Shown here: piece by piece, positions 1-64,000 of the stretch
Position numbering within the stretch: position 1 is the stretch's first letter
Layout: each line of letters begins with the position of its first letter
NCBI RefSeq assembly: GCF_004564135.1
Contig: NZ_CP038255.1
Span: 2,839,501-2,903,500, forward strand
Length of the DNA stretch: 64,000 nucleotides
Reading direction: 5' to 3'
Source: Terasakiella sp. SH-1
GTDB lineage: Bacteria > Pseudomonadota > Alphaproteobacteria > Rhodospirillales > Terasakiellaceae
The notes under the pieces: generated by a model
Database searches by the model: none
What the model saw: only the letters and a program-made list of their open reading frames with translations
Told to the model about the DNA's origin: nothing
Made by a program: the position numbers and the translations under genes

Positions 1-741
1 GAAGGTGCACAGAAAAAATCCCGCGATTATGACCTTGCCCCAGAAGAAGAAGGTCCAGACGCCGGGAAAAAGAAAAAGGTAAAAGCACAAAGCGAAGCTG
101 AAACCACCCCCCAGAAGAAAGCACAGCCCCCTGTCGAACCTGCCGTAGAAACCACGCCTGAGAAAAAGAGCAAAAAGAAAGAAGGGCTTGAAGCTAAGGA
201 AACAGAGGCTGGCCCCAAAGATGATGATTTTGAAGAAATCGTCGATCTTGATGAATGTCTGGAACAACACAAGCTCTGGATCGACAGTGGTGGGCGATCA
301 GGCCAGCAGGCCAAACGTCCTCATTCTGATTTTCGTGGTAAGGAAATTGCCGAGGCTGATTTTACCCAAGCCCAGTTGCCCCAATCCTGCTTTGAGGGGC
401 TCAACTGCACCAGCACCGTTTTTCGAAAGGCCGACCTGAGCGGATCAACCTTTAAAGAAGCCCTGCTGTCCAGTGCAGATATGCGCGTTGCCCGCCTTGC
501 CAAAGCTGATATGCGAAATGCCCGCCTTGATCGCGCTGATCTGTTAGGGGCCGACCTATCAGGGGCCGATTTGGAAGGTGCCAGCCTGCGTCGGGTGAAC
601 TTGAGCGGGGCCAACCTGCACCTGACCAACCTGCGCGGGGTGAACCTGACAACAGTTCAAGGCTTGATTGCCGAACAAGTCAGACGGGCGATTACAGACA
701 AAACAACACGCCTGCCATCAAGCCTGCGTATTACGCCGTAA
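1..741 (+). CDS. Pentapeptide-repeat protein, 5' end outside window
   Basis: One frame is open from base 1 to a TAA at 739-741, so this is the C-terminal part (246 residues) of a longer protein. About the first 80 residues are a low-complexity Lys/Glu/Pro linker with several KKK runs, then an acidic stretch. The rest carries A(D/N)LXX pentapeptide repeats, for example ADLSG, ADMRN, ADLLG, ADLSG, ADLEG and ANLHL, which fold as a right-handed quadrilateral beta-helix. Such domains usually act in protein-protein contacts; no enzymatic role can be read. The last 24 bases overlap the 3' end of the convergent downstream gene. The linker suggests a fusion to an upstream domain that is not visible here. 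Confidence 0.85.
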   Translation, partial: EGAQKKSRDYDLAPEEEGPDAGKKKKVKAQSEAETTPQKKAQPPVEPAVETTPEKKSKKKEGLEAKETEAGPKDDDFEEIVDLDECLEQHKLWIDSGGRSGQQAKRPHSDFRGKEIAEADFTQAQLPQSCFEGLNCTSTVFRKADLSGSTFKEALLSSADMRVARLAKADMRNARLDRADLLGADLSGADLEGASLRRVNLSGANLHLTNLRGVNLTTVQGLIAEQVRRAITDKTTRLPSSLRITP

Positions 742-1815
742 CACAACCTCAATTACATCATCATGTGTGAGGCGAACAGGCAAAACCTGTTCGTCCCAAT
801 TTTGAATAATGAGGGCGCACATCTCTTCGATACGCCCTTCTTCCAGGGAGAATCTGGGCAGTTCCAAACGCGCAATCCAGCGCCGCAATGTCCCGATTAG
901 GGAGGCATAGGCTTCTTCCCGATTTTCAAAGGGGCGTTCGGCTAACAGCTCTCCAACCATGGCATATTTATCCATGGCTTCACTATCGGGTAACAACTCC
1001 CCCAGCATCTCCAGCTGAATATTGCTGACTTCGGCACACAAGCTGCCACAGGACTGGGCATAGGTCAGGCCCGTTTCCTGTTCCACAGCTGCACCAAGGC
1101 GATGGGTCAAACCAAAACCTGCCTGCCCAGCCCCAACCCCGGCCATCAAGGATGCATAAAAGACCTCATCTCGCCCATCTGCCTCACCTTCCACACCGCG
1201 AACAAAGCCGCGCACAAAAGCTTCCAGCCCCGACCAGACCAGCGCATCAGACAAAACAGATGCCTTGGGCGACACATAGGCTTCCACCAACAACATCAAC
1301 ACAGCCAGTGAGCGTGCAGCAAAATCATCCCGGTCCATCTCATCCAGAAAACCCGGATCACCCAAAACCACACGGGGGAGCAAGGCATCACCATATGTAG
1401 CCACAGCCCCGCCCAGACCGCCAAAGATCACACCATTCATCGGCGCTCCGGTCCCTGCCGTTGTGGGCACACAGACATGCGGACACTGACGAGCCACCAG
1501 CTTGCCCGTATCAACTGCACGCCCCCCGCCAATAGAGACCACACAGTCAATTTTATCCAAATCCACCTTTTGGGCAATTTCATTACAGGCATCAAACGTT
1601 TGCTTGGCCAGCGCCAGAACATGTTCAACCTGCAAGCCCTGAACCAAAAGCTTGTCCGTGACTTCTTTCATCAAGCTGGGATGGTCTTTCATATAGGCAT
1701 CGCCCACAACAAGGATATGCCTGCCCAAAGGGGCCACATGTTGGCTGAGTTGTTCAAACACACCACGGCCAAAAACCAGTTCAGGAACACCGCTTGCTGT
1801 AAATTGCCTATTCAT
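718..1815 (-). CDS. Iron-containing alcohol dehydrogenase-like protein lacking the metal ligands
   Basis: A 365-residue protein with the fold signatures of group III (Fe-dependent) alcohol dehydrogenases: the NAD-binding GGGRAVDTGK (97-105), PTTAGTGA (117-124), then EAYVS. The family binds its metal with Asp, His, His, His. Aligning by motif, these positions are Ala171, Leu175, Phe234 and Tyr252; only the neighbouring His238 of HRLG remains. Metal-dependent dehydrogenase activity is therefore doubtful, and it may be a metal-free relative or a binding protein. I chose the ATG at 1813-1815, where family homology begins; the frame stays open further upstream. It is convergent with the pentapeptide gene and has no partner gene on its strand. 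Confidence 0.75.
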   Translation of the reverse strand: MNRQFTASGVPELVFGRGVFEQLSQHVAPLGRHILVVGDAYMKDHPSLMKEVTDKLLVQGLQVEHVLALAKQTFDACNEIAQKVDLDKIDCVVSIGGGRAVDTGKLVARQCPHVCVPTTAGTGAPMNGVIFGGLGGAVATYGDALLPRVVLGDPGFLDEMDRDDFAARSLAVLMLLVEAYVSPKASVLSDALVWSGLEAFVRGFVRGVEGEADGRDEVFYASLMAGVGAGQAGFGLTHRLGAAVEQETGLTYAQSCGSLCAEVSNIQLEMLGELLPDSEAMDKYAMVGELLAERPFENREEAYASLIGTLRRWIARLELPRFSLEEGRIEEMCALIIQNWDEQVLPVRLTHDDVIEVVLRRNTQA

Positions 1816-1906
1816 TGTGACGAAATCCCATTTTTCTTTTTGCCAATTTCTCACATCCCTGTACAAAATCCAAATCAGAATTTTATGACAATCAAGACAG
1901 GCTTTC

Positions 1907-3091
1907 ATGAGCATAATAAAAACGGATGTTCTCATCATCGGTGCGGGTGCTGCTGGCATGATGTGCGCTGCCCAATCCGCCCAACGCGGTCGTCACACAC
2001 AGGTGATTGACCATAGTAAAAAACTTGCCGAAAAAATCCGTATTTCCGGGGGCGGGCGCTGTAATTTCACCAATATGGATATCCAGCCCAAAAACTACCT
2101 GTCTGAAAATCCACATTTTTGTAAGTCCGCGCTGAAACGCTACACAAATTGGGATTTCATCAGCCTGATCAGTGACTATAACATCACCTATCACGAGCGC
2201 GACCACGGCCAGTTGTTCTGTGATGACAGCGCCCAGCAGATCATCGACATGTTGCAAACCGAATGTCACAAGGCAGGTGCCGAAATCCGTCTGAATACAA
2301 AAGTCGAAGGGGTGAGCAAGACCGAAGACGGATTTCTGGTCATGACCGATTCTGATGAAATCGAATGTGCCCATTTGGTCATTGCCACAGGGGGCCTGTC
2401 CATCCCCAAGATCGGGGCAACAAACTTTGGCCTGAAGCTCGCTGAAACAATGGGGCTGAATGTCATTCACCCCCGCCCAGCCCTTGTCCCCTTCACCTTT
2501 GATCAGGAAACCCGCGATAAGCTTTCCGGATTCCAAGGAATTGCCCTGGAGGCGACGGTCAAAGTCGGCAAAACCGAATTTCGCGAAGCCCTGCTCTTTA
2601 CCCATAAAGGGATCAGCGGGCCCTCTGTTTTACAAATATCCTCTTATTGGACACCGGGGCAAATGGTTGAGATCAATCTTGCCCCAGATACAGATGTGTT
2701 TACCCTGCTCAAACAAACAAAGCTCGAGCAGCCCAAACAAGGGGCACAAAAGGTCCTCTCACAAATTTTGCCCAAACGTCTGGCTCAACGCCTTGTCGAA
2801 CAATCAGCCTGCGCAGGTAATTTGGCTGATTTATCCGATAAAAAACTGCAAACACTCGCGACTTCTATCAACGCCTGGCAACTGCTGCCTAGTGGGACGG
2901 AAGGCTACCGCACTGCCGAGGTCATGCGCGGCGGGGTGGATACGAACGAACTATCGTCTAAAACCTTTGAAAGCAAGAAAGTCCCCGGCCTCTACTTCAT
3001 TGGTGAAGTTGTTGACGTGACCGGACATTTAGGGGGTTATAACTTCCAATGGGCCTGGGCGTCAGGCTGGTGTGCCGGGCAATTTGTTTAA
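1907..3091 (+). CDS. HI0933/YhiN (BaiN)-family flavoprotein
   Basis: A 394-residue FAD-binding oxidoreductase. The N-terminal dinucleotide motif GAGAAGMMCA (residues 12-21) is followed by the family signature ISGGGRCNFTN. The C-terminal signature GEVVDVTGHLGGYNFQWAWASG closes the FAD site. This family (HI0933, YhiN, BaiN) consists of soluble flavoproteins; one gut member reduces bile-acid intermediates, but the substrate in most bacteria is unknown. The start ATG at 1907 lies about 90 bases upstream of, and divergent from, the dehydrogenase-like gene. It appears monocistronic. Confidence 0.88.
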   Translation: MSIIKTDVLIIGAGAAGMMCAAQSAQRGRHTQVIDHSKKLAEKIRISGGGRCNFTNMDIQPKNYLSENPHFCKSALKRYTNWDFISLISDYNITYHERDHGQLFCDDSAQQIIDMLQTECHKAGAEIRLNTKVEGVSKTEDGFLVMTDSDEIECAHLVIATGGLSIPKIGATNFGLKLAETMGLNVIHPRPALVPFTFDQETRDKLSGFQGIALEATVKVGKTEFREALLFTHKGISGPSVLQISSYWTPGQMVEINLAPDTDVFTLLKQTKLEQPKQGAQKVLSQILPKRLAQRLVEQSACAGNLADLSDKKLQTLATSINAWQLLPSGTEGYRTAEVMRGGVDTNELSSKTFESKKVPGLYFIGEVVDVTGHLGGYNFQWAWASGWCAGQFV

Positions 3092-3102
3092 AAAAAACGG
3101 TA

Positions 3103-3122
3103 CTGTTAACACCCTGTTAACA
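3103..3122 (+). promoter_or_regulatory. Direct repeat of CTGTTAACA, candidate operator
   Basis: CTGTTAACA occurs at 3103-3111 and again at 3114-3122, with starts 11 bases apart, about one helical turn. Each copy contains the palindrome GTTAAC. The pair lies between the flavoprotein stop and the outer-membrane protein start, about 65 bases upstream of the latter. A regulator binding the same helix face twice is plausible; its identity is unknown. Confidence 0.35.
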
Positions 3123-3184
3123 TAGGGGGGGATTTTTTATGCTATGAACGCCTGAGTTTCATAAGTTTTTATTTCGGGGTAATA

Positions 3185-4387
3185 ATGAAAACAATAACAA
3201 AAGGGCTCGGTCTGGCCCTATCTGCTTCTCTCTTGGCATCAACAGCCTATGCAGAAGGCGCTGCCTTAAAAGACGGACCTTACGTGGGGGCGTCTATCGG
3301 CCTGTCAAACTCGACCAGTGATTACAAATACTTTCCCTATCGGGGCGCTGGCTTTGGTCATGGTCCAGAAGCCAGCCTGATGGTCGGTTACACGGGCTTT
3401 TATGATCGCTTTGTCTGGGGTGGCGAAATTGAACATGCTATCAGTAAAGATCGCGCGAGTGGAGATAAGGAATATGTCCCTTCTCTCCACGAAATTGAAA
3501 TAAAAAGACGCACTGCCCTGACCGGGAAATTTGGCTACCTGCTTGATGAATCGGTTTCTGTCTACGGAGAAGCTGGTCTCGCCATTGGCCGCTTTTTCTT
3601 CAATGAACGAAGCATAAATCAGACTGAACACAAAACACGCTATGGCGTCACCTGGGGGCTGGGAACCGATGTCGCCCTGAGCGATAATTTAAGCCTGAAT
3701 TTGGAATATAATCGAACAAATTTTCAAAATTATACTTTTCATGCAAGAACCTTTGAAAGCATCGAAAATAACCTCTTTAAAGTGGGTGTAAAATACGCTT
3801 TTGGGGGAGATGCAGCTTCTGTCAAACAAGATCCTGTCATCGGAAAATTTGATGGTTTTTATGCCGGGGCCTCCCTTGGCTATGGCGGTACAGACTATGA
3901 TGCAAAAACCAACGAAGCCAATAATCCCGAAAACATGCTTGGCGGTGTCAGCACTGAATATGGCTTAAAAGGCGGCTATGGCTTAACCCTGAACGATTTC
4001 TATCTTGGTGGTGAACTGGCCTATGCCTATACCCCAAAAGATGATTTCCAATATCTCAGTGCAAATACTGTGAGCATGGTGCGCCGGAATGAATATTCTG
4101 CTCTGGCTCGCTTAGGATATAAACTTTCCGATAGAACCTTGCCTTATATTTTGGCTGGCGTCAGCCGTGCTGAATTCGACCAAGGCAAAGGGTCCAATTC
4201 AGAAATGCACCGCTGGCTCAACGGTGTGACCTTTGGTCTCGGTCTTGAATATTTCCTCACCGAAAATGTAAGTGCACGTATCGAAACAAAACATACCAAG
4301 TTTGAAGATTTCGAATATACCATCAGCGAAGACACATTTGCACCAACGACGATGACATCCAACATCGCCTTGACGTACCACTTCTAA
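3185..4387 (+). CDS. Outer-membrane protein with two tandem beta-barrel domains
   Basis: 400 residues. A signal peptide (about 1-23, cut after AYA) is followed by alternating hydrophobic/polar beta strands and a C-terminal Phe, both typical of outer-membrane barrels. The body looks duplicated. Residues about 30-207 start GPYVGASIGL and end VGVKYAFGG; residues about 222-400 start GFYAGASLGYGG and end IALTYHF. Each half resembles a small (about eight-stranded) OmpA/Omp25-like barrel. A GGGGT ribosome site precedes the ATG. Function is unknown: it could be a surface or adhesion protein, or a narrow channel. It is convergent with ald, with an inverted repeat between. Confidence 0.8.
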   Translation: MKTITKGLGLALSASLLASTAYAEGAALKDGPYVGASIGLSNSTSDYKYFPYRGAGFGHGPEASLMVGYTGFYDRFVWGGEIEHAISKDRASGDKEYVPSLHEIEIKRRTALTGKFGYLLDESVSVYGEAGLAIGRFFFNERSINQTEHKTRYGVTWGLGTDVALSDNLSLNLEYNRTNFQNYTFHARTFESIENNLFKVGVKYAFGGDAASVKQDPVIGKFDGFYAGASLGYGGTDYDAKTNEANNPENMLGGVSTEYGLKGGYGLTLNDFYLGGELAYAYTPKDDFQYLSANTVSMVRRNEYSALARLGYKLSDRTLPYILAGVSRAEFDQGKGSNSEMHRWLNGVTFGLGLEYFLTENVSARIETKHTKFEDFEYTISEDTFAPTTMTSNIALTYHF

Positions 4388-4395
4388 AGAATAAC

Positions 4396-4463
4396 CGTCG
4401 TCCTTATGAGCGTGGGGACCTTTTTCCACAGAGAGAGAGGTCCCCGCATGCGCGAGGACGACG
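4396..4463. repeat. Dispersed inverted repeat (CGTCGTCC...GGACGACG), copy 1
   Basis: Left arm 4396-4420 and right arm 4439-4463 are 25-base imperfect complements. Both carry the ends CGTCGTCC/GGACGACG and an inner GGGGACC/GGTCCCC. It lies between convergent genes (outer-membrane protein and ald). Related elements occur at 49906-49975 and 58163-58246. It could form a long hairpin in transcripts from either side and may act as a terminator or a REP-like non-coding repeat. Confidence 0.7.
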
Positions 4464-4472
4464 TTTCTTTAT

Positions 4473-5585
4473 TTAAAGCAGGCTTGTCGGGTCCTGATAG
4501 TCATAGCCGAGATCATCAGCGACTGCCTTATAGGTCACACGCCCCTGATGGACATTTAACCCATTAAGCAGATGCGCATCATCGGCGCACGCTTTCGCCC
4601 AGCCCTTGTCCGCCAAGGCCAAGGCAAAAGGCAAGGTGGCGTGGTTCAGGGCAAAGGTTGATGTGCGCGCGACAGCACCGGGCATATTCGCCACACAATA
4701 ATGCACCACATCATCCACAATATAAGTCGGATCTTGGTGAGTAGTGGCTTTGGACGTTTCAAAACAGCCGCCTTGATCAATCGCCACATCTACAATCACT
4801 GAACCGCGTTTCATGGAAGACAGTTGATCTTTGCGGATCAATTTTGGCGCGGCGGCACCGGGGACCAACACAGCCCCCACAACCAAATCAGCCCCGTAAA
4901 CCAGCTCTTCTGTCGCATCCACACTGGCATATTGGGTTTTCAGGCGCGGGCCATAGACATCATCCAGATAGGCCAACCGTTTGATGGAACGATCCAAAAC
5001 CGTCACATCCGCACCTAGTCCCATGGCCATGCGCGCTGCGTTCGTTCCCACAACACCGCCGCCAATCACCACGACTTTGCCCGGTTGCACCCCCGGTACC
5101 CCACCAAGAAGAACACCGCGCCCACCATTGGCCTTTTGAAGGGCAGCGGCCCCAACCTGAATAGACATGCGCCCGGCAACTTCTGACATGGGAGCCAGCA
5201 AAGGCAAACCACCTTGCGCATCGGTAATGGTTTCATAGGCAATGCAGGTTGCCCCAGATTTGACCAGCCCAGCCGTTTGGTCTGGGTCCGGGGCAAGATG
5301 AAGATAGGTAAAGAGAAGCTGATCTTCACTCAGTTGTTCATATTCAACCTTTTGTGGTTCCTTCACCTTGATAATCATTTCAGCGCGATCAAAGATTTCA
5401 GCAGCGGTTCCAACGATCTTGGCCCCGGCCTTTTCATAATCGGCGTCATGACAGCCGATGCCAACACCTGCATTGGTTTCCACCAGAACTTCATGTCCGT
5501 GATGGGTCATTTCACGCACGGAACTCGGCGTCAGGCCAACACGATATTCATGATTTTTAATCTCTTTTGGAACACCAATCAGCAT
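4473..5585 (-). CDS. ald: Alanine dehydrogenase
   Basis: 370 residues, the usual length. It catalyses NAD-dependent oxidative deamination of L-alanine to pyruvate and ammonia in the cytosol. Visible are the N-terminal signature [15 protein letters not shown], the nucleotide-binding [18 protein letters not shown], and the C-terminal catalytic region with [18 protein letters not shown]. The ATG at 5583-5585 is preceded by AGGAG at a good distance, so this is preferred over a start six codons upstream. It is transcribed divergently from an Lrp/AsnC regulator, the usual arrangement for an alanine-responsive ald regulator. Confidence 0.95.
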
Positions 5586-5618
5586 TGCATTTCTCCTAAC
5601 CAAAACAAGGGCTTCCTA

Positions 5619-5637
5619 TTCATATATTTGTTATGAA
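5619..5637. promoter_or_regulatory. TTCATA-N7-TATGAA inverted repeat upstream of ald
   Basis: TTCATA (5619-5624) and TATGAA (5632-5637) are perfect complements separated by seven bases. The site lies 34 bases upstream of the ald start, in the ald-lrp divergent promoter region. Spacing and AT-richness fit an Lrp/AsnC-type operator; this is an inference. Confidence 0.4.
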
Positions 5638-5695
5638 CAAGCCTATATCAAGGTGAGTCGAATTTGCTGTTAAAATCATCTGAAAAATGACAATA

Positions 5696-5738
5696 TATTC
5701 GAATTATATTTAGTTAATCATATAATTTATCGAATTTT
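5696..5738. promoter_or_regulatory. AT-rich inverted repeat upstream of the Lrp gene
   Basis: ATTATAT (5703-5709) and ATATAAT (5720-5726) are perfect complements. They are flanked outward by ATTCGAA and ATCGAAT sequences, extending the dyad. The element ends a few bases before the Lrp start. Lrp-family proteins bind such degenerate AT-rich dyads, so autoregulation is likely. Confidence 0.4.
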
Positions 5739-5744
5739 ATTCAT

Positions 5745-6212
5745 ATGGAACAGCTTGATACGATAGATCGTAAGATCATGACCCACCTGCAACGCGATGG
5801 CCGTATGAGCAATGCGGACTTGGCCGAAGCGGTGAACCTGTCGCCATCAGCCTGCCTGCGCCGGGTGAAACGATTGGAAGATGATGGATTTATCGAAGGT
5901 TACGCCATGTTGGTCAATCAGGCTGCGGTGGGCAAGCCAACCAATGTGTTTGCCGAAATCACACTGGCAAACCTAAGCGAAGAAACCGTTGATGCTTTTG
6001 AACGCGCCGTCATTGATTGCCCGGATGTGCGCGGTTGTTATCTCATGTCTGGGGATGCAGATTATCTCTTGCGCATTGCGTGTGCCGGACCAGAAGGTTA
6101 TGAACATATCCATCGCCATTATCTTTCCCGCCTGCCCGGTGTTGCACGCATCCGTTCCAGCTTTGCCTTGCGCACCGTCTGTAAGAAAACAGGGGTTAAA
6201 CTGGATATTTGA
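5745..6212 (+). CDS. Lrp/AsnC-family transcriptional regulator (likely ald regulator)
   Basis: 155 residues. The N-terminal AsnC helix-turn-helix covers about 4-60 (LDTIDRKIMTHLQRDGRMSN, then LAEAVNLSPSACLRRVKRLE). A C-terminal RAM/ligand-binding domain includes the DVRGCYLMSGDADYLLRI pattern. The family senses amino acids as octamers. Its divergent position from ald suggests control of alanine use, like AldR. The stop is one base before the ATG of the formate dehydrogenase gene, so the three genes probably form one transcript. Confidence 0.92.
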   Translation: MEQLDTIDRKIMTHLQRDGRMSNADLAEAVNLSPSACLRRVKRLEDDGFIEGYAMLVNQAAVGKPTNVFAEITLANLSEETVDAFERAVIDCPDVRGCYLMSGDADYLLRIACAGPEGYEHIHRHYLSRLPGVARIRSSFALRTVCKKTGVKLDI

Positions 6213-6213
6213 C

Positions 6214-7677
6214 ATGAAAAAACGTTTCTTCCCCAAAGGCCGTCAGGTTGACCAAGACTTAAGTGATCAGATTGCAGATCTGCTGGGTAATGATATCAAA
6301 CGGCGTGATTTGCTGATTGAAAACCTGCATCGCGTACAGGATCATTTTGGCTGTTTAAGCAAAGACCACATCGCTGCCCTTGCCGACGTGATGAAACTGA
6401 CGCAGGCCCAAGTCTATGAAGTTGCCAGTTTCTATGCTCATTTTTATATTGAGGGAGCACCGCCTGCTGACAAACACTGCACCGGCCTGACCTGTTCCCT
6501 ATTTGGGAAAGGAACAGGAAGTGGCGTCCCCTGTGTTGGGCGTTGTGATCAGGCCCCGGTCCACATGACCAAAGGTGCCACCTTACCCGATTACATTCCT
6601 TATGAGAAATATTGTTACGCAACCTTGCTCGCTTATAAAGATCAAGGGGAGGAGATTCTGAAACAACTGGATCAGGCCAACTTACGCGGCCTTGGCGGGG
6701 CGGGCTTTCGCGTGGCTGATAAGTGGCGTTTTTTACTTAATGCTGAAACCACACCTGTGTTGGTCATCAATGCAGATGAGGGGGAACCCGGCACCTTCAA
6801 GGACCGTCATTGCCTGGAAACAAACCCACATAAGGTCATAGAGGGGGCCTTGATTGCCGCCCATGTCATTGGGGCCAGTGATATCTATCTTTACTTGCGT
6901 GATGAATATGGCCCCATTCGTCAGATGCTACAAGCCGAACTGCCAAAGATCACAGAAGCAGGCGACATTAACATTCACCTGCGCCGGGGGGCCGGGGCCT
7001 ATATTTGCGGGGAAGAAACTGCCCTTTTGGAAAGTCTGGAAGGCAAACGCGGCCTGCCGCGCATCAAGCCCCCCTACCCCGCCCAAGCTGGCCTGTTTGG
7101 TCGCCCAACTTTGGTCAATAATGTGGAAACCCTGTGGCGAGTCCAAGATATTCTGCAAAACGGGCCTGAGGCCGGATCAAAACGGTTTTATTCCTTATCT
7201 GGCCGAATCAATAAACCCGGCGTTTATGAAGCCCCGATTGATATTACCGCACAAGAACTGATTGAAATTTTTGGCGGTGGGATGCTGGCAGGCCATCACT
7301 TTAAAGCCTACCTGCCCGGCGGGGCATCAGGTGGCATCCTTCCAGCCCATAAGGCCAATTTGCCCCTGAGTTTTGGCGCATTGGAAAAACACGGCTGTTT
7401 TATTGGGTCTGCTGCCGTCATTGTCCTGTCCGATCACGATAATATAAAATCGGTTGTGCAAAACCTGATGGATTTCTTTAATCATGAAAGCTGTGGGCAA
7501 TGTACCCCTTGTCGGGTTGGCTGTGAAAAGCTCAGTCATATGTTACACAGCGACCTGGATCAAGAGCTTGCAAAAGAAGTATGTGAAGTCATGCAAGACA
7601 GTTCGATCTGCGGCCTTGGGCAAGCAGCGCCTAACCCCTTGCTCACAGCCCTGACCTATTTTACGGAGGATTTTTAA
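6214..7677 (+). CDS. NAD-dependent formate dehydrogenase, fused gamma/beta (FdsG-FdsB) subunit
   Basis: 487 residues. Residues 1-about 125 are a NuoE/FdsG-like thioredoxin-fold domain with 2Fe-2S cysteines C89, C94, C107 and C111. The rest is NuoF/FdsB-like: RGLGGAGF (NADH site), NADEGEPGTFKDR (FMN site), GAYICGEETALLESLEG, and the C-terminal 4Fe-4S pattern SCGQCTPCRVG plus a later Cys. It passes electrons from the alpha subunit to NAD. FdsG and FdsB are usually separate proteins; here they are one. The spacing between the second and third cluster cysteines (12 residues) is much shorter than in typical NuoE. The ATG at 6214 follows the Lrp stop by one base with no clear ribosome site, suggesting translational coupling. 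Confidence 0.88.
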   Translation: MKKRFFPKGRQVDQDLSDQIADLLGNDIKRRDLLIENLHRVQDHFGCLSKDHIAALADVMKLTQAQVYEVASFYAHFYIEGAPPADKHCTGLTCSLFGKGTGSGVPCVGRCDQAPVHMTKGATLPDYIPYEKYCYATLLAYKDQGEEILKQLDQANLRGLGGAGFRVADKWRFLLNAETTPVLVINADEGEPGTFKDRHCLETNPHKVIEGALIAAHVIGASDIYLYLRDEYGPIRQMLQAELPKITEAGDINIHLRRGAGAYICGEETALLESLEGKRGLPRIKPPYPAQAGLFGRPTLVNNVETLWRVQDILQNGPEAGSKRFYSLSGRINKPGVYEAPIDITAQELIEIFGGGMLAGHHFKAYLPGGASGGILPAHKANLPLSFGALEKHGCFIGSAAVIVLSDHDNIKSVVQNLMDFFNHESCGQCTPCRVGCEKLSHMLHSDLDQELAKEVCEVMQDSSICGLGQAAPNPLLTALTYFTEDF

Positions 7678-10383
7678 ATGACCTCCTTTATCCTGAACGA
7701 CAAACAAATCACCGTCCGTGATGATGAAAGCCTGTTTGATATTGCCAAACGTGAAGGCACGCCCTTGCCTCACCTCTGTTCCGGCTATCACCAATATAAC
7801 AAAGCCGATGGCAACTGCCGCCTGTGTGTGGTGGAAGTGGAAGGAGAACGCACACTCACTGCGGCCTGCATGCGAAAACCAACCGAGGGCATGGTGGTTC
7901 ATACCCATTCTGAACGGGTGATGAAATCACGCAAAATGGTGATGGAACTGCTGCTTGCTGATATGCCTGCACGCGGGGAATGCCCGGACCCTGCCTCTCA
8001 TTTCTGGAAAATGGCCGATGATGTCGGCGTCGCCAGCTCACGCTTTGGAAAAACAAAAACAGCAACAACAGATATCTCCCACCCCGCCATTGCCGTTAAT
8101 CTGGAAGCCTGTATTCATTGCACCAACTGTGTGCGTGCCTGTCAGGACCTGCAAAGCAATGATGTCTTGGGCATGGCAAAACGGGGCAGTCACAGCACCA
8201 TCAATTTTGATCAACAAGACCCTGTCTTTGACAGCAGTTGTGTCGCTTGCGGTGAATGTGTGCAATCCTGCCCGACAGGGGCGCTCCTGCCCCGTGATCC
8301 ACAAACAGGAAAAACCATTCTGAGCGGGGATGAAGACCGTAGCGTTAACTCCCTGTGTCCTTTCTGTGGGGTCGGCTGTCAGTTGACCTATTATATCAAG
8401 GAAGATCGCCTGATCCGGGTTGAAGGGCGCAACGGCCCTGCCAATGAAAACAAACTCTGTGTCAAAGGGCGTTTCGGCTTTGACTATATCCATCATCCCC
8501 AGCGTCTAACCCGTCCTTTGATACGTAAAGAAGATGCCCTCAAAGAAGAAATTGATCCGGCCAACCCGTTAACCCATTTCAGGGAAGCGAGCTGGGAAGA
8601 AGCTTTGGCAAAAACCGCAGAAGGTTTTCAACGTTTTCAGCCCAATGAGCTTGCCGGATTTGGGTCTGCCAAAGGGTCTAATGAAGAAGCATATCTCTTC
8701 CAAAAGCTGATCCGCACAGGTTTTGGCACCAATAATGTAGATCACTGTACACGGCTGTGTCATGCCTCATCGGTTGCCGCACTCATGGAAGGGATCGGCT
8801 CTGCTGCCGTAAGTGCCCCTTTTATGGATGTGCTTAAGGCAAATATGATAATTATCATAGGATCAAGACCCGCACAAAACCACCCGGTTGCCGCCACTTA
8901 CATCAAAGAAGCCGTCAAGCAAGGAGCCAAGCTGGTGGTGATGGACCCACGCGGCCAGGGCATGACCCGTTTTGCCGACCATATGGTTCAATTCAAGTCC
9001 GGTTGTGATGTTCCCTTGCTCAATGCCATGATCCACACGATTATCAAGGAGGACCTTGTTAATCCTGAATATGTTAATCAGCATACAGAAGACTTTGATA
9101 AACTGTGCAATAAAATCAAAGACTTCTCTCCTGAGGAGATGTCCCCAATCTGTGGTATCGAAGCCGAAGAGATCAAGGAAATTGCGCGTGCTTATGCCAC
9201 AGCAGAACGTTCTATCATTTTCTGGGGCATGGGGGTCACACAACATGTGCATGGCACGGATAATGCCCGTTGCCTTATCACTCTTGCCCTGATCACAGGC
9301 CAGATTGGACGGGAAGGAACAGGGCTGCATCCCTTACGTGGACAAAATAACGTACAAGGGGCTTCTGACAGTGGCTTGATCCCCATGGTTTATCCGAACT
9401 ATCAGCCCGTCAATGATCCAAAAACCCATCAATACTTTGAAGACTTCTGGGAAACAGACCTTGATCCAGAACCGGGGCTGACGGTCATTGAAATCATGCA
9501 TGCCATTCAGGCAGGGAAAATCAAATCCATGTATATCATGGGAGAAAACCCGGCCATGTCTGACCCGGATGCCAATAAAACGCGCAAAGCTTTAGCAATG
9601 CTGGACCATTTGGTGGTTCAGGATATTTTCCTGACCGAAACAGCCATGTATGCAGACATCATCCTGCCTGCCAGTGCTTTCCCTGAAAAAACGGGGACCT
9701 TTACCAATACCAACCGTCAGGTCCAGTTGGGCCGACAAGCCGTCCCAACGCCCGGTGACGCCCGACAAGACCTGTGGATTATTTGTGAAATTGCCAAACG
9801 TCTTGGCCTCAACTGGTCCTATCAAGGGGCAAAAGAGGTTTATGCGGAAATGCTTCACCTCATGCCTTCCCTTGCCGGTATTACATGGGAACGTCTGGAA
9901 AATGAAAACAGCATCACCTATCCCAACGGCCAGTCCGTCTTGTTTGGTGATGGTTTCCCGACAGAAAGTGGCAAGGGCCGCATCGTGCCCACCGATCTTG
10001 TTGCCCCGGACGAAGTGCCTGATGGGGACTATCCTTTTGTTTTAACAACAGGGCGGATGCTGGAACATTGGCACACCGGGGCAATGACCCGACGCGCAGG
10101 CGTTCTGGATAAAATTGAATCAACCCCTGTTGCCAGCCTGCACCCCAAAGATATGGGCAATATGAAAATTGAGGCTGGCGACCTGATCACCGTGACAACA
10201 CGGCGTGGCAAGCTTGACATTCATGCCCGTGCAGACCGGGACATCCCCCCCGGCATGGTGTTTATTCCTTTTTGCTTTAAAGAAGCTGCTGCCAACCTTT
10301 TAACCAACCCACAACTTGACCCTTTTGGGAAAATTCCAGAAGTCAAAACCTGTGCAGCCAAGGTTGTGAAAGCTAACGGGTAA
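7678..10383 (+). CDS. Formate dehydrogenase alpha subunit (FdsA-like, molybdopterin)
   Basis: 901 residues. An N-terminal 2Fe-2S ferredoxin domain has C34, C47, C50 and C64. Two 4Fe-4S sets follow (C145/148/151/155 and C188/191/194/198), then the molybdopterin 4Fe-4S motif CPFCGVGC with C261. The catalytic domain has DHCTRLCH, where C361 is the Mo/W ligand and H362 the partner His; it is a cysteine, not selenocysteine, enzyme. Only one Cys (C102) lies where complex I-type proteins have the His-Cys cluster, so that cluster seems absent. It oxidises formate to CO2 with electrons going to the fused NADH-site subunit. The start abuts the upstream stop, with GGAGG ahead. No FdhD/FdsC maturation gene is in the window. 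Confidence 0.92.
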   Translation: MTSFILNDKQITVRDDESLFDIAKREGTPLPHLCSGYHQYNKADGNCRLCVVEVEGERTLTAACMRKPTEGMVVHTHSERVMKSRKMVMELLLADMPARGECPDPASHFWKMADDVGVASSRFGKTKTATTDISHPAIAVNLEACIHCTNCVRACQDLQSNDVLGMAKRGSHSTINFDQQDPVFDSSCVACGECVQSCPTGALLPRDPQTGKTILSGDEDRSVNSLCPFCGVGCQLTYYIKEDRLIRVEGRNGPANENKLCVKGRFGFDYIHHPQRLTRPLIRKEDALKEEIDPANPLTHFREASWEEALAKTAEGFQRFQPNELAGFGSAKGSNEEAYLFQKLIRTGFGTNNVDHCTRLCHASSVAALMEGIGSAAVSAPFMDVLKANMIIIIGSRPAQNHPVAATYIKEAVKQGAKLVVMDPRGQGMTRFADHMVQFKSGCDVPLLNAMIHTIIKEDLVNPEYVNQHTEDFDKLCNKIKDFSPEEMSPICGIEAEEIKEIARAYATAERSIIFWGMGVTQHVHGTDNARCLITLALITGQIGREGTGLHPLRGQNNVQGASDSGLIPMVYPNYQPVNDPKTHQYFEDFWETDLDPEPGLTVIEIMHAIQAGKIKSMYIMGENPAMSDPDANKTRKALAMLDHLVVQDIFLTETAMYADIILPASAFPEKTGTFTNTNRQVQLGRQAVPTPGDARQDLWIICEIAKRLGLNWSYQGAKEVYAEMLHLMPSLAGITWERLENENSITYPNGQSVLFGDGFPTESGKGRIVPTDLVAPDEVPDGDYPFVLTTGRMLEHWHTGAMTRRAGVLDKIESTPVASLHPKDMGNMKIEAGDLITVTTRRGKLDIHARADRDIPPGMVFIPFCFKEAAANLLTNPQLDPFGKIPEVKTCAAKVVKANG

Positions 10384-10867
10384 TCACACCTTCATAGCCG
10401 CTGAGATACCCAGCTTTAAGCTCATAGCCCAACAAGCGGTTTTGGTCATAACGACCCGGCATGCGCAAATGCCAGGTCGGCTTGGCGCTAAAGCCCACCC
10501 GTTCATAATAAGGTGCATCTCCGACCAGCACAATCCCCCCATGTCCCGCCGCTGTTGCCAGATCAATCACACAGTGCAACATGGCTTTGCCCAGCCCCAG
10601 TCCATGCAAGGTTGGGTCAACGGCTAGAGGGCCAAGCAACAAGGCATCCCCAGCCTCACCAGCCTGAATGGGCCAAAGACGCACCGTCCCGACCAATTTA
10701 TCCTCTAAAAAAGCGACAAGAGACAGATCAAGAAGGGGATCGCGCCCCAGACGGAGCTGATGGGATGATTTCGTGGTCCAGTTTTCCCCCAATGCGCGCG
10801 TAACCAGCCCCAAGATTAAATCTTCAGGTAGGGGGCAGTCAGCTTCTGTCTTTATGGTCCATTGCAT
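10373..10867 (-). CDS. GNAT-family N-acetyltransferase
   Basis: 164 residues from the ATG at 10865-10867. The acetyl-CoA binding motif A is visible as LGPLAVDPTLHGLGLGKAML, and a C-terminal APYYERVGF matches motif B of YhbS-like acetyltransferases. The substrate is unknown. A TTG 15 bases upstream would lengthen it slightly but overlap the preceding gene. The 3' end overlaps the convergent formate dehydrogenase gene by 11 bases. It lies just downstream of the CoA-transferase gene and is probably co-transcribed with it. Confidence 0.85.
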   Translation of the reverse strand: MQWTIKTEADCPLPEDLILGLVTRALGENWTTKSSHQLRLGRDPLLDLSLVAFLEDKLVGTVRLWPIQAGEAGDALLLGPLAVDPTLHGLGLGKAMLHCVIDLATAAGHGGIVLVGDAPYYERVGFSAKPTWHLRMPGRYDQNRLLGYELKAGYLSGYEGVITR

Positions 10868-10871
10868 AAAC

Positions 10872-12053
10872 TCAAATACCAATAACGCCCTTATCCGCCA
10901 AGCGTTTTAATTCATCGGACGTCATTTTTAACAAATCCTGCAAGACCGCTGGACCATCTTGCCCCAATTGAGGGGGTGGTTTTTCATAAACAATCGGGCT
11001 TTCACTATAATGGATGGGATTGGCGACCCCTGGTGTCCCCTCAAGATCCAACTCAAGTCCGCGATGTTGGACTTGCGGATCATCAAACACACGTTCCATC
11101 GTATTGATGGGGCCACAGGGAACCCCTGCTTCTTCCAATTTTTCCAGCCACCAATCCAGTGAATGCTGTTTCATCACTCCACTGATAAATGTCACCAGGT
11201 CCGTGCGATGTTTCACCCGATCTTCATTACGTATAAAGCGTTCATCTTCCAACAAACCTTTTAACCCCGCAACACGGCAAAAGCTTTGGAACTGCTTATC
11301 ATTGCCAACAGCTAAAATGATATGCCCATCAGATGTGGCAAACGCCTGATAAGGTACAATATTGGGATGCGCATTGCCCAAAAGCCCCGGTGCCACCCCA
11401 CTGGCAAGATAATTCAGCGCCTGATTGGCCATCGTGGCAACCTGCACATCAAGCAAGGATAGGTCAATATGCTGCCCAATCCCGCTGTGGTCTCGATGAA
11501 TTAACGCCCCTTGAATGGCAATGCTCGCATAAAGCCCGGTCATAATATCAGCCAAGGCGACACCCACTTTCATCGGGCCGCTTTGGGGTGATCCCGTCAC
11601 CGACATGAGCCCAGCCATCCCTTGGATCAGAAAATCATATCCTGCACGATGAGCATAAGGTCCGGTTTGACCAAAGCCCGTGATGGAACAATAGATCAAA
11701 TCGGGTTTGATTTTTTTCAAGCTGGCATAATCCAGCCCATATTTTTGCAAACCCCCGACTTTAAAGTTTTCAATCACCACATCACATTGGGCCACCAGAT
11801 CACGAATAATCTGTGCGCCTTCTTCTGTTGTGAAATCAAGGGCGAGTGATTTCTTATTGCGATTACAGGAAAGAAAGTAAGCGGCCGTATCCCCCACAAA
11901 GGGTGGCCCCCAATGGCGGGTATCATCGCCAACACCGGGGCGTTCCACCTTAATCACATCAGCGCCCATATCCCCTAATGTCTGACTTGCCCATGGCCCG
12001 GCCAGAACGCGTGAGAGGTCAAGGACCCGGATATGTGAAAGCGCCCCTGTCAT
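10872..12053 (-). CDS. Class III (CaiB/BaiF) CoA-transferase, probably glutarate-specific
   Basis: 393 residues. N-terminal VLDLSRVLAGPWASQTLGD and GADVIKVE, then NRNKKSLALD, are family III CoA-transferase signatures; the catalytic Asp is probably in AGYDFLIQGMAGLM. It moves CoA between acyl groups. Its ATG overlaps the stop of the glutaryl-CoA dehydrogenase gene (TAATG), so the two are translationally coupled. By analogy with the human SUGCT enzyme (succinyl-CoA:glutarate CoA-transferase), it probably activates glutarate for the dehydrogenase. The substrate is inferred from context only. Confidence 0.88.
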   Translation of the reverse strand: MTGALSHIRVLDLSRVLAGPWASQTLGDMGADVIKVERPGVGDDTRHWGPPFVGDTAAYFLSCNRNKKSLALDFTTEEGAQIIRDLVAQCDVVIENFKVGGLQKYGLDYASLKKIKPDLIYCSITGFGQTGPYAHRAGYDFLIQGMAGLMSVTGSPQSGPMKVGVALADIMTGLYASIAIQGALIHRDHSGIGQHIDLSLLDVQVATMANQALNYLASGVAPGLLGNAHPNIVPYQAFATSDGHIILAVGNDKQFQSFCRVAGLKGLLEDERFIRNEDRVKHRTDLVTFISGVMKQHSLDWWLEKLEEAGVPCGPINTMERVFDDPQVQHRGLELDLEGTPGVANPIHYSESPIVYEKPPPQLGQDGPAVLQDLLKMTSDELKRLADKGVIGI

Positions 12054-13231
12054 TAGAAAAACGCCTGCAATCCAGTCTGTGCCCGACCCAAAATCAAGGC
12101 ATGAATATCATGGGTGCCTTCATAAGTATTGACCGTTTCCAAATTCACCATATGACGAATAACATGAAATTCATCTGAAATACCGTTCCCGCCGTGCATA
12201 TCACGGGCCATTCGGGCAATATCCAGTGCCTTGCCCACATTATTGCGCTTGATCATGGAGATATTTTCAACCGCGCAGTTATCTTCATCCATCAAACGCC
12301 CCACCCGTAAGGCTGCTTGCAGGCCAAATGATATGTCAGTTATCATATCTGCGAGTTTTCGTTGGAACAGCTGGGTTTGCGCCAAGGGTTTATCAAACTG
12401 TTTTCGATCCAGCCCATATTGACGCGCCGCATGCCAGCAAAATTCCGCAGCCCCTAACGCCCCCCAGGCAATGCCATAACGCGCCTTGTTTAAACAGCCA
12501 AAGGGACCGGCCAGTCCCTTCACATTGGGCATCAGGTTTTCTTCGGGCACGAAAGCATTATCCAGCACAATCTCGCCAGTGATAGAAGCACGCAAGGACA
12601 TTTTACCCTCAATCTTCGGGGTTGAGAAACCTTCGGTGTCACGCTCCACAATAAAGCCACGGATTTCACCAGCCAGCTTAGCCCAGACAATGGCAAGGTC
12701 CGCAATGGGAGAATTGGTAATCCACATTTTATTGCCTGTTAAACGGTACCCCCCGTCCACGGCTTCTGCCCGTGTTTTCATACTGGCCGGATCAGACCCA
12801 TGGTCCGGTTCGGTTAAACCAAAACAACCGATCAATTCACCCGTTGCCAGTTTCGGCAGATATTTCATACGCTGTTCTTCTGTACCATAGGCATAGATCG
12901 GATGCATGACCAAGGAAGACTGCACCGACATGGCAGATCGATAACCGGAATCCACCCGTTCCACCTCACGGGCCACCAGCCCGTAACACACATGGTTTAC
13001 CCCCGCACAGCCATATTTTTCCGGCAAGGTTGCCCCCAACAACCCCAGTGCGCCAAATTCGCGCATAATTGCAGGGTCAAAACGTTCATGACGGTTCGCC
13101 TCTAAAATGCGCGGCATAAGTTTTTCCTGACAAAACTCATGGGCACTATCGCGGATTAGACGTTCTTCTTCGCTAAGCTGTTGGTCCAACAAAAACGGGT
13201 CATCCCATTGAAAAGCTGTTGTGCTCGCCAT
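12053..13231 (-). CDS. gcdH: Glutaryl-CoA dehydrogenase
   Basis: 392 residues, an acyl-CoA dehydrogenase. It converts glutaryl-CoA to crotonyl-CoA and CO2 with FAD as cofactor, in lysine, tryptophan and glutarate breakdown. FAD-site sequences [14 protein letters not shown] and [18 protein letters not shown] are clear. The catalytic Glu lies in [17 protein letters not shown], the glutaryl-CoA dehydrogenase form of the motif. AAAGGACAG precedes the ATG. It is the first gene of a coupled pair with the CoA-transferase and is divergent from a LysR regulator. Confidence 0.94.
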
Positions 13232-13316
13232 TCATCTGTCCTTTGATTCAAATTATCATCTATCATTCATTTTAAGGATGAAAACCCACCTATAAAGCGA
13301 TATATTTTCATTAGTT

Positions 13317-13333
13317 CATTCATTTTTTGAATG
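13317..13333. promoter_or_regulatory. CATTCA-N5-TGAATG palindrome, candidate LysR operator
   Basis: CATTCA (13317-13322) and TGAATG (13328-13333) are perfect complements around a T-run, eight bases upstream of the LysR ATG. ATTCA/TGAAT-like words recur across the divergent gcdH-lysR region. A regulator binding site with autoregulation is plausible. Confidence 0.4.
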
Positions 13334-13341
13334 GTTATATT

Positions 13342-14229
13342 ATGAGACGCCATCTTCCGACTTATACCTCCCTGCTTTGTTTTGAGGCTTCTGCCCGCCA
13401 CCTGAACTTCACCCGTGCGGCTGAAGAACTCAACCTGACCCAAAGTGCAGTCAGTCGTCAGGTGCGCAATCTGGAAGACTTTGTTCAAACAACGCTGTTT
13501 CTCCGTATCAAAAAACGCCTAAGTCTCACCGAAGAGGGAGCGAAATATGCCAGAGCGATCACCGCACAACTTAATGAGCTGGAACAGGAAACCCTCAAGC
13601 TCCTGACCAAGGATCAAAATGACACGCGCCTGAATGTGGGAACGTTTCCCACCTTTGGCTCACGCAGGCTTATTCCCCACCTCAATGACTTCACTCAAAA
13701 GAACCCGGAAATCCAGTTCAACCTGATGACCGGGCTGGAGCCCTTCGATTTTAAAGTCCAGGATATTGATGTGGCGATTCAACATGGCGATGGCAACTGG
13801 CCTGATGTGGAAACTGAGAAATTAGTAGATGAAAAAGTCGTTGCTGTCTGTGCGCCAAGCCTGATTGCACGATGCAATACAATCACGGCCTCATCTGTTT
13901 TAGACTATACCTTACTGAGCCTTCAGACCCGCCAATATGCTTGGGCCGAATGGCTAAAAGCCCAAAACGTGCAGCCTAAATCCAGTATCACGGGGCCAAA
14001 TTTTGAAACATTTTCCATGATGATCCGCGCGACCCTATCCGGTCTTGGCATCGCCATCATCCCTAATATGTATATCAAGGAAGAGCTTCAAACTGGGAAG
14101 CTGATCTCCCCCTTTGGTCCCTCAATCCAAAGTCAGCGTGGCTATTATCTTGTCACCACGGCCAGAAAAAAGAAGATGCAAAAAGTCAGCGCTTTTATCG
14201 ACTGGATCAAACAAATCCCCACCATATAG
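13342..14229 (+). CDS. LysR-family regulator of the glutaryl-CoA genes (GcvA/GcdR-like)
   Basis: 295 residues from the ATG at 13342. The N-terminal winged helix is RHLPTYTSLLCFEASARHLN, continuing FTRAAEELNLTQSAVSRQV. The C-terminal periplasmic-binding-like effector domain ends with the GLGIAIIPNMYI region. It is transcribed away from gcdH, so regulation of gcdH and the CoA-transferase in response to glutarate or a CoA ester is likely, as for GcdR. A TTG start 15 bases upstream is less likely. The gene ends near a 21-base motif repeated elsewhere in the window. Confidence 0.9.
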   Translation: MRRHLPTYTSLLCFEASARHLNFTRAAEELNLTQSAVSRQVRNLEDFVQTTLFLRIKKRLSLTEEGAKYARAITAQLNELEQETLKLLTKDQNDTRLNVGTFPTFGSRRLIPHLNDFTQKNPEIQFNLMTGLEPFDFKVQDIDVAIQHGDGNWPDVETEKLVDEKVVAVCAPSLIARCNTITASSVLDYTLLSLQTRQYAWAEWLKAQNVQPKSSITGPNFETFSMMIRATLSGLGIAIIPNMYIKEELQTGKLISPFGPSIQSQRGYYLVTTARKKKMQKVSAFIDWIKQIPTI

Positions 14230-14248
14230 CAAATCCCGAGTAATTTTG

Positions 14249-14269
14249 ATTAATAGGTCCTGACCCTAG
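14249..14269 (+). repeat. 21-base dispersed motif, copy 1
   Basis: The sequence, which includes TAATAGGTCCTGACCC, is identical to the reverse complement of 63415-63435. Both copies lie between convergent genes. It contains a short GGTCCTGACC dyad-like core. Function is unknown. Confidence 0.6.
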
Positions 14270-14284
14270 TTTAGCTATATAAAA

Positions 14285-14315
14285 AAGCCCCTGTCCCATG
14301 ACAGGACAGAGGCTT
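14285..14315 (-). terminator. Rho-independent terminator of ilvE
   Basis: Arms 14285-14296 and 14304-14315 pair over 12 bases with one mismatch. On the minus strand the hairpin is followed by a T-run (AAAAAA on the plus strand at 14281-14286). It lies 30 bases after the ilvE stop. Confidence 0.8.
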
Positions 14316-14344
14316 GAAAAACGAAGTCTTTTATATCGGTGGCT

Positions 14345-15247
14345 TTAAGCTGCGCTTGTTGCTTCCAGCTCTTGACCACGAACTGTGCGGTCATAATCTT
14401 CCACCAACTGGCGAGACATCTCACCCGGTGTGAAGGTATATTCACCGATTTCAGCAACAGGTGTGACTTCCGCCGCTGTACCAGTCAGGAAGCATTCTTC
14501 AAAGTCACCCATTTCTTCGGGCATGATGCGACGCTCGATCACTTCATAGCCACGCGCTTTCGCCAGATCAATCACCGTGCGGCGCGTGATCCCGTCCAGG
14601 AAACAATCCGCGATCGGGGTGTGGATTTGGCCTTCCTTATTGATAAAGAAGACGTTTGCACCTGTAGCTTCTGCCACACGGCCTTGCCAATCGAGCATCA
14701 AGGCATCGTGATAGCCTTTTCCTTCTGCCGCATGTTTGGACAGGGTACAGATCATATACAGGCCAGCAGCCTTGGATTTGCTGGGCGCGGTCATCGGGTC
14801 TGGACGGCGATATTCAGCACGGTCCAGACGAATGCCTTTCATGCGGGCTTCTGGATCAAAATAAGACGGCCATTCCCACGCCGCAATTGCCAGGTGAATG
14901 GTATTTTGCTGGGCTGACACACCCATCATTTCAGAACCACGCCAAGCCACCGGGCGGATATAACCGTCCACGATGTTATTTTCTTTGACGACCTTTTCTG
15001 TTGCCGCGTCGATTTCTTCCACAGTGTAAGGGATTTCGAAACCGAGGATTTTTGCAGATTCAATCAGGCGCTCGTTATGTTCTCTCAGTTTGAAGATGTT
15101 ACCACCGTAAACACGGATACCTTCAAAAACAGAGGAGCCATAGTGCAGAGCATGGGAAAGAACGTGAACTTTGGAGTCACGCCACTGAATCATTTCACCG
15201 TCGTGCCAGATCGTACCGTCACGATCGTCAAAAGAAAGGTTAGACAT
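14345..15247 (-). CDS. ilvE: Branched-chain amino-acid aminotransferase
   Basis: 300 residues from the ATG at 15245-15247 (MSNLSFDDRDG). Class IV PLP aminotransferase. Visible are HALHYGSSVFEGIRVYGG near the N-terminus, the region AAGLYMICTLSKHAAEGKGYHDALMLD with the PLP-binding Lys, and EATGANVFFINK. It makes or degrades leucine, isoleucine and valine by exchange with glutamate. A frame extends 32 codons upstream, but homology starts here. It is divergent from a MarR regulator and ends in a strong terminator. Confidence 0.93.
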   Translation of the reverse strand: MSNLSFDDRDGTIWHDGEMIQWRDSKVHVLSHALHYGSSVFEGIRVYGGNIFKLREHNERLIESAKILGFEIPYTVEEIDAATEKVVKENNIVDGYIRPVAWRGSEMMGVSAQQNTIHLAIAAWEWPSYFDPEARMKGIRLDRAEYRRPDPMTAPSKSKAAGLYMICTLSKHAAEGKGYHDALMLDWQGRVAEATGANVFFINKEGQIHTPIADCFLDGITRRTVIDLAKARGYEVIERRIMPEEMGDFEECFLTGTAAEVTPVAEIGEYTFTPGEMSRQLVEDYDRTVRGQELEATSAA

Positions 15248-15335
15248 GGTTTTTCTCTTCTTTTGTAATAAAATTACGTTTATACAGCGATCATCATAAA
15301 TGATGTTGCCTCTTGTACGCGTTTCTGGCATATAT

Positions 15336-15350
15336 GTCAACAATGCTGAC
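15336..15350. promoter_or_regulatory. GTCA-N7-TGAC dyad between ilvE and marR
   Basis: GTCA (15336-15339) and TGAC (15347-15350) form a short dyad in the 126-base divergent region, 24 bases before the MarR start. MarR proteins often repress their own and a divergent gene from such sites. The arms are short, so this is weak. Confidence 0.25.
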
Positions 15351-15373
15351 GTAATTTAAAAAATGGTTTGACC

Positions 15374-15883
15374 ATGTCTGATATCAAAAGACGCGCCAAC
15401 CCTTTGTTTTTGCGCGAAGAAGAACTCCGCCAAGCGATGGAGCTTCTTTTCTTTGCCTATCGCGATTTCACCTGCGAAGCCGATGAAATCCTCGAATCCT
15501 ATAATTTTGGACGCGCCCATCACCGGGTCATCTATTTTGTGGGCCGTGAACCGGGCATGTCCGTCAAAGACTTGCTGCATATCTTGTCCATTACCAAACA
15601 AAGCCTGTCACGCGTGCTCAGTCAACTGGTGGAGGAAGGTTTTATCGAACAACGCACAGGGGTGAATGACCGCCGTCAACGCTTGCTTTATTTAACCACC
15701 AAGGGCCAAAAGCTGGAACAGGAACTTTCCCACAGCCAAAGCCGCCGTATTGCCGAAGCCTATCGCCTGGCAGGTGCTGATGCGGTTGAAGGCTTTCGTA
15801 AAGTCTTGATGGGGATCACCGATGAGAAAGAGCGTTTTGCCCACCTTAAGGAAAGCGAGCAGGATATAGACAAATTGGGTTGA
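15374..15883 (+). CDS. MarR-family transcriptional regulator
   Basis: 169 residues from the ATG at 15374. The winged-helix core includes VKDLLHILSITKQSLSRVLS, then LVEEGFIEQRTGVNDRRQRL, the MarR wing. It precedes an OmpR-type regulator and a kinase by 30 bases in the same direction. A MarR protein next to a response regulator recalls the petP-petR pair of Rhodobacter, and similar clusters lie beside ilvE in alphaproteobacteria. Effector and targets are not known here. Confidence 0.87.
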   Translation: MSDIKRRANPLFLREEELRQAMELLFFAYRDFTCEADEILESYNFGRAHHRVIYFVGREPGMSVKDLLHILSITKQSLSRVLSQLVEEGFIEQRTGVNDRRQRLLYLTTKGQKLEQELSHSQSRRIAEAYRLAGADAVEGFRKVLMGITDEKERFAHLKESEQDIDKLG

Positions 15884-15913
15884 TCCATCCCCGGACAATG
15901 GCATACTGCCACA

Positions 15914-16603
15914 ATGATTGATGAACAGCCCCATATCCTTGTTGTCGATGATGACGAACGCTTGCGCCGTTTGCTGAAAAAGTTTCTCAGTGAAAATGGC
16001 TTTAATGTTTCTATCGCTGAAGATGCCCTTGATGCACGCAAAAAACTCAGCCTGCTGGAATTTGACCTGATTGTGCTGGACCTGATGATGCCGGGTGAAA
16101 GCGGACTTGAATTTGCACAGGACTTTAAGCAAACAAACGACACCCCGATTCTTATGCTCACCGCCATGAGCGAAAGCGAAGACCGGATCAATGGCTTGGA
16201 ATGCGGGGCCGAAGATTACCTCACTAAACCATTTGAGCCCCGCGAACTGGTGTTGCGCATCAACAATGTCCTGAAACGGGTGATCCGCAGTAGCCCGAAA
16301 GAAGAAGCTGAAACCATTAAATTAGGCGAGTTACAGTTTGATCCCCAGCGCCATACCTTAATGCGTGCTGATGAACAAATTCACCTGACCTCTTCAGAAG
16401 CCAGCCTGCTCGTCATTCTCGTTGAACAATCCGGTACAATTTTAAGCCGGGAAAAACTGGCGGAACTTTCCGGTATTGATGGCAATGATCGCACCATTGA
16501 TGTGCAGGTCACACGCCTGCGCCGTAAAATCGAAGACGACCCGAAACTGCCGCGCTTCCTGCAAACCGTGCGCGGTCAGGGTTATGTCCTCAGGCCCGGT
16601 TAA
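15914..16603 (+). CDS. OmpR-family response regulator (PetR-like)
   Basis: 229 residues. Receiver domain (about 6-120) with acidic pocket VVDDDE, phospho-acceptor Asp in LIVLDLMMPGESG, and Lys in DYLTKPFEP. The C-terminal OmpR winged helix runs from about 135 with TIDVQVTRLRRKIEDDPKLP. The cognate kinase gene starts three bases after the stop, so the pair is co-expressed. The sensed signal is unknown. Confidence 0.93.
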   Translation: MIDEQPHILVVDDDERLRRLLKKFLSENGFNVSIAEDALDARKKLSLLEFDLIVLDLMMPGESGLEFAQDFKQTNDTPILMLTAMSESEDRINGLECGAEDYLTKPFEPRELVLRINNVLKRVIRSSPKEEAETIKLGELQFDPQRHTLMRADEQIHLTSSEASLLVILVEQSGTILSREKLAELSGIDGNDRTIDVQVTRLRRKIEDDPKLPRFLQTVRGQGYVLRPG

Positions 16604-16606
16604 GTT

Positions 16607-17923
16607 ATGGAAAAACTGATCAAACGCATCCTGCCCCGCAGCCTGTTGGGCCGATCCTTGATGATCCTTGTGGTACCAATGGTATTGCTGCAAGTGATTT
16701 CCGCCTTTATTTTTTATGAAGCCCATTGGGATAAAGTCTCAAAATATCTGGCCCGTGGACTGGCCGGTGATGTGGGGGTCATGGTTGATCTGGTACGCGA
16801 TAACCCCACCGCAGAAGGACACAAGCGGGCCTTTGAAATTTCCAGAAACCGCTTCAATATGGAGACGGAAGTGCGCCCCGGAGAAATCTTGTCCAATTCA
16901 AAAGAGATTATCCAAGGTAGTATCCCCGATCCTTTTTTCCTGTTGGCCCTTGAAGAACGTGTCGGCCTTCCCTTTCACATTATTGCTCCACCAGATAGCA
17001 AACACCTGACGATTGAGGTCCAGCTCAGCGATGGAATTCTTGCCGTCACCGCCCTGCGCAAACGTTTGTTTAGCTCCACCACCTATGTCTTTGTGCTGTG
17101 GATGCTGGGCAGTTCGCTTTTGCTCTTTGGTGTAGCGATTATTTTTATGCGCAATCAGGTGCGCCCTATTCGCAGACTGGCACGCGCAGCCGATGCCTTT
17201 GGTAAACGCCAAAATGTGGAACGGTTTAAACCCGAAGGGGCACGTGAGGTGCGCCAAGCTGCCACCGCCTTTTTGATGATGAAAGGGCGGATTGAACGCC
17301 AAATTGAACAACGCACCCATATGCTGGCTGGTGTTTCCCATGACCTGCGCACCCCACTGACCCGTATGAAGCTGCAACTGGCCATGATGGGGGATCATGA
17401 CGACATCAAAGACCTGAGTGACGATATCCACGAAATGGAACATATGCTGGAAGGCTATCTTGCCTTTGCCCGTGGAGAAGGCGGGGAAAAAACCATCGAA
17501 ACCAATCTCTCTGGCCTGATCCACACCATTGTGACACGCGCCAAACGTAAAGGTGGGGCTGTTGATTATCACAGTGAAGGACTGATTTATCTTCAAGTGC
17601 GCCCCAATGCCTTTGAACGCTGTGTAACCAATCTGGTGGAAAATGCCACACGATATGGTGATCATGTTTCAGTTCGTTTAGGTCAACGCAACGACATGAT
17701 CGAAGTCACCATTGATGATGATGGCCCCGGCATTCCTGAAGAACAATATGAAGAGGTTTTCAAGCCGTTTTTCCGACTTGATAAATCACGCAACATCCAA
17801 ACCGGTGGCGTTGGGCTTGGACTTTCCATTGTCCGTGACGTGGTGCGCACCCATGGGGGAGATATTCAATTATCAACCTCCCCACAAGGCGGCTTAAGAG
17901 CGCGCTTGCGCTTCCCAATTTAA
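16607..17923 (+). CDS. EnvZ-like membrane sensor histidine kinase
   Basis: 438 residues. Transmembrane segments lie at about 15-38 and 163-183 with a periplasmic loop between. A HAMP linker (RPIRRLARAADAFGK) follows, then HisKA with the phospho-His in GVSHDLRTPLTRMKL. The ATPase domain has NLVENATRYGD, DDGPGIP and GGVGLGLSIV. It phosphorylates the upstream OmpR-type regulator. The layout is that of EnvZ and related alphaproteobacterial kinases. Confidence 0.92.
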   Translation: MEKLIKRILPRSLLGRSLMILVVPMVLLQVISAFIFYEAHWDKVSKYLARGLAGDVGVMVDLVRDNPTAEGHKRAFEISRNRFNMETEVRPGEILSNSKEIIQGSIPDPFFLLALEERVGLPFHIIAPPDSKHLTIEVQLSDGILAVTALRKRLFSSTTYVFVLWMLGSSLLLFGVAIIFMRNQVRPIRRLARAADAFGKRQNVERFKPEGAREVRQAATAFLMMKGRIERQIEQRTHMLAGVSHDLRTPLTRMKLQLAMMGDHDDIKDLSDDIHEMEHMLEGYLAFARGEGGEKTIETNLSGLIHTIVTRAKRKGGAVDYHSEGLIYLQVRPNAFERCVTNLVENATRYGDHVSVRLGQRNDMIEVTIDDDGPGIPEEQYEEVFKPFFRLDKSRNIQTGGVGLGLSIVRDVVRTHGGDIQLSTSPQGGLRARLRFPI

Positions 17924-17930
17924 GTGCCGA

Positions 17931-18173
17931 TTAACGACGCTGATCTTGTTCAGCATTGTAAGTGCCGTCAACGATCAACGCGATATCGGTGCGTTGCAGG
18001 CCAAGGTCAGCCAGTTCACGGTCAGACATAATGTCCAACTCATAACGCACACGGCTTTTTTCTTTCAGCTTGGCAAATTTCGCAATGATGAAATCTTCAA
18101 AACGTGTCAGCAAACCGCCAGTCAGTTCAACATGGTGGCTACCGTAAGAAGTGATGGGATAACGCAAAAGCAT
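17931..18173 (-). CDS. DUF1127 small protein
   Basis: 80 residues. The DUF1127 signature YELDIMSDRELADLGLQRTDI occupies residues about 44-64; this short Arg-rich motif is common in alphaproteobacteria, where some members affect RNA turnover or phosphate and stress responses. The gene is convergent with the kinase gene, seven bases away. CAGGATT precedes the ATG at 18171-18173. The 140 bases upstream hold a likely promoter and otherwise nothing recognisable. Confidence 0.85.
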   Translation of the reverse strand: MLLRYPITSYGSHHVELTGGLLTRFEDFIIAKFAKLKEKSRVRYELDIMSDRELADLGLQRTDIALIVDGTYNAEQDQRR

Positions 18174-18313
18174 GATAAATCCTGATCCAAATATATTGGT
18201 AAAATCTTTGAACCAGACTTAGTCAAAGCAATAATTTTTCACAATTGGATTTTTTGCAGCGCAGCAATGCGCCTCACGCATAGCTGGCAAATTCTACTTT
18301 TAGTTTCAGCCCC

Positions 18314-19072
18314 TTACAAACCGTGAACTGTCAGCCATTCCAGCATTTCATCGGGTTCACTGATATAATCCAGTGGCTCCAGCGGCGGGCGTTTGATCAT
18401 AATTACACCAATACCTTCTGCCCGTGCCGCTTCAATTTTGGCATAGGTCGCTGCCCCGCCACTATTTTTACTGACCATCACCTGAATATGATAATCGCGA
18501 ATCAGTTGGCGTTCTTTTTCCACATCATAAGGCGGACGTGAAATCACCATCTCATAATTGTTCAACGCAAGATCCTCTTTTGGCTCGTTCACCAACCGGA
18601 CCACAAGGGAAATATCCTCATCAAGCTCAGCAAAAGCAGATACGTCCTTGATACCTGTGGTGATCAGTGTTTTTCGACCAAACTGTTCCACCGCCCTGAC
18701 GGCAGCGTCCATATCATCCACATCCAGCCATCGGTCTTTCAAATCAGCGCGCCATTCTTCACGCCACAAGACGGCCAGCGGGGTTTCGGTTTCAAACGCT
18801 GCCCCATAGGCATGATGTGATATTTTTTCCGCATAAGGATGGGTGGCATCAACCATATGAGTAATGGATTCGGCCTTGATATAATCAATCAGCCCCCCCA
18901 TGCCACCAAAGCCACCGACGCGCACCGCACAGGGCAAGTCCGGTTGATGGCCTGTGATGCCAGAATAGGAAATGATAATTTCAACACGATCACCATAATG
19001 GGCATGGGCACGACGGGCAAAAGCCGCCCCATCGCCCGTTCCCCCCAATATCAGGAGTTTTTTAGCCGACAT
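18314..19072 (-). CDS. cobK: Precorrin-6A (or cobalt-precorrin-6A) reductase
   Basis: 252 residues from the ATG at 19070-19072. The N-terminal nucleotide-binding LILGGTGDGAAFARRA and VDATHPYAEKISHHA are CobK/CbiJ signatures; SKNSGGAATYAKIEAARAEG near the C-terminus is also typical. It reduces the macrocycle in cobalamin synthesis using NAD(P)H. The first 11 bases overlap the end of cbiD, so the two are coupled. It is the last gene of the minus-strand pair. Confidence 0.92.
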   Translation of the reverse strand: MSAKKLLILGGTGDGAAFARRAHAHYGDRVEIIISYSGITGHQPDLPCAVRVGGFGGMGGLIDYIKAESITHMVDATHPYAEKISHHAYGAAFETETPLAVLWREEWRADLKDRWLDVDDMDAAVRAVEQFGRKTLITTGIKDVSAFAELDEDISLVVRLVNEPKEDLALNNYEMVISRPPYDVEKERQLIRDYHIQVMVSKNSGGAATYAKIEAARAEGIGVIMIKRPPLEPLDYISEPDEMLEWLTVHGL

Positions 19073-20123
19073 GTCCAACAACCTCCCCTTTTCGGTTCAC
19101 GGCAATCACTTCAATTTCACAATGACCAGAGACAATTGCCTGCGCAACCTCTTTTGCCCGGTGCACTACTAAATCTGCCAAGCCAATCTCATGGGCGATT
19201 GACAGTTCCAGCACTTCCAAGGCTGTATTCGCCTCTCTGGCTTTTTCTTGTAAATCATGATCAGCCCCAGCTTCTTTCATCCATTGGGCCAATTGTTCAA
19301 AATCAACGCGTGAGCGTGAGGAATGCAGGTCCATTTCCCCTTGGGCCAGCTTACAAAATTTGGCAAATCCACCACATAAGGTGAGTTTTTCAACCGGATT
19401 TTGACGCACATATTTCAAGACACCACCTGCAAAATCCCCCATATCAATCAAAGCGGAAAGATCAAAATCATAAAGTTGACAAGCGGTTTTCTCAGAGGTT
19501 GATCCCGTCGTTGCTGCAATATGGGTGATGCCACTGGCCTTTGCCACATCAATGCCGCGATGAATGGAATGGATCCAGGCCGAACAGGAATAAGGTACCA
19601 CCACCCCGGTTGTCCCTAATACCGACAGCCCCCCCATAATGCCCAAACGCGGGTTCATGGTCTTTTCAGCCAGCTTTTCCCCATGAGTAATGGACACGGT
19701 GACAATCACATCCGGGTTTGATTTCACCGCATTAAGGTTTTCAACAATCATCTGGCGCGGCATAGGATTAATGGCAGGTTCCCCGATCTCCAGTGGCAAA
19801 CCCGGTTTTGTCACAAGGCCAACCCCCTCCCCATTTTTAAAAACAATACCAGAGCTTTGCGCTCCCCATTCAACACGCACACAGATTTCAGCCCCATGGG
19901 TAATATCCGGGTCATCCCCGGCATCCTTGATAACAGAGGCCCAGGCATATTGCGCCCCCAACTCCTGACGGTTCAGGCAAAAAGATGGCGTCTGTCCTTT
20001 TGGTAAAACAATCTCCACCGGGTCAGGAAACGCCCCACGGCACAAGGCGCTAAAGGCTGCACGTGCCGCTGCGGTGGCACAAGCCCCGGTGGTCCATCCT
20101 TTTCTGAGTTCTTTCTTTTCCAT
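19062..20123 (-). CDS. cbiD: Cobalt-precorrin-5B C1-methyltransferase
   Basis: 353 residues. N-terminal LRKGWTTGACATAAARAA is the CbiD signature; GGLSVLGTTGVVVPYSCSAWIHSIHRGIDVA is also characteristic. It methylates C1 of the corrin ring with S-adenosylmethionine. CbiD belongs to the anaerobic branch, but many alphaproteobacteria use it where CobF is missing. An in-frame ATG at 20148-20150 gives nine more residues; neither start has a clear ribosome site. It is divergent from cobA across about 60 bases. Confidence 0.92.
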   Translation of the reverse strand: MEKKELRKGWTTGACATAAARAAFSALCRGAFPDPVEIVLPKGQTPSFCLNRQELGAQYAWASVIKDAGDDPDITHGAEICVRVEWGAQSSGIVFKNGEGVGLVTKPGLPLEIGEPAINPMPRQMIVENLNAVKSNPDVIVTVSITHGEKLAEKTMNPRLGIMGGLSVLGTTGVVVPYSCSAWIHSIHRGIDVAKASGITHIAATTGSTSEKTACQLYDFDLSALIDMGDFAGGVLKYVRQNPVEKLTLCGGFAKFCKLAQGEMDLHSSRSRVDFEQLAQWMKEAGADHDLQEKAREANTALEVLELSIAHEIGLADLVVHRAKEVAQAIVSGHCEIEVIAVNRKGEVVGHVG

Positions 20124-20186
20124 AAAACCAAAATAAGCATTTTGAATCATTTGTCATGAATTGCTTTTCGGGCTATCACTTGGCCC

Positions 20187-20966
20187 ATGGAAAATTTCGC
20201 AGATATCACCTTCCCTGAATTTGCCCCGGCCACAGTCTGGCTGGTGGGGGCCGGACCTGGTGATCCCAAGCTTTTGACCCTTTTTGCCTATCACGCGCTG
20301 CAACAGGCCAATGTGATTGTGCATGATGCTCTGGTCGATCCAGCCATTCTTGCCCTTGCCGCCCCCCATGCAAAACTGGAAGCCATGGGCAAACGTGGTG
20401 GGCAGGCCACATCTGCAAAACAAAAAGACATCACCCTGCGCCTGATCGAGCTGGCGCGTGCCGGCCATAAGGTTTTACGCCTCAAAGGCGGGGACCCCTT
20501 CGTCTTTGGGCGCGGTGCTGAAGAAGCTCTGCCGATTCTAAATGCAAATATTGAGGTGCGTATTATACCGGGCATCAGTGCCGGTATTGCGGGAAGTGCC
20601 TATGCCGGTATTCCGGTCAGTGACGGGCAATCCAATCAGGTCATCAGCTTTGTCACCGGCCATGATACCTCCGGTCAGGTTCCTGCTGTGGACTGGCAAG
20701 CATTGGCCAAAAGCTCCCCGGTGATTGTTTTTTACATGCCCATGAAACATGTGGATAAAATTCAGGCTGAACTGCTCAAGGCCGGGCGACAAGCTGATGA
20801 GCCTGTCTGTGTTGTGTCCAAAGCCACCACACCTGAGCAGCAAACCTGTGACACCACACTGGGCAGCTGCGTCAAAGATTTAAGCAAAACCAACATCAAG
20901 GCCCCCGCCCTGTTTATCATTGGCCCAACCGTGGCCCTGAGGCAACAATTGACGGAGTGTTTCTAG
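20187..20966 (+). CDS. cobA: Uroporphyrinogen-III C-methyltransferase
   Basis: 259 residues. Tetrapyrrole methylase signatures are WLVGAGPGDPKLLTLFA, VIVHDALVD, LRLKGGDPFVFGRGAEE and PGISAGIAGSAYAGIPV. It adds methyl groups at C2 and C7 of uroporphyrinogen III to give precorrin-2, the entry to cobalamin and siroheme. No CysG-type oxidase/ferrochelatase domain is fused. The stop TAG touches the ATG of the next gene, starting a tightly packed plus-strand operon with two membrane proteins and cobB. Confidence 0.95.
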   Translation: MENFADITFPEFAPATVWLVGAGPGDPKLLTLFAYHALQQANVIVHDALVDPAILALAAPHAKLEAMGKRGGQATSAKQKDITLRLIELARAGHKVLRLKGGDPFVFGRGAEEALPILNANIEVRIIPGISAGIAGSAYAGIPVSDGQSNQVISFVTGHDTSGQVPAVDWQALAKSSPVIVFYMPMKHVDKIQAELLKAGRQADEPVCVVSKATTPEQQTCDTTLGSCVKDLSKTNIKAPALFIIGPTVALRQQLTECF

Positions 20967-21755
20967 ATGGAATCAGAACTCCTGTTGATGACCATGGTGC
21001 AAGCTGGCTTGGCTCATTGTACGGTTGTGGTCGAAGATAATGGCGGCTTGCTGTTGACCCTTTTTACAGCTGGGCTGGTGGGCAGTGCCACCCACTGTAT
21101 CAGCATGTGCGCGCCCTTTGTGCTGTCGCAAGTCACCGCCCGCCTGGAAACCATCAGCCTGTCTGAAATGTCAGAATTTAAACGGCTCAGTGGTGCAGCC
21201 CTTCTCCCTTATCATTTTGGGCGCATGACAACCTATATCATCTTGGGCCTGTGTGTCGGACTATTGGCCCAAGGGGCTATTCAATTTAGCGGGATGAAAT
21301 GGATTTCTGCTGCCCTCCTCGCCTTTGCCGCCCTGTTCTTTTTAGGCTACGCCTTGAAACGGTTGGGTGTCAGTTTTCCCGGCTTGGCTTTATTTGGCAG
21401 TAAGTCCACATCACCGGAAAGTGCCCTCTCCCTTGGTCTTGGGCGCATTTTAAAGCCATTTTTTGCCCGCCCGGTAGGACTGAATGGCTATTTTCTAGGA
21501 ATTGGCCTTGGCTTTTTGCCCTGCGGCCTCCTATATGGTGCTTTGGCTGCTGCCGGGGCGACAGGTGATTTTCTTGCCGGAGCTTTTGGCATGGCTGCCT
21601 TTGCCCTTGGGACCGTGCCCAGCCTGATGGTGGTGGGGTTTGTCGGTCATATGGCCGGGCAAAAATGGCAAAAGGTTGTGACAGACCTTGCGCCGATGCT
21701 GTTAATCATTAATGCTGGCGTTCTGGCCTATCTGGCCTGGACATTGGTTCAATAA
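20967..21755 (+). CDS. Polytopic membrane protein, DsbD_2/UreH-like transmembrane domain
   Basis: 262 residues with about six transmembrane segments. Near the N-terminus HCISMCAPF gives the C-x3-C motif typical of this family, which is related to DsbD/CcdA and often annotated sulfite exporter TauE/SafE or UreH-like. Members next to copper or cytochrome oxidase genes are thought to take part in metal or redox handling. Here it begins immediately after cobA and precedes a SCO1/SenC gene by 16 bases. A nickel/cobalt role in the cobalamin context is an alternative. Confidence 0.75.
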   Translation: MESELLLMTMVQAGLAHCTVVVEDNGGLLLTLFTAGLVGSATHCISMCAPFVLSQVTARLETISLSEMSEFKRLSGAALLPYHFGRMTTYIILGLCVGLLAQGAIQFSGMKWISAALLAFAALFFLGYALKRLGVSFPGLALFGSKSTSPESALSLGLGRILKPFFARPVGLNGYFLGIGLGFLPCGLLYGALAAAGATGDFLAGAFGMAAFALGTVPSLMVVGFVGHMAGQKWQKVVTDLAPMLLIINAGVLAYLAWTLVQ

Positions 21756-21771
21756 TTTAAAAGGTGATCTG

Positions 21772-22383
21772 ATGGGGTCTCGTTCAAGAATTTTGCTTTA
21801 CTTTGCCTGTGCAGCGATTTTTCTGGTTGTCGGCATTACATTGCGCCTGCCACAACTGCTGGAAGACCCGGTTGCCCAAACCACAGGCGAAGTTGCCATT
21901 GGTGGGGAATTCGAACTGGTTGACCCAAAGGGCAATACCATCACCAATAAAGACATGCTGGGCACCTATAGCCTGATTTATTTTGGCTATACCTTCTGCC
22001 CTGATGTTTGTCCCACGGGTTTGCAAACCATGGCCACCGCCCTTGAGCTGATCCCCATGCGTAAATCCAACAAGGTCGTGTCCTATTTCTTCACCGTAGA
22101 CCCGGAACGCGACACCCCGGAAATCATGGGGGAATATGTCAAACACTTCCATGAAAGCCTTGTAGGTCTGAGCGGAACCAAAGAACAAACAGATAAAGCA
22201 GCCAAAGCTTATAAGGTCTATTACAAAAAAGTTGTTGAAGAAGGCAAACCAGCTGATGAATATCTGATGGACCATTCCGCCTTTCAATATCTGATGGGGC
22301 CGGATGGGAAATATGTCACCCATTTCCCCCATGGCATTACACCGGAAGAAATGGCTGAAAAACTGAAAGCCTATATCCGTTGA
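21772..22383 (+). CDS. SCO1/SenC-family copper chaperone
   Basis: 203 residues from the ATG at 21772, with AAGGTGA ahead. A single N-terminal membrane anchor (about 9-25) exports a thioredoxin-fold domain. Copper ligands are the cysteines of TFCPDVCP and the His of MDHSAFQY. SCO proteins deliver copper to the CuA site of cytochrome oxidase or act as thiol reductases. No oxidase gene is in the window. The stop overlaps the TTG start of cobB by three bases. Confidence 0.9.
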   Translation: MGSRSRILLYFACAAIFLVVGITLRLPQLLEDPVAQTTGEVAIGGEFELVDPKGNTITNKDMLGTYSLIYFGYTFCPDVCPTGLQTMATALELIPMRKSNKVVSYFFTVDPERDTPEIMGEYVKHFHESLVGLSGTKEQTDKAAKAYKVYYKKVVEEGKPADEYLMDHSAFQYLMGPDGKYVTHFPHGITPEEMAEKLKAYIR

Positions 22384-23717
22384 GTACCACAGGTCTGATT
22401 ATTGCCGCCCCCAATTCCAACAGCGGTAAAACCTTCATCACATTGGGAAGCTTGCGTGCCTTGCAACGCCGGGGAGTTTCTGTCAGTTCCGCCAAGGTTG
22501 GCCCGGATTATATCGACCCGGCCTTTCATGGTGCCGCAACCAAACGACTGTGCCCTAATCTTGATGGCTGGGCCATGCGTGAAGATACCTTGTTTCACAC
22601 TCTGCACAATCTATCAGACCAGTCTGATTTGATTATCTGCGAGGGAGTCATGGGCCTGTTTGACGGGGCAACCCTGCCAGCAGATAGCCCGTCTAACAAA
22701 GATGGCTCCCCTGCTGATATTGCACGCAGAACCGGCTGGCCTGTTGTCTTGGTGATTGATGCCAATGCCCAAGCCACATCAGCAGCAGCCCTCATTCACG
22801 GATTTGCCACCTTTGACCCCGACGTTCATGTCAAAGGGGTGATTTTTAATAAGGTCGGGGGACCGAGCCATATTCAATTGCTGAAAAATGCGTGTGAGCG
22901 CCACATCCCCCATATCGACGTCTTAGGTTTTGTCCCACGCCAAAATGATCTCGCCCTGCCAGAACGCCACTTAGGGCTGGTATTGGCCGAAGAGCACCCT
23001 GAGCTGGAAAGCTTCCTTAATCAGTCAGCTGATTTCCTTGAAAACTATATTGATCTGGACAAGCTGGTCAGCCTTGCTCAAACCAAGCCCCTGCCCAGCC
23101 CCTCAGCCAATAACGCATTCTTCCCCCCCCTGGGCCAAAATATTGCCATTGCCAAGGATAAAGCTTTTGCCTTTGCCTATCCTGCCCTATTGCACCATTG
23201 GCAAGAACAGGGGGCAAGCTTCAGCTTTTTTTCCCCCTTAAGCAATGAAGCCCCAGATCCTGACTGTGATGCAATCTATCTTCCCGGTGGATACCCTGAA
23301 CTTCATTGTGAACAGCTTGCTCAAAACAGCTATTTTCTAGAAGCTTTGCGCACCCGTCATCAAAACAACACCACAATTTTTGGGGAATGCGGGGGCTATA
23401 TGGTCTTGGGTAAAACCATTACGGACAAAGAAGGCCGAGCCCACCAGATGGCCGGCATTCTGGACCTGAATACATCATTTGCCAAACGCAAACTTCACCT
23501 TGGGTATCGTGATGTCACCTGTCTGGTTGACACCCCCTTTGCCAAAAAGGGGGAGCGCCTGCGCGGCCATGAATTCCATTATGCGACCATTTTACACGAA
23601 GATGGCACCGCTGTTTTTGACTGTCGCAATGCCTCTGGACACGTATTAGGCGCAGCGGGACTGCAAAAGAACAACTGTACAGCCTCTTTCATACATTTAA
23701 TTGACAAAAAATGTTAG
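22380..23717 (+). CDS. cobB: Cobyrinate (hydrogenobyrinate) a,c-diamide synthase
   Basis: 445 residues, CbiA/CobB family. The N-terminal P-loop-like region is IIAAPNSNSGKTFITLG, followed by VGPDYIDPAFH and CEGVMGLFDG. The C-terminal glutamine amidotransferase domain has the nucleophile region FGECGGYMVLG and a late GHEFHYA. It amidates the a and c carboxylates with glutamine and ATP. The start is TTG, overlapping the upstream TGA (TTGA); translation is therefore coupled. It is the last gene of the operon. Confidence 0.92.
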   Translation: MSTTGLIIAAPNSNSGKTFITLGSLRALQRRGVSVSSAKVGPDYIDPAFHGAATKRLCPNLDGWAMREDTLFHTLHNLSDQSDLIICEGVMGLFDGATLPADSPSNKDGSPADIARRTGWPVVLVIDANAQATSAAALIHGFATFDPDVHVKGVIFNKVGGPSHIQLLKNACERHIPHIDVLGFVPRQNDLALPERHLGLVLAEEHPELESFLNQSADFLENYIDLDKLVSLAQTKPLPSPSANNAFFPPLGQNIAIAKDKAFAFAYPALLHHWQEQGASFSFFSPLSNEAPDPDCDAIYLPGGYPELHCEQLAQNSYFLEALRTRHQNNTTIFGECGGYMVLGKTITDKEGRAHQMAGILDLNTSFAKRKLHLGYRDVTCLVDTPFAKKGERLRGHEFHYATILHEDGTAVFDCRNASGHVLGAAGLQKNNCTASFIHLIDKKC

Positions 23718-23816
23718 TGGATTGTCCTTAAGTACCATCTCCCTATTTATTTTATTGATACGTACGCGTATACTGCCGCCCAAAATTGTAAATAAGTAAA
23801 TTAGAGGGGGCCGAAA

Positions 23817-26315
23817 ATGACGACCGAGACTGAAGTACTCATCAACTGGAACCATGCATTTGACCTAGGCATTGATCAACTGGACGAAGATCATAAACTT
23901 CTGGTTGGGCGCATCAATGACATGAATGAACGTGTCAAACGCAATGCATCAAACGATGAGATCCACAGCCTCCTGCTTCAAACCGGCTCTGACCTCAAAG
24001 CCCACTTTGAACGGGAAAATGAATATATTCGCAAATCCCAAAGTGGCGAGGAATCAGAACAGCACCTCAAATTCCACAAGATCACACTTGAATATCTCTA
24101 TAAAGTCATTGAAAAATTCAAACATGATCCCGAATCTGTCACTGCCAAAGATATCCTGCATTATCTGCATGGCTGGATCATTGATCATATTGTCAATCAA
24201 GACCACAAAATGCGCGATGACCTGGAACGCGCCGGACTGGTGGCTTCTGAAATCACCAATGAATCTGCCATTGCACGTTTTCTGGACCATTTCAAACTGC
24301 GTGACCGGATCGCAGCCCTGGCTATCATTCCCCTGATTGCCCTGCTCTTTTTCGCCGGGGACGCTGTTTTTGAAAAACGCGCAACCATGAACGATATGGA
24401 AAAAATCGAACAGCTATCCGTGATGGCTGGAACTTTCTCCAACCTTGTTCACGAACTGCAAAAAGAACGCGGAACCTCTGCGGGCTTCCTTGCCTCAAAA
24501 GGAAAATCTTTTGGCGATAAAGTCATTGCCCAGCGCAAAAACACCGACCAAAAAAATGCCCCTCTTCCCAATGCCTTAAACCTTGGTGATAGCCTTGGGC
24601 TGAAAAAAGAAATGTCTGCGATCCGCAACTTGCTTGACCAGCTTCCCGCCATGCGCAAAAAAGTCAGCGCACAGGAACTCACCGTTGCACAAGAGGTTGC
24701 CTATTATTCAAAACTGAATTCTTCTCTTTTGAACGCCATTGCAACCATGTCAAAAATTTCACGTGATCCAGCCCTGTCCAACCGGATTTCAACCTTCGTG
24801 AACTTCTTGCAAAGTAAAGAACGTGCAGGCATTGAACGCGCCAAAGGGTCCGCCGGATTTGGCACGGGGAAATTCCCCCCGGCTTTGCTCAAAGATTTTG
24901 TCAGCCTGATTGCCATTCAAAATACCTATATGAATGTGGCGCGTTCTTTTGCAACGGATGATACCCTTGCCTTTATGAATCAAACCATTACCGGCGCAGC
25001 GGTTGATCAGGTTGAAGAAATGCGCCGAATTGCCATTTCCAGCCCGACAACCAATGACCTGAAAGGGATCAGTGGTCCACAGTGGTTTGATACCATCACC
25101 AAGAAAATCAATCTGTTAAAACAAACAGAAAATTTCATGGCAAAAACCCTGTCTGAAACAGCAGCGAAGGTGCGCAGTCAGGCACAAACAACCTTTACCA
25201 CCCTGCTGGTGATTAGTTTGATCCTGACCGTCTTTATCATTACCTTTGCCGTTATCCTGATCAACAGTGTGGTCAAACCATTGCGTTCGCTACGTTCTTC
25301 TATTGAACGTCTGGAGCAGGGCCATACCGAAACCATGATTGCCGGGCGCCATAAATCCGATGAGCTGGGTGAAATGGCCCGTGCGATTCAAAGTTTCAAG
25401 GAAACCATTATTCGTCAGAATATGGAACAGGCCAAACAGGGCATTGAACAAAGTGTGCGTGAACGCACCAGCGTTCGCCGTCTTGAACTTACCGACATTT
25501 TCAGAAATGAAGTGGCAGCCTCCATCCAAACCATGGCCAGTGCCGCCAAAGGGTTGGAAGACCATGCTGAATCCATGTCTGCAGCGACTGAAACATCACG
25601 CACGCAATCCACCATGGTGGCTTCTGCCGCAACACAAGCCACATCAAACGTAGAAACTGTTGCCGCCGCTGCAGAAGAGCTTTCCAGCTCCATTCAGGAA
25701 ATCTCCCGTCAGGTTGAACATTCCGCCACCATTGCCAATGCCGCAACCAGCAACGCTGACAGTGCCCAACATACAATTGAAGGGCTTGCTGATGGGGCCA
25801 ACAAAATTGGCGAAGTTGTCCAGATCATTACGGATATCGCAGAACAAACCAACCTGCTGGCCCTGAATGCCACCATTGAAGCTGCCCGTGCTGGTGAAGC
25901 AGGGAAAGGCTTTGCTGTTGTGGCCTCTGAAGTGAAAAACCTTGCCAACCAAACGGCCAAGGCGACAGAAGACATTACCGCCCAGATCAATACCATTCAG
26001 GGCGATACAGAACGCGCTGTAGAAGCCATTGCCAGTGTCACCCATACTATTGGCGAAATGAATGATGTCACAAATAATGTGGCACAGGCTATTGATCAAC
26101 AAGGTAGCGCAACACAGGAAATCAGCGCCAATGTCAATGAAGCCGCCACCGGCACACGCGATGTTTCCAACAATATCGAAGGCGTGGCCCAAGCCAATGA
26201 AGAAACCGGACGTATGTCAAACGAGGTCTTTAATTCTGCTAAACAGGTTTCAAATAACGCCGATGATTTGAACCAGACCATTCATAACTATCTGGAAAAT
26301 ATGAAGAACGCCTAA
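23817..26315 (+). CDS. Chemoreceptor with N-terminal hemerythrin and periplasmic NIT domain
   Basis: 832 residues. An N-terminal cytoplasmic hemerythrin carries the full di-iron set: H26, H63, E67, H83, H87, H124 and D129. The first transmembrane segment is about 165-184. A periplasmic NIT-type domain ([15 protein letters not shown]) follows, then a second transmembrane segment at about 460-485, HAMP, and the MCP signalling hairpin [20 protein letters not shown]. Hemerythrins sense oxygen or iron/redox; NIT domains sense nitrate and nitrite. One receptor thus joins two respiratory cues on opposite sides of the membrane. GAGGGGG precedes the ATG. No che genes are adjacent. Confidence 0.92.
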
Positions 26316-26321
26316 AACTGC

Positions 26322-26353
26322 CATGCGCCCCAACATTATGCTTGGGGCGCATG
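26322..26353. terminator. Perfect 12-base hairpin between receptor and cca genes
   Basis: CATGCGCCCCAA (26322-26333) pairs perfectly with 26342-26353. It lies just after the receptor stop and overlaps the last codons of the convergent cca gene. A T-run is weak on both strands, so termination may be Rho-assisted or the hairpin may protect 3' ends. Confidence 0.5.
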
Positions 26354-27568
26354 TTGCAAACCCCGAGTATTTTTCAGCATCGCTAAACAGTCTGCCTTAT
26401 CCCCCCGACAGCCCTGTGCACACCACCAGTTTTCAACCTGTTTCAGCAAACGCCCTATCTCAGGCCCTGGCGTGACCCCTAGCTCGATCAGATCTTTACC
26501 TTGCAATGGAAAGCTCACGGGTGCTTCCTGCCATGCAGTGACCATATTCAATATGCCCTGTTCCTTTGGCCCCAATCCCCAAAAACCTTTTTCAGCCCAA
26601 TAGATAAACAACTGGTCACGCACCGCAACGGGGCCATAATGATAGAGCTGGGCACGAATATGGTTTTCCCCTTGTTGTGGGTCGATCACCTGCTGTGGGC
26701 ATCTGGCCGCTGTAATACGTTTGGCTTGCACCTTGGAAAAACGCAGTCTCTGACACAGGTCCTGCACCGTTTTTGGATCAACAGGCAATAAAATCGCCAA
26801 TCTGCGCAAGGCATCTGGCTGATCTTCAAAGGCACACATCATTTCCAAATGGTGCAGATCATTCATTTGCGGCATGATTTTCTGCAAAATGCTATGCTTC
26901 ACCATCAAATTTAACCACCTGACCGCACGTGGCGCTTCTAACAGGCGGAGGAGTTCTTGTGCAATACGTTCCCCAGACAGGGTTTCCAGCCCATCAACAA
27001 GGTCACAACACGCCGCCAGACCGTCAGCCTCTGGTACAGCCTTGCCATAAAAGGCAGAAAACCGAAAAAACCGCAACAAGCGCAGATAATCTTCACGAAT
27101 ACGTTGGTGGGCATCCCCGATAAAGATCACCCGTCCCGCTTCTAAATCTTCAATGCCGTTAAAAGGGTCAGAAAACTGTCCATGGCGATCCAGACTCATA
27201 GCGTTAAAGGTAAAATCACGCCGCTTGGCATCTTCCAGCCAATCTTGGCTAAAAGCCACTGTTGCCCGCCGACCATCGGTGCTGACATCTGCACGCAAAG
27301 TCGTAATTTCAAAAGATTGCCCCTCATGCACAACCGTGACTGTGCCATGATCAATTCCAGTGGGAATTGCTTTGATGCCAGCACCTTCAAAGAGTGAGAG
27401 AACCGTTTGGGGCAATTCAGGGGTGGCGATATCAATATCCAGCACCGCATCATTCCCCAGCAAGGCATCACGCACACAGCCGCCGATAAAACGGGCTTCC
27501 TGGCCATTTTGGGCAAGCACATCCATCACACGTTGACTTGACGGGGCTGTAAACCAGTCCTGCGCCAT
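26336..27568 (-). CDS. cca: CCA tRNA nucleotidyltransferase
   Basis: 410 residues. N-terminal class II nucleotidyltransferase motifs are visible: FIGGCVRDALLG, the metal-binding LDIDIAT, and the template region RRDFTFNAMSLD; REDYLRLLRFFRFSA follows. It adds or repairs the CCA tail of tRNA. Poly(A) polymerase is related, but the compact length and genome neighbours (DUF6111, CoA pyrophosphatase) fit alphaproteobacterial CCA enzymes. I chose the ATG at 27566-27568; an ATG at 27599-27601 would overlap the upstream gene by 20 bases. Confidence 0.88.
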   Translation of the reverse strand: MAQDWFTAPSSQRVMDVLAQNGQEARFIGGCVRDALLGNDAVLDIDIATPELPQTVLSLFEGAGIKAIPTGIDHGTVTVVHEGQSFEITTLRADVSTDGRRATVAFSQDWLEDAKRRDFTFNAMSLDRHGQFSDPFNGIEDLEAGRVIFIGDAHQRIREDYLRLLRFFRFSAFYGKAVPEADGLAACCDLVDGLETLSGERIAQELLRLLEAPRAVRWLNLMVKHSILQKIMPQMNDLHHLEMMCAFEDQPDALRRLAILLPVDPKTVQDLCQRLRFSKVQAKRITAARCPQQVIDPQQGENHIRAQLYHYGPVAVRDQLFIYWAEKGFWGLGPKEQGILNMVTAWQEAPVSFPLQGKDLIELGVTPGPEIGRLLKQVENWWCAQGCRGDKADCLAMLKNTRGLQHAPQA

Positions 27569-27581
27569 GATCGCTGTAATC

Positions 27582-27857
27582 TTATTCTTTATGGATAACA
27601 TGGCCGGGAACGATCTTACCGTCTTGATATACAGGGGGCTGATACACACCACCCGGTTTTTCCCCATCAAACTGGCGCAATGTCACCAGACCGATCAACA
27701 CCAGAACCAGACCAGCGGCCAACAGTTTCAACCATGGGCCTTTGGAAAGATCAATATGCTGTTCTTCAGGTTTGGTTTTCTTGTGATAAAGCGCCCAGAT
27801 CAGATAAAGCGAGGCCGGAAATAACAAGGGTAAGATATATTGGAAAAATATCCGCAT
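27582..27857 (-). CDS. DUF6111-like small membrane protein
   Basis: 91 residues with two hydrophobic segments: about 7-22 (LPLLFPASLYLIWALY) and about 48-62 (LLAAGLVLVLIGLVT). A cytoplasmic Lys-rich turn lies between. It matches the pattern of DUF6111 proteins found between NUDIX and CCA genes in alphaproteobacteria; the function is unknown. It starts three bases after the CoA pyrophosphatase stop. Confidence 0.7.
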   Translation of the reverse strand: MRIFFQYILPLLFPASLYLIWALYHKKTKPEEQHIDLSKGPWLKLLAAGLVLVLIGLVTLRQFDGEKPGGVYQPPVYQDGKIVPGHVIHKE

Positions 27858-27860
27858 GGT

Positions 27861-28508
27861 TCATTCTCCCTTTTCTTCCAAAACGTCATAAAGATTTTTC
27901 AGCATCCCAGCTGTTGCCCCCCAGATAAAATAATCCTCATAAGGCATCGCCCAGAAATAACGCTTCACCCCCATAAAGATGCGTGAACATTTTTGATGGT
28001 TTGCCTTATCCATTAAAAAGGATAAAGGCACCTCAAAAACCTCAGCAACCTCGTGTTCATCGGGATCGGTTGGATAGGGTGCCTCCACCAGTCCAATCAC
28101 AGGGGTGACACGAAACCCCGTGCGAGTCACATAATCATTTAAACGCCCAATCACCTGAATATAGTCATGGGGCAGGCCGACTTCCTCTTCTGTTTCGCGA
28201 AGGGCGGCATGTTCAGCACTTTCGTCTTCTTCTTCGGTATGTCCACCGGGAAAACTGATCTGGCCAGGATGGTTTTTAAGATGATCGGTCCGTTTGGTAA
28301 ACAGAACACTCAAGCCGTCTTTGCGCTTTACAATGGGGATCAAAACAGCGGCTTCACGGTTATCCGGTTTGGGGCGAAAACCATTGAGATCATGATCCCC
28401 GCGAATATCACCGGGTCTGGGGTCATAAGCGGCGAAGACATCAATCAAATGATCGACTGTTAATCCTCGTCCAGTTGCCCCAGTGGGAAGAATTCGTTGT
28501 TGCTCCAT
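27861..28508 (-). CDS. NUDIX hydrolase, probable CoA pyrophosphatase
   Basis: 215 residues. The CoA pyrophosphatase signature FTKRTDHLKNHPGQISFPGG runs directly into the Nudix box, whose core residues are in AALRETEEEVGL. Enzymes of this type cleave CoA or its oxidised forms to 4'-phosphopantetheine and 3',5'-ADP with a divalent metal. The ATG at 28506-28508 lies 49 bases inside the end of the frameshifted DUF1285 gene; a later non-ATG start is possible. Confidence 0.88.
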   Translation of the reverse strand: MEQQRILPTGATGRGLTVDHLIDVFAAYDPRPGDIRGDHDLNGFRPKPDNREAAVLIPIVKRKDGLSVLFTKRTDHLKNHPGQISFPGGHTEEEDESAEHAALRETEEEVGLPHDYIQVIGRLNDYVTRTGFRVTPVIGLVEAPYPTDPDEHEVAEVFEVPLSFLMDKANHQKCSRIFMGVKRYFWAMPYEDYFIWGATAGMLKNLYDVLEEKGE

Positions 28509-28992
28509 ACGCCGAAATACACTTCATCATCTATGTTTTTTTCTTCACCACGATTAACCAGTTCATAAAACACAGAACGGTTGATCTTGGCTTCAATCGG
28601 GAACAGGCCCTCCCCATTGCGCAATGTCACATACGGGGATGGCTCGCCAGTTACTGGATCATGTTCTACTCGGACCGGATTGTCCAGCCCAATAGAAACA
28701 ACTTCATCCACATTTGTGCGCACGGACAGCTTCTGTTCAACCCCACAATCGTTTGTAAAACAACAAAAGGCGCATCTTCCACCTGAATACGCGCCTTTTC
28801 AACAGGGGTTTCCAGCCAGTAATCACCAAACTCATCACGTTTAAGGACACTGGCAAACAAACAGACCAGTTCCTTTCGCCCAATGGGGCCACCTTCATGA
28901 AACCATGTGCCATCCCTGGCAATGCGAATGTCAATATCTCCACACATCGGACCGGAAAATGCCACTTCTTTTTGTGCAAGTGATGCCGTCAT
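28460..28992 (-). pseudogene. DUF1285 protein, interrupted by a one-base frameshift
   Basis: Two overlapping frames together make one DUF1285 protein of about 177 residues. The first frame starts at the ATG at 28990-28992 (GGAGGG ahead) and has WFHEGGPIGRKELV and VEDAPFVVLQTIVG. The second resumes as VRTNVDEVVSIGLDNPVRVE and ends VWSNNEFFPLGQLDED. Adding one G to the four-G run (CCCC at 28741-28744 on the plus strand) restores a continuous reading frame. It may be a true mutation, a sequencing error, or -1 slippage on GGGG. Function of the family is unknown. It is followed by cca-linked genes. Confidence 0.8.
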
Positions 28993-29064
28993 TTCTTATA
29001 CCCTCCCCCCGGTTCGCACTGTTTAAAATATTTTGACGCCTGATCAAATATATTTGTTTGGTTT

Positions 29065-29082
29065 TATGACCTTTCGGTCATA
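29065..29082. promoter_or_regulatory. TATGACC-N4-GGTCATA palindrome upstream of moxR operon
   Basis: TATGACC (29065-29071) and GGTCATA (29076-29082) are perfect seven-base complements. The site lies 95 bases upstream of the MoxR start, in the 185-base gap after the DUF1285 gene. No T-run follows, so an operator is more likely than a terminator. The regulator is unknown; the rest of the gap is AT-rich promoter-like sequence. Confidence 0.4.
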
Positions 29083-29177
29083 TCTTTGTCGTACAACCCG
29101 GTTTTAATTGCATTTATTTTCCCGCAACCATACCCTTCACATAAGGGCTGCATGTTGGCAAAACAAGGATATTTGTT

Positions 29178-30170
29178 GTGAAAGATCATCCAAAAGCTGT
29201 GAAAGCGCTTGAAGACCTAAGCCAGCAAATGGCGAAAATCCATGAAGAAGTCAACAGCATTATCTTTGGTCAGGACCGGGTGATTGAAGAAACACTGGTC
29301 ACGATCTTATCCGGTGGGCATGTCCTTCTTATCGGCCTGCCCGGTCTTGGTAAAACCCGCCTTGTTGAAACATTAGGCACCGTGCTGGGGCTGGATGAAC
29401 GCCGGGTGCAATTTACCCCGGACCTGATGCCCAGTGATATTATCGGGTCTGAAATTCTGGATGAAGATGAACAAGGCAAGCGCCATTTCCGCTTTGTCCA
29501 AGGCCCGACCTTCTGTCAGCTTCTCATGGCTGATGAGATCAACCGCGCCAGCCCGCGCACCCAATCCGCCCTGCTTCAAGCCATGCAGGAAAAACGTGTC
29601 TCTGTGGCCGGGCATTACCACGACCTGCCACAGCCCTTTCACGTCCTCGCCACCCAAAACCCGCTGGAACAGGAAGGGACCTATCCCTTGCCAGAAGCCC
29701 AGCTGGACCGTTTTTTCATGGAAATCAGCGTACAATATCCTGATCGCGATGCTGAGCGCGACATCCTGCTGTCCACAACGGGCAGTGAAGTCAAAACACC
29801 CAAACGCATTATTACAGCGACAGATTTGCTGGAAGCCCAGGAACTGGTCCGTGAAATCCCGGTGGGGGAAAGCGTGCTGGAAGCCATCCTCACCTTGGTC
29901 AGACAGGGACGCCCGGAAACATCTGATATGAAAGACGTGCAAAAGGATGTCGCCTGGGGGCCGGGGCCACGTGCCAGTCAGGCACTGATGTCGGGGGTGC
30001 GTGCACGTTGCGTTCTTCATAACCGCCTTGCCCCTTCTATTGATGATGTGGTTGCCCTTGCCGCCCCGATCCTGCGCCATCGCATGGCCTTGAATTTTGC
30101 TGCCCGTGCCGAAGGGGTCTCGCTCAGCAAGATCATTGATGAACTGATCGACCAAATCGCCAGCTCTTAA
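29178..30170 (+). CDS. MoxR-family AAA+ ATPase
   Basis: 330 residues. Walker A GLPGLGKTRL (about 54-63), Walker B LMADEINRASPRTQSALLQAM, and sensor sequence LATQNPLEQEGTYPLPEAQLDRF are classic MoxR. These ATPases act as chaperones that help insert cofactors or assemble membrane and VWA-domain complexes. The start is GTG with AAGGATA ahead. It heads an operon with DUF58, DUF4159 and VWA proteins, the usual partners. Confidence 0.94.
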   Translation: MKDHPKAVKALEDLSQQMAKIHEEVNSIIFGQDRVIEETLVTILSGGHVLLIGLPGLGKTRLVETLGTVLGLDERRVQFTPDLMPSDIIGSEILDEDEQGKRHFRFVQGPTFCQLLMADEINRASPRTQSALLQAMQEKRVSVAGHYHDLPQPFHVLATQNPLEQEGTYPLPEAQLDRFFMEISVQYPDRDAERDILLSTTGSEVKTPKRIITATDLLEAQELVREIPVGESVLEAILTLVRQGRPETSDMKDVQKDVAWGPGPRASQALMSGVRARCVLHNRLAPSIDDVVALAAPILRHRMALNFAARAEGVSLSKIIDELIDQIASS

Positions 30171-30179
30171 GGACCTCAT

Positions 30180-31079
30180 ATGCCCAATTCTCCCATCATC
30201 CCCCAAGCAGAAGAGGCAGCATCCAGCCTTCCGCCCCTGCTGGTGGAAGCCGAACGGGTCGCCAACACGGTGGCTCAGGGGGTGCATGGGCGACGCAAAA
30301 AAGGTCAGGGCGACAGTTTTTGGCAGTTTCGCCCCTATGAACAAGGGGAATCCACACGTACCATTGACTGGCGCCAATCAGCCAAAACAGAACATCACTT
30401 TGTCCGCGAACATGAATGGGAAGCCGCCCAGACCGTCTGGCTATGGTGCGATCCTTCTGCCTCCATGAAATATAGTGCAGCCCCCACCCGGCCAGATAAA
30501 TTACATCGGGCAGAAATCCTTATGCTGGCCCTTGCCTCTCTTTTAGTGCGCGGCGGCGAACAAATTGGCCTTTTGGGATATGAGGCCCCACCGGGGAGAG
30601 GACGCCCAGCCCTTCACCGTCTTGCCAATGTGCTGGAAAAAAAGAAAAAAAAGAAAGCCGAAAAGGAAGAGAAACTACAAAGCCTGCCGTCTCATGCCCA
30701 TTTGCCACGCCATGGTGAATTGGTCCTGATTGGGGATTTCCTTTCCCCCATGGATGAGATTGAAGAAGCCTTAAAACGCTATAGCCGTCGCCATGTACGC
30801 GGCCATCTTTTACAGGTGCTTGACCCCGCAGAAGAAAGCTTGCCTTTTGAAGGACGCGTTCAGTTTAAAGGACTGGAAAAAGAAGGCAGCATCTATTTTG
30901 GCAATGTGGCCGCTGTGCGCGAAGACTACCAAGAACGCCTAAGTGCACGGCGCGCAGCCTTAAATGAACTGGCCCATTCACTGGGATGGGGATTTCATCG
31001 TCACACCACAGACCAATCCCCCGAAGCCGCCTTGCTTGCCCTTTTTATGTCAATTACACAAGGGGGTAAACAGTGCTGA
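30180..31079 (+). CDS. DUF58 VWA-like protein
   Basis: 299 residues. The DUF58 signature FRPYEQGESTRTIDWRQSAK is at about 52-71. The von Willebrand-like metal site D-x-S-x-S is intact in WCDPSASMK. A Lys-rich low-complexity insert (KKKKKKAEKEEK) lies near residue 160. DUF58 proteins are partners of MoxR ATPases. Its last seven bases overlap the GTG start of the next gene. Confidence 0.9.
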   Translation: MPNSPIIPQAEEAASSLPPLLVEAERVANTVAQGVHGRRKKGQGDSFWQFRPYEQGESTRTIDWRQSAKTEHHFVREHEWEAAQTVWLWCDPSASMKYSAAPTRPDKLHRAEILMLALASLLVRGGEQIGLLGYEAPPGRGRPALHRLANVLEKKKKKKAEKEEKLQSLPSHAHLPRHGELVLIGDFLSPMDEIEEALKRYSRRHVRGHLLQVLDPAEESLPFEGRVQFKGLEKEGSIYFGNVAAVREDYQERLSARRAALNELAHSLGWGFHRHTTDQSPEAALLALFMSITQGGKQC

Positions 31080-33745
31080 ATATCGGCATGATTTCATTGA
31101 CCAGCCCCTGGGCCTTAAGCGCCCTGCTCCTGTTGCCCCTGTTGTGGCAATTGCTCAAAGTCACGCCCCCAAAGCCCACAGTCATTAAATTTCCTGCTGT
31201 GCGGATTTTACAGGAACTTTCGACCAGTCAGACACTGGCAACCAATACCCCATGGTGGATTCTTCTTTTGCGCAGCCTGATTGCCATCAGCCTGATTATC
31301 GCCATGACCGGCCCCCGCCTCAATCAAACAGAAAGTACTCTGTCCAGTGATCGCCCTCATATTATCCTGATTGATAATGACTGGTCAGTCATGGAACGTT
31401 GGGCAAACCGCAAGCAGGAACTGGAAAAATTGGTTGCCTACAGTCAACATGCAGGTCAGCCGACCCTTGTCATCACAACAGCGTCAAAGCAGAAAATTCA
31501 TTATCTTGAAAACCAGGAAGTCTGGGAAAAGCATTTCCAAAGCCTGACGCCCAAACCCTGGCCTGTTAACCGCCAGCCCTTAATTGAACAAATCGAGGAA
31601 ATTGTATCCACCTTTGATCAAGTCGCCAAGATCAGCTGGATTTCCAATGGGCTGGTCGATGAAAATGCACAAGACTTTCTGGCAAACCTTCATCAACTGG
31701 GTGATGTGGATTACATTCATGACGGGGATGACAACCTGCCTATTATCCTTCAGCAGGTCAAACGTAATCAAAACGGTTTAATCGTCACCCTAAAGCATGC
31801 CCCTGTCCAAACAAGACAAGAAAAGACCCTGCATGTTTTAGATGAAAACGGGGCGATCCTGTTTCAACATAAGGCGACCTTAAAGACAGAGACGACAGAA
31901 CAGCGCGTTCAGCTGTCCATTCCCAATGAACTTAAAAGCCGTGCTGACAAAGTTCGCCTGCAAGGGGCGATCAATCCGGCCAGCCAATATCTGCTGGATG
32001 AAAAATGGCGTGATCGTTCCGTTGGGATTATCCGTACCCATACCAAGGATCAGGTCCTGCTGGCCCCTGCCTATTATGTCAAAAAAAGCCTACGCCCCCA
32101 TACCAGCATCCGCGAAGCCCCCCTTGATGAGCTTTTGCAACGCCAAACAGCCGTGATTTTCGATGTGGCCTCAACTAATTTTACCACACAACATGTCAAA
32201 GCACTTCAAAACTGGCTTTCTCAGGGCGGCATTCTTGTCCGTTTTGCAAACAAGCACCTCACGACCCAAAACAGTCAAAAATTTGATCCTCTTCTTCCCG
32301 TCCAGCTCATGCCCGCACAACGCACCTTTGGGGGGACACTGAGTTGGAAACAGGCAACCCACCTGGCCCCATTCCCTGAACACAGCCCCTTTCAGACCAT
32401 TCCCATTGGCGATGACATCATCATCAAACAACAGGTCCTCGCCCGCCCCGAAGCCAGCCTGCATCAAAAAACATGGGCACAGTTAAAAGACGGCACCCCC
32501 CTGATCACCGCCCAACAGATGGACAAAGGCTGGAGTGTGCTCTTCCATGTTAATGCCATCCCCAGCTGGTCCAACCTGCCGCTATCTGGCACATTTGAAT
32601 TGATGATGAAACAGTTGCTAACCCTGTCAACAGGCCACAACGCAGCGACTCAAAACGGGGAACTGGTCCCTTATCGGGTGTTTGATCATCTTGGTCAGCT
32701 TGTGGCCCCAAGTGCAAGTAACCACCCCATCAAAAATCAGAACCTGAAAGCTCTTAAAATCGGCCCAGCGCACCCCCCCGGTCTTTATGGCAACAAGAAT
32801 AAGCTGAAGGCCCTGAACCTTGGCCCGCAAATTACCCATTTCACCCCGATCCATGATATGCCCCTGGGGGTAAATGAACGTGGTTTCCAGCCTCATGAGC
32901 AAACAGATTTAGCCCCCTGGGCTTTATTGTTTGCCCTGTGTCTTGCCTTAATCGACTGGCTGCTTGCCAATAGCTGGCTTCAATCGGTCCAACGCCTTAC
33001 AGCCCTGTTCTGCCTGTGCGTCCTTGCTTCCCCCTCTTTCGCCAAAGAACCCAACTGGGAAAAAGCCTTGGCGGCAGCAAACCATATGCGCCTTGCCTAT
33101 ATGGAAACCGGCAACCCGCAGCTGGATAAAACCTTGCGACAGGGACTGGATGGTCTTGCCATGGTTATGCGACGACGTACAGCTGTTGAAATGGCCCCCA
33201 CCATGGCTTTTGACCCGGAAAAAGATGACCCGTCCCTTTTTCCCATGATCTATTGGGCCATTGAAGGCACCCAGCCAGAACTCAGCGAACAGGCAGCGCA
33301 CAAGCTCAATGTTTTTTTACAAACAGGCGGCTTTATCCTGTTTGATACCATGGGGCAAGCCCAGCCACAGCAACTGGCCCGCATGACAGAAAAGCTCAAC
33401 ATCGCCCCGTTGCAAACCATACCGGACAACCATGTCTTAACCCGGTCTTTTTATCTCATGCGCCATTTCCCCGGACGTTTTAACCATCCTGATGTCTGGG
33501 TCGAAGCCAGTGAAAACACCAAGAACGACCGGGTTTCCTCCGTTCTGATTGGCAGCAATTCATGGGTACAAGCCTGGGCACGCGATGAGCACATGCGCCC
33601 GCTTTATGCCGTCGTCCCAGATGGTGAAATTCAACGTGAACAAGCCTTTCGCTTTGGCATCAATCTGGTGATGTATATTCTCAGCGGTAATTATAAAGGA
33701 GATCAGGTCCATATCCCTGCTATTTTACAAAGGTTGGGCCTATGA
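31073..33745 (+). CDS. Large membrane protein, BatA-like N-terminus and C-terminal DUF4159
   Basis: 890 residues. The N-terminus has two membrane segments with the BatA pattern (SPWALSALLLLPLLWQLL, then TPWWILLLRSLIAISLIIAM). A VWA-like domain follows, whose metal site is degenerate: IDNDWS instead of D-x-S-x-S. A further membrane segment region lies near 610-650. The C-terminal DUF4159 domain includes MRRRTAVEMAPTMAFDPEKD and FILFDTMG. The GTG start at 31073 has AGGGGG ahead; an ATG five codons later is possible. ATGA couples it to the next gene. The function of the operon is unknown; envelope maintenance is likely. Confidence 0.85.
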   Translation: MLNIGMISLTSPWALSALLLLPLLWQLLKVTPPKPTVIKFPAVRILQELSTSQTLATNTPWWILLLRSLIAISLIIAMTGPRLNQTESTLSSDRPHIILIDNDWSVMERWANRKQELEKLVAYSQHAGQPTLVITTASKQKIHYLENQEVWEKHFQSLTPKPWPVNRQPLIEQIEEIVSTFDQVAKISWISNGLVDENAQDFLANLHQLGDVDYIHDGDDNLPIILQQVKRNQNGLIVTLKHAPVQTRQEKTLHVLDENGAILFQHKATLKTETTEQRVQLSIPNELKSRADKVRLQGAINPASQYLLDEKWRDRSVGIIRTHTKDQVLLAPAYYVKKSLRPHTSIREAPLDELLQRQTAVIFDVASTNFTTQHVKALQNWLSQGGILVRFANKHLTTQNSQKFDPLLPVQLMPAQRTFGGTLSWKQATHLAPFPEHSPFQTIPIGDDIIIKQQVLARPEASLHQKTWAQLKDGTPLITAQQMDKGWSVLFHVNAIPSWSNLPLSGTFELMMKQLLTLSTGHNAATQNGELVPYRVFDHLGQLVAPSASNHPIKNQNLKALKIGPAHPPGLYGNKNKLKALNLGPQITHFTPIHDMPLGVNERGFQPHEQTDLAPWALLFALCLALIDWLLANSWLQSVQRLTALFCLCVLASPSFAKEPNWEKALAAANHMRLAYMETGNPQLDKTLRQGLDGLAMVMRRRTAVEMAPTMAFDPEKDDPSLFPMIYWAIEGTQPELSEQAAHKLNVFLQTGGFILFDTMGQAQPQQLARMTEKLNIAPLQTIPDNHVLTRSFYLMRHFPGRFNHPDVWVEASENTKNDRVSSVLIGSNSWVQAWARDEHMRPLYAVVPDGEIQREQAFRFGINLVMYILSGNYKGDQVHIPAILQRLGL

Positions 33746-35787
33746 GCGATTTGATACTCGACCCGATTTTACCAATCCCGTTTTTATTGCTTCTGGGCAT
33801 TGTGATCGGTGGACTTGGACTGTGGTCAATCCTGCATTCTTCACGGGCAGTCTGGTTTCGCCTGAGTGCCAGCTTGCTGATACTGATTGCTCTGTTTAAT
33901 CCCCAAGTGATGCGCAAAGATACCCGTGCACTCACAGATATTGCCCTTGTCCTGATTGACCAGTCCCCCAGCCAAAATCTCCAGACACGTCAGGAACAAA
34001 GCCAAAAGGCATTGGCCTATCTGAAAAAAGAAGGAAAACAGCATAAAGACCTGGAGCTGCGCTTTATTGACATTCCCACCGACGGCAAGGAAGACAAGCT
34101 GGGGACCCGTGCCATTTCTCTTTTGCGTCAAAACATTGCCGGTATTGATCCGCAACGTTTTGCCGGGACCATTTTGATCAGTGATGGACAAATTCATGAT
34201 ATCAGTCATTTCGACACACTTCCCGGCCCCTTTCACCTGCTCCTGACAGGGCAAAAGAAAGATCAGGACCGCCGCATTGAGATAATGGATGCCCCGCGCT
34301 ACGGTCTGGTTGGCAAACCCTTACAAATTCGCATCAAAGTCTATGACAACGGCAAACTGAACCCAACCGCCCCGCTTCACCTGATTAAGGAAGACGGTAC
34401 AAAGCAACCCTTTAGCCCCATAGAAGAAAAAGGCGTTCAAGAGGCCACCTATATTCCCCGCCATGCAGGTCAATCGGTTTTGGTTATCGAAGCCCCGGCC
34501 CTTGAAAATGAAATCAGCCTGTCCAACAATCAACTTGCACTCAGTATCAATGGCGTGCGAGATCGCCTGCGCGTCCTGTTGGTTTCTGGCCTGCCCCATC
34601 AGGGGCAACGGACATGGCGCAATATTTTACGTTCAGACCCGGCGGTGGACCTTGTTCACTTCACAATCTTGCGCCCCTCAGAAAAAGAAGATTTCACCCC
34701 CTTAAACGAACTTTCCCTCATCGCCTTTCCTGTGCGTGAACTGTTTGAAGAAAAACTGGATGACTTTGATCTGGTGATTTTTGATCGTTACTATAAACAT
34801 AATGTGCTGAGCGAAGGCTATTTCGACAATATCGTAAACTATGTCCGTGAGGGCGGGGCCTTGCTGGTTTCTGCCGGGCCTGACTTTTCCGGCCCACGCA
34901 GCCTGGCTAAAACCCGGCTCAATAAAATCTTGCCGATTACACCATCCGGCCATGTACAGGATTATCGCCCTTTTCGCCTGCAGCGTTCCCAAATGGGAAA
35001 ACGCCACCCCATCACCACCCGCCTCAGTCAGCCAGAAAAAGACTGGGGGCGCTGGATGCGTCTTGTGGAAAGCCAAGACCATCACGGCCAGGTCATCTTG
35101 GAAAATGAGAAAAAAAATCCGGTGCTTATTGTAGAACGGATTGAAAAAGGGCGCCTTGCCATGCTGCTCAGTGATCATATCTGGCTGTGGGCACGCGGCT
35201 TTGATGGCGGTGGCCCCCACAGTGAACTGGTGCGTAACCTCATCCATTGGTTAATGAAAGAACCTGATTTGGAAGAAGAACGTCTGACCATGGCCCAACT
35301 TGATAATCAACATATTGAGATTACACGCCAAAGCCTGAATAAACCGGCGACGCCCCTTACCTTGACGCACCCGGATGGGGAAGAAGAAAAAATCACCCTC
35401 CCTCCACAAGGCCAAGGGCGTTACAGCATGCGTTTGAAGGCAATAAAATCCGGGATTTATCGCGCCCATGACGGAACGCACAGTGCGGTTCTGACCAAAG
35501 GTAGCCTCAATGCCAAAGAATTTATTGACCCACGCGCCAGCGAAGAACCTTTAGCCCCGCTTATCAACACACTTGGGGGCACAACCCATTGGCTGTCAGA
35601 AGGCATGCCCTTGCTTAAACGGGTCAAAGCCAAAGGTAATGTTGGTGGCCGTGGCTGGATTGGCCTGCACCGCAATCAAGCCGAAGCCGTTACAGGTATT
35701 GAGAAATCCCCCCTTCTCCCTGCTTGGGTCTTGTTTATCCTTGCCTCCGCCCTTTTATGTCTGGGGTGGTGGCGTGAAAGCCGTTAA
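33742..35787 (+). CDS. Membrane-anchored VWA/glutamine-amidotransferase-like protein
   Basis: 681 residues. Two N-terminal membrane segments (about 8-30 and 35-52) and one near the C-terminus (LLPAWVLFILASALLCLGWW). The VWA-type metal site is intact in VLIDQSPSQ. A middle region with RVLLVSGLPHQGQRTWRNIL and GGALLVSAGPDFSGPRS resembles the amidotransferase-fold domain seen in such proteins, with no catalytic triad evident. It overlaps the preceding stop (ATGA) and ends convergently, overlapping the LysR gene by four bases. Confidence 0.8.
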   Translation: MSDLILDPILPIPFLLLLGIVIGGLGLWSILHSSRAVWFRLSASLLILIALFNPQVMRKDTRALTDIALVLIDQSPSQNLQTRQEQSQKALAYLKKEGKQHKDLELRFIDIPTDGKEDKLGTRAISLLRQNIAGIDPQRFAGTILISDGQIHDISHFDTLPGPFHLLLTGQKKDQDRRIEIMDAPRYGLVGKPLQIRIKVYDNGKLNPTAPLHLIKEDGTKQPFSPIEEKGVQEATYIPRHAGQSVLVIEAPALENEISLSNNQLALSINGVRDRLRVLLVSGLPHQGQRTWRNILRSDPAVDLVHFTILRPSEKEDFTPLNELSLIAFPVRELFEEKLDDFDLVIFDRYYKHNVLSEGYFDNIVNYVREGGALLVSAGPDFSGPRSLAKTRLNKILPITPSGHVQDYRPFRLQRSQMGKRHPITTRLSQPEKDWGRWMRLVESQDHHGQVILENEKKNPVLIVERIEKGRLAMLLSDHIWLWARGFDGGGPHSELVRNLIHWLMKEPDLEEERLTMAQLDNQHIEITRQSLNKPATPLTLTHPDGEEEKITLPPQGQGRYSMRLKAIKSGIYRAHDGTHSAVLTKGSLNAKEFIDPRASEEPLAPLINTLGGTTHWLSEGMPLLKRVKAKGNVGGRGWIGLHRNQAEAVTGIEKSPLLPAWVLFILASALLCLGWWRESR

Positions 35788-36692
35788 CGGATATCTTCCC
35801 ACGACGGACAAGCACCAAACCAGTCTTTCAGGAAATCCACAAACAAGCGCACCTTTGCAGATAAATGGCGGTTATGGGGATAGACCGCATAGATATTGAT
35901 GGGCTCAACCTCATAATCTTCCAACACACAAACCAAACGCCCTTTCGCAAGGTCTGGACCAACAATGAAAGCCGGAGAGATACAAACCCCTGCCCCAGCA
36001 ATCGCCATTTCGCTGATGACATTACCGTTATTGGCGGTGAAATTCCCACTGAGCTTCACCGTCTCAGTTTGTCCATTTTCCGTATAGGTCCAGTTTTCGC
36101 TGTTACGTGCCAGTGTATAGATCAAACAGTTATGACCCACTAAATCCTTAGGGTGTTGGGGGTTACCATGTTTTTCCCAATAATCCGGCGCAGCACAGGC
36201 AACCAAACGGCTGGAACCCACCTTTTTCGCAATCAGGGAGGAATCAGGCAAACGCCCGATACGGATTGCCAGATCAAACCCTTCATCCACAATATCGACA
36301 AACCGGTCATTGAGCTGTACATCCATCGACAAATCTGGATATTTCGTTCCAAAAACGGCCAGCGGCTTGCCCAAATGCTGCACCCCGAAACTGACAGGAG
36401 CACTGATTTTAAGCTGCCCGCGTGGTTCATCTTGCAAACGGGTAATGGCAAGTTCAGCCTCTTCGGCCTCACTCATGATCCGTTCACAACGTTCATAAAA
36501 AACCTGCCCGACTTCTGTCAGGCTGAGTTTACGGGTTGTCCGATTCAACAGGCGCACACCCAAACGGTCTTCCAGATACGAAACCTTCTTGCTGACCGAG
36601 GATTTAGACATGCCTAAATCCTCTGCAGCCTTGGAAAAGCTGCCCGATTGAATCACTTGTGCAAAAATCATCATCCCGGTGAGATTATTCAT
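35784..36692 (-). CDS. LysR-family transcriptional regulator
   Basis: 302 residues from the ATG at 36690-36692, with AGGAG seven bases ahead. The N-terminal winged helix includes SGSFSKAAEDLGMSKSSVSK and RTTRKLSLTEVG; the effector domain resembles the CrgA/DsdC-like LysR subgroup. It is divergent from a glutathionyl-hydroquinone reductase gene across about 100 bases. Control of that gene by a quinone or electrophile is a reasonable guess; known LysR regulators of this subgroup do regulate such genes. Confidence 0.9.
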   Translation of the reverse strand: MNNLTGMMIFAQVIQSGSFSKAAEDLGMSKSSVSKKVSYLEDRLGVRLLNRTTRKLSLTEVGQVFYERCERIMSEAEEAELAITRLQDEPRGQLKISAPVSFGVQHLGKPLAVFGTKYPDLSMDVQLNDRFVDIVDEGFDLAIRIGRLPDSSLIAKKVGSSRLVACAAPDYWEKHGNPQHPKDLVGHNCLIYTLARNSENWTYTENGQTETVKLSGNFTANNGNVISEMAIAGAGVCISPAFIVGPDLAKGRLVCVLEDYEVEPINIYAVYPHNRHLSAKVRLFVDFLKDWFGACPSWEDIR

Positions 36693-36796
36693 CGTTCTCC
36701 TACAGAAACAAATAAATTCCAAAAAACAACATTATCACCATATAGAAAACAGTCCATCATAAATCATCAAAAGCTTCAACAGACAAAGGGAATGAC

Positions 36797-37711
36797 ATGG
36801 GACTGCTTATTAACGGGATCTGGCATGATCAGTGGTATGATACAAAAACGACAAACGGCACATTTAAACGCCAGGAAAGTGCTTTTCGCCACGGGCTAAG
36901 TGCCGATGGCTCCACAGGTTTTAAAGCCGAGGCCGGACGCTATCGTCTTTATGTTTCCTTAGCCTGCCCCTGGGCGCATCGCACCTTGATCTTTCGCAAT
37001 CTCAAAAGCTTGCAAGATACCATTGATGTGATCGTTGTTCATCCCTTGATGGCAGAACAGGGCTGGGTCTTACCCGATGGTCAGCCCCTCCATACCATCT
37101 ATACGCAATCCAAACCGGATTATACCGGACGTGTCACCGTCCCTGTTTTATGGGACAAACACACAGAACAGATCGTCAGCAATGAATCCTCTGAAATCAT
37201 TCGCATGATGAACAGCGAATTTGGCACAGATACCCCGGATTATTATCCAGATCATCTACGTGATCAAATCAATGAGATAAATGACTTCATTTATCCCAGC
37301 ATTAATAATGGGGTTTACAAATGCGGCTTTGCCACCCGTCAGGATGCCTATGAAAAAGCCTATATCACCTTGTTTGATGCTCTTGATAAGATCGAAGACA
37401 TCCTGTCAGATAACAGATATCTGTTGGGTGATCTGTTAACAGAGGCCGACTGGCGTCTGTTCACCACATTGGTGCGTTTTGATGCGGTTTATGTCGGCCA
37501 CTTCAAATGCAACAAAAAACGCATTGCCGATTATCCGAACATCTGGGGCTATGTGCGTGAGCTTTATCAAATGGATGGCATTGCTGAAACAGTCGATATG
37601 GATCATATCAAAACCCACTATTACGCCAGCCATACCATGATTAATCCAACAGGAATTGTCCCTTTGGGGCCAAAAATTGATTTCAAGGCCCCACATGGGC
37701 GGGGGAAATAA
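36797..37711 (+). CDS. Glutathionyl-hydroquinone reductase (YqjG/Xi-class GST)
   Basis: 304 residues. The catalytic Cys is in SLACPWAHRT (about 54-63), the Xi-class signature. SNESSEIIRMMN binds glutathione, and a C-terminal all-helical GST domain follows, with NGVYKCGFAT. It reduces glutathionyl-hydroquinones, releasing hydroquinone, and helps in quinone detoxification. AGGGA precedes the ATG. It is divergent from the LysR regulator and convergent with yaaA, three bases from its stop. Confidence 0.92.
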   Translation: MGLLINGIWHDQWYDTKTTNGTFKRQESAFRHGLSADGSTGFKAEAGRYRLYVSLACPWAHRTLIFRNLKSLQDTIDVIVVHPLMAEQGWVLPDGQPLHTIYTQSKPDYTGRVTVPVLWDKHTEQIVSNESSEIIRMMNSEFGTDTPDYYPDHLRDQINEINDFIYPSINNGVYKCGFATRQDAYEKAYITLFDALDKIEDILSDNRYLLGDLLTEADWRLFTTLVRFDAVYVGHFKCNKKRIADYPNIWGYVRELYQMDGIAETVDMDHIKTHYYASHTMINPTGIVPLGPKIDFKAPHGRGK

Positions 37712-37714
37712 TCC

Positions 37715-38479
37715 TTATTCGCGTTCTGCCGTAAAAACCCAATCATTCCCTTTGGACAGGTCTTCACGATAGATGTAACCATTTTCACTAAACTCTTTAA
37801 TGGCTTCGGCCTCTTCAAGGCGGTTTTGGATGATATAGCGTGCCATCATACCTCGCGCTCGTTTAGCCATCAGTCCGATGGTTTTGGCGACACCGGATTT
37901 GATTTCCTTAAAGACCGGGGTAATCACCGTGCCTTGCAGGGCCTTTTTGTTCACGGCTTTGAAATATTCATTAGAGGCACAGTTGATCAAAACGCCATCG
38001 CCATTAATCTCGTTAATCCGTTCAGCAATCTGTGTTCCCCAAAAATCATAAAGGTTATTCCCCCGTGGATTTTCAAGGCGAGTCCCCATTTCCAGACGAT
38101 AGGGCTGGATCAGATCAAGCGGGCGCAACAGGCCATAAAGCCCGGACAAAATACCAAAATGGGTTTGGCCAAAATCAAAATCTTTTTCAGATAAAGAGGC
38201 CGCATCCAAACCAACGTATGTGTCACCGCTAAAGGCCAGCGCCGCCTGTTTGGAATTGTCTTCTGTAAACGGCAGGGCAAAGCCTTGAAAACGGGCATAG
38301 TTCAAATCCGCCAGTGCCTCGCTGATTTTCATCAGCCGCGACAGATCTGCCCGACTTAAATCCTTACAGGTCACTGACAGTTCTTCAATGTCATCCTGAA
38401 AAACAGGCTGGCTGTGACCAAGCCCTGTGACAGGCGTGTCAAAATCCAGTTTTTTGGCAGGGGAAACAACACAGAACAT
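37715..38479 (-). CDS. yaaA: Peroxide stress protein YaaA
   Basis: 254 residues, the full family length. Signatures are VVSPAKKLDF at the N-terminus, ALPFTEDNSKQAALAFSGD, YGLLRPLDLIQPYRLEMGT and NCASNEYFKAV. In E. coli YaaA lowers free iron and protects against hydrogen peroxide; it is OxyR-regulated there. No regulatory site is evident here. It is downstream of the duplicated NTF2-like gene on the same strand. Confidence 0.95.
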   Translation of the reverse strand: MFCVVSPAKKLDFDTPVTGLGHSQPVFQDDIEELSVTCKDLSRADLSRLMKISEALADLNYARFQGFALPFTEDNSKQAALAFSGDTYVGLDAASLSEKDFDFGQTHFGILSGLYGLLRPLDLIQPYRLEMGTRLENPRGNNLYDFWGTQIAERINEINGDGVLINCASNEYFKAVNKKALQGTVITPVFKEIKSGVAKTIGLMAKRARGMMARYIIQNRLEEAEAIKEFSENGYIYREDLSKGNDWVFTAERE

Positions 38480-38539
38480 TCAGGCCACCTTTTTTCTAAA
38501 TTCAGAATATCTCTAAACTTAGACGAAGACAGCTTAGAA

Positions 38540-39538
38540 TCAAGAGAGTTTCTTTTTCAGATACTCAATCTTTTCAAGCTGCATTTCCACCCGCATTTTC
38601 TTGGTGATCAAATGCGGCAGGTTTCCTTGTTTTTTCATCGCCATTTTGATTTTTTTCAAACGATTATACAGCCATTCTTCACGTTCCAGGACCTGTTGCA
38701 ATTCCAGACTTTTTTCTGGCGGCTTTGGAATTTCTTCCGTTGCCCGTGCCTTTGCCACCACCTCCTGATCCATAATCATGTCGATTTTGCGAATGACCCC
38801 ATCATTTCTTAAGCGCAAGATACCAACAGAAACCGGGACACCATCAAGGACCCCCAAGGTGCAAGGGCGTGCTTTCTGGTCATCCAGATCAATAATCGCA
38901 TTTACAACGGCCAAATGCTGACCATGTTTATCAATTCGGCGATACAGGTCGCGAATACGATCCAGAATATTGTTTTTACCAATAATAGCTTGTTGATCTG
39001 ATCGGTGGAAAACGGTTTCACGCTCGTCCAATAAATAACTGAGGCCCGCCAGGTCACGCTGATTAAAGGAGCCGATATAAGACTTGGTCACATCAATCCA
39101 TAATTTACGCCGTTGCGGGTCAACCTCATCCTGTGTATCTTCCACACTGGGCATTGGTTCTGTTGCCCGTGCACTGGCAACGATATCCCCCGTCAATAAA
39201 ACCGCGACTGCCGTGATCATCCCGTTGGCCTTACAAGACAACACACACAATGCCACCGGAAGACCATTGCGCAAACAAATCAAACAGGGCCGTGCCTTGC
39301 TTTGGCCCAAATCAACAATGGCATTAATCAATTGCAAAGATTGATTTTGTTCATCTAAGCGCCAAAATAAATTACGAATACGACGCAATACGTTTTCTTT
39401 ACCGACAATCGAGTTTTGTTCCTGTCGGCTAAAAATAACGTCATTATCTAATAAACTGGCAACAGTCGCCACATCTCCGGCATTCATGGCCTGAGCATAT
39501 TCTTTCGTGGCATCGGCGGTTTTAACTCTGTTTAACAT
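38540..39538 (-). CDS. Protein with two tandem NTF2/SnoaL-like domains and a helical tail
   Basis: 332 residues, not recognised as a named family. Residues about 13-127 and 153-268 are clear internal copies. Both have ...NAGD/NQRD..., then LLD, then IVGK or IIGK, then RIRxL, then VNAI or INAI, then KARPC, and each ends with ARATE. The size and order fit SnoaL/NTF2-like alpha+beta cones. An acidic linker joins them, and a Lys-rich coiled coil (about 275-332) closes the protein. No catalytic residues are evident, so a pseudo-enzyme, ligand sensor or scaffold is possible. GAGAGGG precedes the ATG at 39536-39538. The 200-base upstream gap includes the ahcY terminator. Confidence 0.7.
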   Translation of the reverse strand: MLNRVKTADATKEYAQAMNAGDVATVASLLDNDVIFSRQEQNSIVGKENVLRRIRNLFWRLDEQNQSLQLINAIVDLGQSKARPCLICLRNGLPVALCVLSCKANGMITAVAVLLTGDIVASARATEPMPSVEDTQDEVDPQRRKLWIDVTKSYIGSFNQRDLAGLSYLLDERETVFHRSDQQAIIGKNNILDRIRDLYRRIDKHGQHLAVVNAIIDLDDQKARPCTLGVLDGVPVSVGILRLRNDGVIRKIDMIMDQEVVAKARATEEIPKPPEKSLELQQVLEREEWLYNRLKKIKMAMKKQGNLPHLITKKMRVEMQLEKIEYLKKKLS

Positions 39539-39687
39539 CGCGCCCTCTCGGACATACCTTCCCTATATAAATTTAGGCACCACCTCATAAAGTTTCAATC
39601 GCGCGTTCGTATTAAGGGAAACCCCGTAACCTTTAGGTAGTCCTGAATTTAGAGTAATCCGGCGAACTTAAAGAAGGGTAAACAAAA

Positions 39688-39719
39688 GAAGCCCTGCGAC
39701 ATATCTATCGCAGGGCTTC
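39688..39719 (-). terminator. Rho-independent terminator of ahcY
   Basis: GAAGCCCTGCGA (39688-39699) pairs perfectly with 39708-39719. On the minus strand it is followed by TTTTGTTT. It starts 22 bases beyond the ahcY stop. Confidence 0.85.
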
Positions 39720-39741
39720 CTTGTCATCAAAGCTCGTTGTC

Positions 39742-41148
39742 TTAGTAACGATATGCGTCCGGCTTGAACGGACCGTTCACTGGAACGCCGATGTAATCAG
39801 CTTGTTCTTGTGACAGTTTGGTCAGTTTCACGCCCAGCTTTTCAAGGTGGAGTGCCGCCACTTTTTCATCCAGATGTTTCGGCAAGACATAAACGTCTTT
39901 CTTGTATTGGCCGTCTTTATTATTGGCATAGAGTTCGATCTGCGCCAGAACCTGGTTGGTGAAAGAAGCAGACATCACGAAAGACGGATGACCAGTTGCA
40001 CAGCCCAAGTTTACCAGACGGCCTTCGGCCAACATGATGATTTTGTGACCATCGGGGAATTCGATTTGGTCAACTTGTGGCTTGATATTGGTCCATTTGT
40101 AGTTTTTCAGGGCTGCAATCTGGATTTCATTATCGAAGTGGCCAATGTTACAAACAATCGCGCCGTCCTTCATGCCTTCCATATGCTCTTTACGGATGAT
40201 GTCGAAGTTACCTGTTGTTGTAACGTAAATGTCGCCTTCTGGCAGGGCATCTTCAACGGTTACAACTTCAAAACCTTCCATGGCGGCTTGCAGGGCACAG
40301 ATCGGGTCGATTTCAGTGACCAGAACACGACAACCACAAGAACGCAGGGATTCAGCAGAGCCTTTACCCACATCACCGTAACCACAAACAACAGCCACTT
40401 TACCAGCCATCATCACATCTGTTGCACGACGGATACCGTCAACGAGGGATTCACGACAGCCGTATTTGTTGTCGAATTTGGATTTTGTGACAGAATCATT
40501 CACGTTGATCGCCGGGAATAGCAAAGTTTCTTTGCGTGCCATTTCGATCAGGCGGTGAACACCAGTTGTTGTTTCTTCTGTCACACCCATAATGTCAGCA
40601 GCGGCTTTTGTGTACCACTGCGGATCAATGCCGATGTGCTTTTTGATGGCGGCAAACAGAACGGTTTCTTCTTCAGAACCCGGATTATCCAGAACAGACA
40701 GGTCTTTTTCAGCGTCTTGGCCCAGGTGCAGCAGCAATGTGGCATCGCCACCGTCATCAAGGATCATGTTCGGCGCAGAACCGTCATGCCATGTGAACAG
40801 GCGGTGTGTGAAATCCCAATATTCTTCCAGTGTTTCCCCTTTATGAGCGAAAACCGGAATGTTGGCAGCCGCAATTGCAGCCGCAGCGTGATCTTGTGTA
40901 GAGAAGATGTTACAGGAAACCCAGCGAACTTCGGCACCCAACTCAACCAGTGTTTCGATCAAAACAGCTGTCTGGATGGTCATGTGCAAGGAACCAGCGA
41001 TCTTTGCGCCTTTCAGCGGCTTGGATGCACCATATTCTTCGCGCAGTGCCATCAGGCCCGGCATTTCGGCTTCGGCCAGGTCCAGTTCTTTACGGCCCCA
41101 GTCTGCAAGGCTGATGTCAGCAACCTGATAATCTGTAAATTCACCCAT
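39742..41148 (-). CDS. ahcY: Adenosylhomocysteinase
   Basis: 468 residues, the long bacterial form. It hydrolyses S-adenosylhomocysteine to adenosine and homocysteine, removing an inhibitor of methyltransferases. NAD-binding [20 protein letters not shown], the active-site [11 protein letters not shown] and the C-terminal KPDAYRY are clear. TAGGAGATA precedes the ATG. The 5' leader contains a perfect eight-base hairpin, but I did not find the conserved SAH-riboswitch core. It ends in a strong terminator. Confidence 0.97.
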
Positions 41149-41183
41149 GTTGAGTATCTCCTAACAAGATGTCAATGAAAGTA

Positions 41184-41211
41184 CCGCTGCCTTTAAAGGA
41201 GAGGGCAGCGG
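41184..41211 (-). promoter_or_regulatory. Leader hairpin upstream of ahcY
   Basis: CCGCTGCC (41184-41191) pairs perfectly with GGCAGCGG (41204-41211). The hairpin sits about 35 bases upstream of the ahcY ATG and, on the minus strand, precedes the ribosome site. The loop contains the palindrome CTTTAAAG. It may affect mRNA stability or translation; it does not match the SAH riboswitch consensus I know. Confidence 0.4.
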
Positions 41212-41348
41212 CAAAATAACTTAAGGGCAATATAAAGAAATCTTTATATGTTTATCAAGAAGTATTTTAGAGGCAGAACTGGCATGGAGTCTGCTTAATA
41301 AAATGGTAAGACCACTTTAGTACAATCATCTCTTAAAGGAGATTAGCC

Positions 41349-41522
41349 ATGACACATATAATGACACGCACCTATAAAAATCGGGATTACCAAGCAGATT
41401 TCGCCCAACGCCTTGTAAAAGCTGTGGGTTTTGAAAATGCCATTCGGGAATGTTATGAAAACCAATGGCTGGGCACACTGGTCCATATTCAACACTTACA
41501 AAGAAGCTTTCAGGCACATTAG
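41349..41522 (+). CDS. Small unrecognised protein (57 residues)
   Basis: ATG at 41349 to TAG at 41520-41522 encodes 57 residues. AAGGAG lies nine bases upstream, an excellent ribosome site. The sequence is basic and aromatic, with VGFENAIRECYENQWLGTL in the middle. The codon pattern looks coding. It lies alone between ahcY (divergent) and a hydrolase (convergent). No function can be assigned. The 200 bases upstream also carry the ahcY leader and both promoters. Confidence 0.65.
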   Translation: MTHIMTRTYKNRDYQADFAQRLVKAVGFENAIRECYENQWLGTLVHIQHLQRSFQAH

Positions 41523-41557
41523 GCAAAAAATGCCACACAAATTGCGAAAAGAATGCG

Positions 41558-42337
41558 CTATTCAATTTGCTGTAATAAAGCCTCTAACGCCCGGGTCAGG
41601 CGATCAAGGTCATGATCTTCACTAAGACGGTGGTCCCCGTTTTTGACGAACTGGATTTCCACATCAGTTGAGGTCATCATTTCCTGAATGCGCAAGGCTG
41701 TTTGCCACGGCACATCCGCATCTTTCATGCCATGGATTAAGCGTACGGGAACATCCAATTCTATGGGACGGCGCAACAGCAGATTTTCACGGCCATCATC
41801 CAAAAGTGCCTTTGAAATGACATAAGGGTCATCACCGTAATCACTGGGAATTTCAACATAGCCCTGCTCGTTGATGATGTGATGCTGCTCTGGTGTCAGG
41901 TCATTCATCATCAAGTCTTCAGTAAAATCAGGAGCAGCCGCAATACCGAGCAAGGCGGCAATGCGCTCAGGACGCTTCAAGGCCGTCAGCAACATATTCC
42001 AACCGCCCATGCTGGAACCGACCAGAATTTGTGGACCATCGCTCAGTTGATCCAGCACATCCACCGCATCATCGGACCAGCGGCTTAAATGCCCATCTTT
42101 AAATAATCCATCTGAATGCCCGTGCCCCTGACAATCAAAACGCAAAAAAGCATTGCCGCGTTTTTTGCAATATTCTTCCAGATGCAGCGCCTTGCCACCA
42201 TCCATATCCGACATTAATCCATGCAGAAAAATTACACCGGGAGTCTTTCCTGGGCTATAGTGGTAGGCGATGCGCTCACCATTTTCTTGTGTTAGGAAGG
42301 AGGGTGCGCTATTTCCTGTAGGAACTTCGGTTGTCAT
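41558..42337 (-). CDS. Alpha/beta hydrolase (ABHD10-like)
   Basis: 259 residues. Oxyanion region FLHGLMSDMDGGKA, nucleophile elbow VGSSMGGW (catalytic Ser), a late Asp in HGMKDADVPW, and catalytic His in NGDHRLSEDHDL. The overall pattern matches ABHD10-type thioesterases/esterases. The substrate is unknown. It is divergent from a glycosyltransferase gene, 45 bases away. Confidence 0.87.
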   Translation of the reverse strand: MTTEVPTGNSAPSFLTQENGERIAYHYSPGKTPGVIFLHGLMSDMDGGKALHLEEYCKKRGNAFLRFDCQGHGHSDGLFKDGHLSRWSDDAVDVLDQLSDGPQILVGSSMGGWNMLLTALKRPERIAALLGIAAAPDFTEDLMMNDLTPEQHHIINEQGYVEIPSDYGDDPYVISKALLDDGRENLLLRRPIELDVPVRLIHGMKDADVPWQTALRIQEMMTSTDVEIQFVKNGDHRLSEDHDLDRLTRALEALLQQIE

Positions 42338-42382
42338 GACTTATAACACTCAAATAAGAACTAAAATTCAAGAACGAAACGC

Positions 42383-43570
42383 ATGATAGATAGCATCAAT
42401 TCCCAAGCGGGGCAAACCCCTGAAAGTTCAAGCCGTTTGGCAACTGTTGTCCAGGTCTTGCCGGCAATGGTCACTGGTGGTGTGGAACGTGGTACTGTTG
42501 AAATGGCCGAAGCCATCGTCAATGCAGGCGGACGGGCCATTGTGGTTTCCGCAGGTGGCCCAATGGTGCACGAGCTGACCCGCGTGGGCGCAGAACATAT
42601 TGAAATGCCCGTTGATTCCAAAAACTTCTTTATGATGCGCAAAAACGCCACACGTCTGGCAAAATTGATCCAGCAAGAAGGTGTCGATTTAATCCATGCC
42701 CGATCTCGTGCGCCCGCCTGGAGTTCTTATTGGGCATCAAAATGGACCAACACACCATTTGTCACCACCTTCCACGGAACCTATGGTCATGGCAATCCGC
42801 TGAAACGCTGGTATAATTCAGTTATGACCCGTGGAGAACGTGTGATTGCGATTTCCAGTTTCATTGCCGGACATATGCGCAAAATCTACGGTGTGCGTCG
42901 TGAATTGATCCGCGTAATCCACCGTGGCGTAGACCTGTTTCGTTTTGACCCGGAAAAAGTCACGGCTGAACGTTTGGTCAAACTGTCCACCCAATGGAAT
43001 ATCCCCGATGGGGTCCCTGTTGTGGCCCTCCCCGGTCGCTTGACCCGCTGGAAAGGCCAACTGGTCTTTATTGATGCCATCGCCAAATTGGGCCGTCGCG
43101 ATATTTGTTGTTTGCTTATTGGATCTGATCAAGGGCGCACCGATTATCGCAAGGAACTGGTTAAACGCATTAAAAAACATAATCTTGAAGGCGTGATCAC
43201 CATTGTTGATGAATGTAACGACATGCCCACGGCTTATATGCTCAGCGATATTGTTGTTTCTGCCTCCACCGATCCAGAAGCCTTTGGTCGTGTGGTCTGT
43301 GAAGCCCAGGCCATGGGGCGCCCGGTTGTCGCAACCGATCATGGCGGGGCACGCGAAACCGTGATCGAAGATGAAACCGGATGGCTGTGTAAGCCCGGTG
43401 ATGTAGAGTCAATGGCAACGGCGATTGGCAAAGGCTTGGACTTAAGCGCTGAAAAACGTGAAAAAATGGCCCAACAAGCCATTTCACATATTCGCGAAGG
43501 ATTCTCAAAAGATGCCATGTGTTCCAAAACCCTTGAAGTTTATAACGAAGTATTGAGCCTCGGGAACTGA
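42383..43570 (+). CDS. Glycosyltransferase family 4
   Basis: 395 residues, GT-B fold. The N-terminal domain shows VLPAMVTGGVERGTVEMAEA, and the C-terminal nucleotide-sugar site has the E-x7-E pattern in EAFGRVVCEAQAMGRPVVATDHGGARE. It probably adds a sugar in lipopolysaccharide core or another surface glycan. Its stop overlaps the ATG of a family 9 glycosyltransferase (TGATG), a common lipopolysaccharide pairing. The sugar specificity is not readable. Confidence 0.92.
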   Translation: MIDSINSQAGQTPESSSRLATVVQVLPAMVTGGVERGTVEMAEAIVNAGGRAIVVSAGGPMVHELTRVGAEHIEMPVDSKNFFMMRKNATRLAKLIQQEGVDLIHARSRAPAWSSYWASKWTNTPFVTTFHGTYGHGNPLKRWYNSVMTRGERVIAISSFIAGHMRKIYGVRRELIRVIHRGVDLFRFDPEKVTAERLVKLSTQWNIPDGVPVVALPGRLTRWKGQLVFIDAIAKLGRRDICCLLIGSDQGRTDYRKELVKRIKKHNLEGVITIVDECNDMPTAYMLSDIVVSASTDPEAFGRVVCEAQAMGRPVVATDHGGARETVIEDETGWLCKPGDVESMATAIGKGLDLSAEKREKMAQQAISHIREGFSKDAMCSKTLEVYNEVLSLGN

Positions 43571-44508
43571 TGCCTCACTCTGCCGACAAGCAAGAACGTA
43601 TTTTAGTAATCAAGCTGAGTGCGCTGGGTGACTTTATTCAGGCGCTTGGTCCCATGAAGGCCATTCGCGATACCCACAAGGATGCCCACATCACCCTGCT
43701 GACCACCAAACCCTATGTCCCACTGGGCAAAGAATGTGGTTATTTCGATGCGGTTTGGGTTGATGAACGCCCCAAAGCTTGGCAGGTCCGCCGTACCTTG
43801 AAATTACGTCAGCAGCTTAAAGGGGGGAATTTCGACCGGGTGTATGACCTCCAAACCTCGGATCGTTCTTCAAGCTATTTCAAGCTGATGGGGTCCAAGG
43901 TGAAATGGTCGGGTATTGCCAAGGGCTGTTCACACCCCCATGCCAACCCACAACGCGATTTCATGCATACGTTGGACCGTCAGGCTGAACAGCTGGAAAT
44001 GGCTGGAATTTATAAAACGCCCATGCCCGATTTATCCTGGGCCAAGGCTGATCTGGCGCGCTTTGATCTGGACACCTATGTCGCCTTGTTGGTCCCCGGT
44101 GGGGCACCGCATCGTCCAGATAAACGCTGGCCTGCAAAAAAATATGCGGAACTCGCCCATGCCTTGCTGGAACGTAATATCCAACCTGTCATGCTTGGCA
44201 CTGCCAAAGAAGGCGAAGTTCTGGATGAAATTCTTGATCTCTGCCCCGATGTCAAAGATCTATCCAGCCAGACCGATTTTCTCGAAATCGCCACGCTGGC
44301 ACGTTATGCCCATGTGGCAATCGGCAATGATACCGGGCCGATGCATTTAATCTCGTTGGCAGGCTGTAAGTCCATCGTGCTTTATTCTCAAGCTTCTGAC
44401 CCGCAACTGTGTGGACAACGTGGCTCTGATGTGACGATTTTGCGTGAAAACAGTCTAAACGACGTCAGCGTTGAACGTGTAATTAGCGCTGTTGAGAGCA
44501 CGGATTAA
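43570..44508 (+). CDS. Glycosyltransferase family 9 (heptosyltransferase-like)
   Basis: 312 residues. Family 9 signatures are ILVIKLSALGDFIQALGPMKAIRDTH at the N-terminus (given in part), LVPGGAPHRPDKRWPAKKYAEL in the middle, and IGNDTGPMHLISLAGC in the C-terminal sugar-nucleotide site. It probably transfers heptose or a related sugar in lipopolysaccharide core synthesis. It is coupled to the upstream glycosyltransferase. Its last four bases overlap the convergent ptsI. Confidence 0.92.
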   Translation: MPHSADKQERILVIKLSALGDFIQALGPMKAIRDTHKDAHITLLTTKPYVPLGKECGYFDAVWVDERPKAWQVRRTLKLRQQLKGGNFDRVYDLQTSDRSSSYFKLMGSKVKWSGIAKGCSHPHANPQRDFMHTLDRQAEQLEMAGIYKTPMPDLSWAKADLARFDLDTYVALLVPGGAPHRPDKRWPAKKYAELAHALLERNIQPVMLGTAKEGEVLDEILDLCPDVKDLSSQTDFLEIATLARYAHVAIGNDTGPMHLISLAGCKSIVLYSQASDPQLCGQRGSDVTILRENSLNDVSVERVISAVESTD

Positions 44509-46256
44509 ACATTTCCCCGATCACTGAAATCATCCAGTAACATGGCAATGCGGGTGCTATCAGTTTGTTCCATGATAATGTCAGCACGTTTGGTGGCCGC
44601 CGCACATTCCATTTCCAACAGGCGTTCTTTGACCTTAGGGATGTTTGATGCACTCATGGAAAAATCACGGATGCCCAGCCCCAGCAACAGGGCGCTATAG
44701 CGTGGGTTCGCGGCAATTTCCCCACAAAGACTGATCGGAATGCGGTTTCTTAAGGCAGCTTGGGTAGTAAACTGGATTAAACGTAAAACAGCTGGATGCA
44801 GCGGATCATAGAGATGGGCCACCTGTTCATCGGCGCGATCAGTTGCCAGCGTATACATAGTCAGGTCGTTTGACCCGATGGCAAAAAACTCACAAACCTG
44901 GGCCAGCGCATCAGCCGCCAAAGCCGCACCGGGGACCTCAATCATCGCCCCAAGAGGGGGGAGATAATCGGCAAGCTCATAGCCCTCGTCGCGCAACTGG
45001 CTTGCAACGCTATGAAGAATACGTCGAGCCTGACGTACATCGTTCACCGTCGTCACCATAGGCAACAAGATTTGTAAGGGGCCATGAACCGCTGCACGCA
45101 ACAAAGCGCGATATTGGGTTTCTAAAATATCGGGGCGATTAAGCGACAGGCGAATACCGCGCATACCAAGGGGCGAACAGATGGAATCGCCAAAATCATC
45201 AATCAGAGACTTAGCCGTTTTATCCCCGCCAATGTCCAGTGTGCGCACCGTCAGGGGCTTGCCCTCAAGGCGTTCAATCAAGTGTTTAAAAACATCATAC
45301 TGATCGTCTTCACTGGGCAGGGTGTCGCGGTTCATATACATGAATTCACTGCGCAAAAGGCCAACCCCTTCTGCCCCGTTATCCAGTACATTATCAATTT
45401 CAACAGGCAGTTCAATATTGGCTTTCAACGTGACCTGAACCCCATCACAGGTGATGGCGGGCCTGTCCTTGAGAACGGCCAGTTGCGTGATCCGTTCCAG
45501 ATATTCCTGCGCCCGTTTGAGATAGTGATGCTTGGTGGCTTCTGTCGGGTTAACCACAATACGGCCCGCATCCCCATCAATAATGATATGGTCGCCGGTA
45601 TTAATCGAGCCTACAAGATTTGTCGCCCCTAAGACCGCTGGCAGGTTAAGCGCCCGTCCCATAATGGCCGTATGACTTTCCGGCCCACCCAAAACAGCCG
45701 CAAAACCGGACACTTTTTTAGGGTCCATCAAGGCGGTATCAGCCGGGGTCAGTTCTTCAGCAATGATAATGGAATTTTCCGCCAGTTCACTAAACGGTGC
45801 TTGGTCATCTTCACACAAGTTGCGAATAATACGAGCTGCGACCTGATGAACATCACTTTCACGCGATGCAATATAGGCATCATCCAGCTGCTTGAAACTT
45901 TCGCTGATCTCATTGAGAACATGTTGAACGGCAGCTTCGGCATTAATGCCATTTTCACTGATTTCACGCTCAATGCCACGGACAAGGCGTGACCCTTTCA
46001 ACATATGGAGATGGGCATCCAGCAAAAAGCCCAACTCTTCGGCTGCTGCCTCAGGCAAGTCCTTGGATTTTTGGCGTAACTTGGCAATCTGGTCACGGGA
46101 TGCCTCAAGGGCTTTATCCAGGCGCACCAGTTCATCCCCAATATGTTGTTTGGGAATGCAATATTCCGTGATTTCACACGAACCACTTTCACGGATATGG
46201 GCAATCCCAAATCCGATGCCGCTGGAAACACCAAGACCTTCGAAAATCTGTTCCAT
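44505..46256 (-). CDS. ptsI: Phosphoenolpyruvate-protein phosphotransferase (EI)
   Basis: 583 residues without an N-terminal GAF domain, so PtsI-type rather than PtsP. The phospho-His is in GGPESHTAIMGRALNLPAV. PEP-binding sequences are GLLRSEFMYMNRD, FAIGSNDLTMYTLATDRAD and the Cys of SLCGEIAANPRY. It takes phosphate from PEP and passes it to HPr. HPr is encoded eight bases upstream and EIIA next. No EIIB/EIIC sugar permease is present, so the system is regulatory. Confidence 0.95.
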   Translation of the reverse strand: MEQIFEGLGVSSGIGFGIAHIRESGSCEITEYCIPKQHIGDELVRLDKALEASRDQIAKLRQKSKDLPEAAAEELGFLLDAHLHMLKGSRLVRGIEREISENGINAEAAVQHVLNEISESFKQLDDAYIASRESDVHQVAARIIRNLCEDDQAPFSELAENSIIIAEELTPADTALMDPKKVSGFAAVLGGPESHTAIMGRALNLPAVLGATNLVGSINTGDHIIIDGDAGRIVVNPTEATKHHYLKRAQEYLERITQLAVLKDRPAITCDGVQVTLKANIELPVEIDNVLDNGAEGVGLLRSEFMYMNRDTLPSEDDQYDVFKHLIERLEGKPLTVRTLDIGGDKTAKSLIDDFGDSICSPLGMRGIRLSLNRPDILETQYRALLRAAVHGPLQILLPMVTTVNDVRQARRILHSVASQLRDEGYELADYLPPLGAMIEVPGAALAADALAQVCEFFAIGSNDLTMYTLATDRADEQVAHLYDPLHPAVLRLIQFTTQAALRNRIPISLCGEIAANPRYSALLLGLGIRDFSMSASNIPKVKERLLEMECAAATKRADIIMEQTDSTRIAMLLDDFSDRGNV

Positions 46257-46264
46257 GAGAGGGG

Positions 46265-46537
46265 TCAGTCTTCGCCGAATTTATCGTTGACCAGCTCGGC
46301 AATGGCGCTCAGGGCTTCTTCTTCTTTGGGGCCTTCGGTTGTGACTTCGATAGAAGTGCCAATACTGGCGGCCAACATCAAAAGCCCCATGATCGAATTA
46401 CCACAGACTTCCTGCCCACCTTTGGCAACACGAATGGCTGTGCCCTCATATTCAGCCACGGTTTTGACGAATTTGGCAGCCGCACGGGCATGCAGGCCCC
46501 GCTGGTTTTGAATTTCAAGTGTTTGGGAAAGGCTCAT
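46265..46537 (-). CDS. Phosphocarrier protein HPr
   Basis: 90 residues. The phospho-His is in RGLHARAAAKF and the regulatory Ser in GNSIMGLLML, the target of the HPr kinase encoded downstream in this block. It carries phosphate from EI to EIIA. It sits between the EIIA and EI genes on the same strand. Confidence 0.95.
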   Translation of the reverse strand: MSLSQTLEIQNQRGLHARAAAKFVKTVAEYEGTAIRVAKGGQEVCGNSIMGLLMLAASIGTSIEVTTEGPKEEEALSAIAELVNDKFGED

Positions 46538-46552
46538 AAATTTCGTACTAAC

Positions 46553-46954
46553 TTAGTCTTGCCCCAGCAGGCTGGAAGCGATGTTGATATATTTGCGCCC
46601 GGCATCCTGACCTTGAGACGCCGTTTCTGCCAAGTCTTCATTCTTGCGCACACTGGCAAGCTTGACCAGCATGGGCAGGTTCACCCCGGCAATCACTTCC
46701 ACATTGGCCTTATCCATGGTGGAAATTGCAAGGTTGGACGGGGTACCGCCAAACATGTCCGTCAGCAAGATCACACCTTCGCCGCTGTCACAATTTGAAA
46801 CCTGTTCCAAGATATCTGCGCGACGTTGTTCCATATCATCATCCGGTCCGATACAGACGGAAGAAACATTTTCCTGCGGGCCGACCACATGTTCAAGGGC
46901 CGCAATCAGTTCGTCTGCCAGACGACCATGGGTTACCAACACCATACCGATCAT
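46553..46954 (-). CDS. PTS mannose-type EIIA
   Basis: 133 residues, PTS EIIA-Man family. The phospho-His is His9 in MVLVTHGRLADEL; LLTDMFGGTPSNLA is the second signature. In alphaproteobacteria this stand-alone EIIA (ManX/EIIA-Man) has regulatory roles and no linked permease. It is 15 bases upstream of the HPr gene and downstream of broken rapZ. Confidence 0.94.
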   Translation of the reverse strand: MIGMVLVTHGRLADELIAALEHVVGPQENVSSVCIGPDDDMEQRRADILEQVSNCDSGEGVILLTDMFGGTPSNLAISTMDKANVEVIAGVNLPMLVKLASVRKNEDLAETASQGQDAGRKYINIASSLLGQD

Positions 46955-47007
46955 TCGATCATATCCCTCTTCAAGGCTAATTTGTTTTTCAAGCTGGCTA
47001 TCTTGGT

Positions 47008-47863
47008 TCAGTGTGCGCGGTTCGTCAACTCACGATGTTGCAATTGTGCATTTTCTCCGGCCTCATTGAGCCAGTCATTCAATTTGCGCGCAATGTAAAC
47101 CGAGCGATGCTGCCCACCTGTACAGCCAATCGCAATGGTCAAATAGCTTTTCCCTTCTGCACTATAACGCGGCAAAAGCGGGGCGATCAGATTTTGGAGG
47201 TTATCCATAAACCCCTTAAAACCATCATCTTTTTCAATATATGCACCAACTGCATCATCTTGCCCCGTAAGTTGGGCGCAAGGAAATATCATAATAGGGA
47301 TTGCGCAAAAAACGCACATCAAAGACAAGATCGGCTTCGCGTGGAATACCTTTTTTAAAGGAAAAAGACGTCACAAAAATGCTCAGATTTTTTTGGTCAT
47401 CCAAGGCAAAATTACCCTGCAAAATGCGCTTACAGTCCTTAATTGCCATAGCCGTGGTATCAATCACCAGATCAGCGCGTTCTCGAAGGGGGGCCAGAAG
47501 TTGGCGTTCATGGCGAATACCGTCTGAAACCGGACGGTCATCGGCAAGCGGATGACGGTGGCGGGTTTCTACATAGCGACGCTCAATAATCTCGTCATCA
47601 CAATCCATAAAGACCAGAGAAATATCCAGTTCTGTACGGGTTTTAAGCTGATCCAGTTCTTCCAACAAAGGTTCCACACCAAAACCACGGGTACGGATAT
47701 CCACCCCAATGGCAAGGGGGGCGGGCTTGCCCATCAACTGGCTAATCAGCGAAAGCGGCACACCATCAATCGTTTCATAGCCCATGTCTTCAAGAATTTT
47801 CAGGCTTGTGGTAATGCCGGCCCCAGACAGGCCCGTCACGATGAGGATTTTCTGTGAAGCCAT
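47008..47863 (-). pseudogene. rapZ: RapZ RNase adapter, frameshifted and with a lost P-loop lysine
   Basis: Two frames together encode one RapZ. The N-terminal part (ATG at 47861-47863) runs to FDVRFLRNPYYDISLRP. The C-terminal part continues in another frame as LTGQDDAVGAYIEKDD and has SYLTIAIGCTGGQHRSVYIA. Removing one T from TT at 47272-47273 restores LRPLTGQDD. The Walker A, normally G-x4-GK(S/T), reads GLSGAGITT, with Ile17 in place of Lys. That second change needs two base changes and cannot be a single indel error. RapZ in enterobacteria controls GlmZ turnover. Here the gene may be decaying. It abuts hprK. Confidence 0.82.
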
Positions 47864-48298
47864 TTATTTCATCCGTTCGATATGTCCAAGTGAGAGCGCC
47901 AAAGCCAAAGAAACCTTGGCTGGCGCACTGGTTTCAAAGGGGTTGAGGCGAACCAAAGGAAGGTTTATTCCTTCAATCGTGATATGGTGATCTTCAGGCA
48001 TACGTTCCAGTTCTTCTGGTGGAACCAGATCAACCACCATTTTAATAGGTGTCGCTCCCAGGTTTTGCATTTTAATAACACCGAGATGGCGCACTTCAAG
48101 CAAACCTTCAATACCTGCCGGGGCATAAGCGATCAGGTCGCTCCCCTTTACCAGGACCTCGACACGATCATCACTGATCAATTGTGCCCCCTGTTCCATC
48201 AGGCGCAGGGCAAGGTCGGATTTCCCGGCCCCGCTGGGGCCGCGCAGTAAAATTCCTTGTTCATCAATAGCGATAGCTGTGGCGTGGAGTTGGCTCAT
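47864..48298 (-). CDS. hprK: HPr kinase/phosphorylase, short alphaproteobacterial form
   Basis: 144 residues, only the C-terminal kinase domain as usual in alphaproteobacteria. Walker A is RGPSGAGKSDLALRLM, and a downstream LISDDRVEV provides acidic residues. It phosphorylates HPr on Ser, linking PTS state to metabolism. Its start overlaps the ChvG stop, and its stop touches the rapZ start. Confidence 0.93.
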   Translation of the reverse strand: MSQLHATAIAIDEQGILLRGPSGAGKSDLALRLMEQGAQLISDDRVEVLVKGSDLIAYAPAGIEGLLEVRHLGVIKMQNLGATPIKMVVDLVPPEELERMPEDHHITIEGINLPLVRLNPFETSAPAKVSLALALSLGHIERMK

Positions 48299-49893
48299 GA
48301 TGGGATCAAATTCACGATAAATCGTGCTCCTGTAATGTGACCGTTAGAATCAAGTTTGTTTTCTGCCCGGATCATGCCGCCATGGGCTTCGACAATCTGT
48401 TTGGAAATGGCAAGACCAAGGCCGGAATGATTGCCAAATTCATCAACGTCAGGGCGTTCTGTATAAAAGCGTTTAAAGATTTTTTCTTCATTACCAGGGG
48501 GAATGCCGGGGCCTTCATCTTCAACAGAAATTGTAATCATGCCCTCTTGAAGGCGTGCCTTCAGCGTAATCACAGCCTTGTCCGGAGAAAATGTCACCGC
48601 ATTGCCGATCAAGTTACGAAACACCTGCACCAGACGATTTTCCATCCCCATGATTATAAAAGATGTTCTATCTGGCGCATCAAGAATAAGCGTGGGACCC
48701 ATGTGATCCTGATCAGCCTCCAGCGGGGCCTGATGGATATCAACAAGGGTGGCCAGCATGGCGCGAAGATCGACTTTTTCAGTTTTAGCCCGTGACATTT
48801 CTGCATCCACACGCGAGGCTTCGGAAATATCACTAATCAAACGGTCCAGCCTTGAAACATCATGCTGGATAATGTCCATCAGGCGCTTTTGTGCAGCCGG
48901 ATTATCCACCCGTGTTGCTGTTTCCACCGCACTGCGCAAAGAAGTCAGAGGGTTTTTCAGTTCGTGGGAAACATCAGCAGCAAAACTTTCAATCGCATCC
49001 ATACGTTGCCACAGACTTTGTGTCATCTGACGCAAAGCTTCGGACAAATCCCCGATTTCATCACGTCGGTTTGACAGGTCAGGGATTTCATCGCGTTGAT
49101 CCATGCCTTTGCGCAAGGTATGGGCCGCAATCGACAGCTTGCGCAATGGACGCGCAATGGTGCCTGCAAAATAGAGTGAAAGCAGAATCGTCACGCCAAA
49201 AGAAATCAGGAAGACCTTAAAGATATGAAGCCGCACATCAAACAAAGCACTTTCGATATCTTCGGAACCTTTGGATAACAACAACGCACCCAACACATGA
49301 TTGTCACGCGTGACCGGAACGGCCACAGAAATCATAATCCCGCCGTCCACGGTTTCACGAATCATCCCGCCATATTCCCCATTTAAAGCCATGGCTGCTT
49401 CTGGAAAATGGGATGCATTTTGGATTGAAGGTTCGATATAAAGGGGCAGGTCCTGTTCCCCAAAAATAACACGGGAACTAAATTCCTGGGCAAGACGCAG
49501 GCTTTTTTCAATCAGGCTTTCATTTTGAACGGTAATCGGCTGACGAGCTAGTTCACCACTATCGGCCATCACAGACCCATTGAGAGCAAAAAGCCGGGCA
49601 CGGGTGCCTTTTTGCACCAGACGGCTCACCATTTGGCGTGCAACACTAAACACCAGTGTTTTATTTTCATCAACCTGCTTGATCGAAGCCCCTTCACCAA
49701 GGGCGGCAGCAAACATTTCCCCCTGAGTTTCCAGACCGGAAACTTCCGATAAAATCAGGCCACGGCGGTATTCCCCCAGATAGAGGATCCCCACCACCAA
49801 AATGCCAAGCGCCAGCATATTCACGGCCAGAATACGCAAGGTGATCGGTGAAAACATCCGGGTTTTGCGGTTTTTGGGGAAGGAAGGTGTCAT
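48295..49893 (-). CDS. chvG: Membrane sensor histidine kinase ChvG
   Basis: 532 residues from the ATG at 49891-49893; a TTG one codon earlier is possible. Transmembrane segments lie at about 18-40 and 225-250, with a large periplasmic domain between. HAMP follows, then HisKA with the phospho-His in FAADVSHELKNPLTSLRSAVE and HATPase with GNAVTFSPD, DEGPGIPPG and SGLGLAISKQIV. ChvG/ExoS kinases sense acid and envelope change and act with ChvI. It lies between hprK and chvI, as in many alphaproteobacteria. Confidence 0.93.
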   Translation of the reverse strand: MTPSFPKNRKTRMFSPITLRILAVNMLALGILVVGILYLGEYRRGLILSEVSGLETQGEMFAAALGEGASIKQVDENKTLVFSVARQMVSRLVQKGTRARLFALNGSVMADSGELARQPITVQNESLIEKSLRLAQEFSSRVIFGEQDLPLYIEPSIQNASHFPEAAMALNGEYGGMIRETVDGGIMISVAVPVTRDNHVLGALLLSKGSEDIESALFDVRLHIFKVFLISFGVTILLSLYFAGTIARPLRKLSIAAHTLRKGMDQRDEIPDLSNRRDEIGDLSEALRQMTQSLWQRMDAIESFAADVSHELKNPLTSLRSAVETATRVDNPAAQKRLMDIIQHDVSRLDRLISDISEASRVDAEMSRAKTEKVDLRAMLATLVDIHQAPLEADQDHMGPTLILDAPDRTSFIIMGMENRLVQVFRNLIGNAVTFSPDKAVITLKARLQEGMITISVEDEGPGIPPGNEEKIFKRFYTERPDVDEFGNHSGLGLAISKQIVEAHGGMIRAENKLDSNGHITGARFIVNLIPS

Positions 49894-49905
49894 CAATTTT
49901 CTAAG

Positions 49906-49975
49906 TGTCGTCCCCGCGAAGGCGGGGACCTTTTTCCTATGTGATTAACAGATCCCCGCATACGCGAGGATGACG
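49906..49975. repeat. Dispersed inverted repeat, copy 2
   Basis: Left arm 49906-49930 and right arm 49951-49975 are imperfect complements with the same ends (TGTCGTCC and GGATGACG) and inner GGGGACC/GATCCCC as the copy at 4396-4463. It sits between chvI and chvG on the same strand, so transcripts of the two genes would contain the hairpin. Confidence 0.7.
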
Positions 49976-49988
49976 TTTTTTGAAAGGG

Positions 49989-50705
49989 TCAGCTTTCAAC
50001 CGTTTCTCGATAACGATAGCCGACACCGTAAAGAGTTTCGATCTGGTTGAATTCCTTATCAACCAGTTTGAATTTCTTGCGCACCCGCTTGATATGACTA
50101 TCAATGGTGCGATCATCCACATAAATATGTTCGCCATAAGCCGCATCAATCAACTGGTCCCGGCTTTTGACATGGCCGGGATGGCGGGCCAGCGATTCAA
50201 CGATCAGAAATTCCGTCACTGTTAAATTGACATGTTCCTTTTTCCAGGCACACAGATGACGTCCGGCATCGAGCAACAGTGGCCCGCGCTTCATCACATC
50301 ATCGCTTTCACTGGAACCCCCGGCTGCTTGCTGGCGCATGGCATCCTGGCGACGCAGCAGCACACGGATACGTTCCAACAACAAACGCTGAGAAAAGGGC
50401 TTGCGGATAAAGTCATCGGCCCCCATGCGCAACCCCAAAAGCTCATCAATTTCATCATCTTTGGAGGTGAGGAAAATCACCGGCACCTGACTGTCCTTGC
50501 GCAATTGGCCGAGCATTTCCATCCCGTCCATACGCGGCATTTTAATATCGAGAACTACCAAATCAGGGGGATTGTTCATAATGCCGTTTAAACCTTCTTC
50601 GCCATCGCGATAGGTACGCACGGTATAACCTTCGGCTTCCAGAAGGATGGAAACAGATGTAATGATATTGCGGTCATCATCCACAAGGGCGATTGTATGG
50701 GCCAC
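49989..50705 (-). CDS. chvI: Response regulator ChvI
   Basis: 238 residues. The receiver has ALVDDDRN, phospho-acceptor Asp in [17 protein letters not shown], and FIRKPFSQR. The OmpR-type DNA-binding domain has [21 protein letters not shown] and ends [11 protein letters not shown]. It regulates envelope, acid and central-metabolism genes in related bacteria. It is divergent from the HugZ-like gene and is followed by chvG after a repeat-containing gap. Confidence 0.94.
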
Positions 50706-50796
50706 GGTTTTTATGCTTTCGTCAAAATCTTGAACTACTTAAATGACTATATGAGGCTGCATGAGCCGTGGTCAATTAAAGAAAAAGGGAAAAAAT

Positions 50797-51489
50797 ATGG
50801 CAACCGGATTTGAAGCCCGCAAAATTGCCCGTCACTGTCGCAGTGGTTCACTGGCCACACTGGAACGCAAAGACCAAACACCTTACGTGTCATTTTGCGC
50901 CTGTGCCTTTGATGACAGGGGCCAGCCGATCTTCCTCTTTTCAGACCTGGCTGACCACACACAGAATATTGCCCAAAATCCCAAGGTCTCTTTTTTATGT
51001 GAACAAGCTTCTACCTTCTCTAACCCACAGGCCGGACCCCGCGTGAGCCTTGTTGGGGAAATGGAAAAAATCGACGACAGCAATTTATGCTCATTTTTTT
51101 TGCAACTCCATCCATCGGCTAAAATGTATGCAACTTTTGGCGACTTTAACTTCTACCGCCTAAAGGTCAAAAAGGCCCATTTTGTCGGCGGTTTTGGCCG
51201 TGCTGTCTGGTTTGACGCTGCCCAATATTTGGGCGACTCGGCAGCATCCTTAGTTTTTAGTGAATCTCAAAATGACATAATTACGCATCTCAATACCACT
51301 TTCCCGGATTTTGCCCGGATTTGCGCAACAAAATTACTCAATAACCGGGGGAAGAATTGGCAAGTGTTGCGTATTGATACAGATGGGGTAGACCTGAAAC
51401 TTGCCTCCAAAATCGTGCGCTATCCTTTTGAAAATGAAGTAAAAACCATTGACCAACTATGGGAAATTACAGGGCGTATAAGCCAATGA
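50797..51489 (+). CDS. HugZ/HutZ-like heme-utilisation or PNPOx-fold protein
   Basis: 230 residues from the ATG at 50797, with AAGGGA ahead; an ATG 12 codons upstream is less likely. The N-terminal split-barrel domain shows ARHCRSGSLATL and DLADHTQNIAQNPKVSFL. HFVGGFGRAVWF is the HugZ/HutZ-family signature. Proteins of this family bind heme; some degrade it. A C-terminal DUF2470-like region follows. It lies between chvI and pckA. Confidence 0.85.
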   Translation: MATGFEARKIARHCRSGSLATLERKDQTPYVSFCACAFDDRGQPIFLFSDLADHTQNIAQNPKVSFLCEQASTFSNPQAGPRVSLVGEMEKIDDSNLCSFFLQLHPSAKMYATFGDFNFYRLKVKKAHFVGGFGRAVWFDAAQYLGDSAASLVFSESQNDIITHLNTTFPDFARICATKLLNNRGKNWQVLRIDTDGVDLKLASKIVRYPFENEVKTIDQLWEITGRISQ

Positions 51490-51673
51490 GTCCATTGTTG
51501 CAAAAAAAACGAAATAAAAATGCAATGAGCCTGTTGTCTCAAGGCCGGACAACTGTTATTTTCCGCCCCAAATTTGGCAGGGGGTTCTGTAAATCTGGCT
51601 TCTTGTCCCTTTGAGTTTAGTCAAGCACCACAAAACGGCTTTATAGCCCAGCAACAATGCACCGGAGTTGTAA

Positions 51674-53284
51674 ATGAGCGCGTCTCAAACCACTATCGAC
51701 CTCTCTAAATACGGTATCGAAAACGTCGAAGAAATTGTCCATAATCCTTCTTATGACGTTCTGTTTGCAGAAGAAACCAAAGACGGCCTTGAAGGCTATG
51801 AAAAAGGTATCGTGACCGAGCTGGGCGCCGTATCTGTGGATACAGGCATCTTTACAGGCCGTTCTCCGAAAGACAAATACATCGTTAAAGACGATACGAC
51901 CAAAGATACAATTTGGTGGTCTGATCAAGGTAAAAACGACAACAAAGCGATCTCTACAGAAGTGTGGGGCGACCTGAAAGGTCTGGTGACAACACAACTG
52001 TCTGGCAAGCGTCTGTTTGTTGTGGATACATATTGCGGTGCAAACGAAGACACACGCCTGAAAGTACGCTTCATTACAGAAGTGGCTTGGCAGGCTCACT
52101 TCGTCACAAACATGTTTATCCGCCCGTCTGCTGACGAACTGGCCGATTACGAGCCGGATTTCGTTGTGATGAACGGTGCAAAAACAACCAACCCGAAATG
52201 GGAAGAGCACGGCCTGAACTCTGAAAACTTTGTTGCCTTTAACCTGACTGAGCGTATGCAGCTTATCGGTGGTACATGGTACGGTGGCGAGATGAAAAAA
52301 GGTATGTTCTCTATGATGAACTACCTGTTGCCGCTTAAGGGCATTGCCTCCATGCACTGTTCTGCCAACGTGGGCAAAGAAGGCGATGTTGCTGTTTTCT
52401 TCGGTCTGTCCGGTACAGGTAAAACAACATTGTCTGCTGATCCCAAGCGCGAGCTGATCGGTGATGACGAGCACGGTTGGGACGACAACGGTGTCTTCAA
52501 CTATGAAGGTGGCTGTTATGCGAAAACAATCAACCTGTCCAAAGAAGCTGAGCCAGATATCTACAATGCGATCCGCCGCGATGCTCTGTTGGAGAACGTA
52601 ACTGTTGCTGAAGATGGTAAAATCGACTTTGACGATAATTCCAAAACAGAAAACACACGCGTTTCTTACCCGATCTATCACATCGACAACATCGTTAAGC
52701 CGGTTTCCAAAGCAGGCCACGCCAAGAAAGTGATCTTTCTGACGGCTGATGCGTTTGGTGTTCTGCCTCCGGTTTCCAAACTGACGCCTGAGCAAACTCA
52801 ATATTACTTCTTGTCTGGTTTCACAGCGAAACTGGCCGGTACTGAGCGTGGTATCACAGAACCGACACCGACATTCTCTTCTTGCTTCGGTGCTGCTTTC
52901 TTGTCTCTGCACCCGACTACTTATGCCAAGGTCCTGGTTGAGCGCATGAATGCTTCTGGTGCAGAAGCTTATCTGGTGAACACGGGCTGGAACGGTACAG
53001 GCAAGCGTGTTTCCATTAAAGATACCCGTGCGATCATCGACGGTATTCTCGATGGTTCTATCGAAGATGCAGAATTCAAGTCCCTGCCATTCTTCAACCT
53101 GGCTGTTCCGCAGTCTCTGAACGGTTGTGACAGCGGTATCCTGAACCCACAAGACACATATGCAGATGTGGCTGAATGGGAAGGCAAGGCCAAGAAACTG
53201 GCTGGCATGTTCGTTGAGAACTTCGGTCGTTTCACAGACAACGAAGAAGGCAAGGCACTGGTTGCAGCTGGTCCAGCTCTCTAA
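51674..53284 (+). CDS. pckA: Phosphoenolpyruvate carboxykinase (ATP)
   Basis: 536 residues. The nucleotide site is [28 protein letters not shown] (shown here in part as GLSGTGKTT and DDEHGW). [12 protein letters not shown] and [14 protein letters not shown] are substrate-site signatures. It converts oxaloacetate to PEP with ATP, the first committed gluconeogenic step. GGAG precedes the ATG. Codon usage differs from neighbours (many optimal codons), typical of high expression. The chvI-pckA linkage is conserved in alphaproteobacteria. A terminator follows. Confidence 0.97.
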
Positions 53285-53305
53285 GTTTTCTGACAAACTA
53301 AAAAA

Positions 53306-53332
53306 AAGCCTCGCCTTTATTTGGCGGGGCTT
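53306..53332. terminator. Bidirectional terminator after pckA
   Basis: Arms 53306-53315 and 53323-53332 pair over ten bases with one wobble. The left flank is an A-run and the right flank is T-rich, so it can act on pckA and on the convergent diguanylate cyclase gene, whose stop lies in the loop. Confidence 0.8.
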
Positions 53333-54468
53333 TCTTCATTTTCATCACGATCCTCATAATGGCGAAGCTGGTGCCCGCCTTTTAAGTGAGCAGCCCCTTT
53401 GGCACGATACATGGCGCTATCAGCCTGTGTGACCAGCTCTTCCATTCCAATGAAGTTTTCAGGACCGGTTTCACTCACTCCCATGCTGAAACTCACCCCG
53501 TAGGTTTCTCCCTGATCGAATGTCTCTTGCAGGCGGCTACAAAAATTCTGTGTCGCTTCCCAATCGGAATTGGGCAGAATCACACAAAATTCATCCCCGC
53601 CATACCGACAACAAATATCAGATGTGCGTGCCGTTTCCAGCATGACCTGACCAATATAGGATAACAGCTCATCCCCGGCACGATGACCTTGGCGGTCATT
53701 CAAGCTTTTGAATTTATTAAGGTCAAAATAAACAAGGGAGAGTTGATTTTTATTACGTTCTGCCACAGCCAGTTCATGACGCAAACGTTCGTAGAAAGAA
53801 CGCTGATTATGCAATTGGGTGAGACTGTCAGAACGTGAAATCTCTTCAAGTTGGCGGGTACGTTCAGCAACCGTTTGCTCCAGTGTCTCAGCATAATGTT
53901 CCACTTCTTCCTTGGCTGTTTCCACTTCAGAAATCATGGAATTAATATAGGTGTCAAACACCAGCTGAATATCCAGCATCAACAGTTTGCGCAAGGCCGT
54001 TGAACAACGAAACGCTTTTTCCTCATCCCCATCACTGGCATCCGTCAAATAACGATACAGGATTGTTTCAAGGCGCGATAAAGACGAAATATAAAGTTTA
54101 GGCGATACACCAATACTGTTATGCACCTTACCAATCCGTAAACGGCGGTTCACATAGGTCGTATCATAATAGCCTTCAAACAATTCCAGCACATATCGCT
54201 TCATGGAACTGTGCAGACGTCGAAACGTCTCCGCATCCCCAATCAAAAGCTGAATTTCACGAATCGAGCGTTGATAGTTATAAAATTCATCAACAATCTG
54301 CTCTATATGTTCCTGAACATAGAGCTTACATTCTGTCAGGGCCTTTTCATCATCCTGAAAAAAACCAATCAATTCCTTACGCTGGGCAATATCACGTTCC
54401 GTGATTTTTAACTGTTCTGCCAACGTCATCGCTGTCAGGCCACCCTCGTGGCTTGAAAAATCTTCCAC
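53317..54468 (-). CDS. Globin-coupled-sensor diguanylate cyclase
   Basis: 383 residues. Residues about 20-175 are a sensor-globin domain with the proximal heme His116 in RIGKVHNSIGVSPKLYI. A coiled coil (about 180-212) leads to a GGDEF domain. The active motif GGDEF (290-294) is intact, and an RxxD inhibitory site (R281-D284) lies five residues upstream. It should make cyclic-di-GMP in response to oxygen or NO bound at heme. The GTG at 54466-54468 has AGGGAG ahead; an ATG 13 codons downstream is an alternative. The stop lies inside the pckA terminator. Confidence 0.9.
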   Translation of the reverse strand: MEDFSSHEGGLTAMTLAEQLKITERDIAQRKELIGFFQDDEKALTECKLYVQEHIEQIVDEFYNYQRSIREIQLLIGDAETFRRLHSSMKRYVLELFEGYYDTTYVNRRLRIGKVHNSIGVSPKLYISSLSRLETILYRYLTDASDGDEEKAFRCSTALRKLLMLDIQLVFDTYINSMISEVETAKEEVEHYAETLEQTVAERTRQLEEISRSDSLTQLHNQRSFYERLRHELAVAERNKNQLSLVYFDLNKFKSLNDRQGHRAGDELLSYIGQVMLETARTSDICCRYGGDEFCVILPNSDWEATQNFCSRLQETFDQGETYGVSFSMGVSETGPENFIGMEELVTQADSAMYRAKGAAHLKGGHQLRHYEDRDENEESPAK

Positions 54469-54622
54469 CGGAGCTATCTCCCTTTCATCAAGGCTATCTT
54501 ATGGTGATCTCTTTTCCATCTATTTTCAATAGGTTATTTTAGTATATGATGAGCGCAACAGTTGTGCATTTACCCTAAACTTCGTAGAATCATCTAAGAT
54601 TTTTATTTAAGGCTATCTTCAC

Positions 54623-56908
54623 ATGGATTCATTGGGCGCACTTTTTTTAGGCATGATTGCCATCGTGGTACTGTTCGTACCTGCGCTCATCTGGCTGTGG
54701 CGTAAAAATAAAATAAGCCTGGCAGAACGTGAAACACTCGGCCAGCAAATTGTCCAACTCCAAGAAGTTCTGGTCGGCATTCCTGATGGGCTCTATCGCT
54801 GGAATGTGGTCAACGGGGTTGAAAACTGCTCAGCACGCATGGCGGTTTTGCTAGACCTGCCTAAAGGCACCCAGTCCCGTTACGGCGATATTCTGAACTG
54901 CTTTGATGACGAAGCGGCACGCACTCTGGATGCAGCGGTTTCCACCCTCCATGGCGAAGGCATGAGCTTTGATATCATTCTCCCCTTACAAGGCGGGGAT
55001 GACCGGGTGATCCAGGCTGTGGGGCAACGTGTTCTAAGCGAAGATGGTGCCCCCTTGGTCGATTTGCTTTTCATGCGTCTGGCCAATGGGGCAATCGTCG
55101 CTAATGGTCCCATGGCGCGTTCCCTCAAGACCATGACCAATGAACGCAACCGCCTTATTTCGGTTTTGGAAAGTATTCCCCTGCCCATCTGGATGCGTGA
55201 TGCAGCCGGCCATATTGTGTATCACAACCCCGCAGCCCCTGATACAGACCACACCCAACATATTGCCCAACGTGCCATGGAAGCGGGTCGCGAAGTGCGC
55301 GAACGTATGAGCCTGCCCTTTGGTCACGATGCCCGCCTGTTTGAAGTGGCCGAAATCCCCTTACCGGCTGGCGAAGGCTTTATTGGTCTGGCCGAAGATA
55401 TGACCACAGCAGAAAATATGGTCGAAACCGCCCAACGAGGTGAAAGCCTGCTGCGTGCCGCCCTTGAAAACCTTGTCACAGGCATTGCCATTTTCAGCGG
55501 GGATACAAGACTGGACTTTTACAATACGGCCTATGCCAACTTGTGGGGGCTGGATACAGACTGGCTGGATGACCGCCCCTCTTACGGTGAGATCTTGGAT
55601 CGTTTACGCGACACTAGAAAACTGCCCGAATATGCCAATTTCAAAGCCTTCCGTCAGGAACAGGTTGCCAAATTTGTTGAACTGCAAGCCAGCGAAGAAA
55701 CCAGCCTGCACCTGCCTGATAATTCCACCATCCGGGCCATTATCAGCCCCCACCCGGTCAGTGGTCTGGTGATGACCTTTGAAGATGTCAGCGATACCGT
55801 GGCCCTTGAAAGTTCGAACAAGGCTCTCTCCGCCGTACAACGCGAAACACTGGATAACTTGTTTGAAGGCGTCGTCGTGTTTGCCCCCAATGGCAAGGTT
55901 CGCCTGTTTAACCCGGCCTTTGCCCAAATCTGGCACCTGCCTGAAGAGTTCCTGTCAGCGACCCCCCATATCACCGAAGTCCTAGAACAGTGCAAAGGTT
56001 TCTATGAAGGGGTGGAAAACTGGCCGTCTTTTCGCGAACAGCTGGTCGCACGCATCATGATGCGTGAACCCAATAACCAACGTATGGTTCGCAGTGATGG
56101 CTCTATTTTGGAATATGCCTCCGTGCCACTGCCCGATGGTGGCTCGCTGCTGTCCTATCTTGATGTCACCGACAGTGCAACTGTGGAACAGGCCCTGCGT
56201 GAACGATCCGATGCCCAACACGAAGCCGACCGCCTGAAATCCGAATTCATCGCCAATGTATCTTATGAGATCAGAACCCCATTGACCACACTGGTTGGTT
56301 TTGCTGAACTTCTCTGTGAACAATATTTCGGCGCACTCAACAAACGCCAAATGGAATATGCCAAAGGTATTCACACCAGTGCAGAACTGCTCAGCACACT
56401 GGTCTCAGACATTCTGGACCTCGCCAATATTGAAGCTGGGCAAACCACCCTTGAACTGGATACTGTCGATATCCAGCCCATGCTGGTCAGCGTTCTTGGG
56501 TTGGTCAAGGAAACCGCCCGCAGCCGCCGTGTGGTACTGGAATATGATTGTGCTCAGGATATTGGCTGGATCACCGCTGATGAAAAACGCCTTAAGCAAG
56601 TGATCTTTAACCTATTGACCAACGCCATTCGCTACACCCCGCCCGGTGGCAGCGTCACTCTGGCTGCCAAACGCAACCCCTATCATATGGTCTTTAGTGT
56701 CTCTGATACCGGTAGTGGCATTCCACAGGCCGATCAAAATCGTATCTTTGGCAGTTTTGAACGCGGTGAAACCCAGGAGGCAGGCCATGGCGGAGCCGGT
56801 TTGGGCCTGACATTGGTGAAACGTTTCATCGAATTACACGATGGAAGCGTGACACTGGACTCTGTTCCTGATAAAGGAACGGTTGTGACCTGCAGACTGC
56901 CCTTATAG
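54623..56908 (+). CDS. divL: DivL-type PAS pseudo-kinase with Tyr in the phospho-acceptor position
   Basis: 761 residues. One N-terminal membrane anchor (about 7-27) is followed by PAS-like domains at about 43-160, 175-265, 275-390 and 405-520. A HisKA-like domain has FIANVSYEIRTPLTTL, where Tyr548 replaces the phospho-accepting His. The HATPase part keeps NLLTNAIRYTPPGG, DTGSGIP and GHGGAGLGLT. Length, anchor, multiple PAS and Tyr (Caulobacter Tyr550) match DivL, which controls the CckA-ChpT-CtrA pathway in cell division. Identity rests on this pattern; a DivL paralogue is possible. Three genes follow in the same direction, ending with an Hpt protein. Confidence 0.8.
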   Translation: MDSLGALFLGMIAIVVLFVPALIWLWRKNKISLAERETLGQQIVQLQEVLVGIPDGLYRWNVVNGVENCSARMAVLLDLPKGTQSRYGDILNCFDDEAARTLDAAVSTLHGEGMSFDIILPLQGGDDRVIQAVGQRVLSEDGAPLVDLLFMRLANGAIVANGPMARSLKTMTNERNRLISVLESIPLPIWMRDAAGHIVYHNPAAPDTDHTQHIAQRAMEAGREVRERMSLPFGHDARLFEVAEIPLPAGEGFIGLAEDMTTAENMVETAQRGESLLRAALENLVTGIAIFSGDTRLDFYNTAYANLWGLDTDWLDDRPSYGEILDRLRDTRKLPEYANFKAFRQEQVAKFVELQASEETSLHLPDNSTIRAIISPHPVSGLVMTFEDVSDTVALESSNKALSAVQRETLDNLFEGVVVFAPNGKVRLFNPAFAQIWHLPEEFLSATPHITEVLEQCKGFYEGVENWPSFREQLVARIMMREPNNQRMVRSDGSILEYASVPLPDGGSLLSYLDVTDSATVEQALRERSDAQHEADRLKSEFIANVSYEIRTPLTTLVGFAELLCEQYFGALNKRQMEYAKGIHTSAELLSTLVSDILDLANIEAGQTTLELDTVDIQPMLVSVLGLVKETARSRRVVLEYDCAQDIGWITADEKRLKQVIFNLLTNAIRYTPPGGSVTLAAKRNPYHMVFSVSDTGSGIPQADQNRIFGSFERGETQEAGHGGAGLGLTLVKRFIELHDGSVTLDSVPDKGTVVTCRLPL

Positions 56909-56921
56909 GAATGGAACGGAT

Positions 56922-57323
56922 ATGAGTACAGCTGACATGCAAGCCATTGCCGAACGCCTTGCCGCTATTCGCGATATTATTATTGATCGCGAAGGTGAAG
57001 AAGTTGCTGACCAGTTTGAAGTTGATAACTATATCCTCATCATCAATATCGACGGCAGCGGCTATAGCGAAGATGAAGAGGTTTTCACCCTGATCCAGCT
57101 GGAAAAAGGTCCCGCAGGTATGGAAAGCCTGATTGCCTGTGCCGTTGAAAATCAAGAGGGTGACAGTTTCATCATTGCCGGGGAAGATGAAAACATACTG
57201 GACCAACTGGATGAGGCTTGCGATAAGGTCTATCGCCATTGGCACTGGCTGGATCTCCCCAATGCCCTGCCCGGTTCTGAAATAGAAGACGAAGACGATT
57301 TCGATGACGAAGAAAATTTCTGA
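56922..57323 (+). CDS. Unrecognised acidic protein, divL operon
   Basis: 133 residues starting 13 bases after divL. An N-terminal helix (about 1-30) is followed by alternating strand-like hydrophobic segments (YILIINIDG, VFTLIQLEKG, LIACAVENQ, SFIIAGED), then a helix and a very acidic tail (EIEDEDDFDDEENF). The pattern suggests a small alpha/beta fold with a negatively charged tail, perhaps for binding a basic partner. No family was recognised. It overlaps the next gene by 20 bases. Confidence 0.65.
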   Translation: MSTADMQAIAERLAAIRDIIIDREGEEVADQFEVDNYILIINIDGSGYSEDEEVFTLIQLEKGPAGMESLIACAVENQEGDSFIIAGEDENILDQLDEACDKVYRHWHWLDLPNALPGSEIEDEDDFDDEENF

Positions 57324-57741
57324 AGATTATAAATTTTATGCCAATTTCCTGCGTTTTGTCGCGGCCAAAACCGACAAAGCAGACGTCAATGTCAACGCCA
57401 TGATGGCCGAACTTAATCAGGCGGCTGATCAGATTGAAAAAGGATCGCGTTTTACCCTACTGGCCAGTCGCGCCCAAGCAGCCTCGCGTGCCTTTGCCGG
57501 TGTTGCCCAGTTTCTGCAACATCGCATCCTACCAGAAGCACAGGCCCATGGCGATAAAACAGCCCTTGCCCAGCTGGAATGGGCGATTGCCGCCTCCTTA
57601 CAAGTTGGTCGTGCGGTGATTTTACACCTTGATGACATTGAACCGGATAAAGTCGCCACCGAATTTATTGAAATCAAAATGCCCGGATTGGAACGCACAC
57701 CAGGGGTTCACGAACAAAGCGATAAACCGACGTTGCATTAA
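57304..57741 (+). CDS. Unrecognised all-helical protein, divL operon
   Basis: 145 residues starting within the last codons of the preceding gene. The sequence is predicted mainly helical: YKFYANFLRFVAAKTD, AMMAELNQAADQIEKG and AQAASRAFAGVAQFLQHRIL. It resembles a four-helix bundle by pattern only. No family was recognised. The 20-base overlap argues for coupled expression with the acidic protein and so for joint function. It is followed by an Hpt gene after 49 bases. Confidence 0.65.
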   Translation: MTKKISEDYKFYANFLRFVAAKTDKADVNVNAMMAELNQAADQIEKGSRFTLLASRAQAASRAFAGVAQFLQHRILPEAQAHGDKTALAQLEWAIAASLQVGRAVILHLDDIEPDKVATEFIEIKMPGLERTPGVHEQSDKPTLH

Positions 57742-57790
57742 ATTCTTAATTAGTCCATTATGGGCCAAATTATAAAAGATAGGCAAGAAA

Positions 57791-58141
57791 ATGAGCGATA
57801 TGCTGTGTGAAGACACCCTCAACGAATTGGTTGAACAAGTTGGTGCTGAACTGGTTGAAACCCTGCTGGTCGATTTGACTCAGGATGCAGGTGATCGTGT
57901 GCAAAATATGCAAAAACTATTGGCCGATGGCGCCATGGATGATCTGCGCAAAGAAGCTCATACACTTAAATCTTCTGCCGGTACACTCGGCCTGAAAATC
58001 GTTTCTGAAAAAGCAGCCATTATTGAACGCAAGCTGGTCACAGGTGAAGGCCCCGATGTGGCCCCTATCGTGCCGGAATTGCCCCAATTGCTGGAAGACG
58101 GCCTTGCTGCGGCCAATGCCTGGATTGCCACCAAGCTGTAA
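57791..58141 (+). CDS. Histidine phosphotransfer (Hpt) domain protein
   Basis: 116 residues. A stand-alone Hpt four-helix domain; the phospho-His is in AHTLKSSAGTLGLK, the standard Hpt motif. It would shuttle phosphate between a kinase receiver and a regulator. It is the last gene of the divL cluster. It is not an obvious ChpT, which is a longer dimeric protein. A DivL-linked phosphotransfer role is an inference. Confidence 0.88.
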   Translation: MSDMLCEDTLNELVEQVGAELVETLLVDLTQDAGDRVQNMQKLLADGAMDDLRKEAHTLKSSAGTLGLKIVSEKAAIIERKLVTGEGPDVAPIVPELPQLLEDGLAAANAWIATKL

Positions 58142-58162
58142 AATTCAACTACTCTCAAAAAA

Positions 58163-58246
58163 CGTCATCCCCAACTTGATTGGGGATCCAAAATTTTTTG
58201 ATTCTCAATAGGTTAGTGGATTCTCAGTCGAGCTGAGAATGACAAG
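58163..58246. repeat. Dispersed inverted repeat, copy 3 (divergent)
   Basis: Left arm 58163-58189 (CGTCATCCCC...GGGGATCC) and right arm 58218-58246 (GGATTCTCAG...GAATGACAAG) are more divergent but keep the CGTCATCC/GGATNN ends and length. Two half-arm hairpins also form on their own. It lies between the Hpt gene and the convergent racemase gene, as in the other intergenic copies. Confidence 0.6.
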
Positions 58247-58258
58247 CGATGTTTGTAT

Positions 58259-58957
58259 CTACTTCGGCCCAATCGCCAATTTAACAGCGGCCTCACAATG
58301 AATTTGCGTCGTATCGAACAAGGGTACCTCTGTGTCCGCCTGTGACACCAATAGTGCGATTTCTGTACAGCCGAGAATCACCGCTTCTGCGCCTTCTTCA
58401 TGCATATCTTCGATAATGGCGAGGAAGAGATCGCGGGAATCTTCTTTGATCTCACCGCGACACAGCTCGTTATAAATGATCTCATGCACCCAGCTTTGTT
58501 GGGCTTCATCCGGGGTTTGCACCTCAATGGCATGCTGGCTGCTCAGTCGCCCCTTATAGAAATCCTGTTGCATGGTGAACTGGGTGCCCAACAGCCCCAC
58601 ACGCTCCACCCCTTTTTCCTGTAAAGCCATGGCCGTGGCATCGGCAATATGTAGTAAGGGAATATCAATGGCTTCTTCGACCTGATCGGCAACCTTATGC
58701 ATGGTGTTGGTGCCAATCAGCAGGAAATCTGCCCCACCAGCCTGCACACCTTTCGCCGCAGCACTCAAAATCTCGGCTGTTTGATCCCAGTCACCGTCAT
58801 GTTGCAGCTTCTCAATCTCGGCAAAATTCACACTGTTCATCACAATCTTGGCAGAATGAAGTCCACCAAGCTGTTCTTTCACCCCCCGGTTCAACGCCTG
58901 ATAATAGCTCACCGTTGATTCCCAGCTCATGCCGCCAAGCAGTCCAATGGTTTTCAT
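58259..58957 (-). CDS. Aspartate/glutamate racemase family (YgeA-like)
   Basis: 232 residues from the ATG at 58955-58957; a GTG one codon earlier is possible, both with GGAG ahead. The N-terminal LLGGMSWESTVSYYQALN is the family signature. The first catalytic Cys of racemases (CNTAH) is replaced: TNTMHK. The second Cys is kept in LGCTEIALLV. This one-cysteine arrangement is known from E. coli YgeA, a broad L-aspartate/glutamate racemase. It follows the aminotransferase with no gap. Confidence 0.88.
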   Translation of the reverse strand: MKTIGLLGGMSWESTVSYYQALNRGVKEQLGGLHSAKIVMNSVNFAEIEKLQHDGDWDQTAEILSAAAKGVQAGGADFLLIGTNTMHKVADQVEEAIDIPLLHIADATAMALQEKGVERVGLLGTQFTMQQDFYKGRLSSQHAIEVQTPDEAQQSWVHEIIYNELCRGEIKEDSRDLFLAIIEDMHEEGAEAVILGCTEIALLVSQADTEVPLFDTTQIHCEAAVKLAIGPK

Positions 58958-58960
58958 CAC

Positions 58961-60319
58961 TTATATCTCCGCCAAGGCTTGATCAAACCGTTTAAAGAGT
59001 TCTTCCAAATCTGCCTGTTCACTGATTAGTGGTGGACAAAACGCAATGCAGTCCCCAGGCATCGCACGCAGGATCAACCCATGATTTTCACAAGATTTCA
59101 CCAAAGCGGCCCCTTTCCCCAAGGCTGGATCAAACGGTGTTTTTGTCGTTTTATCCGCACTTAGCTCAATGGCCCCGATCAACCCGGTTGTGCGCACTTC
59201 ACCGACCAAGGGATGGTCCCCATAAGACAGCAAACGATCCTGAAAATAAGGGCTGATGGCATTGACTTGGCCCAGAATATCGCGTTCTTCATAAATTTTG
59301 AGCACTTCCAAGGCCACCGCACAAGGCACCGGATGACCGCCATAGGTCAACCCATGACCAAAGACACCCAATTCATGACTGCGTTCTTTCACCACCTGAT
59401 AGAGATGATCTGACACCATCAAGGCAGAAATAGGCAAATAGCCCGATGACATTTGCTTGGCCAAAGTCATCATGTCCGGCTTGATGTTAAATGTCTCAGA
59501 TCCAAACATCTGACCTGTGCGGCCAAAGCCACAGATCACTTCATCAGCAATCAACAAGACATCATATTTGTTCAGGACCGCCTGAATTTTCTCAAAATAG
59601 CCTTTCGGGGGAATAATGACCCCGCCAGCACCCTGGATCGGTTCAGCAAACATCGCCCCCACCGTTTCCGGGCCTTCAGCCACAATCAGCTTTTCCAGTT
59701 CATCAGCCATGCGGGTGGCAAAATCTTCTTCGCTTTCACCTTCGAGCCCATAACGGTAATAATGCGGGCAATCTGTTTGCAAAATACGCTCACTGGCTGG
59801 CAAGTCAAACCCGTTTTGAGCATAGGCTAAGCCCGTCATGGAGCCAGCCGCAATCGTTACCCCATGATAGGCTTTGTTACGCGCAATGATCTTCTTTTTT
59901 TCCGGCTTACCACGGGCATTATTATAATACCAAACCAGCTTGATCGCCGTATCATTGGCTTCAGAGCCTGAATTACAGAACAAAGCACGGTCCAGCCCCT
60001 GTGGCGTCACCTGCACCAGTTTTTCTGCCAGTTCTGCTGTGACATCCGGTACCTTGCCGGTGAAACTGTGATAAAAGGGCAAGGTTTCCATCTGTGCCTG
60101 CGCTGCCTTGACCAGACGGGGCTCATTAAACCCAAGCGAGACACACCACAGGCCGGACAAGCCTTCAATATAATCTTTGCCATCCTCGCCAAACACACGC
60201 ACCCCTTCACCACGGGTAATGACCAACGGCCCCTGTTCTTCATGGGTTTTCAAATTGGTATAAGGATGCAAGTGAAAGCTTGTGTCTTTGGCTGAAATAG
60301 AATTTGGGGTCTTCGTCAT
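58961..60319 (-). CDS. Class III PLP-dependent aminotransferase
   Basis: 452 residues. PLP-binding Lys lies in MMTLAKQMSSGYLPISA; DEVICGFGRTG holds the cofactor Asp and FCNSGSEANDTAIKL binds phosphate. This is the omega-aminotransferase/aspartate aminotransferase-like group, with amino donors such as beta-alanine, taurine, putrescine or GABA. The donor cannot be read. It lies between a DUF2125 gene and a racemase gene on one strand. Confidence 0.88.
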   Translation of the reverse strand: MTKTPNSISAKDTSFHLHPYTNLKTHEEQGPLVITRGEGVRVFGEDGKDYIEGLSGLWCVSLGFNEPRLVKAAQAQMETLPFYHSFTGKVPDVTAELAEKLVQVTPQGLDRALFCNSGSEANDTAIKLVWYYNNARGKPEKKKIIARNKAYHGVTIAAGSMTGLAYAQNGFDLPASERILQTDCPHYYRYGLEGESEEDFATRMADELEKLIVAEGPETVGAMFAEPIQGAGGVIIPPKGYFEKIQAVLNKYDVLLIADEVICGFGRTGQMFGSETFNIKPDMMTLAKQMSSGYLPISALMVSDHLYQVVKERSHELGVFGHGLTYGGHPVPCAVALEVLKIYEERDILGQVNAISPYFQDRLLSYGDHPLVGEVRTTGLIGAIELSADKTTKTPFDPALGKGAALVKSCENHGLILRAMPGDCIAFCPPLISEQADLEELFKRFDQALAEI

Positions 60320-60322
60320 GGC

Positions 60323-61414
60323 TCACCAATCAATTTGTGGCAGATGGATCAAACGGACAGGTCCGGCAAACAAGGCACGCTCCTGTATGGTTAAAGGCAG
60401 ACTGATGGTAGCTGGACCACCGTTCTTAGGCTGCTTCGCCAACATGCCCAACACAACCTTGGCCATGCTGGCATCGGGGCCACGGATCACGCCTGCACGC
60501 CGCAGTGCGCTTACCGTCTGGAAAAAACCTTGGATACGTGCGCTAAAGGCCCCAACAGGCTGTAACGCCCCATCAAGGGCCAGCGTCCCATTGCCTTGCA
60601 AGGTTAAGGGGGGGTAAGAGAGTTGCATGCGTTCAACCTCCAGCGTGCCCCCGGCATCACGCCAGCGGCCCAATGCTGTTTGCTTCAGGCCATCTATGCC
60701 AAAGTTTTTCGTCATTTTGGCATGAAGGGTCACATCTGAAATCCGGCGTCCCAAACCTGTGATAGCCAAGGGTAAATCAATGGCTTCCCCACGTAGCGCC
60801 AAACCGTAGTCACCTTTCTCCTGTCGTTGTGTCGACAGAGCCAGCTTGCGCACATTCAAACCAAGCCCCCCACCTTGAAGCTGCCATTTATCAATCATCA
60901 AGCTCGTGTTATCGGGGATGCCCTCTGAGAGCCAGTTCACCGCAAGTTGGAACTTTTCCGCCTGCCCTGCCAACAGACTGTTGCCGACTTTCAATGTCTG
61001 GTCCGCACTCAGATCAACAGTCACCATACTGATTTCCCAAGGCACGGGGATCATGGAAAAGCCCACCCTCTTTGCCGACCAAACCCAGTTGCGTTTTTTC
61101 CCCTTAACCGCAGGCGGGGCAAATTTCATGTCATTAAGTGTGGCTTCTACACGCAAAGGGAAACCGCCGATATCCGCCTTTTTCCCGGCATAAGTGATCA
61201 AATAGCCTTCTGCCCGTTTGGCTTCCACCCAATCTTGAATGCCAGAGCGCAAACTCATGGAAGTAATCAACCAAGCCACCACATAAAGCAAGGCCAAAAC
61301 CAACAAGATACTGCCCCCCAGCAGCATCCAGCGCCCCATACGCACAGACATGGGTTCCTTATAGGTCAGCGCCGCATGGGGCTTTATCGGGTGGGGGACA
61401 CGGGTCATTTTCAT
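60323..61414 (-). CDS. DUF2125 membrane-anchored protein
   Basis: 363 residues from the ATG at 61412-61414. One transmembrane segment (about 30-52) follows a short cytoplasmic tail. The periplasmic rest matches DUF2125: YAGKKADIGGFPLRVEATL and late LTLQGNGTLALDGALQPVGAF. Function is unknown; family members are alphaproteobacterial periplasmic proteins. It starts the aminotransferase-racemase run. It is divergent from uvrC. Confidence 0.82.
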   Translation of the reverse strand: MKMTRVPHPIKPHAALTYKEPMSVRMGRWMLLGGSILLVLALLYVVAWLITSMSLRSGIQDWVEAKRAEGYLITYAGKKADIGGFPLRVEATLNDMKFAPPAVKGKKRNWVWSAKRVGFSMIPVPWEISMVTVDLSADQTLKVGNSLLAGQAEKFQLAVNWLSEGIPDNTSLMIDKWQLQGGGLGLNVRKLALSTQRQEKGDYGLALRGEAIDLPLAITGLGRRISDVTLHAKMTKNFGIDGLKQTALGRWRDAGGTLEVERMQLSYPPLTLQGNGTLALDGALQPVGAFSARIQGFFQTVSALRRAGVIRGPDASMAKVVLGMLAKQPKNGGPATISLPLTIQERALFAGPVRLIHLPQIDW

Positions 61415-61516
61415 ACTCAAACGATCAAAATCTTAATCGTTGTTATAACCGACAAAATACATGTGCGACAATCACATTGGTTGACGAATTGCCCACAATG
61501 TTCCATCTGTCTTTCT

Positions 61517-63418
61517 ATGAACGAAGTGAGACATGAAGAAAAAAGCGGACTGGAAGTCCCGGCCCAAACCACCAAAGGCTCCCTAAGTCGGGGGATGGAG
61601 GTCATTAAAGGCTATCTCAAAACACTGGAGGCTCGCCCCGGTGTCTATCGCATGTTCAATGAAAAAGGCGATGTGCTGTATGTGGGCAAGGCCAAGTCCT
61701 TAAAAAAACGCGTGGCCAATTATACCACGCCGCAGCGCCTCACCATTCGTATTCAACGCATGGTCTCAGAAACCCATGCCATGGAATTCATCACCACCCA
61801 TACCGAAGCCGAAGCTCTGCTGCTTGAATCCAACCTGATCAAGAAACTCAAGCCGCGCTATAATATCCTGCTACGTGATGATAAATCTTTTCCAATGATT
61901 TTGGTCACAGGCGATCATGATTTCCCCCAAGTGGTGAAACATCGCGGCGCCAAAAACCGTCGTGGCACCTATTTCGGCCCCTTTGCCTCAGCCTGGGCGG
62001 TGAATGAAACACTGAATACCCTGCAACGTGCCTTCTTACTGCGTCCCTGTTCAGACAATATTTTTGCTGCACGCACCCGCCCCTGCCTGCAATATCAGAT
62101 CAAGCGCTGCTCCGCCCCTTGTGTAGAACGCATCAGCAAAGATGACTATGCCAAACTAGTGGGCGAAGCCGAACGGTTCTTGCGCGGCGACAGCAAAGCC
62201 TTACAGGCGGAACTGGCCGAACGTATGGCCGCAGCCAGTGAAGAGCTGGAATTTGAAGAAGCCGCAATCTATCGCGATCGTATTTCGGCCATGACGCGTA
62301 TTCAGCAAAAACAGGACATTAACATTCCAGGACTGGAAGAAGCCGATGTGATTGCAGGTTTTCAAGATGGCGGGCAAACCTGCATTCAGGTCTTTTTCTT
62401 TCGTGCAGGTGCCAACTATGGCAACCGGGCCTATTACCCCAGCCATGGATCAAAAGACGAGTTGCCCGATATTATCGAAGCTTTCATGGGGCAGTTTTAC
62501 GCCGATAAATTCCCGCCCAAACAAATCATCGCCAGCCATGACCTCCCCGGTCAGGCCATTTTGGAAGAAGCCCTGTCTGTGCGTGCGGAACGTAAAGTCA
62601 CTATCCAATGCCCCAAAAGGGGGGATAAGACCAAGCTGATCGCCCATGCCATGAATAATGCACGTGAAGCCTTGGGACGGCGTATGGCGCAAAGTGCCTC
62701 GCAACGTAAACTGTTGATCGAAACCCAGCGCATCATGCAGATGGAGGCCATGCCCGAACGTATTGAAGTTTATGACAACTCCCACACCCAAGGGACCAAT
62801 TCAGTTGGCGCCATGATTGCAGCGGGGCCAGAGGGCTTTATCAAAAATGCCTATCGCAAATTCAACATCAAACAGGCCCAGGGCGATGATGATTACGCCA
62901 TGATGCGCGAAGTCCTCACCCGACGATTTTCGCGTGCCCTTAAAGAAGATCCGGACCGAGAAAAAGGCCAATGGCCCGATTTGGTCATTATTGATGGCGG
63001 TAAGGGCCAGCTTAATATCGCTGTTGAAGTCTTCGAAGAACTCGGCATTGATGATGTGACACTGGCAGGTATTTCAAAGGGGCCGGATCGCAATGCTGGC
63101 TATGATAAAATCGTCATTCCAGACAAGGAGCCGTTTCAGTTGGGCCACACCGACCCGGTTAACCATTTCATCCAGCGCTTGCGTGATGAAGCGCATCGTT
63201 TTGCCATTGGCACCCATCGCGCCAAACGCAATAAGGCCACGGTTCAATCGGTATTGGATGAGATTGACGGCATCGGGGCCAAACGTAAAAAAGCCCTGTT
63301 GCATCATTTTGGTTCTGCCAAGGCTGTGGCGCAAGCGGGGCTAAGTGACCTGGGAAAAGTGGATGGCATCAGCACATCCATCGCCAAAACCATCTATGAC
63401 CATTTTCATGAAAACTAG
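61517..63418 (+). CDS. uvrC: Excinuclease ABC subunit C
   Basis: 633 residues from the ATG at 61517. The GIY-YIG nuclease domain begins at ARPGVYRMFNEKGDVLYVGKA. A UVR motif (ELAERMAAASEELEFEEAA), the C-terminal RNase H-like endonuclease (PDLVIIDGGKGQL) and helix-hairpin-helix (IDGIGAKRKKALLHHFGS) follow. It makes both cuts around DNA lesions with UvrAB. The same frame is open 190 codons upstream through the antisense of DUF2125, but homology starts here. Its stop lies in a copy of a 21-base repeat. Confidence 0.96.
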   Translation: MNEVRHEEKSGLEVPAQTTKGSLSRGMEVIKGYLKTLEARPGVYRMFNEKGDVLYVGKAKSLKKRVANYTTPQRLTIRIQRMVSETHAMEFITTHTEAEALLLESNLIKKLKPRYNILLRDDKSFPMILVTGDHDFPQVVKHRGAKNRRGTYFGPFASAWAVNETLNTLQRAFLLRPCSDNIFAARTRPCLQYQIKRCSAPCVERISKDDYAKLVGEAERFLRGDSKALQAELAERMAAASEELEFEEAAIYRDRISAMTRIQQKQDINIPGLEEADVIAGFQDGGQTCIQVFFFRAGANYGNRAYYPSHGSKDELPDIIEAFMGQFYADKFPPKQIIASHDLPGQAILEEALSVRAERKVTIQCPKRGDKTKLIAHAMNNAREALGRRMAQSASQRKLLIETQRIMQMEAMPERIEVYDNSHTQGTNSVGAMIAAGPEGFIKNAYRKFNIKQAQGDDDYAMMREVLTRRFSRALKEDPDREKGQWPDLVIIDGGKGQLNIAVEVFEELGIDDVTLAGISKGPDRNAGYDKIVIPDKEPFQLGHTDPVNHFIQRLRDEAHRFAIGTHRAKRNKATVQSVLDEIDGIGAKRKKALLHHFGSAKAVAQAGLSDLGKVDGISTSIAKTIYDHFHEN

Positions 63419-63435
63419 GGTCAGGACCTATTAAT
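63415..63435 (-). repeat. 21-base dispersed motif, copy 2
   Basis: The reverse complement of 14249-14269, identical over 21 bases. It contains the uvrC stop codon (63416-63418) and the last codon of the convergent binding-protein gene. Both copies lie between convergent genes. Confidence 0.6.
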
Positions 63436-64000
63436 TTTTGGCCTTTTGTTGATATTTCTCATACAAATTGACCGTTCCCATATTGGAAATGGATAAGGCT
63501 GGCAATTTTTTGATCGTACGTACAAGGTTGAAGTCCTGTTTGGATTCCCAAGACCAATAAAGCCATAAGCCTCGTGGTTCGACCTCTAAAGGGCGGGCAA
63601 TTTCATCATAAGATAATCCAAACTTTTCAATCGCATCCAGAACCCGAAAATCAGCTGTTAACAAGGCATCAATACGGCCAACTTTTAACAAACGCACCCC
63701 ATCTTCATGATTATTGAAATAGTGATATTTCAGATTTGGAACCGCTGTCAGGCTTTTAACGTCTGTGCCTCCACGAATACGCCCAAGCACCTTACCGTCA
63801 AGTTCTGTTAAATTTGTAATCGGCTTATCTTTTAAACTGACCACAACAAAAATTGCATCGCCTAATTTCACAATTGGCATGGCCATTTTGTTACGTTTTG
63901 GGCTTTCCATAAAAACGCCAAAATCAGATTCACCTTCTTTGGTCATCACCACTGCACGTTTGAACGGTACAAAGCGCAGTTGAAAGTGAACACCTGCTTG
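63431..64000 (-). CDS. Periplasmic amino-acid-type substrate-binding protein, 5' end outside window
   Basis: The frame is open to base 64000; at least 189 residues, C-terminal part. The sequence QLRFVPFKRAVVMTKEGESD, later GRIRGGTDVKSLTAV and KVGRIDALLTADFRVLDAIEKFG, fit a family 3 (SBP_bac_3) extracellular binding protein. It may serve an ABC transporter or a sensor. No signal peptide is visible because the start lies outside. The 3' end overlaps the 21-base motif. Confidence 0.8.
   Translation of the reverse strand, partial: QAGVHFQLRFVPFKRAVVMTKEGESDFGVFMESPKRNKMAMPIVKLGDAIFVVVSLKDKPITNLTELDGKVLGRIRGGTDVKSLTAVPNLKYHYFNNHEDGVRLLKVGRIDALLTADFRVLDAIEKFGLSYDEIARPLEVEPRGLWLYWSWESKQDFNLVRTIKKLPALSISNMGTVNLYEKYQQKAKN

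Follow-up and report, generated by a model that had tools for sequence, protein, structure and literature searches.

In Terasakiella sp. SH-1, a divL gene with tyrosine at the position of the phosphoacceptor histidine is followed by two genes that match no protein family and by a gene for a stand-alone Hpt protein, which raises the question whether DivL works in this organism with dedicated partners. The stretch of DNA analysed, referred to as the window, comprises 64,000 nucleotides of the complete 3.83-Mb Terasakiella chromosome.

The divL locus and its conservation within Terasakiella

Open reading frame calls reproduced exactly the positions, the order and the common direction of the four genes given in a first-pass annotation, and the coordinates bear out the reported overlap of ORF2 with ORF3 (Table 1). 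In the window, a gap of 13 nt separates divL from ORF2, and one of 49 nt separates ORF3 from the Hpt gene.

Table 1. Features of the divL locus (window coordinates).
Feature	Position	Strand	Description
divL	54623-56908	+	761 aa; heads the four-gene run; N-terminal hydrophobic segment, tandem PAS, DHp (HisKA) with Tyr548 replacing His, HATPase
Tyr548 codon of divL	56264-56266		acceptor position, in SYEIRTPL
ORF2	56922-57323	+	133 aa; acidic alpha/beta protein with acidic tail
ORF3	57304-57741	+	145 aa; predicted four-helix protein; belongs to an unnamed Rhodospirillales family with the core R..AGVAxFLQ..ILPE
ORF2/ORF3 overlap	57304-57323	+	20 bases; ORF3 start inside ORF2 end
Hpt, stand-alone	57791-58141	+	116 aa; PF01627, AHTLKSS motif

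The identification of the first gene as divL is upheld by its PAS, HisKA and HATPase domains with intact Asn667, G1 and G2 boxes and by Caulobacter DivL 4q20 as the closest solved structure by sequence (E 1.4e-51); equally, a tree separates the DivL orthologue clade from seven Terasakiella kinase paralogues with support of 100/100. Common to the window protein and Caulobacter crescentus DivL (4q20; PMC4211667) are the acceptor tyrosine, the PAS-DHp-CA layout and the intact N, G1 and G2 boxes. Among the DivK-docking residues of the Caulobacter protein (R553, T557, Y562, H579), the arginine and the threonine are identical in the 4q20 alignment, whereas Tyr562 and His579 are replaced by Phe and Tyr.

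The order divL-ORF2-ORF3-Hpt is kept in six out of six species of Terasakiella, the one genus that represents its family in the genome collection; Terasakiella pusilla and T. brassicae are the named relatives, and the loci of MAGs labelled Methylocystaceae group with theirs. Over the window and four relatives, the divL-ORF2 gap amounts to 4-17 nt, the ORF2/ORF3 overlap to 8-20 nt (8-17 bases in the relatives versus 20 in the window) and the ORF3-Hpt gap to 49-63 nt. With pN/pS of 0.14-0.31 against relatives for each of them, all four are to be considered real genes under purifying selection, which together with the order kept throughout the genus argues against a chance set of open reading frames. 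As the genes 5' of divL vary between species, the four-gene block holds while one flank changes; the aminotransferase and uvrC genes on the 3' side are retained too, so that close kinship may account for some of the synteny, and synteny within the genus alone constitutes moderate evidence. Judged from the tight spacing, the kept order and the kept overlap, the four genes very likely form one operon in Terasakiella, with co-transcription and translational coupling between ORF2 and ORF3 inferred on the same basis.

A promoter and terminator scan of the region returned sites at chance level. Equally, the CtrA-box scan yielded 21 sites versus 22 expected by chance, and a one-mismatch site at 54607 therefore carries no meaning. 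An inverted repeat (ATCCCCAA...TTGGGGAT) at 58167-58187, just beyond the Hpt gene, was scored as a minus-strand terminator and is likewise at chance level in the region. Divergent from divL, a protoglobin-GGDEF diguanylate cyclase (PF11563 and PF00990) is encoded at 53317-54468 on the minus strand; a comparison of four Terasakiella loci did not show this gene next to divL.

Distribution and context of ORF3, ORF2 and the Hpt gene

ORF3 has no significant match in Pfam, NCBIfam or PHROGs, and was found in 33 of 120 Rhodospirillales genomes and, outside the order, in two genomes of a class-wide sample, one of which is marginal (E 0.007). The 70 named ORF3 loci include Thalassospira, Kiloniella, Magnetovibrio, Magnetospirillum and Telmatospirillum. 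The structure model (mean pLDDT 87.7, core above 90), with a short N-terminal pair and a long helix hairpin, confidently predicts a four-helix protein; its two short strands qualify the initial description of ORF3 as all-helical. A Foldseek search against the PDB and viral libraries gave no match at E 0.001, the best ferritin-like/rubrerythrin comparison (VIA Z 5.9 over 70 residues) lies within the chance range for helical bundles, and no profile similarity to the DivL DHp and Hpt alignments was detected (hhalign probability <1%).

Next to divL, ORF3 occurs only in Terasakiella and in one sister-family genome (G004), in which its start lies about 15 bp beyond the end of divL, ORF2 is absent and the surrounding genes differ from those in Terasakiella. 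In the DivL tree this genome is sister to Terasakiella (100/99; DivL identity about 49%), a placement that concerns the only genome of its family (f5), with a long ORF3 branch. With its occurrence on both sides, the divL-ORF3 pair seems older than Terasakiella, with ORF2 and the Hpt gene gained later there or lost in G004. In all other families whose ORF3 surroundings were read, ORF3 lies away from divL, so that a general role of ORF3 cannot depend on divL.

The neighbours of ORF3 vary in most lineages and comprise genes for a biotin carboxylase, a DUF188 protein, an EAL-cNMP protein, a caspase-like protein and a hybrid kinase. Signalling genes among them are a divergently oriented hybrid kinase in Thalassospira, an HWE kinase in Telmatospirillum J64-1, EAL-cNMP and GGDEF genes in the Magnetospirillum group and a receiver in Magnetovibrio. 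In a position-based test with lineages averaged, P was 0.03-0.18 when Terasakiella was included and 0.06-0.37, hence not significant, when it was excluded, an enrichment that is suggestive at best; a strong first density count was set aside, as its seeds derived partly from the neighbours themselves. Directly 5' of ORF3 in Magnetovibrio, a protein of about 205 aa is encoded (L128:9369-9980, L133, L137:9354-9983), the L128 copy of which has no Pfam match, and in a Rhodospirillaceae MAG ORF3 adjoins a gene for the caspase-like (PF00656) protein (L139:8846-9946). On a contig labelled Terasakiella sp. PR1 (L148), ORF3 clusters with sequences of the Magnetospirillum type and not with those of Terasakiella, and mislabelling or contamination of this record is possible.

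In the window divL is the first gene of the probable operon with ORF2, ORF3 and Hpt, whereas in several other Rhodospirillales families it precedes tsaE and an aminoglycoside-phosphotransferase-like gene. This linkage is absent in Terasakiella, where tsaE is located about 180 kb off (G000:C1:3073854). Genomes without ORF3 still have divL, often followed by tsaE, and this together with the changing neighbours of ORF3 and the non-significant enrichment of signalling genes is what would be expected of an operon of convenience, in which ORF3 has a job of its own, divL is a mere neighbour and ORF2 and the Hpt gene joined later without a tie to DivL. However, overlap, spacing and order are conserved in Terasakiella, and the divL-ORF3 pair is common to the sister family despite differing surroundings; such an arrangement of convenience is a serious possibility that falls somewhat short of probable.

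ORF2, with a pI of 4.05, agrees with its first description as an acidic protein and has no significant match in Pfam, NCBIfam or PHROGs. No relative of ORF2 from other genera turned up in the order and class samples apart from weak fragment matches, which in the class-wide profile search had E values of 0.008 or worse, and plasmids and phages gave no match; as far as these searches reach, ORF2 is an orphan confined to Terasakiella. Its structure model, built from five sequences, is poor (pLDDT 61.6). Calmodulin-like matches (E 0.14) were discarded as chance acidic matches. Equally, a frataxin/CyaY identity was dropped, with the sole PF01491 match of the genome located elsewhere (C1:2367369) and an hhalign probability of 0.9%; the frataxin resemblance (VIA Z 4.3) was seen on the poor model only.

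The last gene is a stand-alone Hpt, as originally annotated: it scores 52.3 bits versus the curated PF01627 cut-off of 24.6, and AHTLKSS is conserved in five of five aligned Hpt sequences. With the LuxU-type stand-alone Hpt 1y6d it has the single-domain build and the H-x-L-K-S-S motif in common (E 0.003). Orthologues were found only in Terasakiella, the sole other match being in one Magnetospirillum-group genome, at 35% identity and in a much longer open frame. Like ChpT (PF10090), the window protein would be a relay phosphotransferase, but it matches PF01627 only and contains no HPTransfase domain, ChpT being a separate gene: the single PF10090 match of the genome is situated at C1:497468, away from the divL locus. 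That the Hpt replaces ChpT between CckA and CtrA in Terasakiella, as its position in the divL operon might suggest, is most improbable in view of the ChpT-family gene present above cut-off in three of three Terasakiella genomes searched; with ChpT encoded elsewhere, the Hpt is not needed as CckA-CtrA phosphotransferase. Another reading takes ORF2, ORF3 and the Hpt as the input module of a separate phosphorelay, with a hybrid kinase encoded elsewhere and DivL met by co-expression only. The 75 histidine kinase matches in the genome, the acceptor motif of an Hpt distinct from ChpT, and the Thalassospira ORF3 divergent from a hybrid kinase gene speak for it; in Terasakiella, however, the locus has no hybrid kinase gene as a neighbour, and we regard this reading as unlikely.

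A putative accessory role at DivL

The reading that we pursue, tentatively and at somewhat less than even confidence, is that the accessory proteins of the operon tune DivL, a proposal in which every interaction step is inferred. DivL, presumably unable to autophosphorylate owing to Tyr548, would be an allosteric sensor that switches CckA between its kinase and phosphatase states. ORF3, the older divL neighbour, would be a small helical protein which docks on DivL (or CckA) and tunes this switch, and ORF2 an acidic adaptor specific to the genus, co-produced with ORF3 and probably in complex with it. The Hpt would feed in or drain phosphate from another hybrid kinase or receiver, and ChpT would still serve CckA-CtrA. 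ORF2, ORF3 and the Hpt are plausible as partners of DivL on genomic grounds, namely the order kept in the six species, the conserved spacing, the divL-ORF3 pair in the sister-family genome and the ORF3 relatives near signalling genes. The existence of inputs to DivL besides DivK has been proposed, with further factors acting on DivL suggested for Hyphomonas neptunium (PMC7200025). Osp of Rhodobacter (PMC9430884), a lineage-specific small protein that inhibits CckA and so tunes it, serves as an analogy only for ORF2 and ORF3; Osp is a receiver-like single-domain regulator, whereas they match no Pfam family.

Of the new signalling system with dedicated DivL partners that the first-pass annotation had envisaged, the identity of DivL and the set and order of the four genes stand, while the partnership remains putative, the computations having tied none of ORF2, ORF3 and the Hpt to DivL function. 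Synteny across Rhodospirillales, to which that annotation had looked, fails beyond the genus for ORF2 and the Hpt orthologue and in the other families read for ORF3. Rather than lying apart from divL in all relatives, both family-less genes accompany it across the genus, and ORF3 does so in the sister family as well. By its gene distribution, the 'DivL system' amounts to an operon at the level of the genus, assembled around a divL-ORF3 pair of earlier origin. A wider extrapolation, which we consider doubtful, would make ORF3 the founder of a Rhodospirillales-wide family whose members, small helical regulators, dock on hubs formed by histidine kinases or pseudokinases; in Terasakiella ORF3 would have become fixed to DivL and would form a lineage-specific input branch into CckA-CtrA with ORF2 and the Hpt.

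The DivL acceptor residue across Rhodospirillales

According to Childers et al. (PMC4211667), alphaproteobacterial DivL proteins all share Tyr550, save that of Magnetospirillum magneticum, which has Ala. Among 31 Rhodospirillales DivL orthologues, read at window codon 548 and in loci L045-L070 and L079-L082, the acceptor residue is Y in 10, H in 12, A in 3, R in 2 and F, V, Q and G in 1 each, which amounts to at least 10 changes on the DivL tree. Orthology was defined by the tree that separates all of these from the seven Terasakiella paralogues and, in family f19, also by divL-tsaE synteny. Histidine is kept together with intact Asn, G1 and G2 in the DivL orthologues of families f2, f6, f10 and f19; in family f21, five of six orthologues have histidine, and in all six the N-box Asn is lost and an intact G2 box is absent. 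On the evidence of these alignments, the tyrosine rule of PMC4211667 does not hold in Rhodospirillales. Read from sequence, loss of DivL catalysis looks to have followed several routes.

To our knowledge, no inputs to DivL besides DivK are known, and the two uncharacterised proteins encoded in the conserved operon are specific candidates for such inputs. The acceptor-residue result may matter more than the operon finding. The spread of residues at this position offers a natural series on when and how often DivL turned into a pseudokinase.
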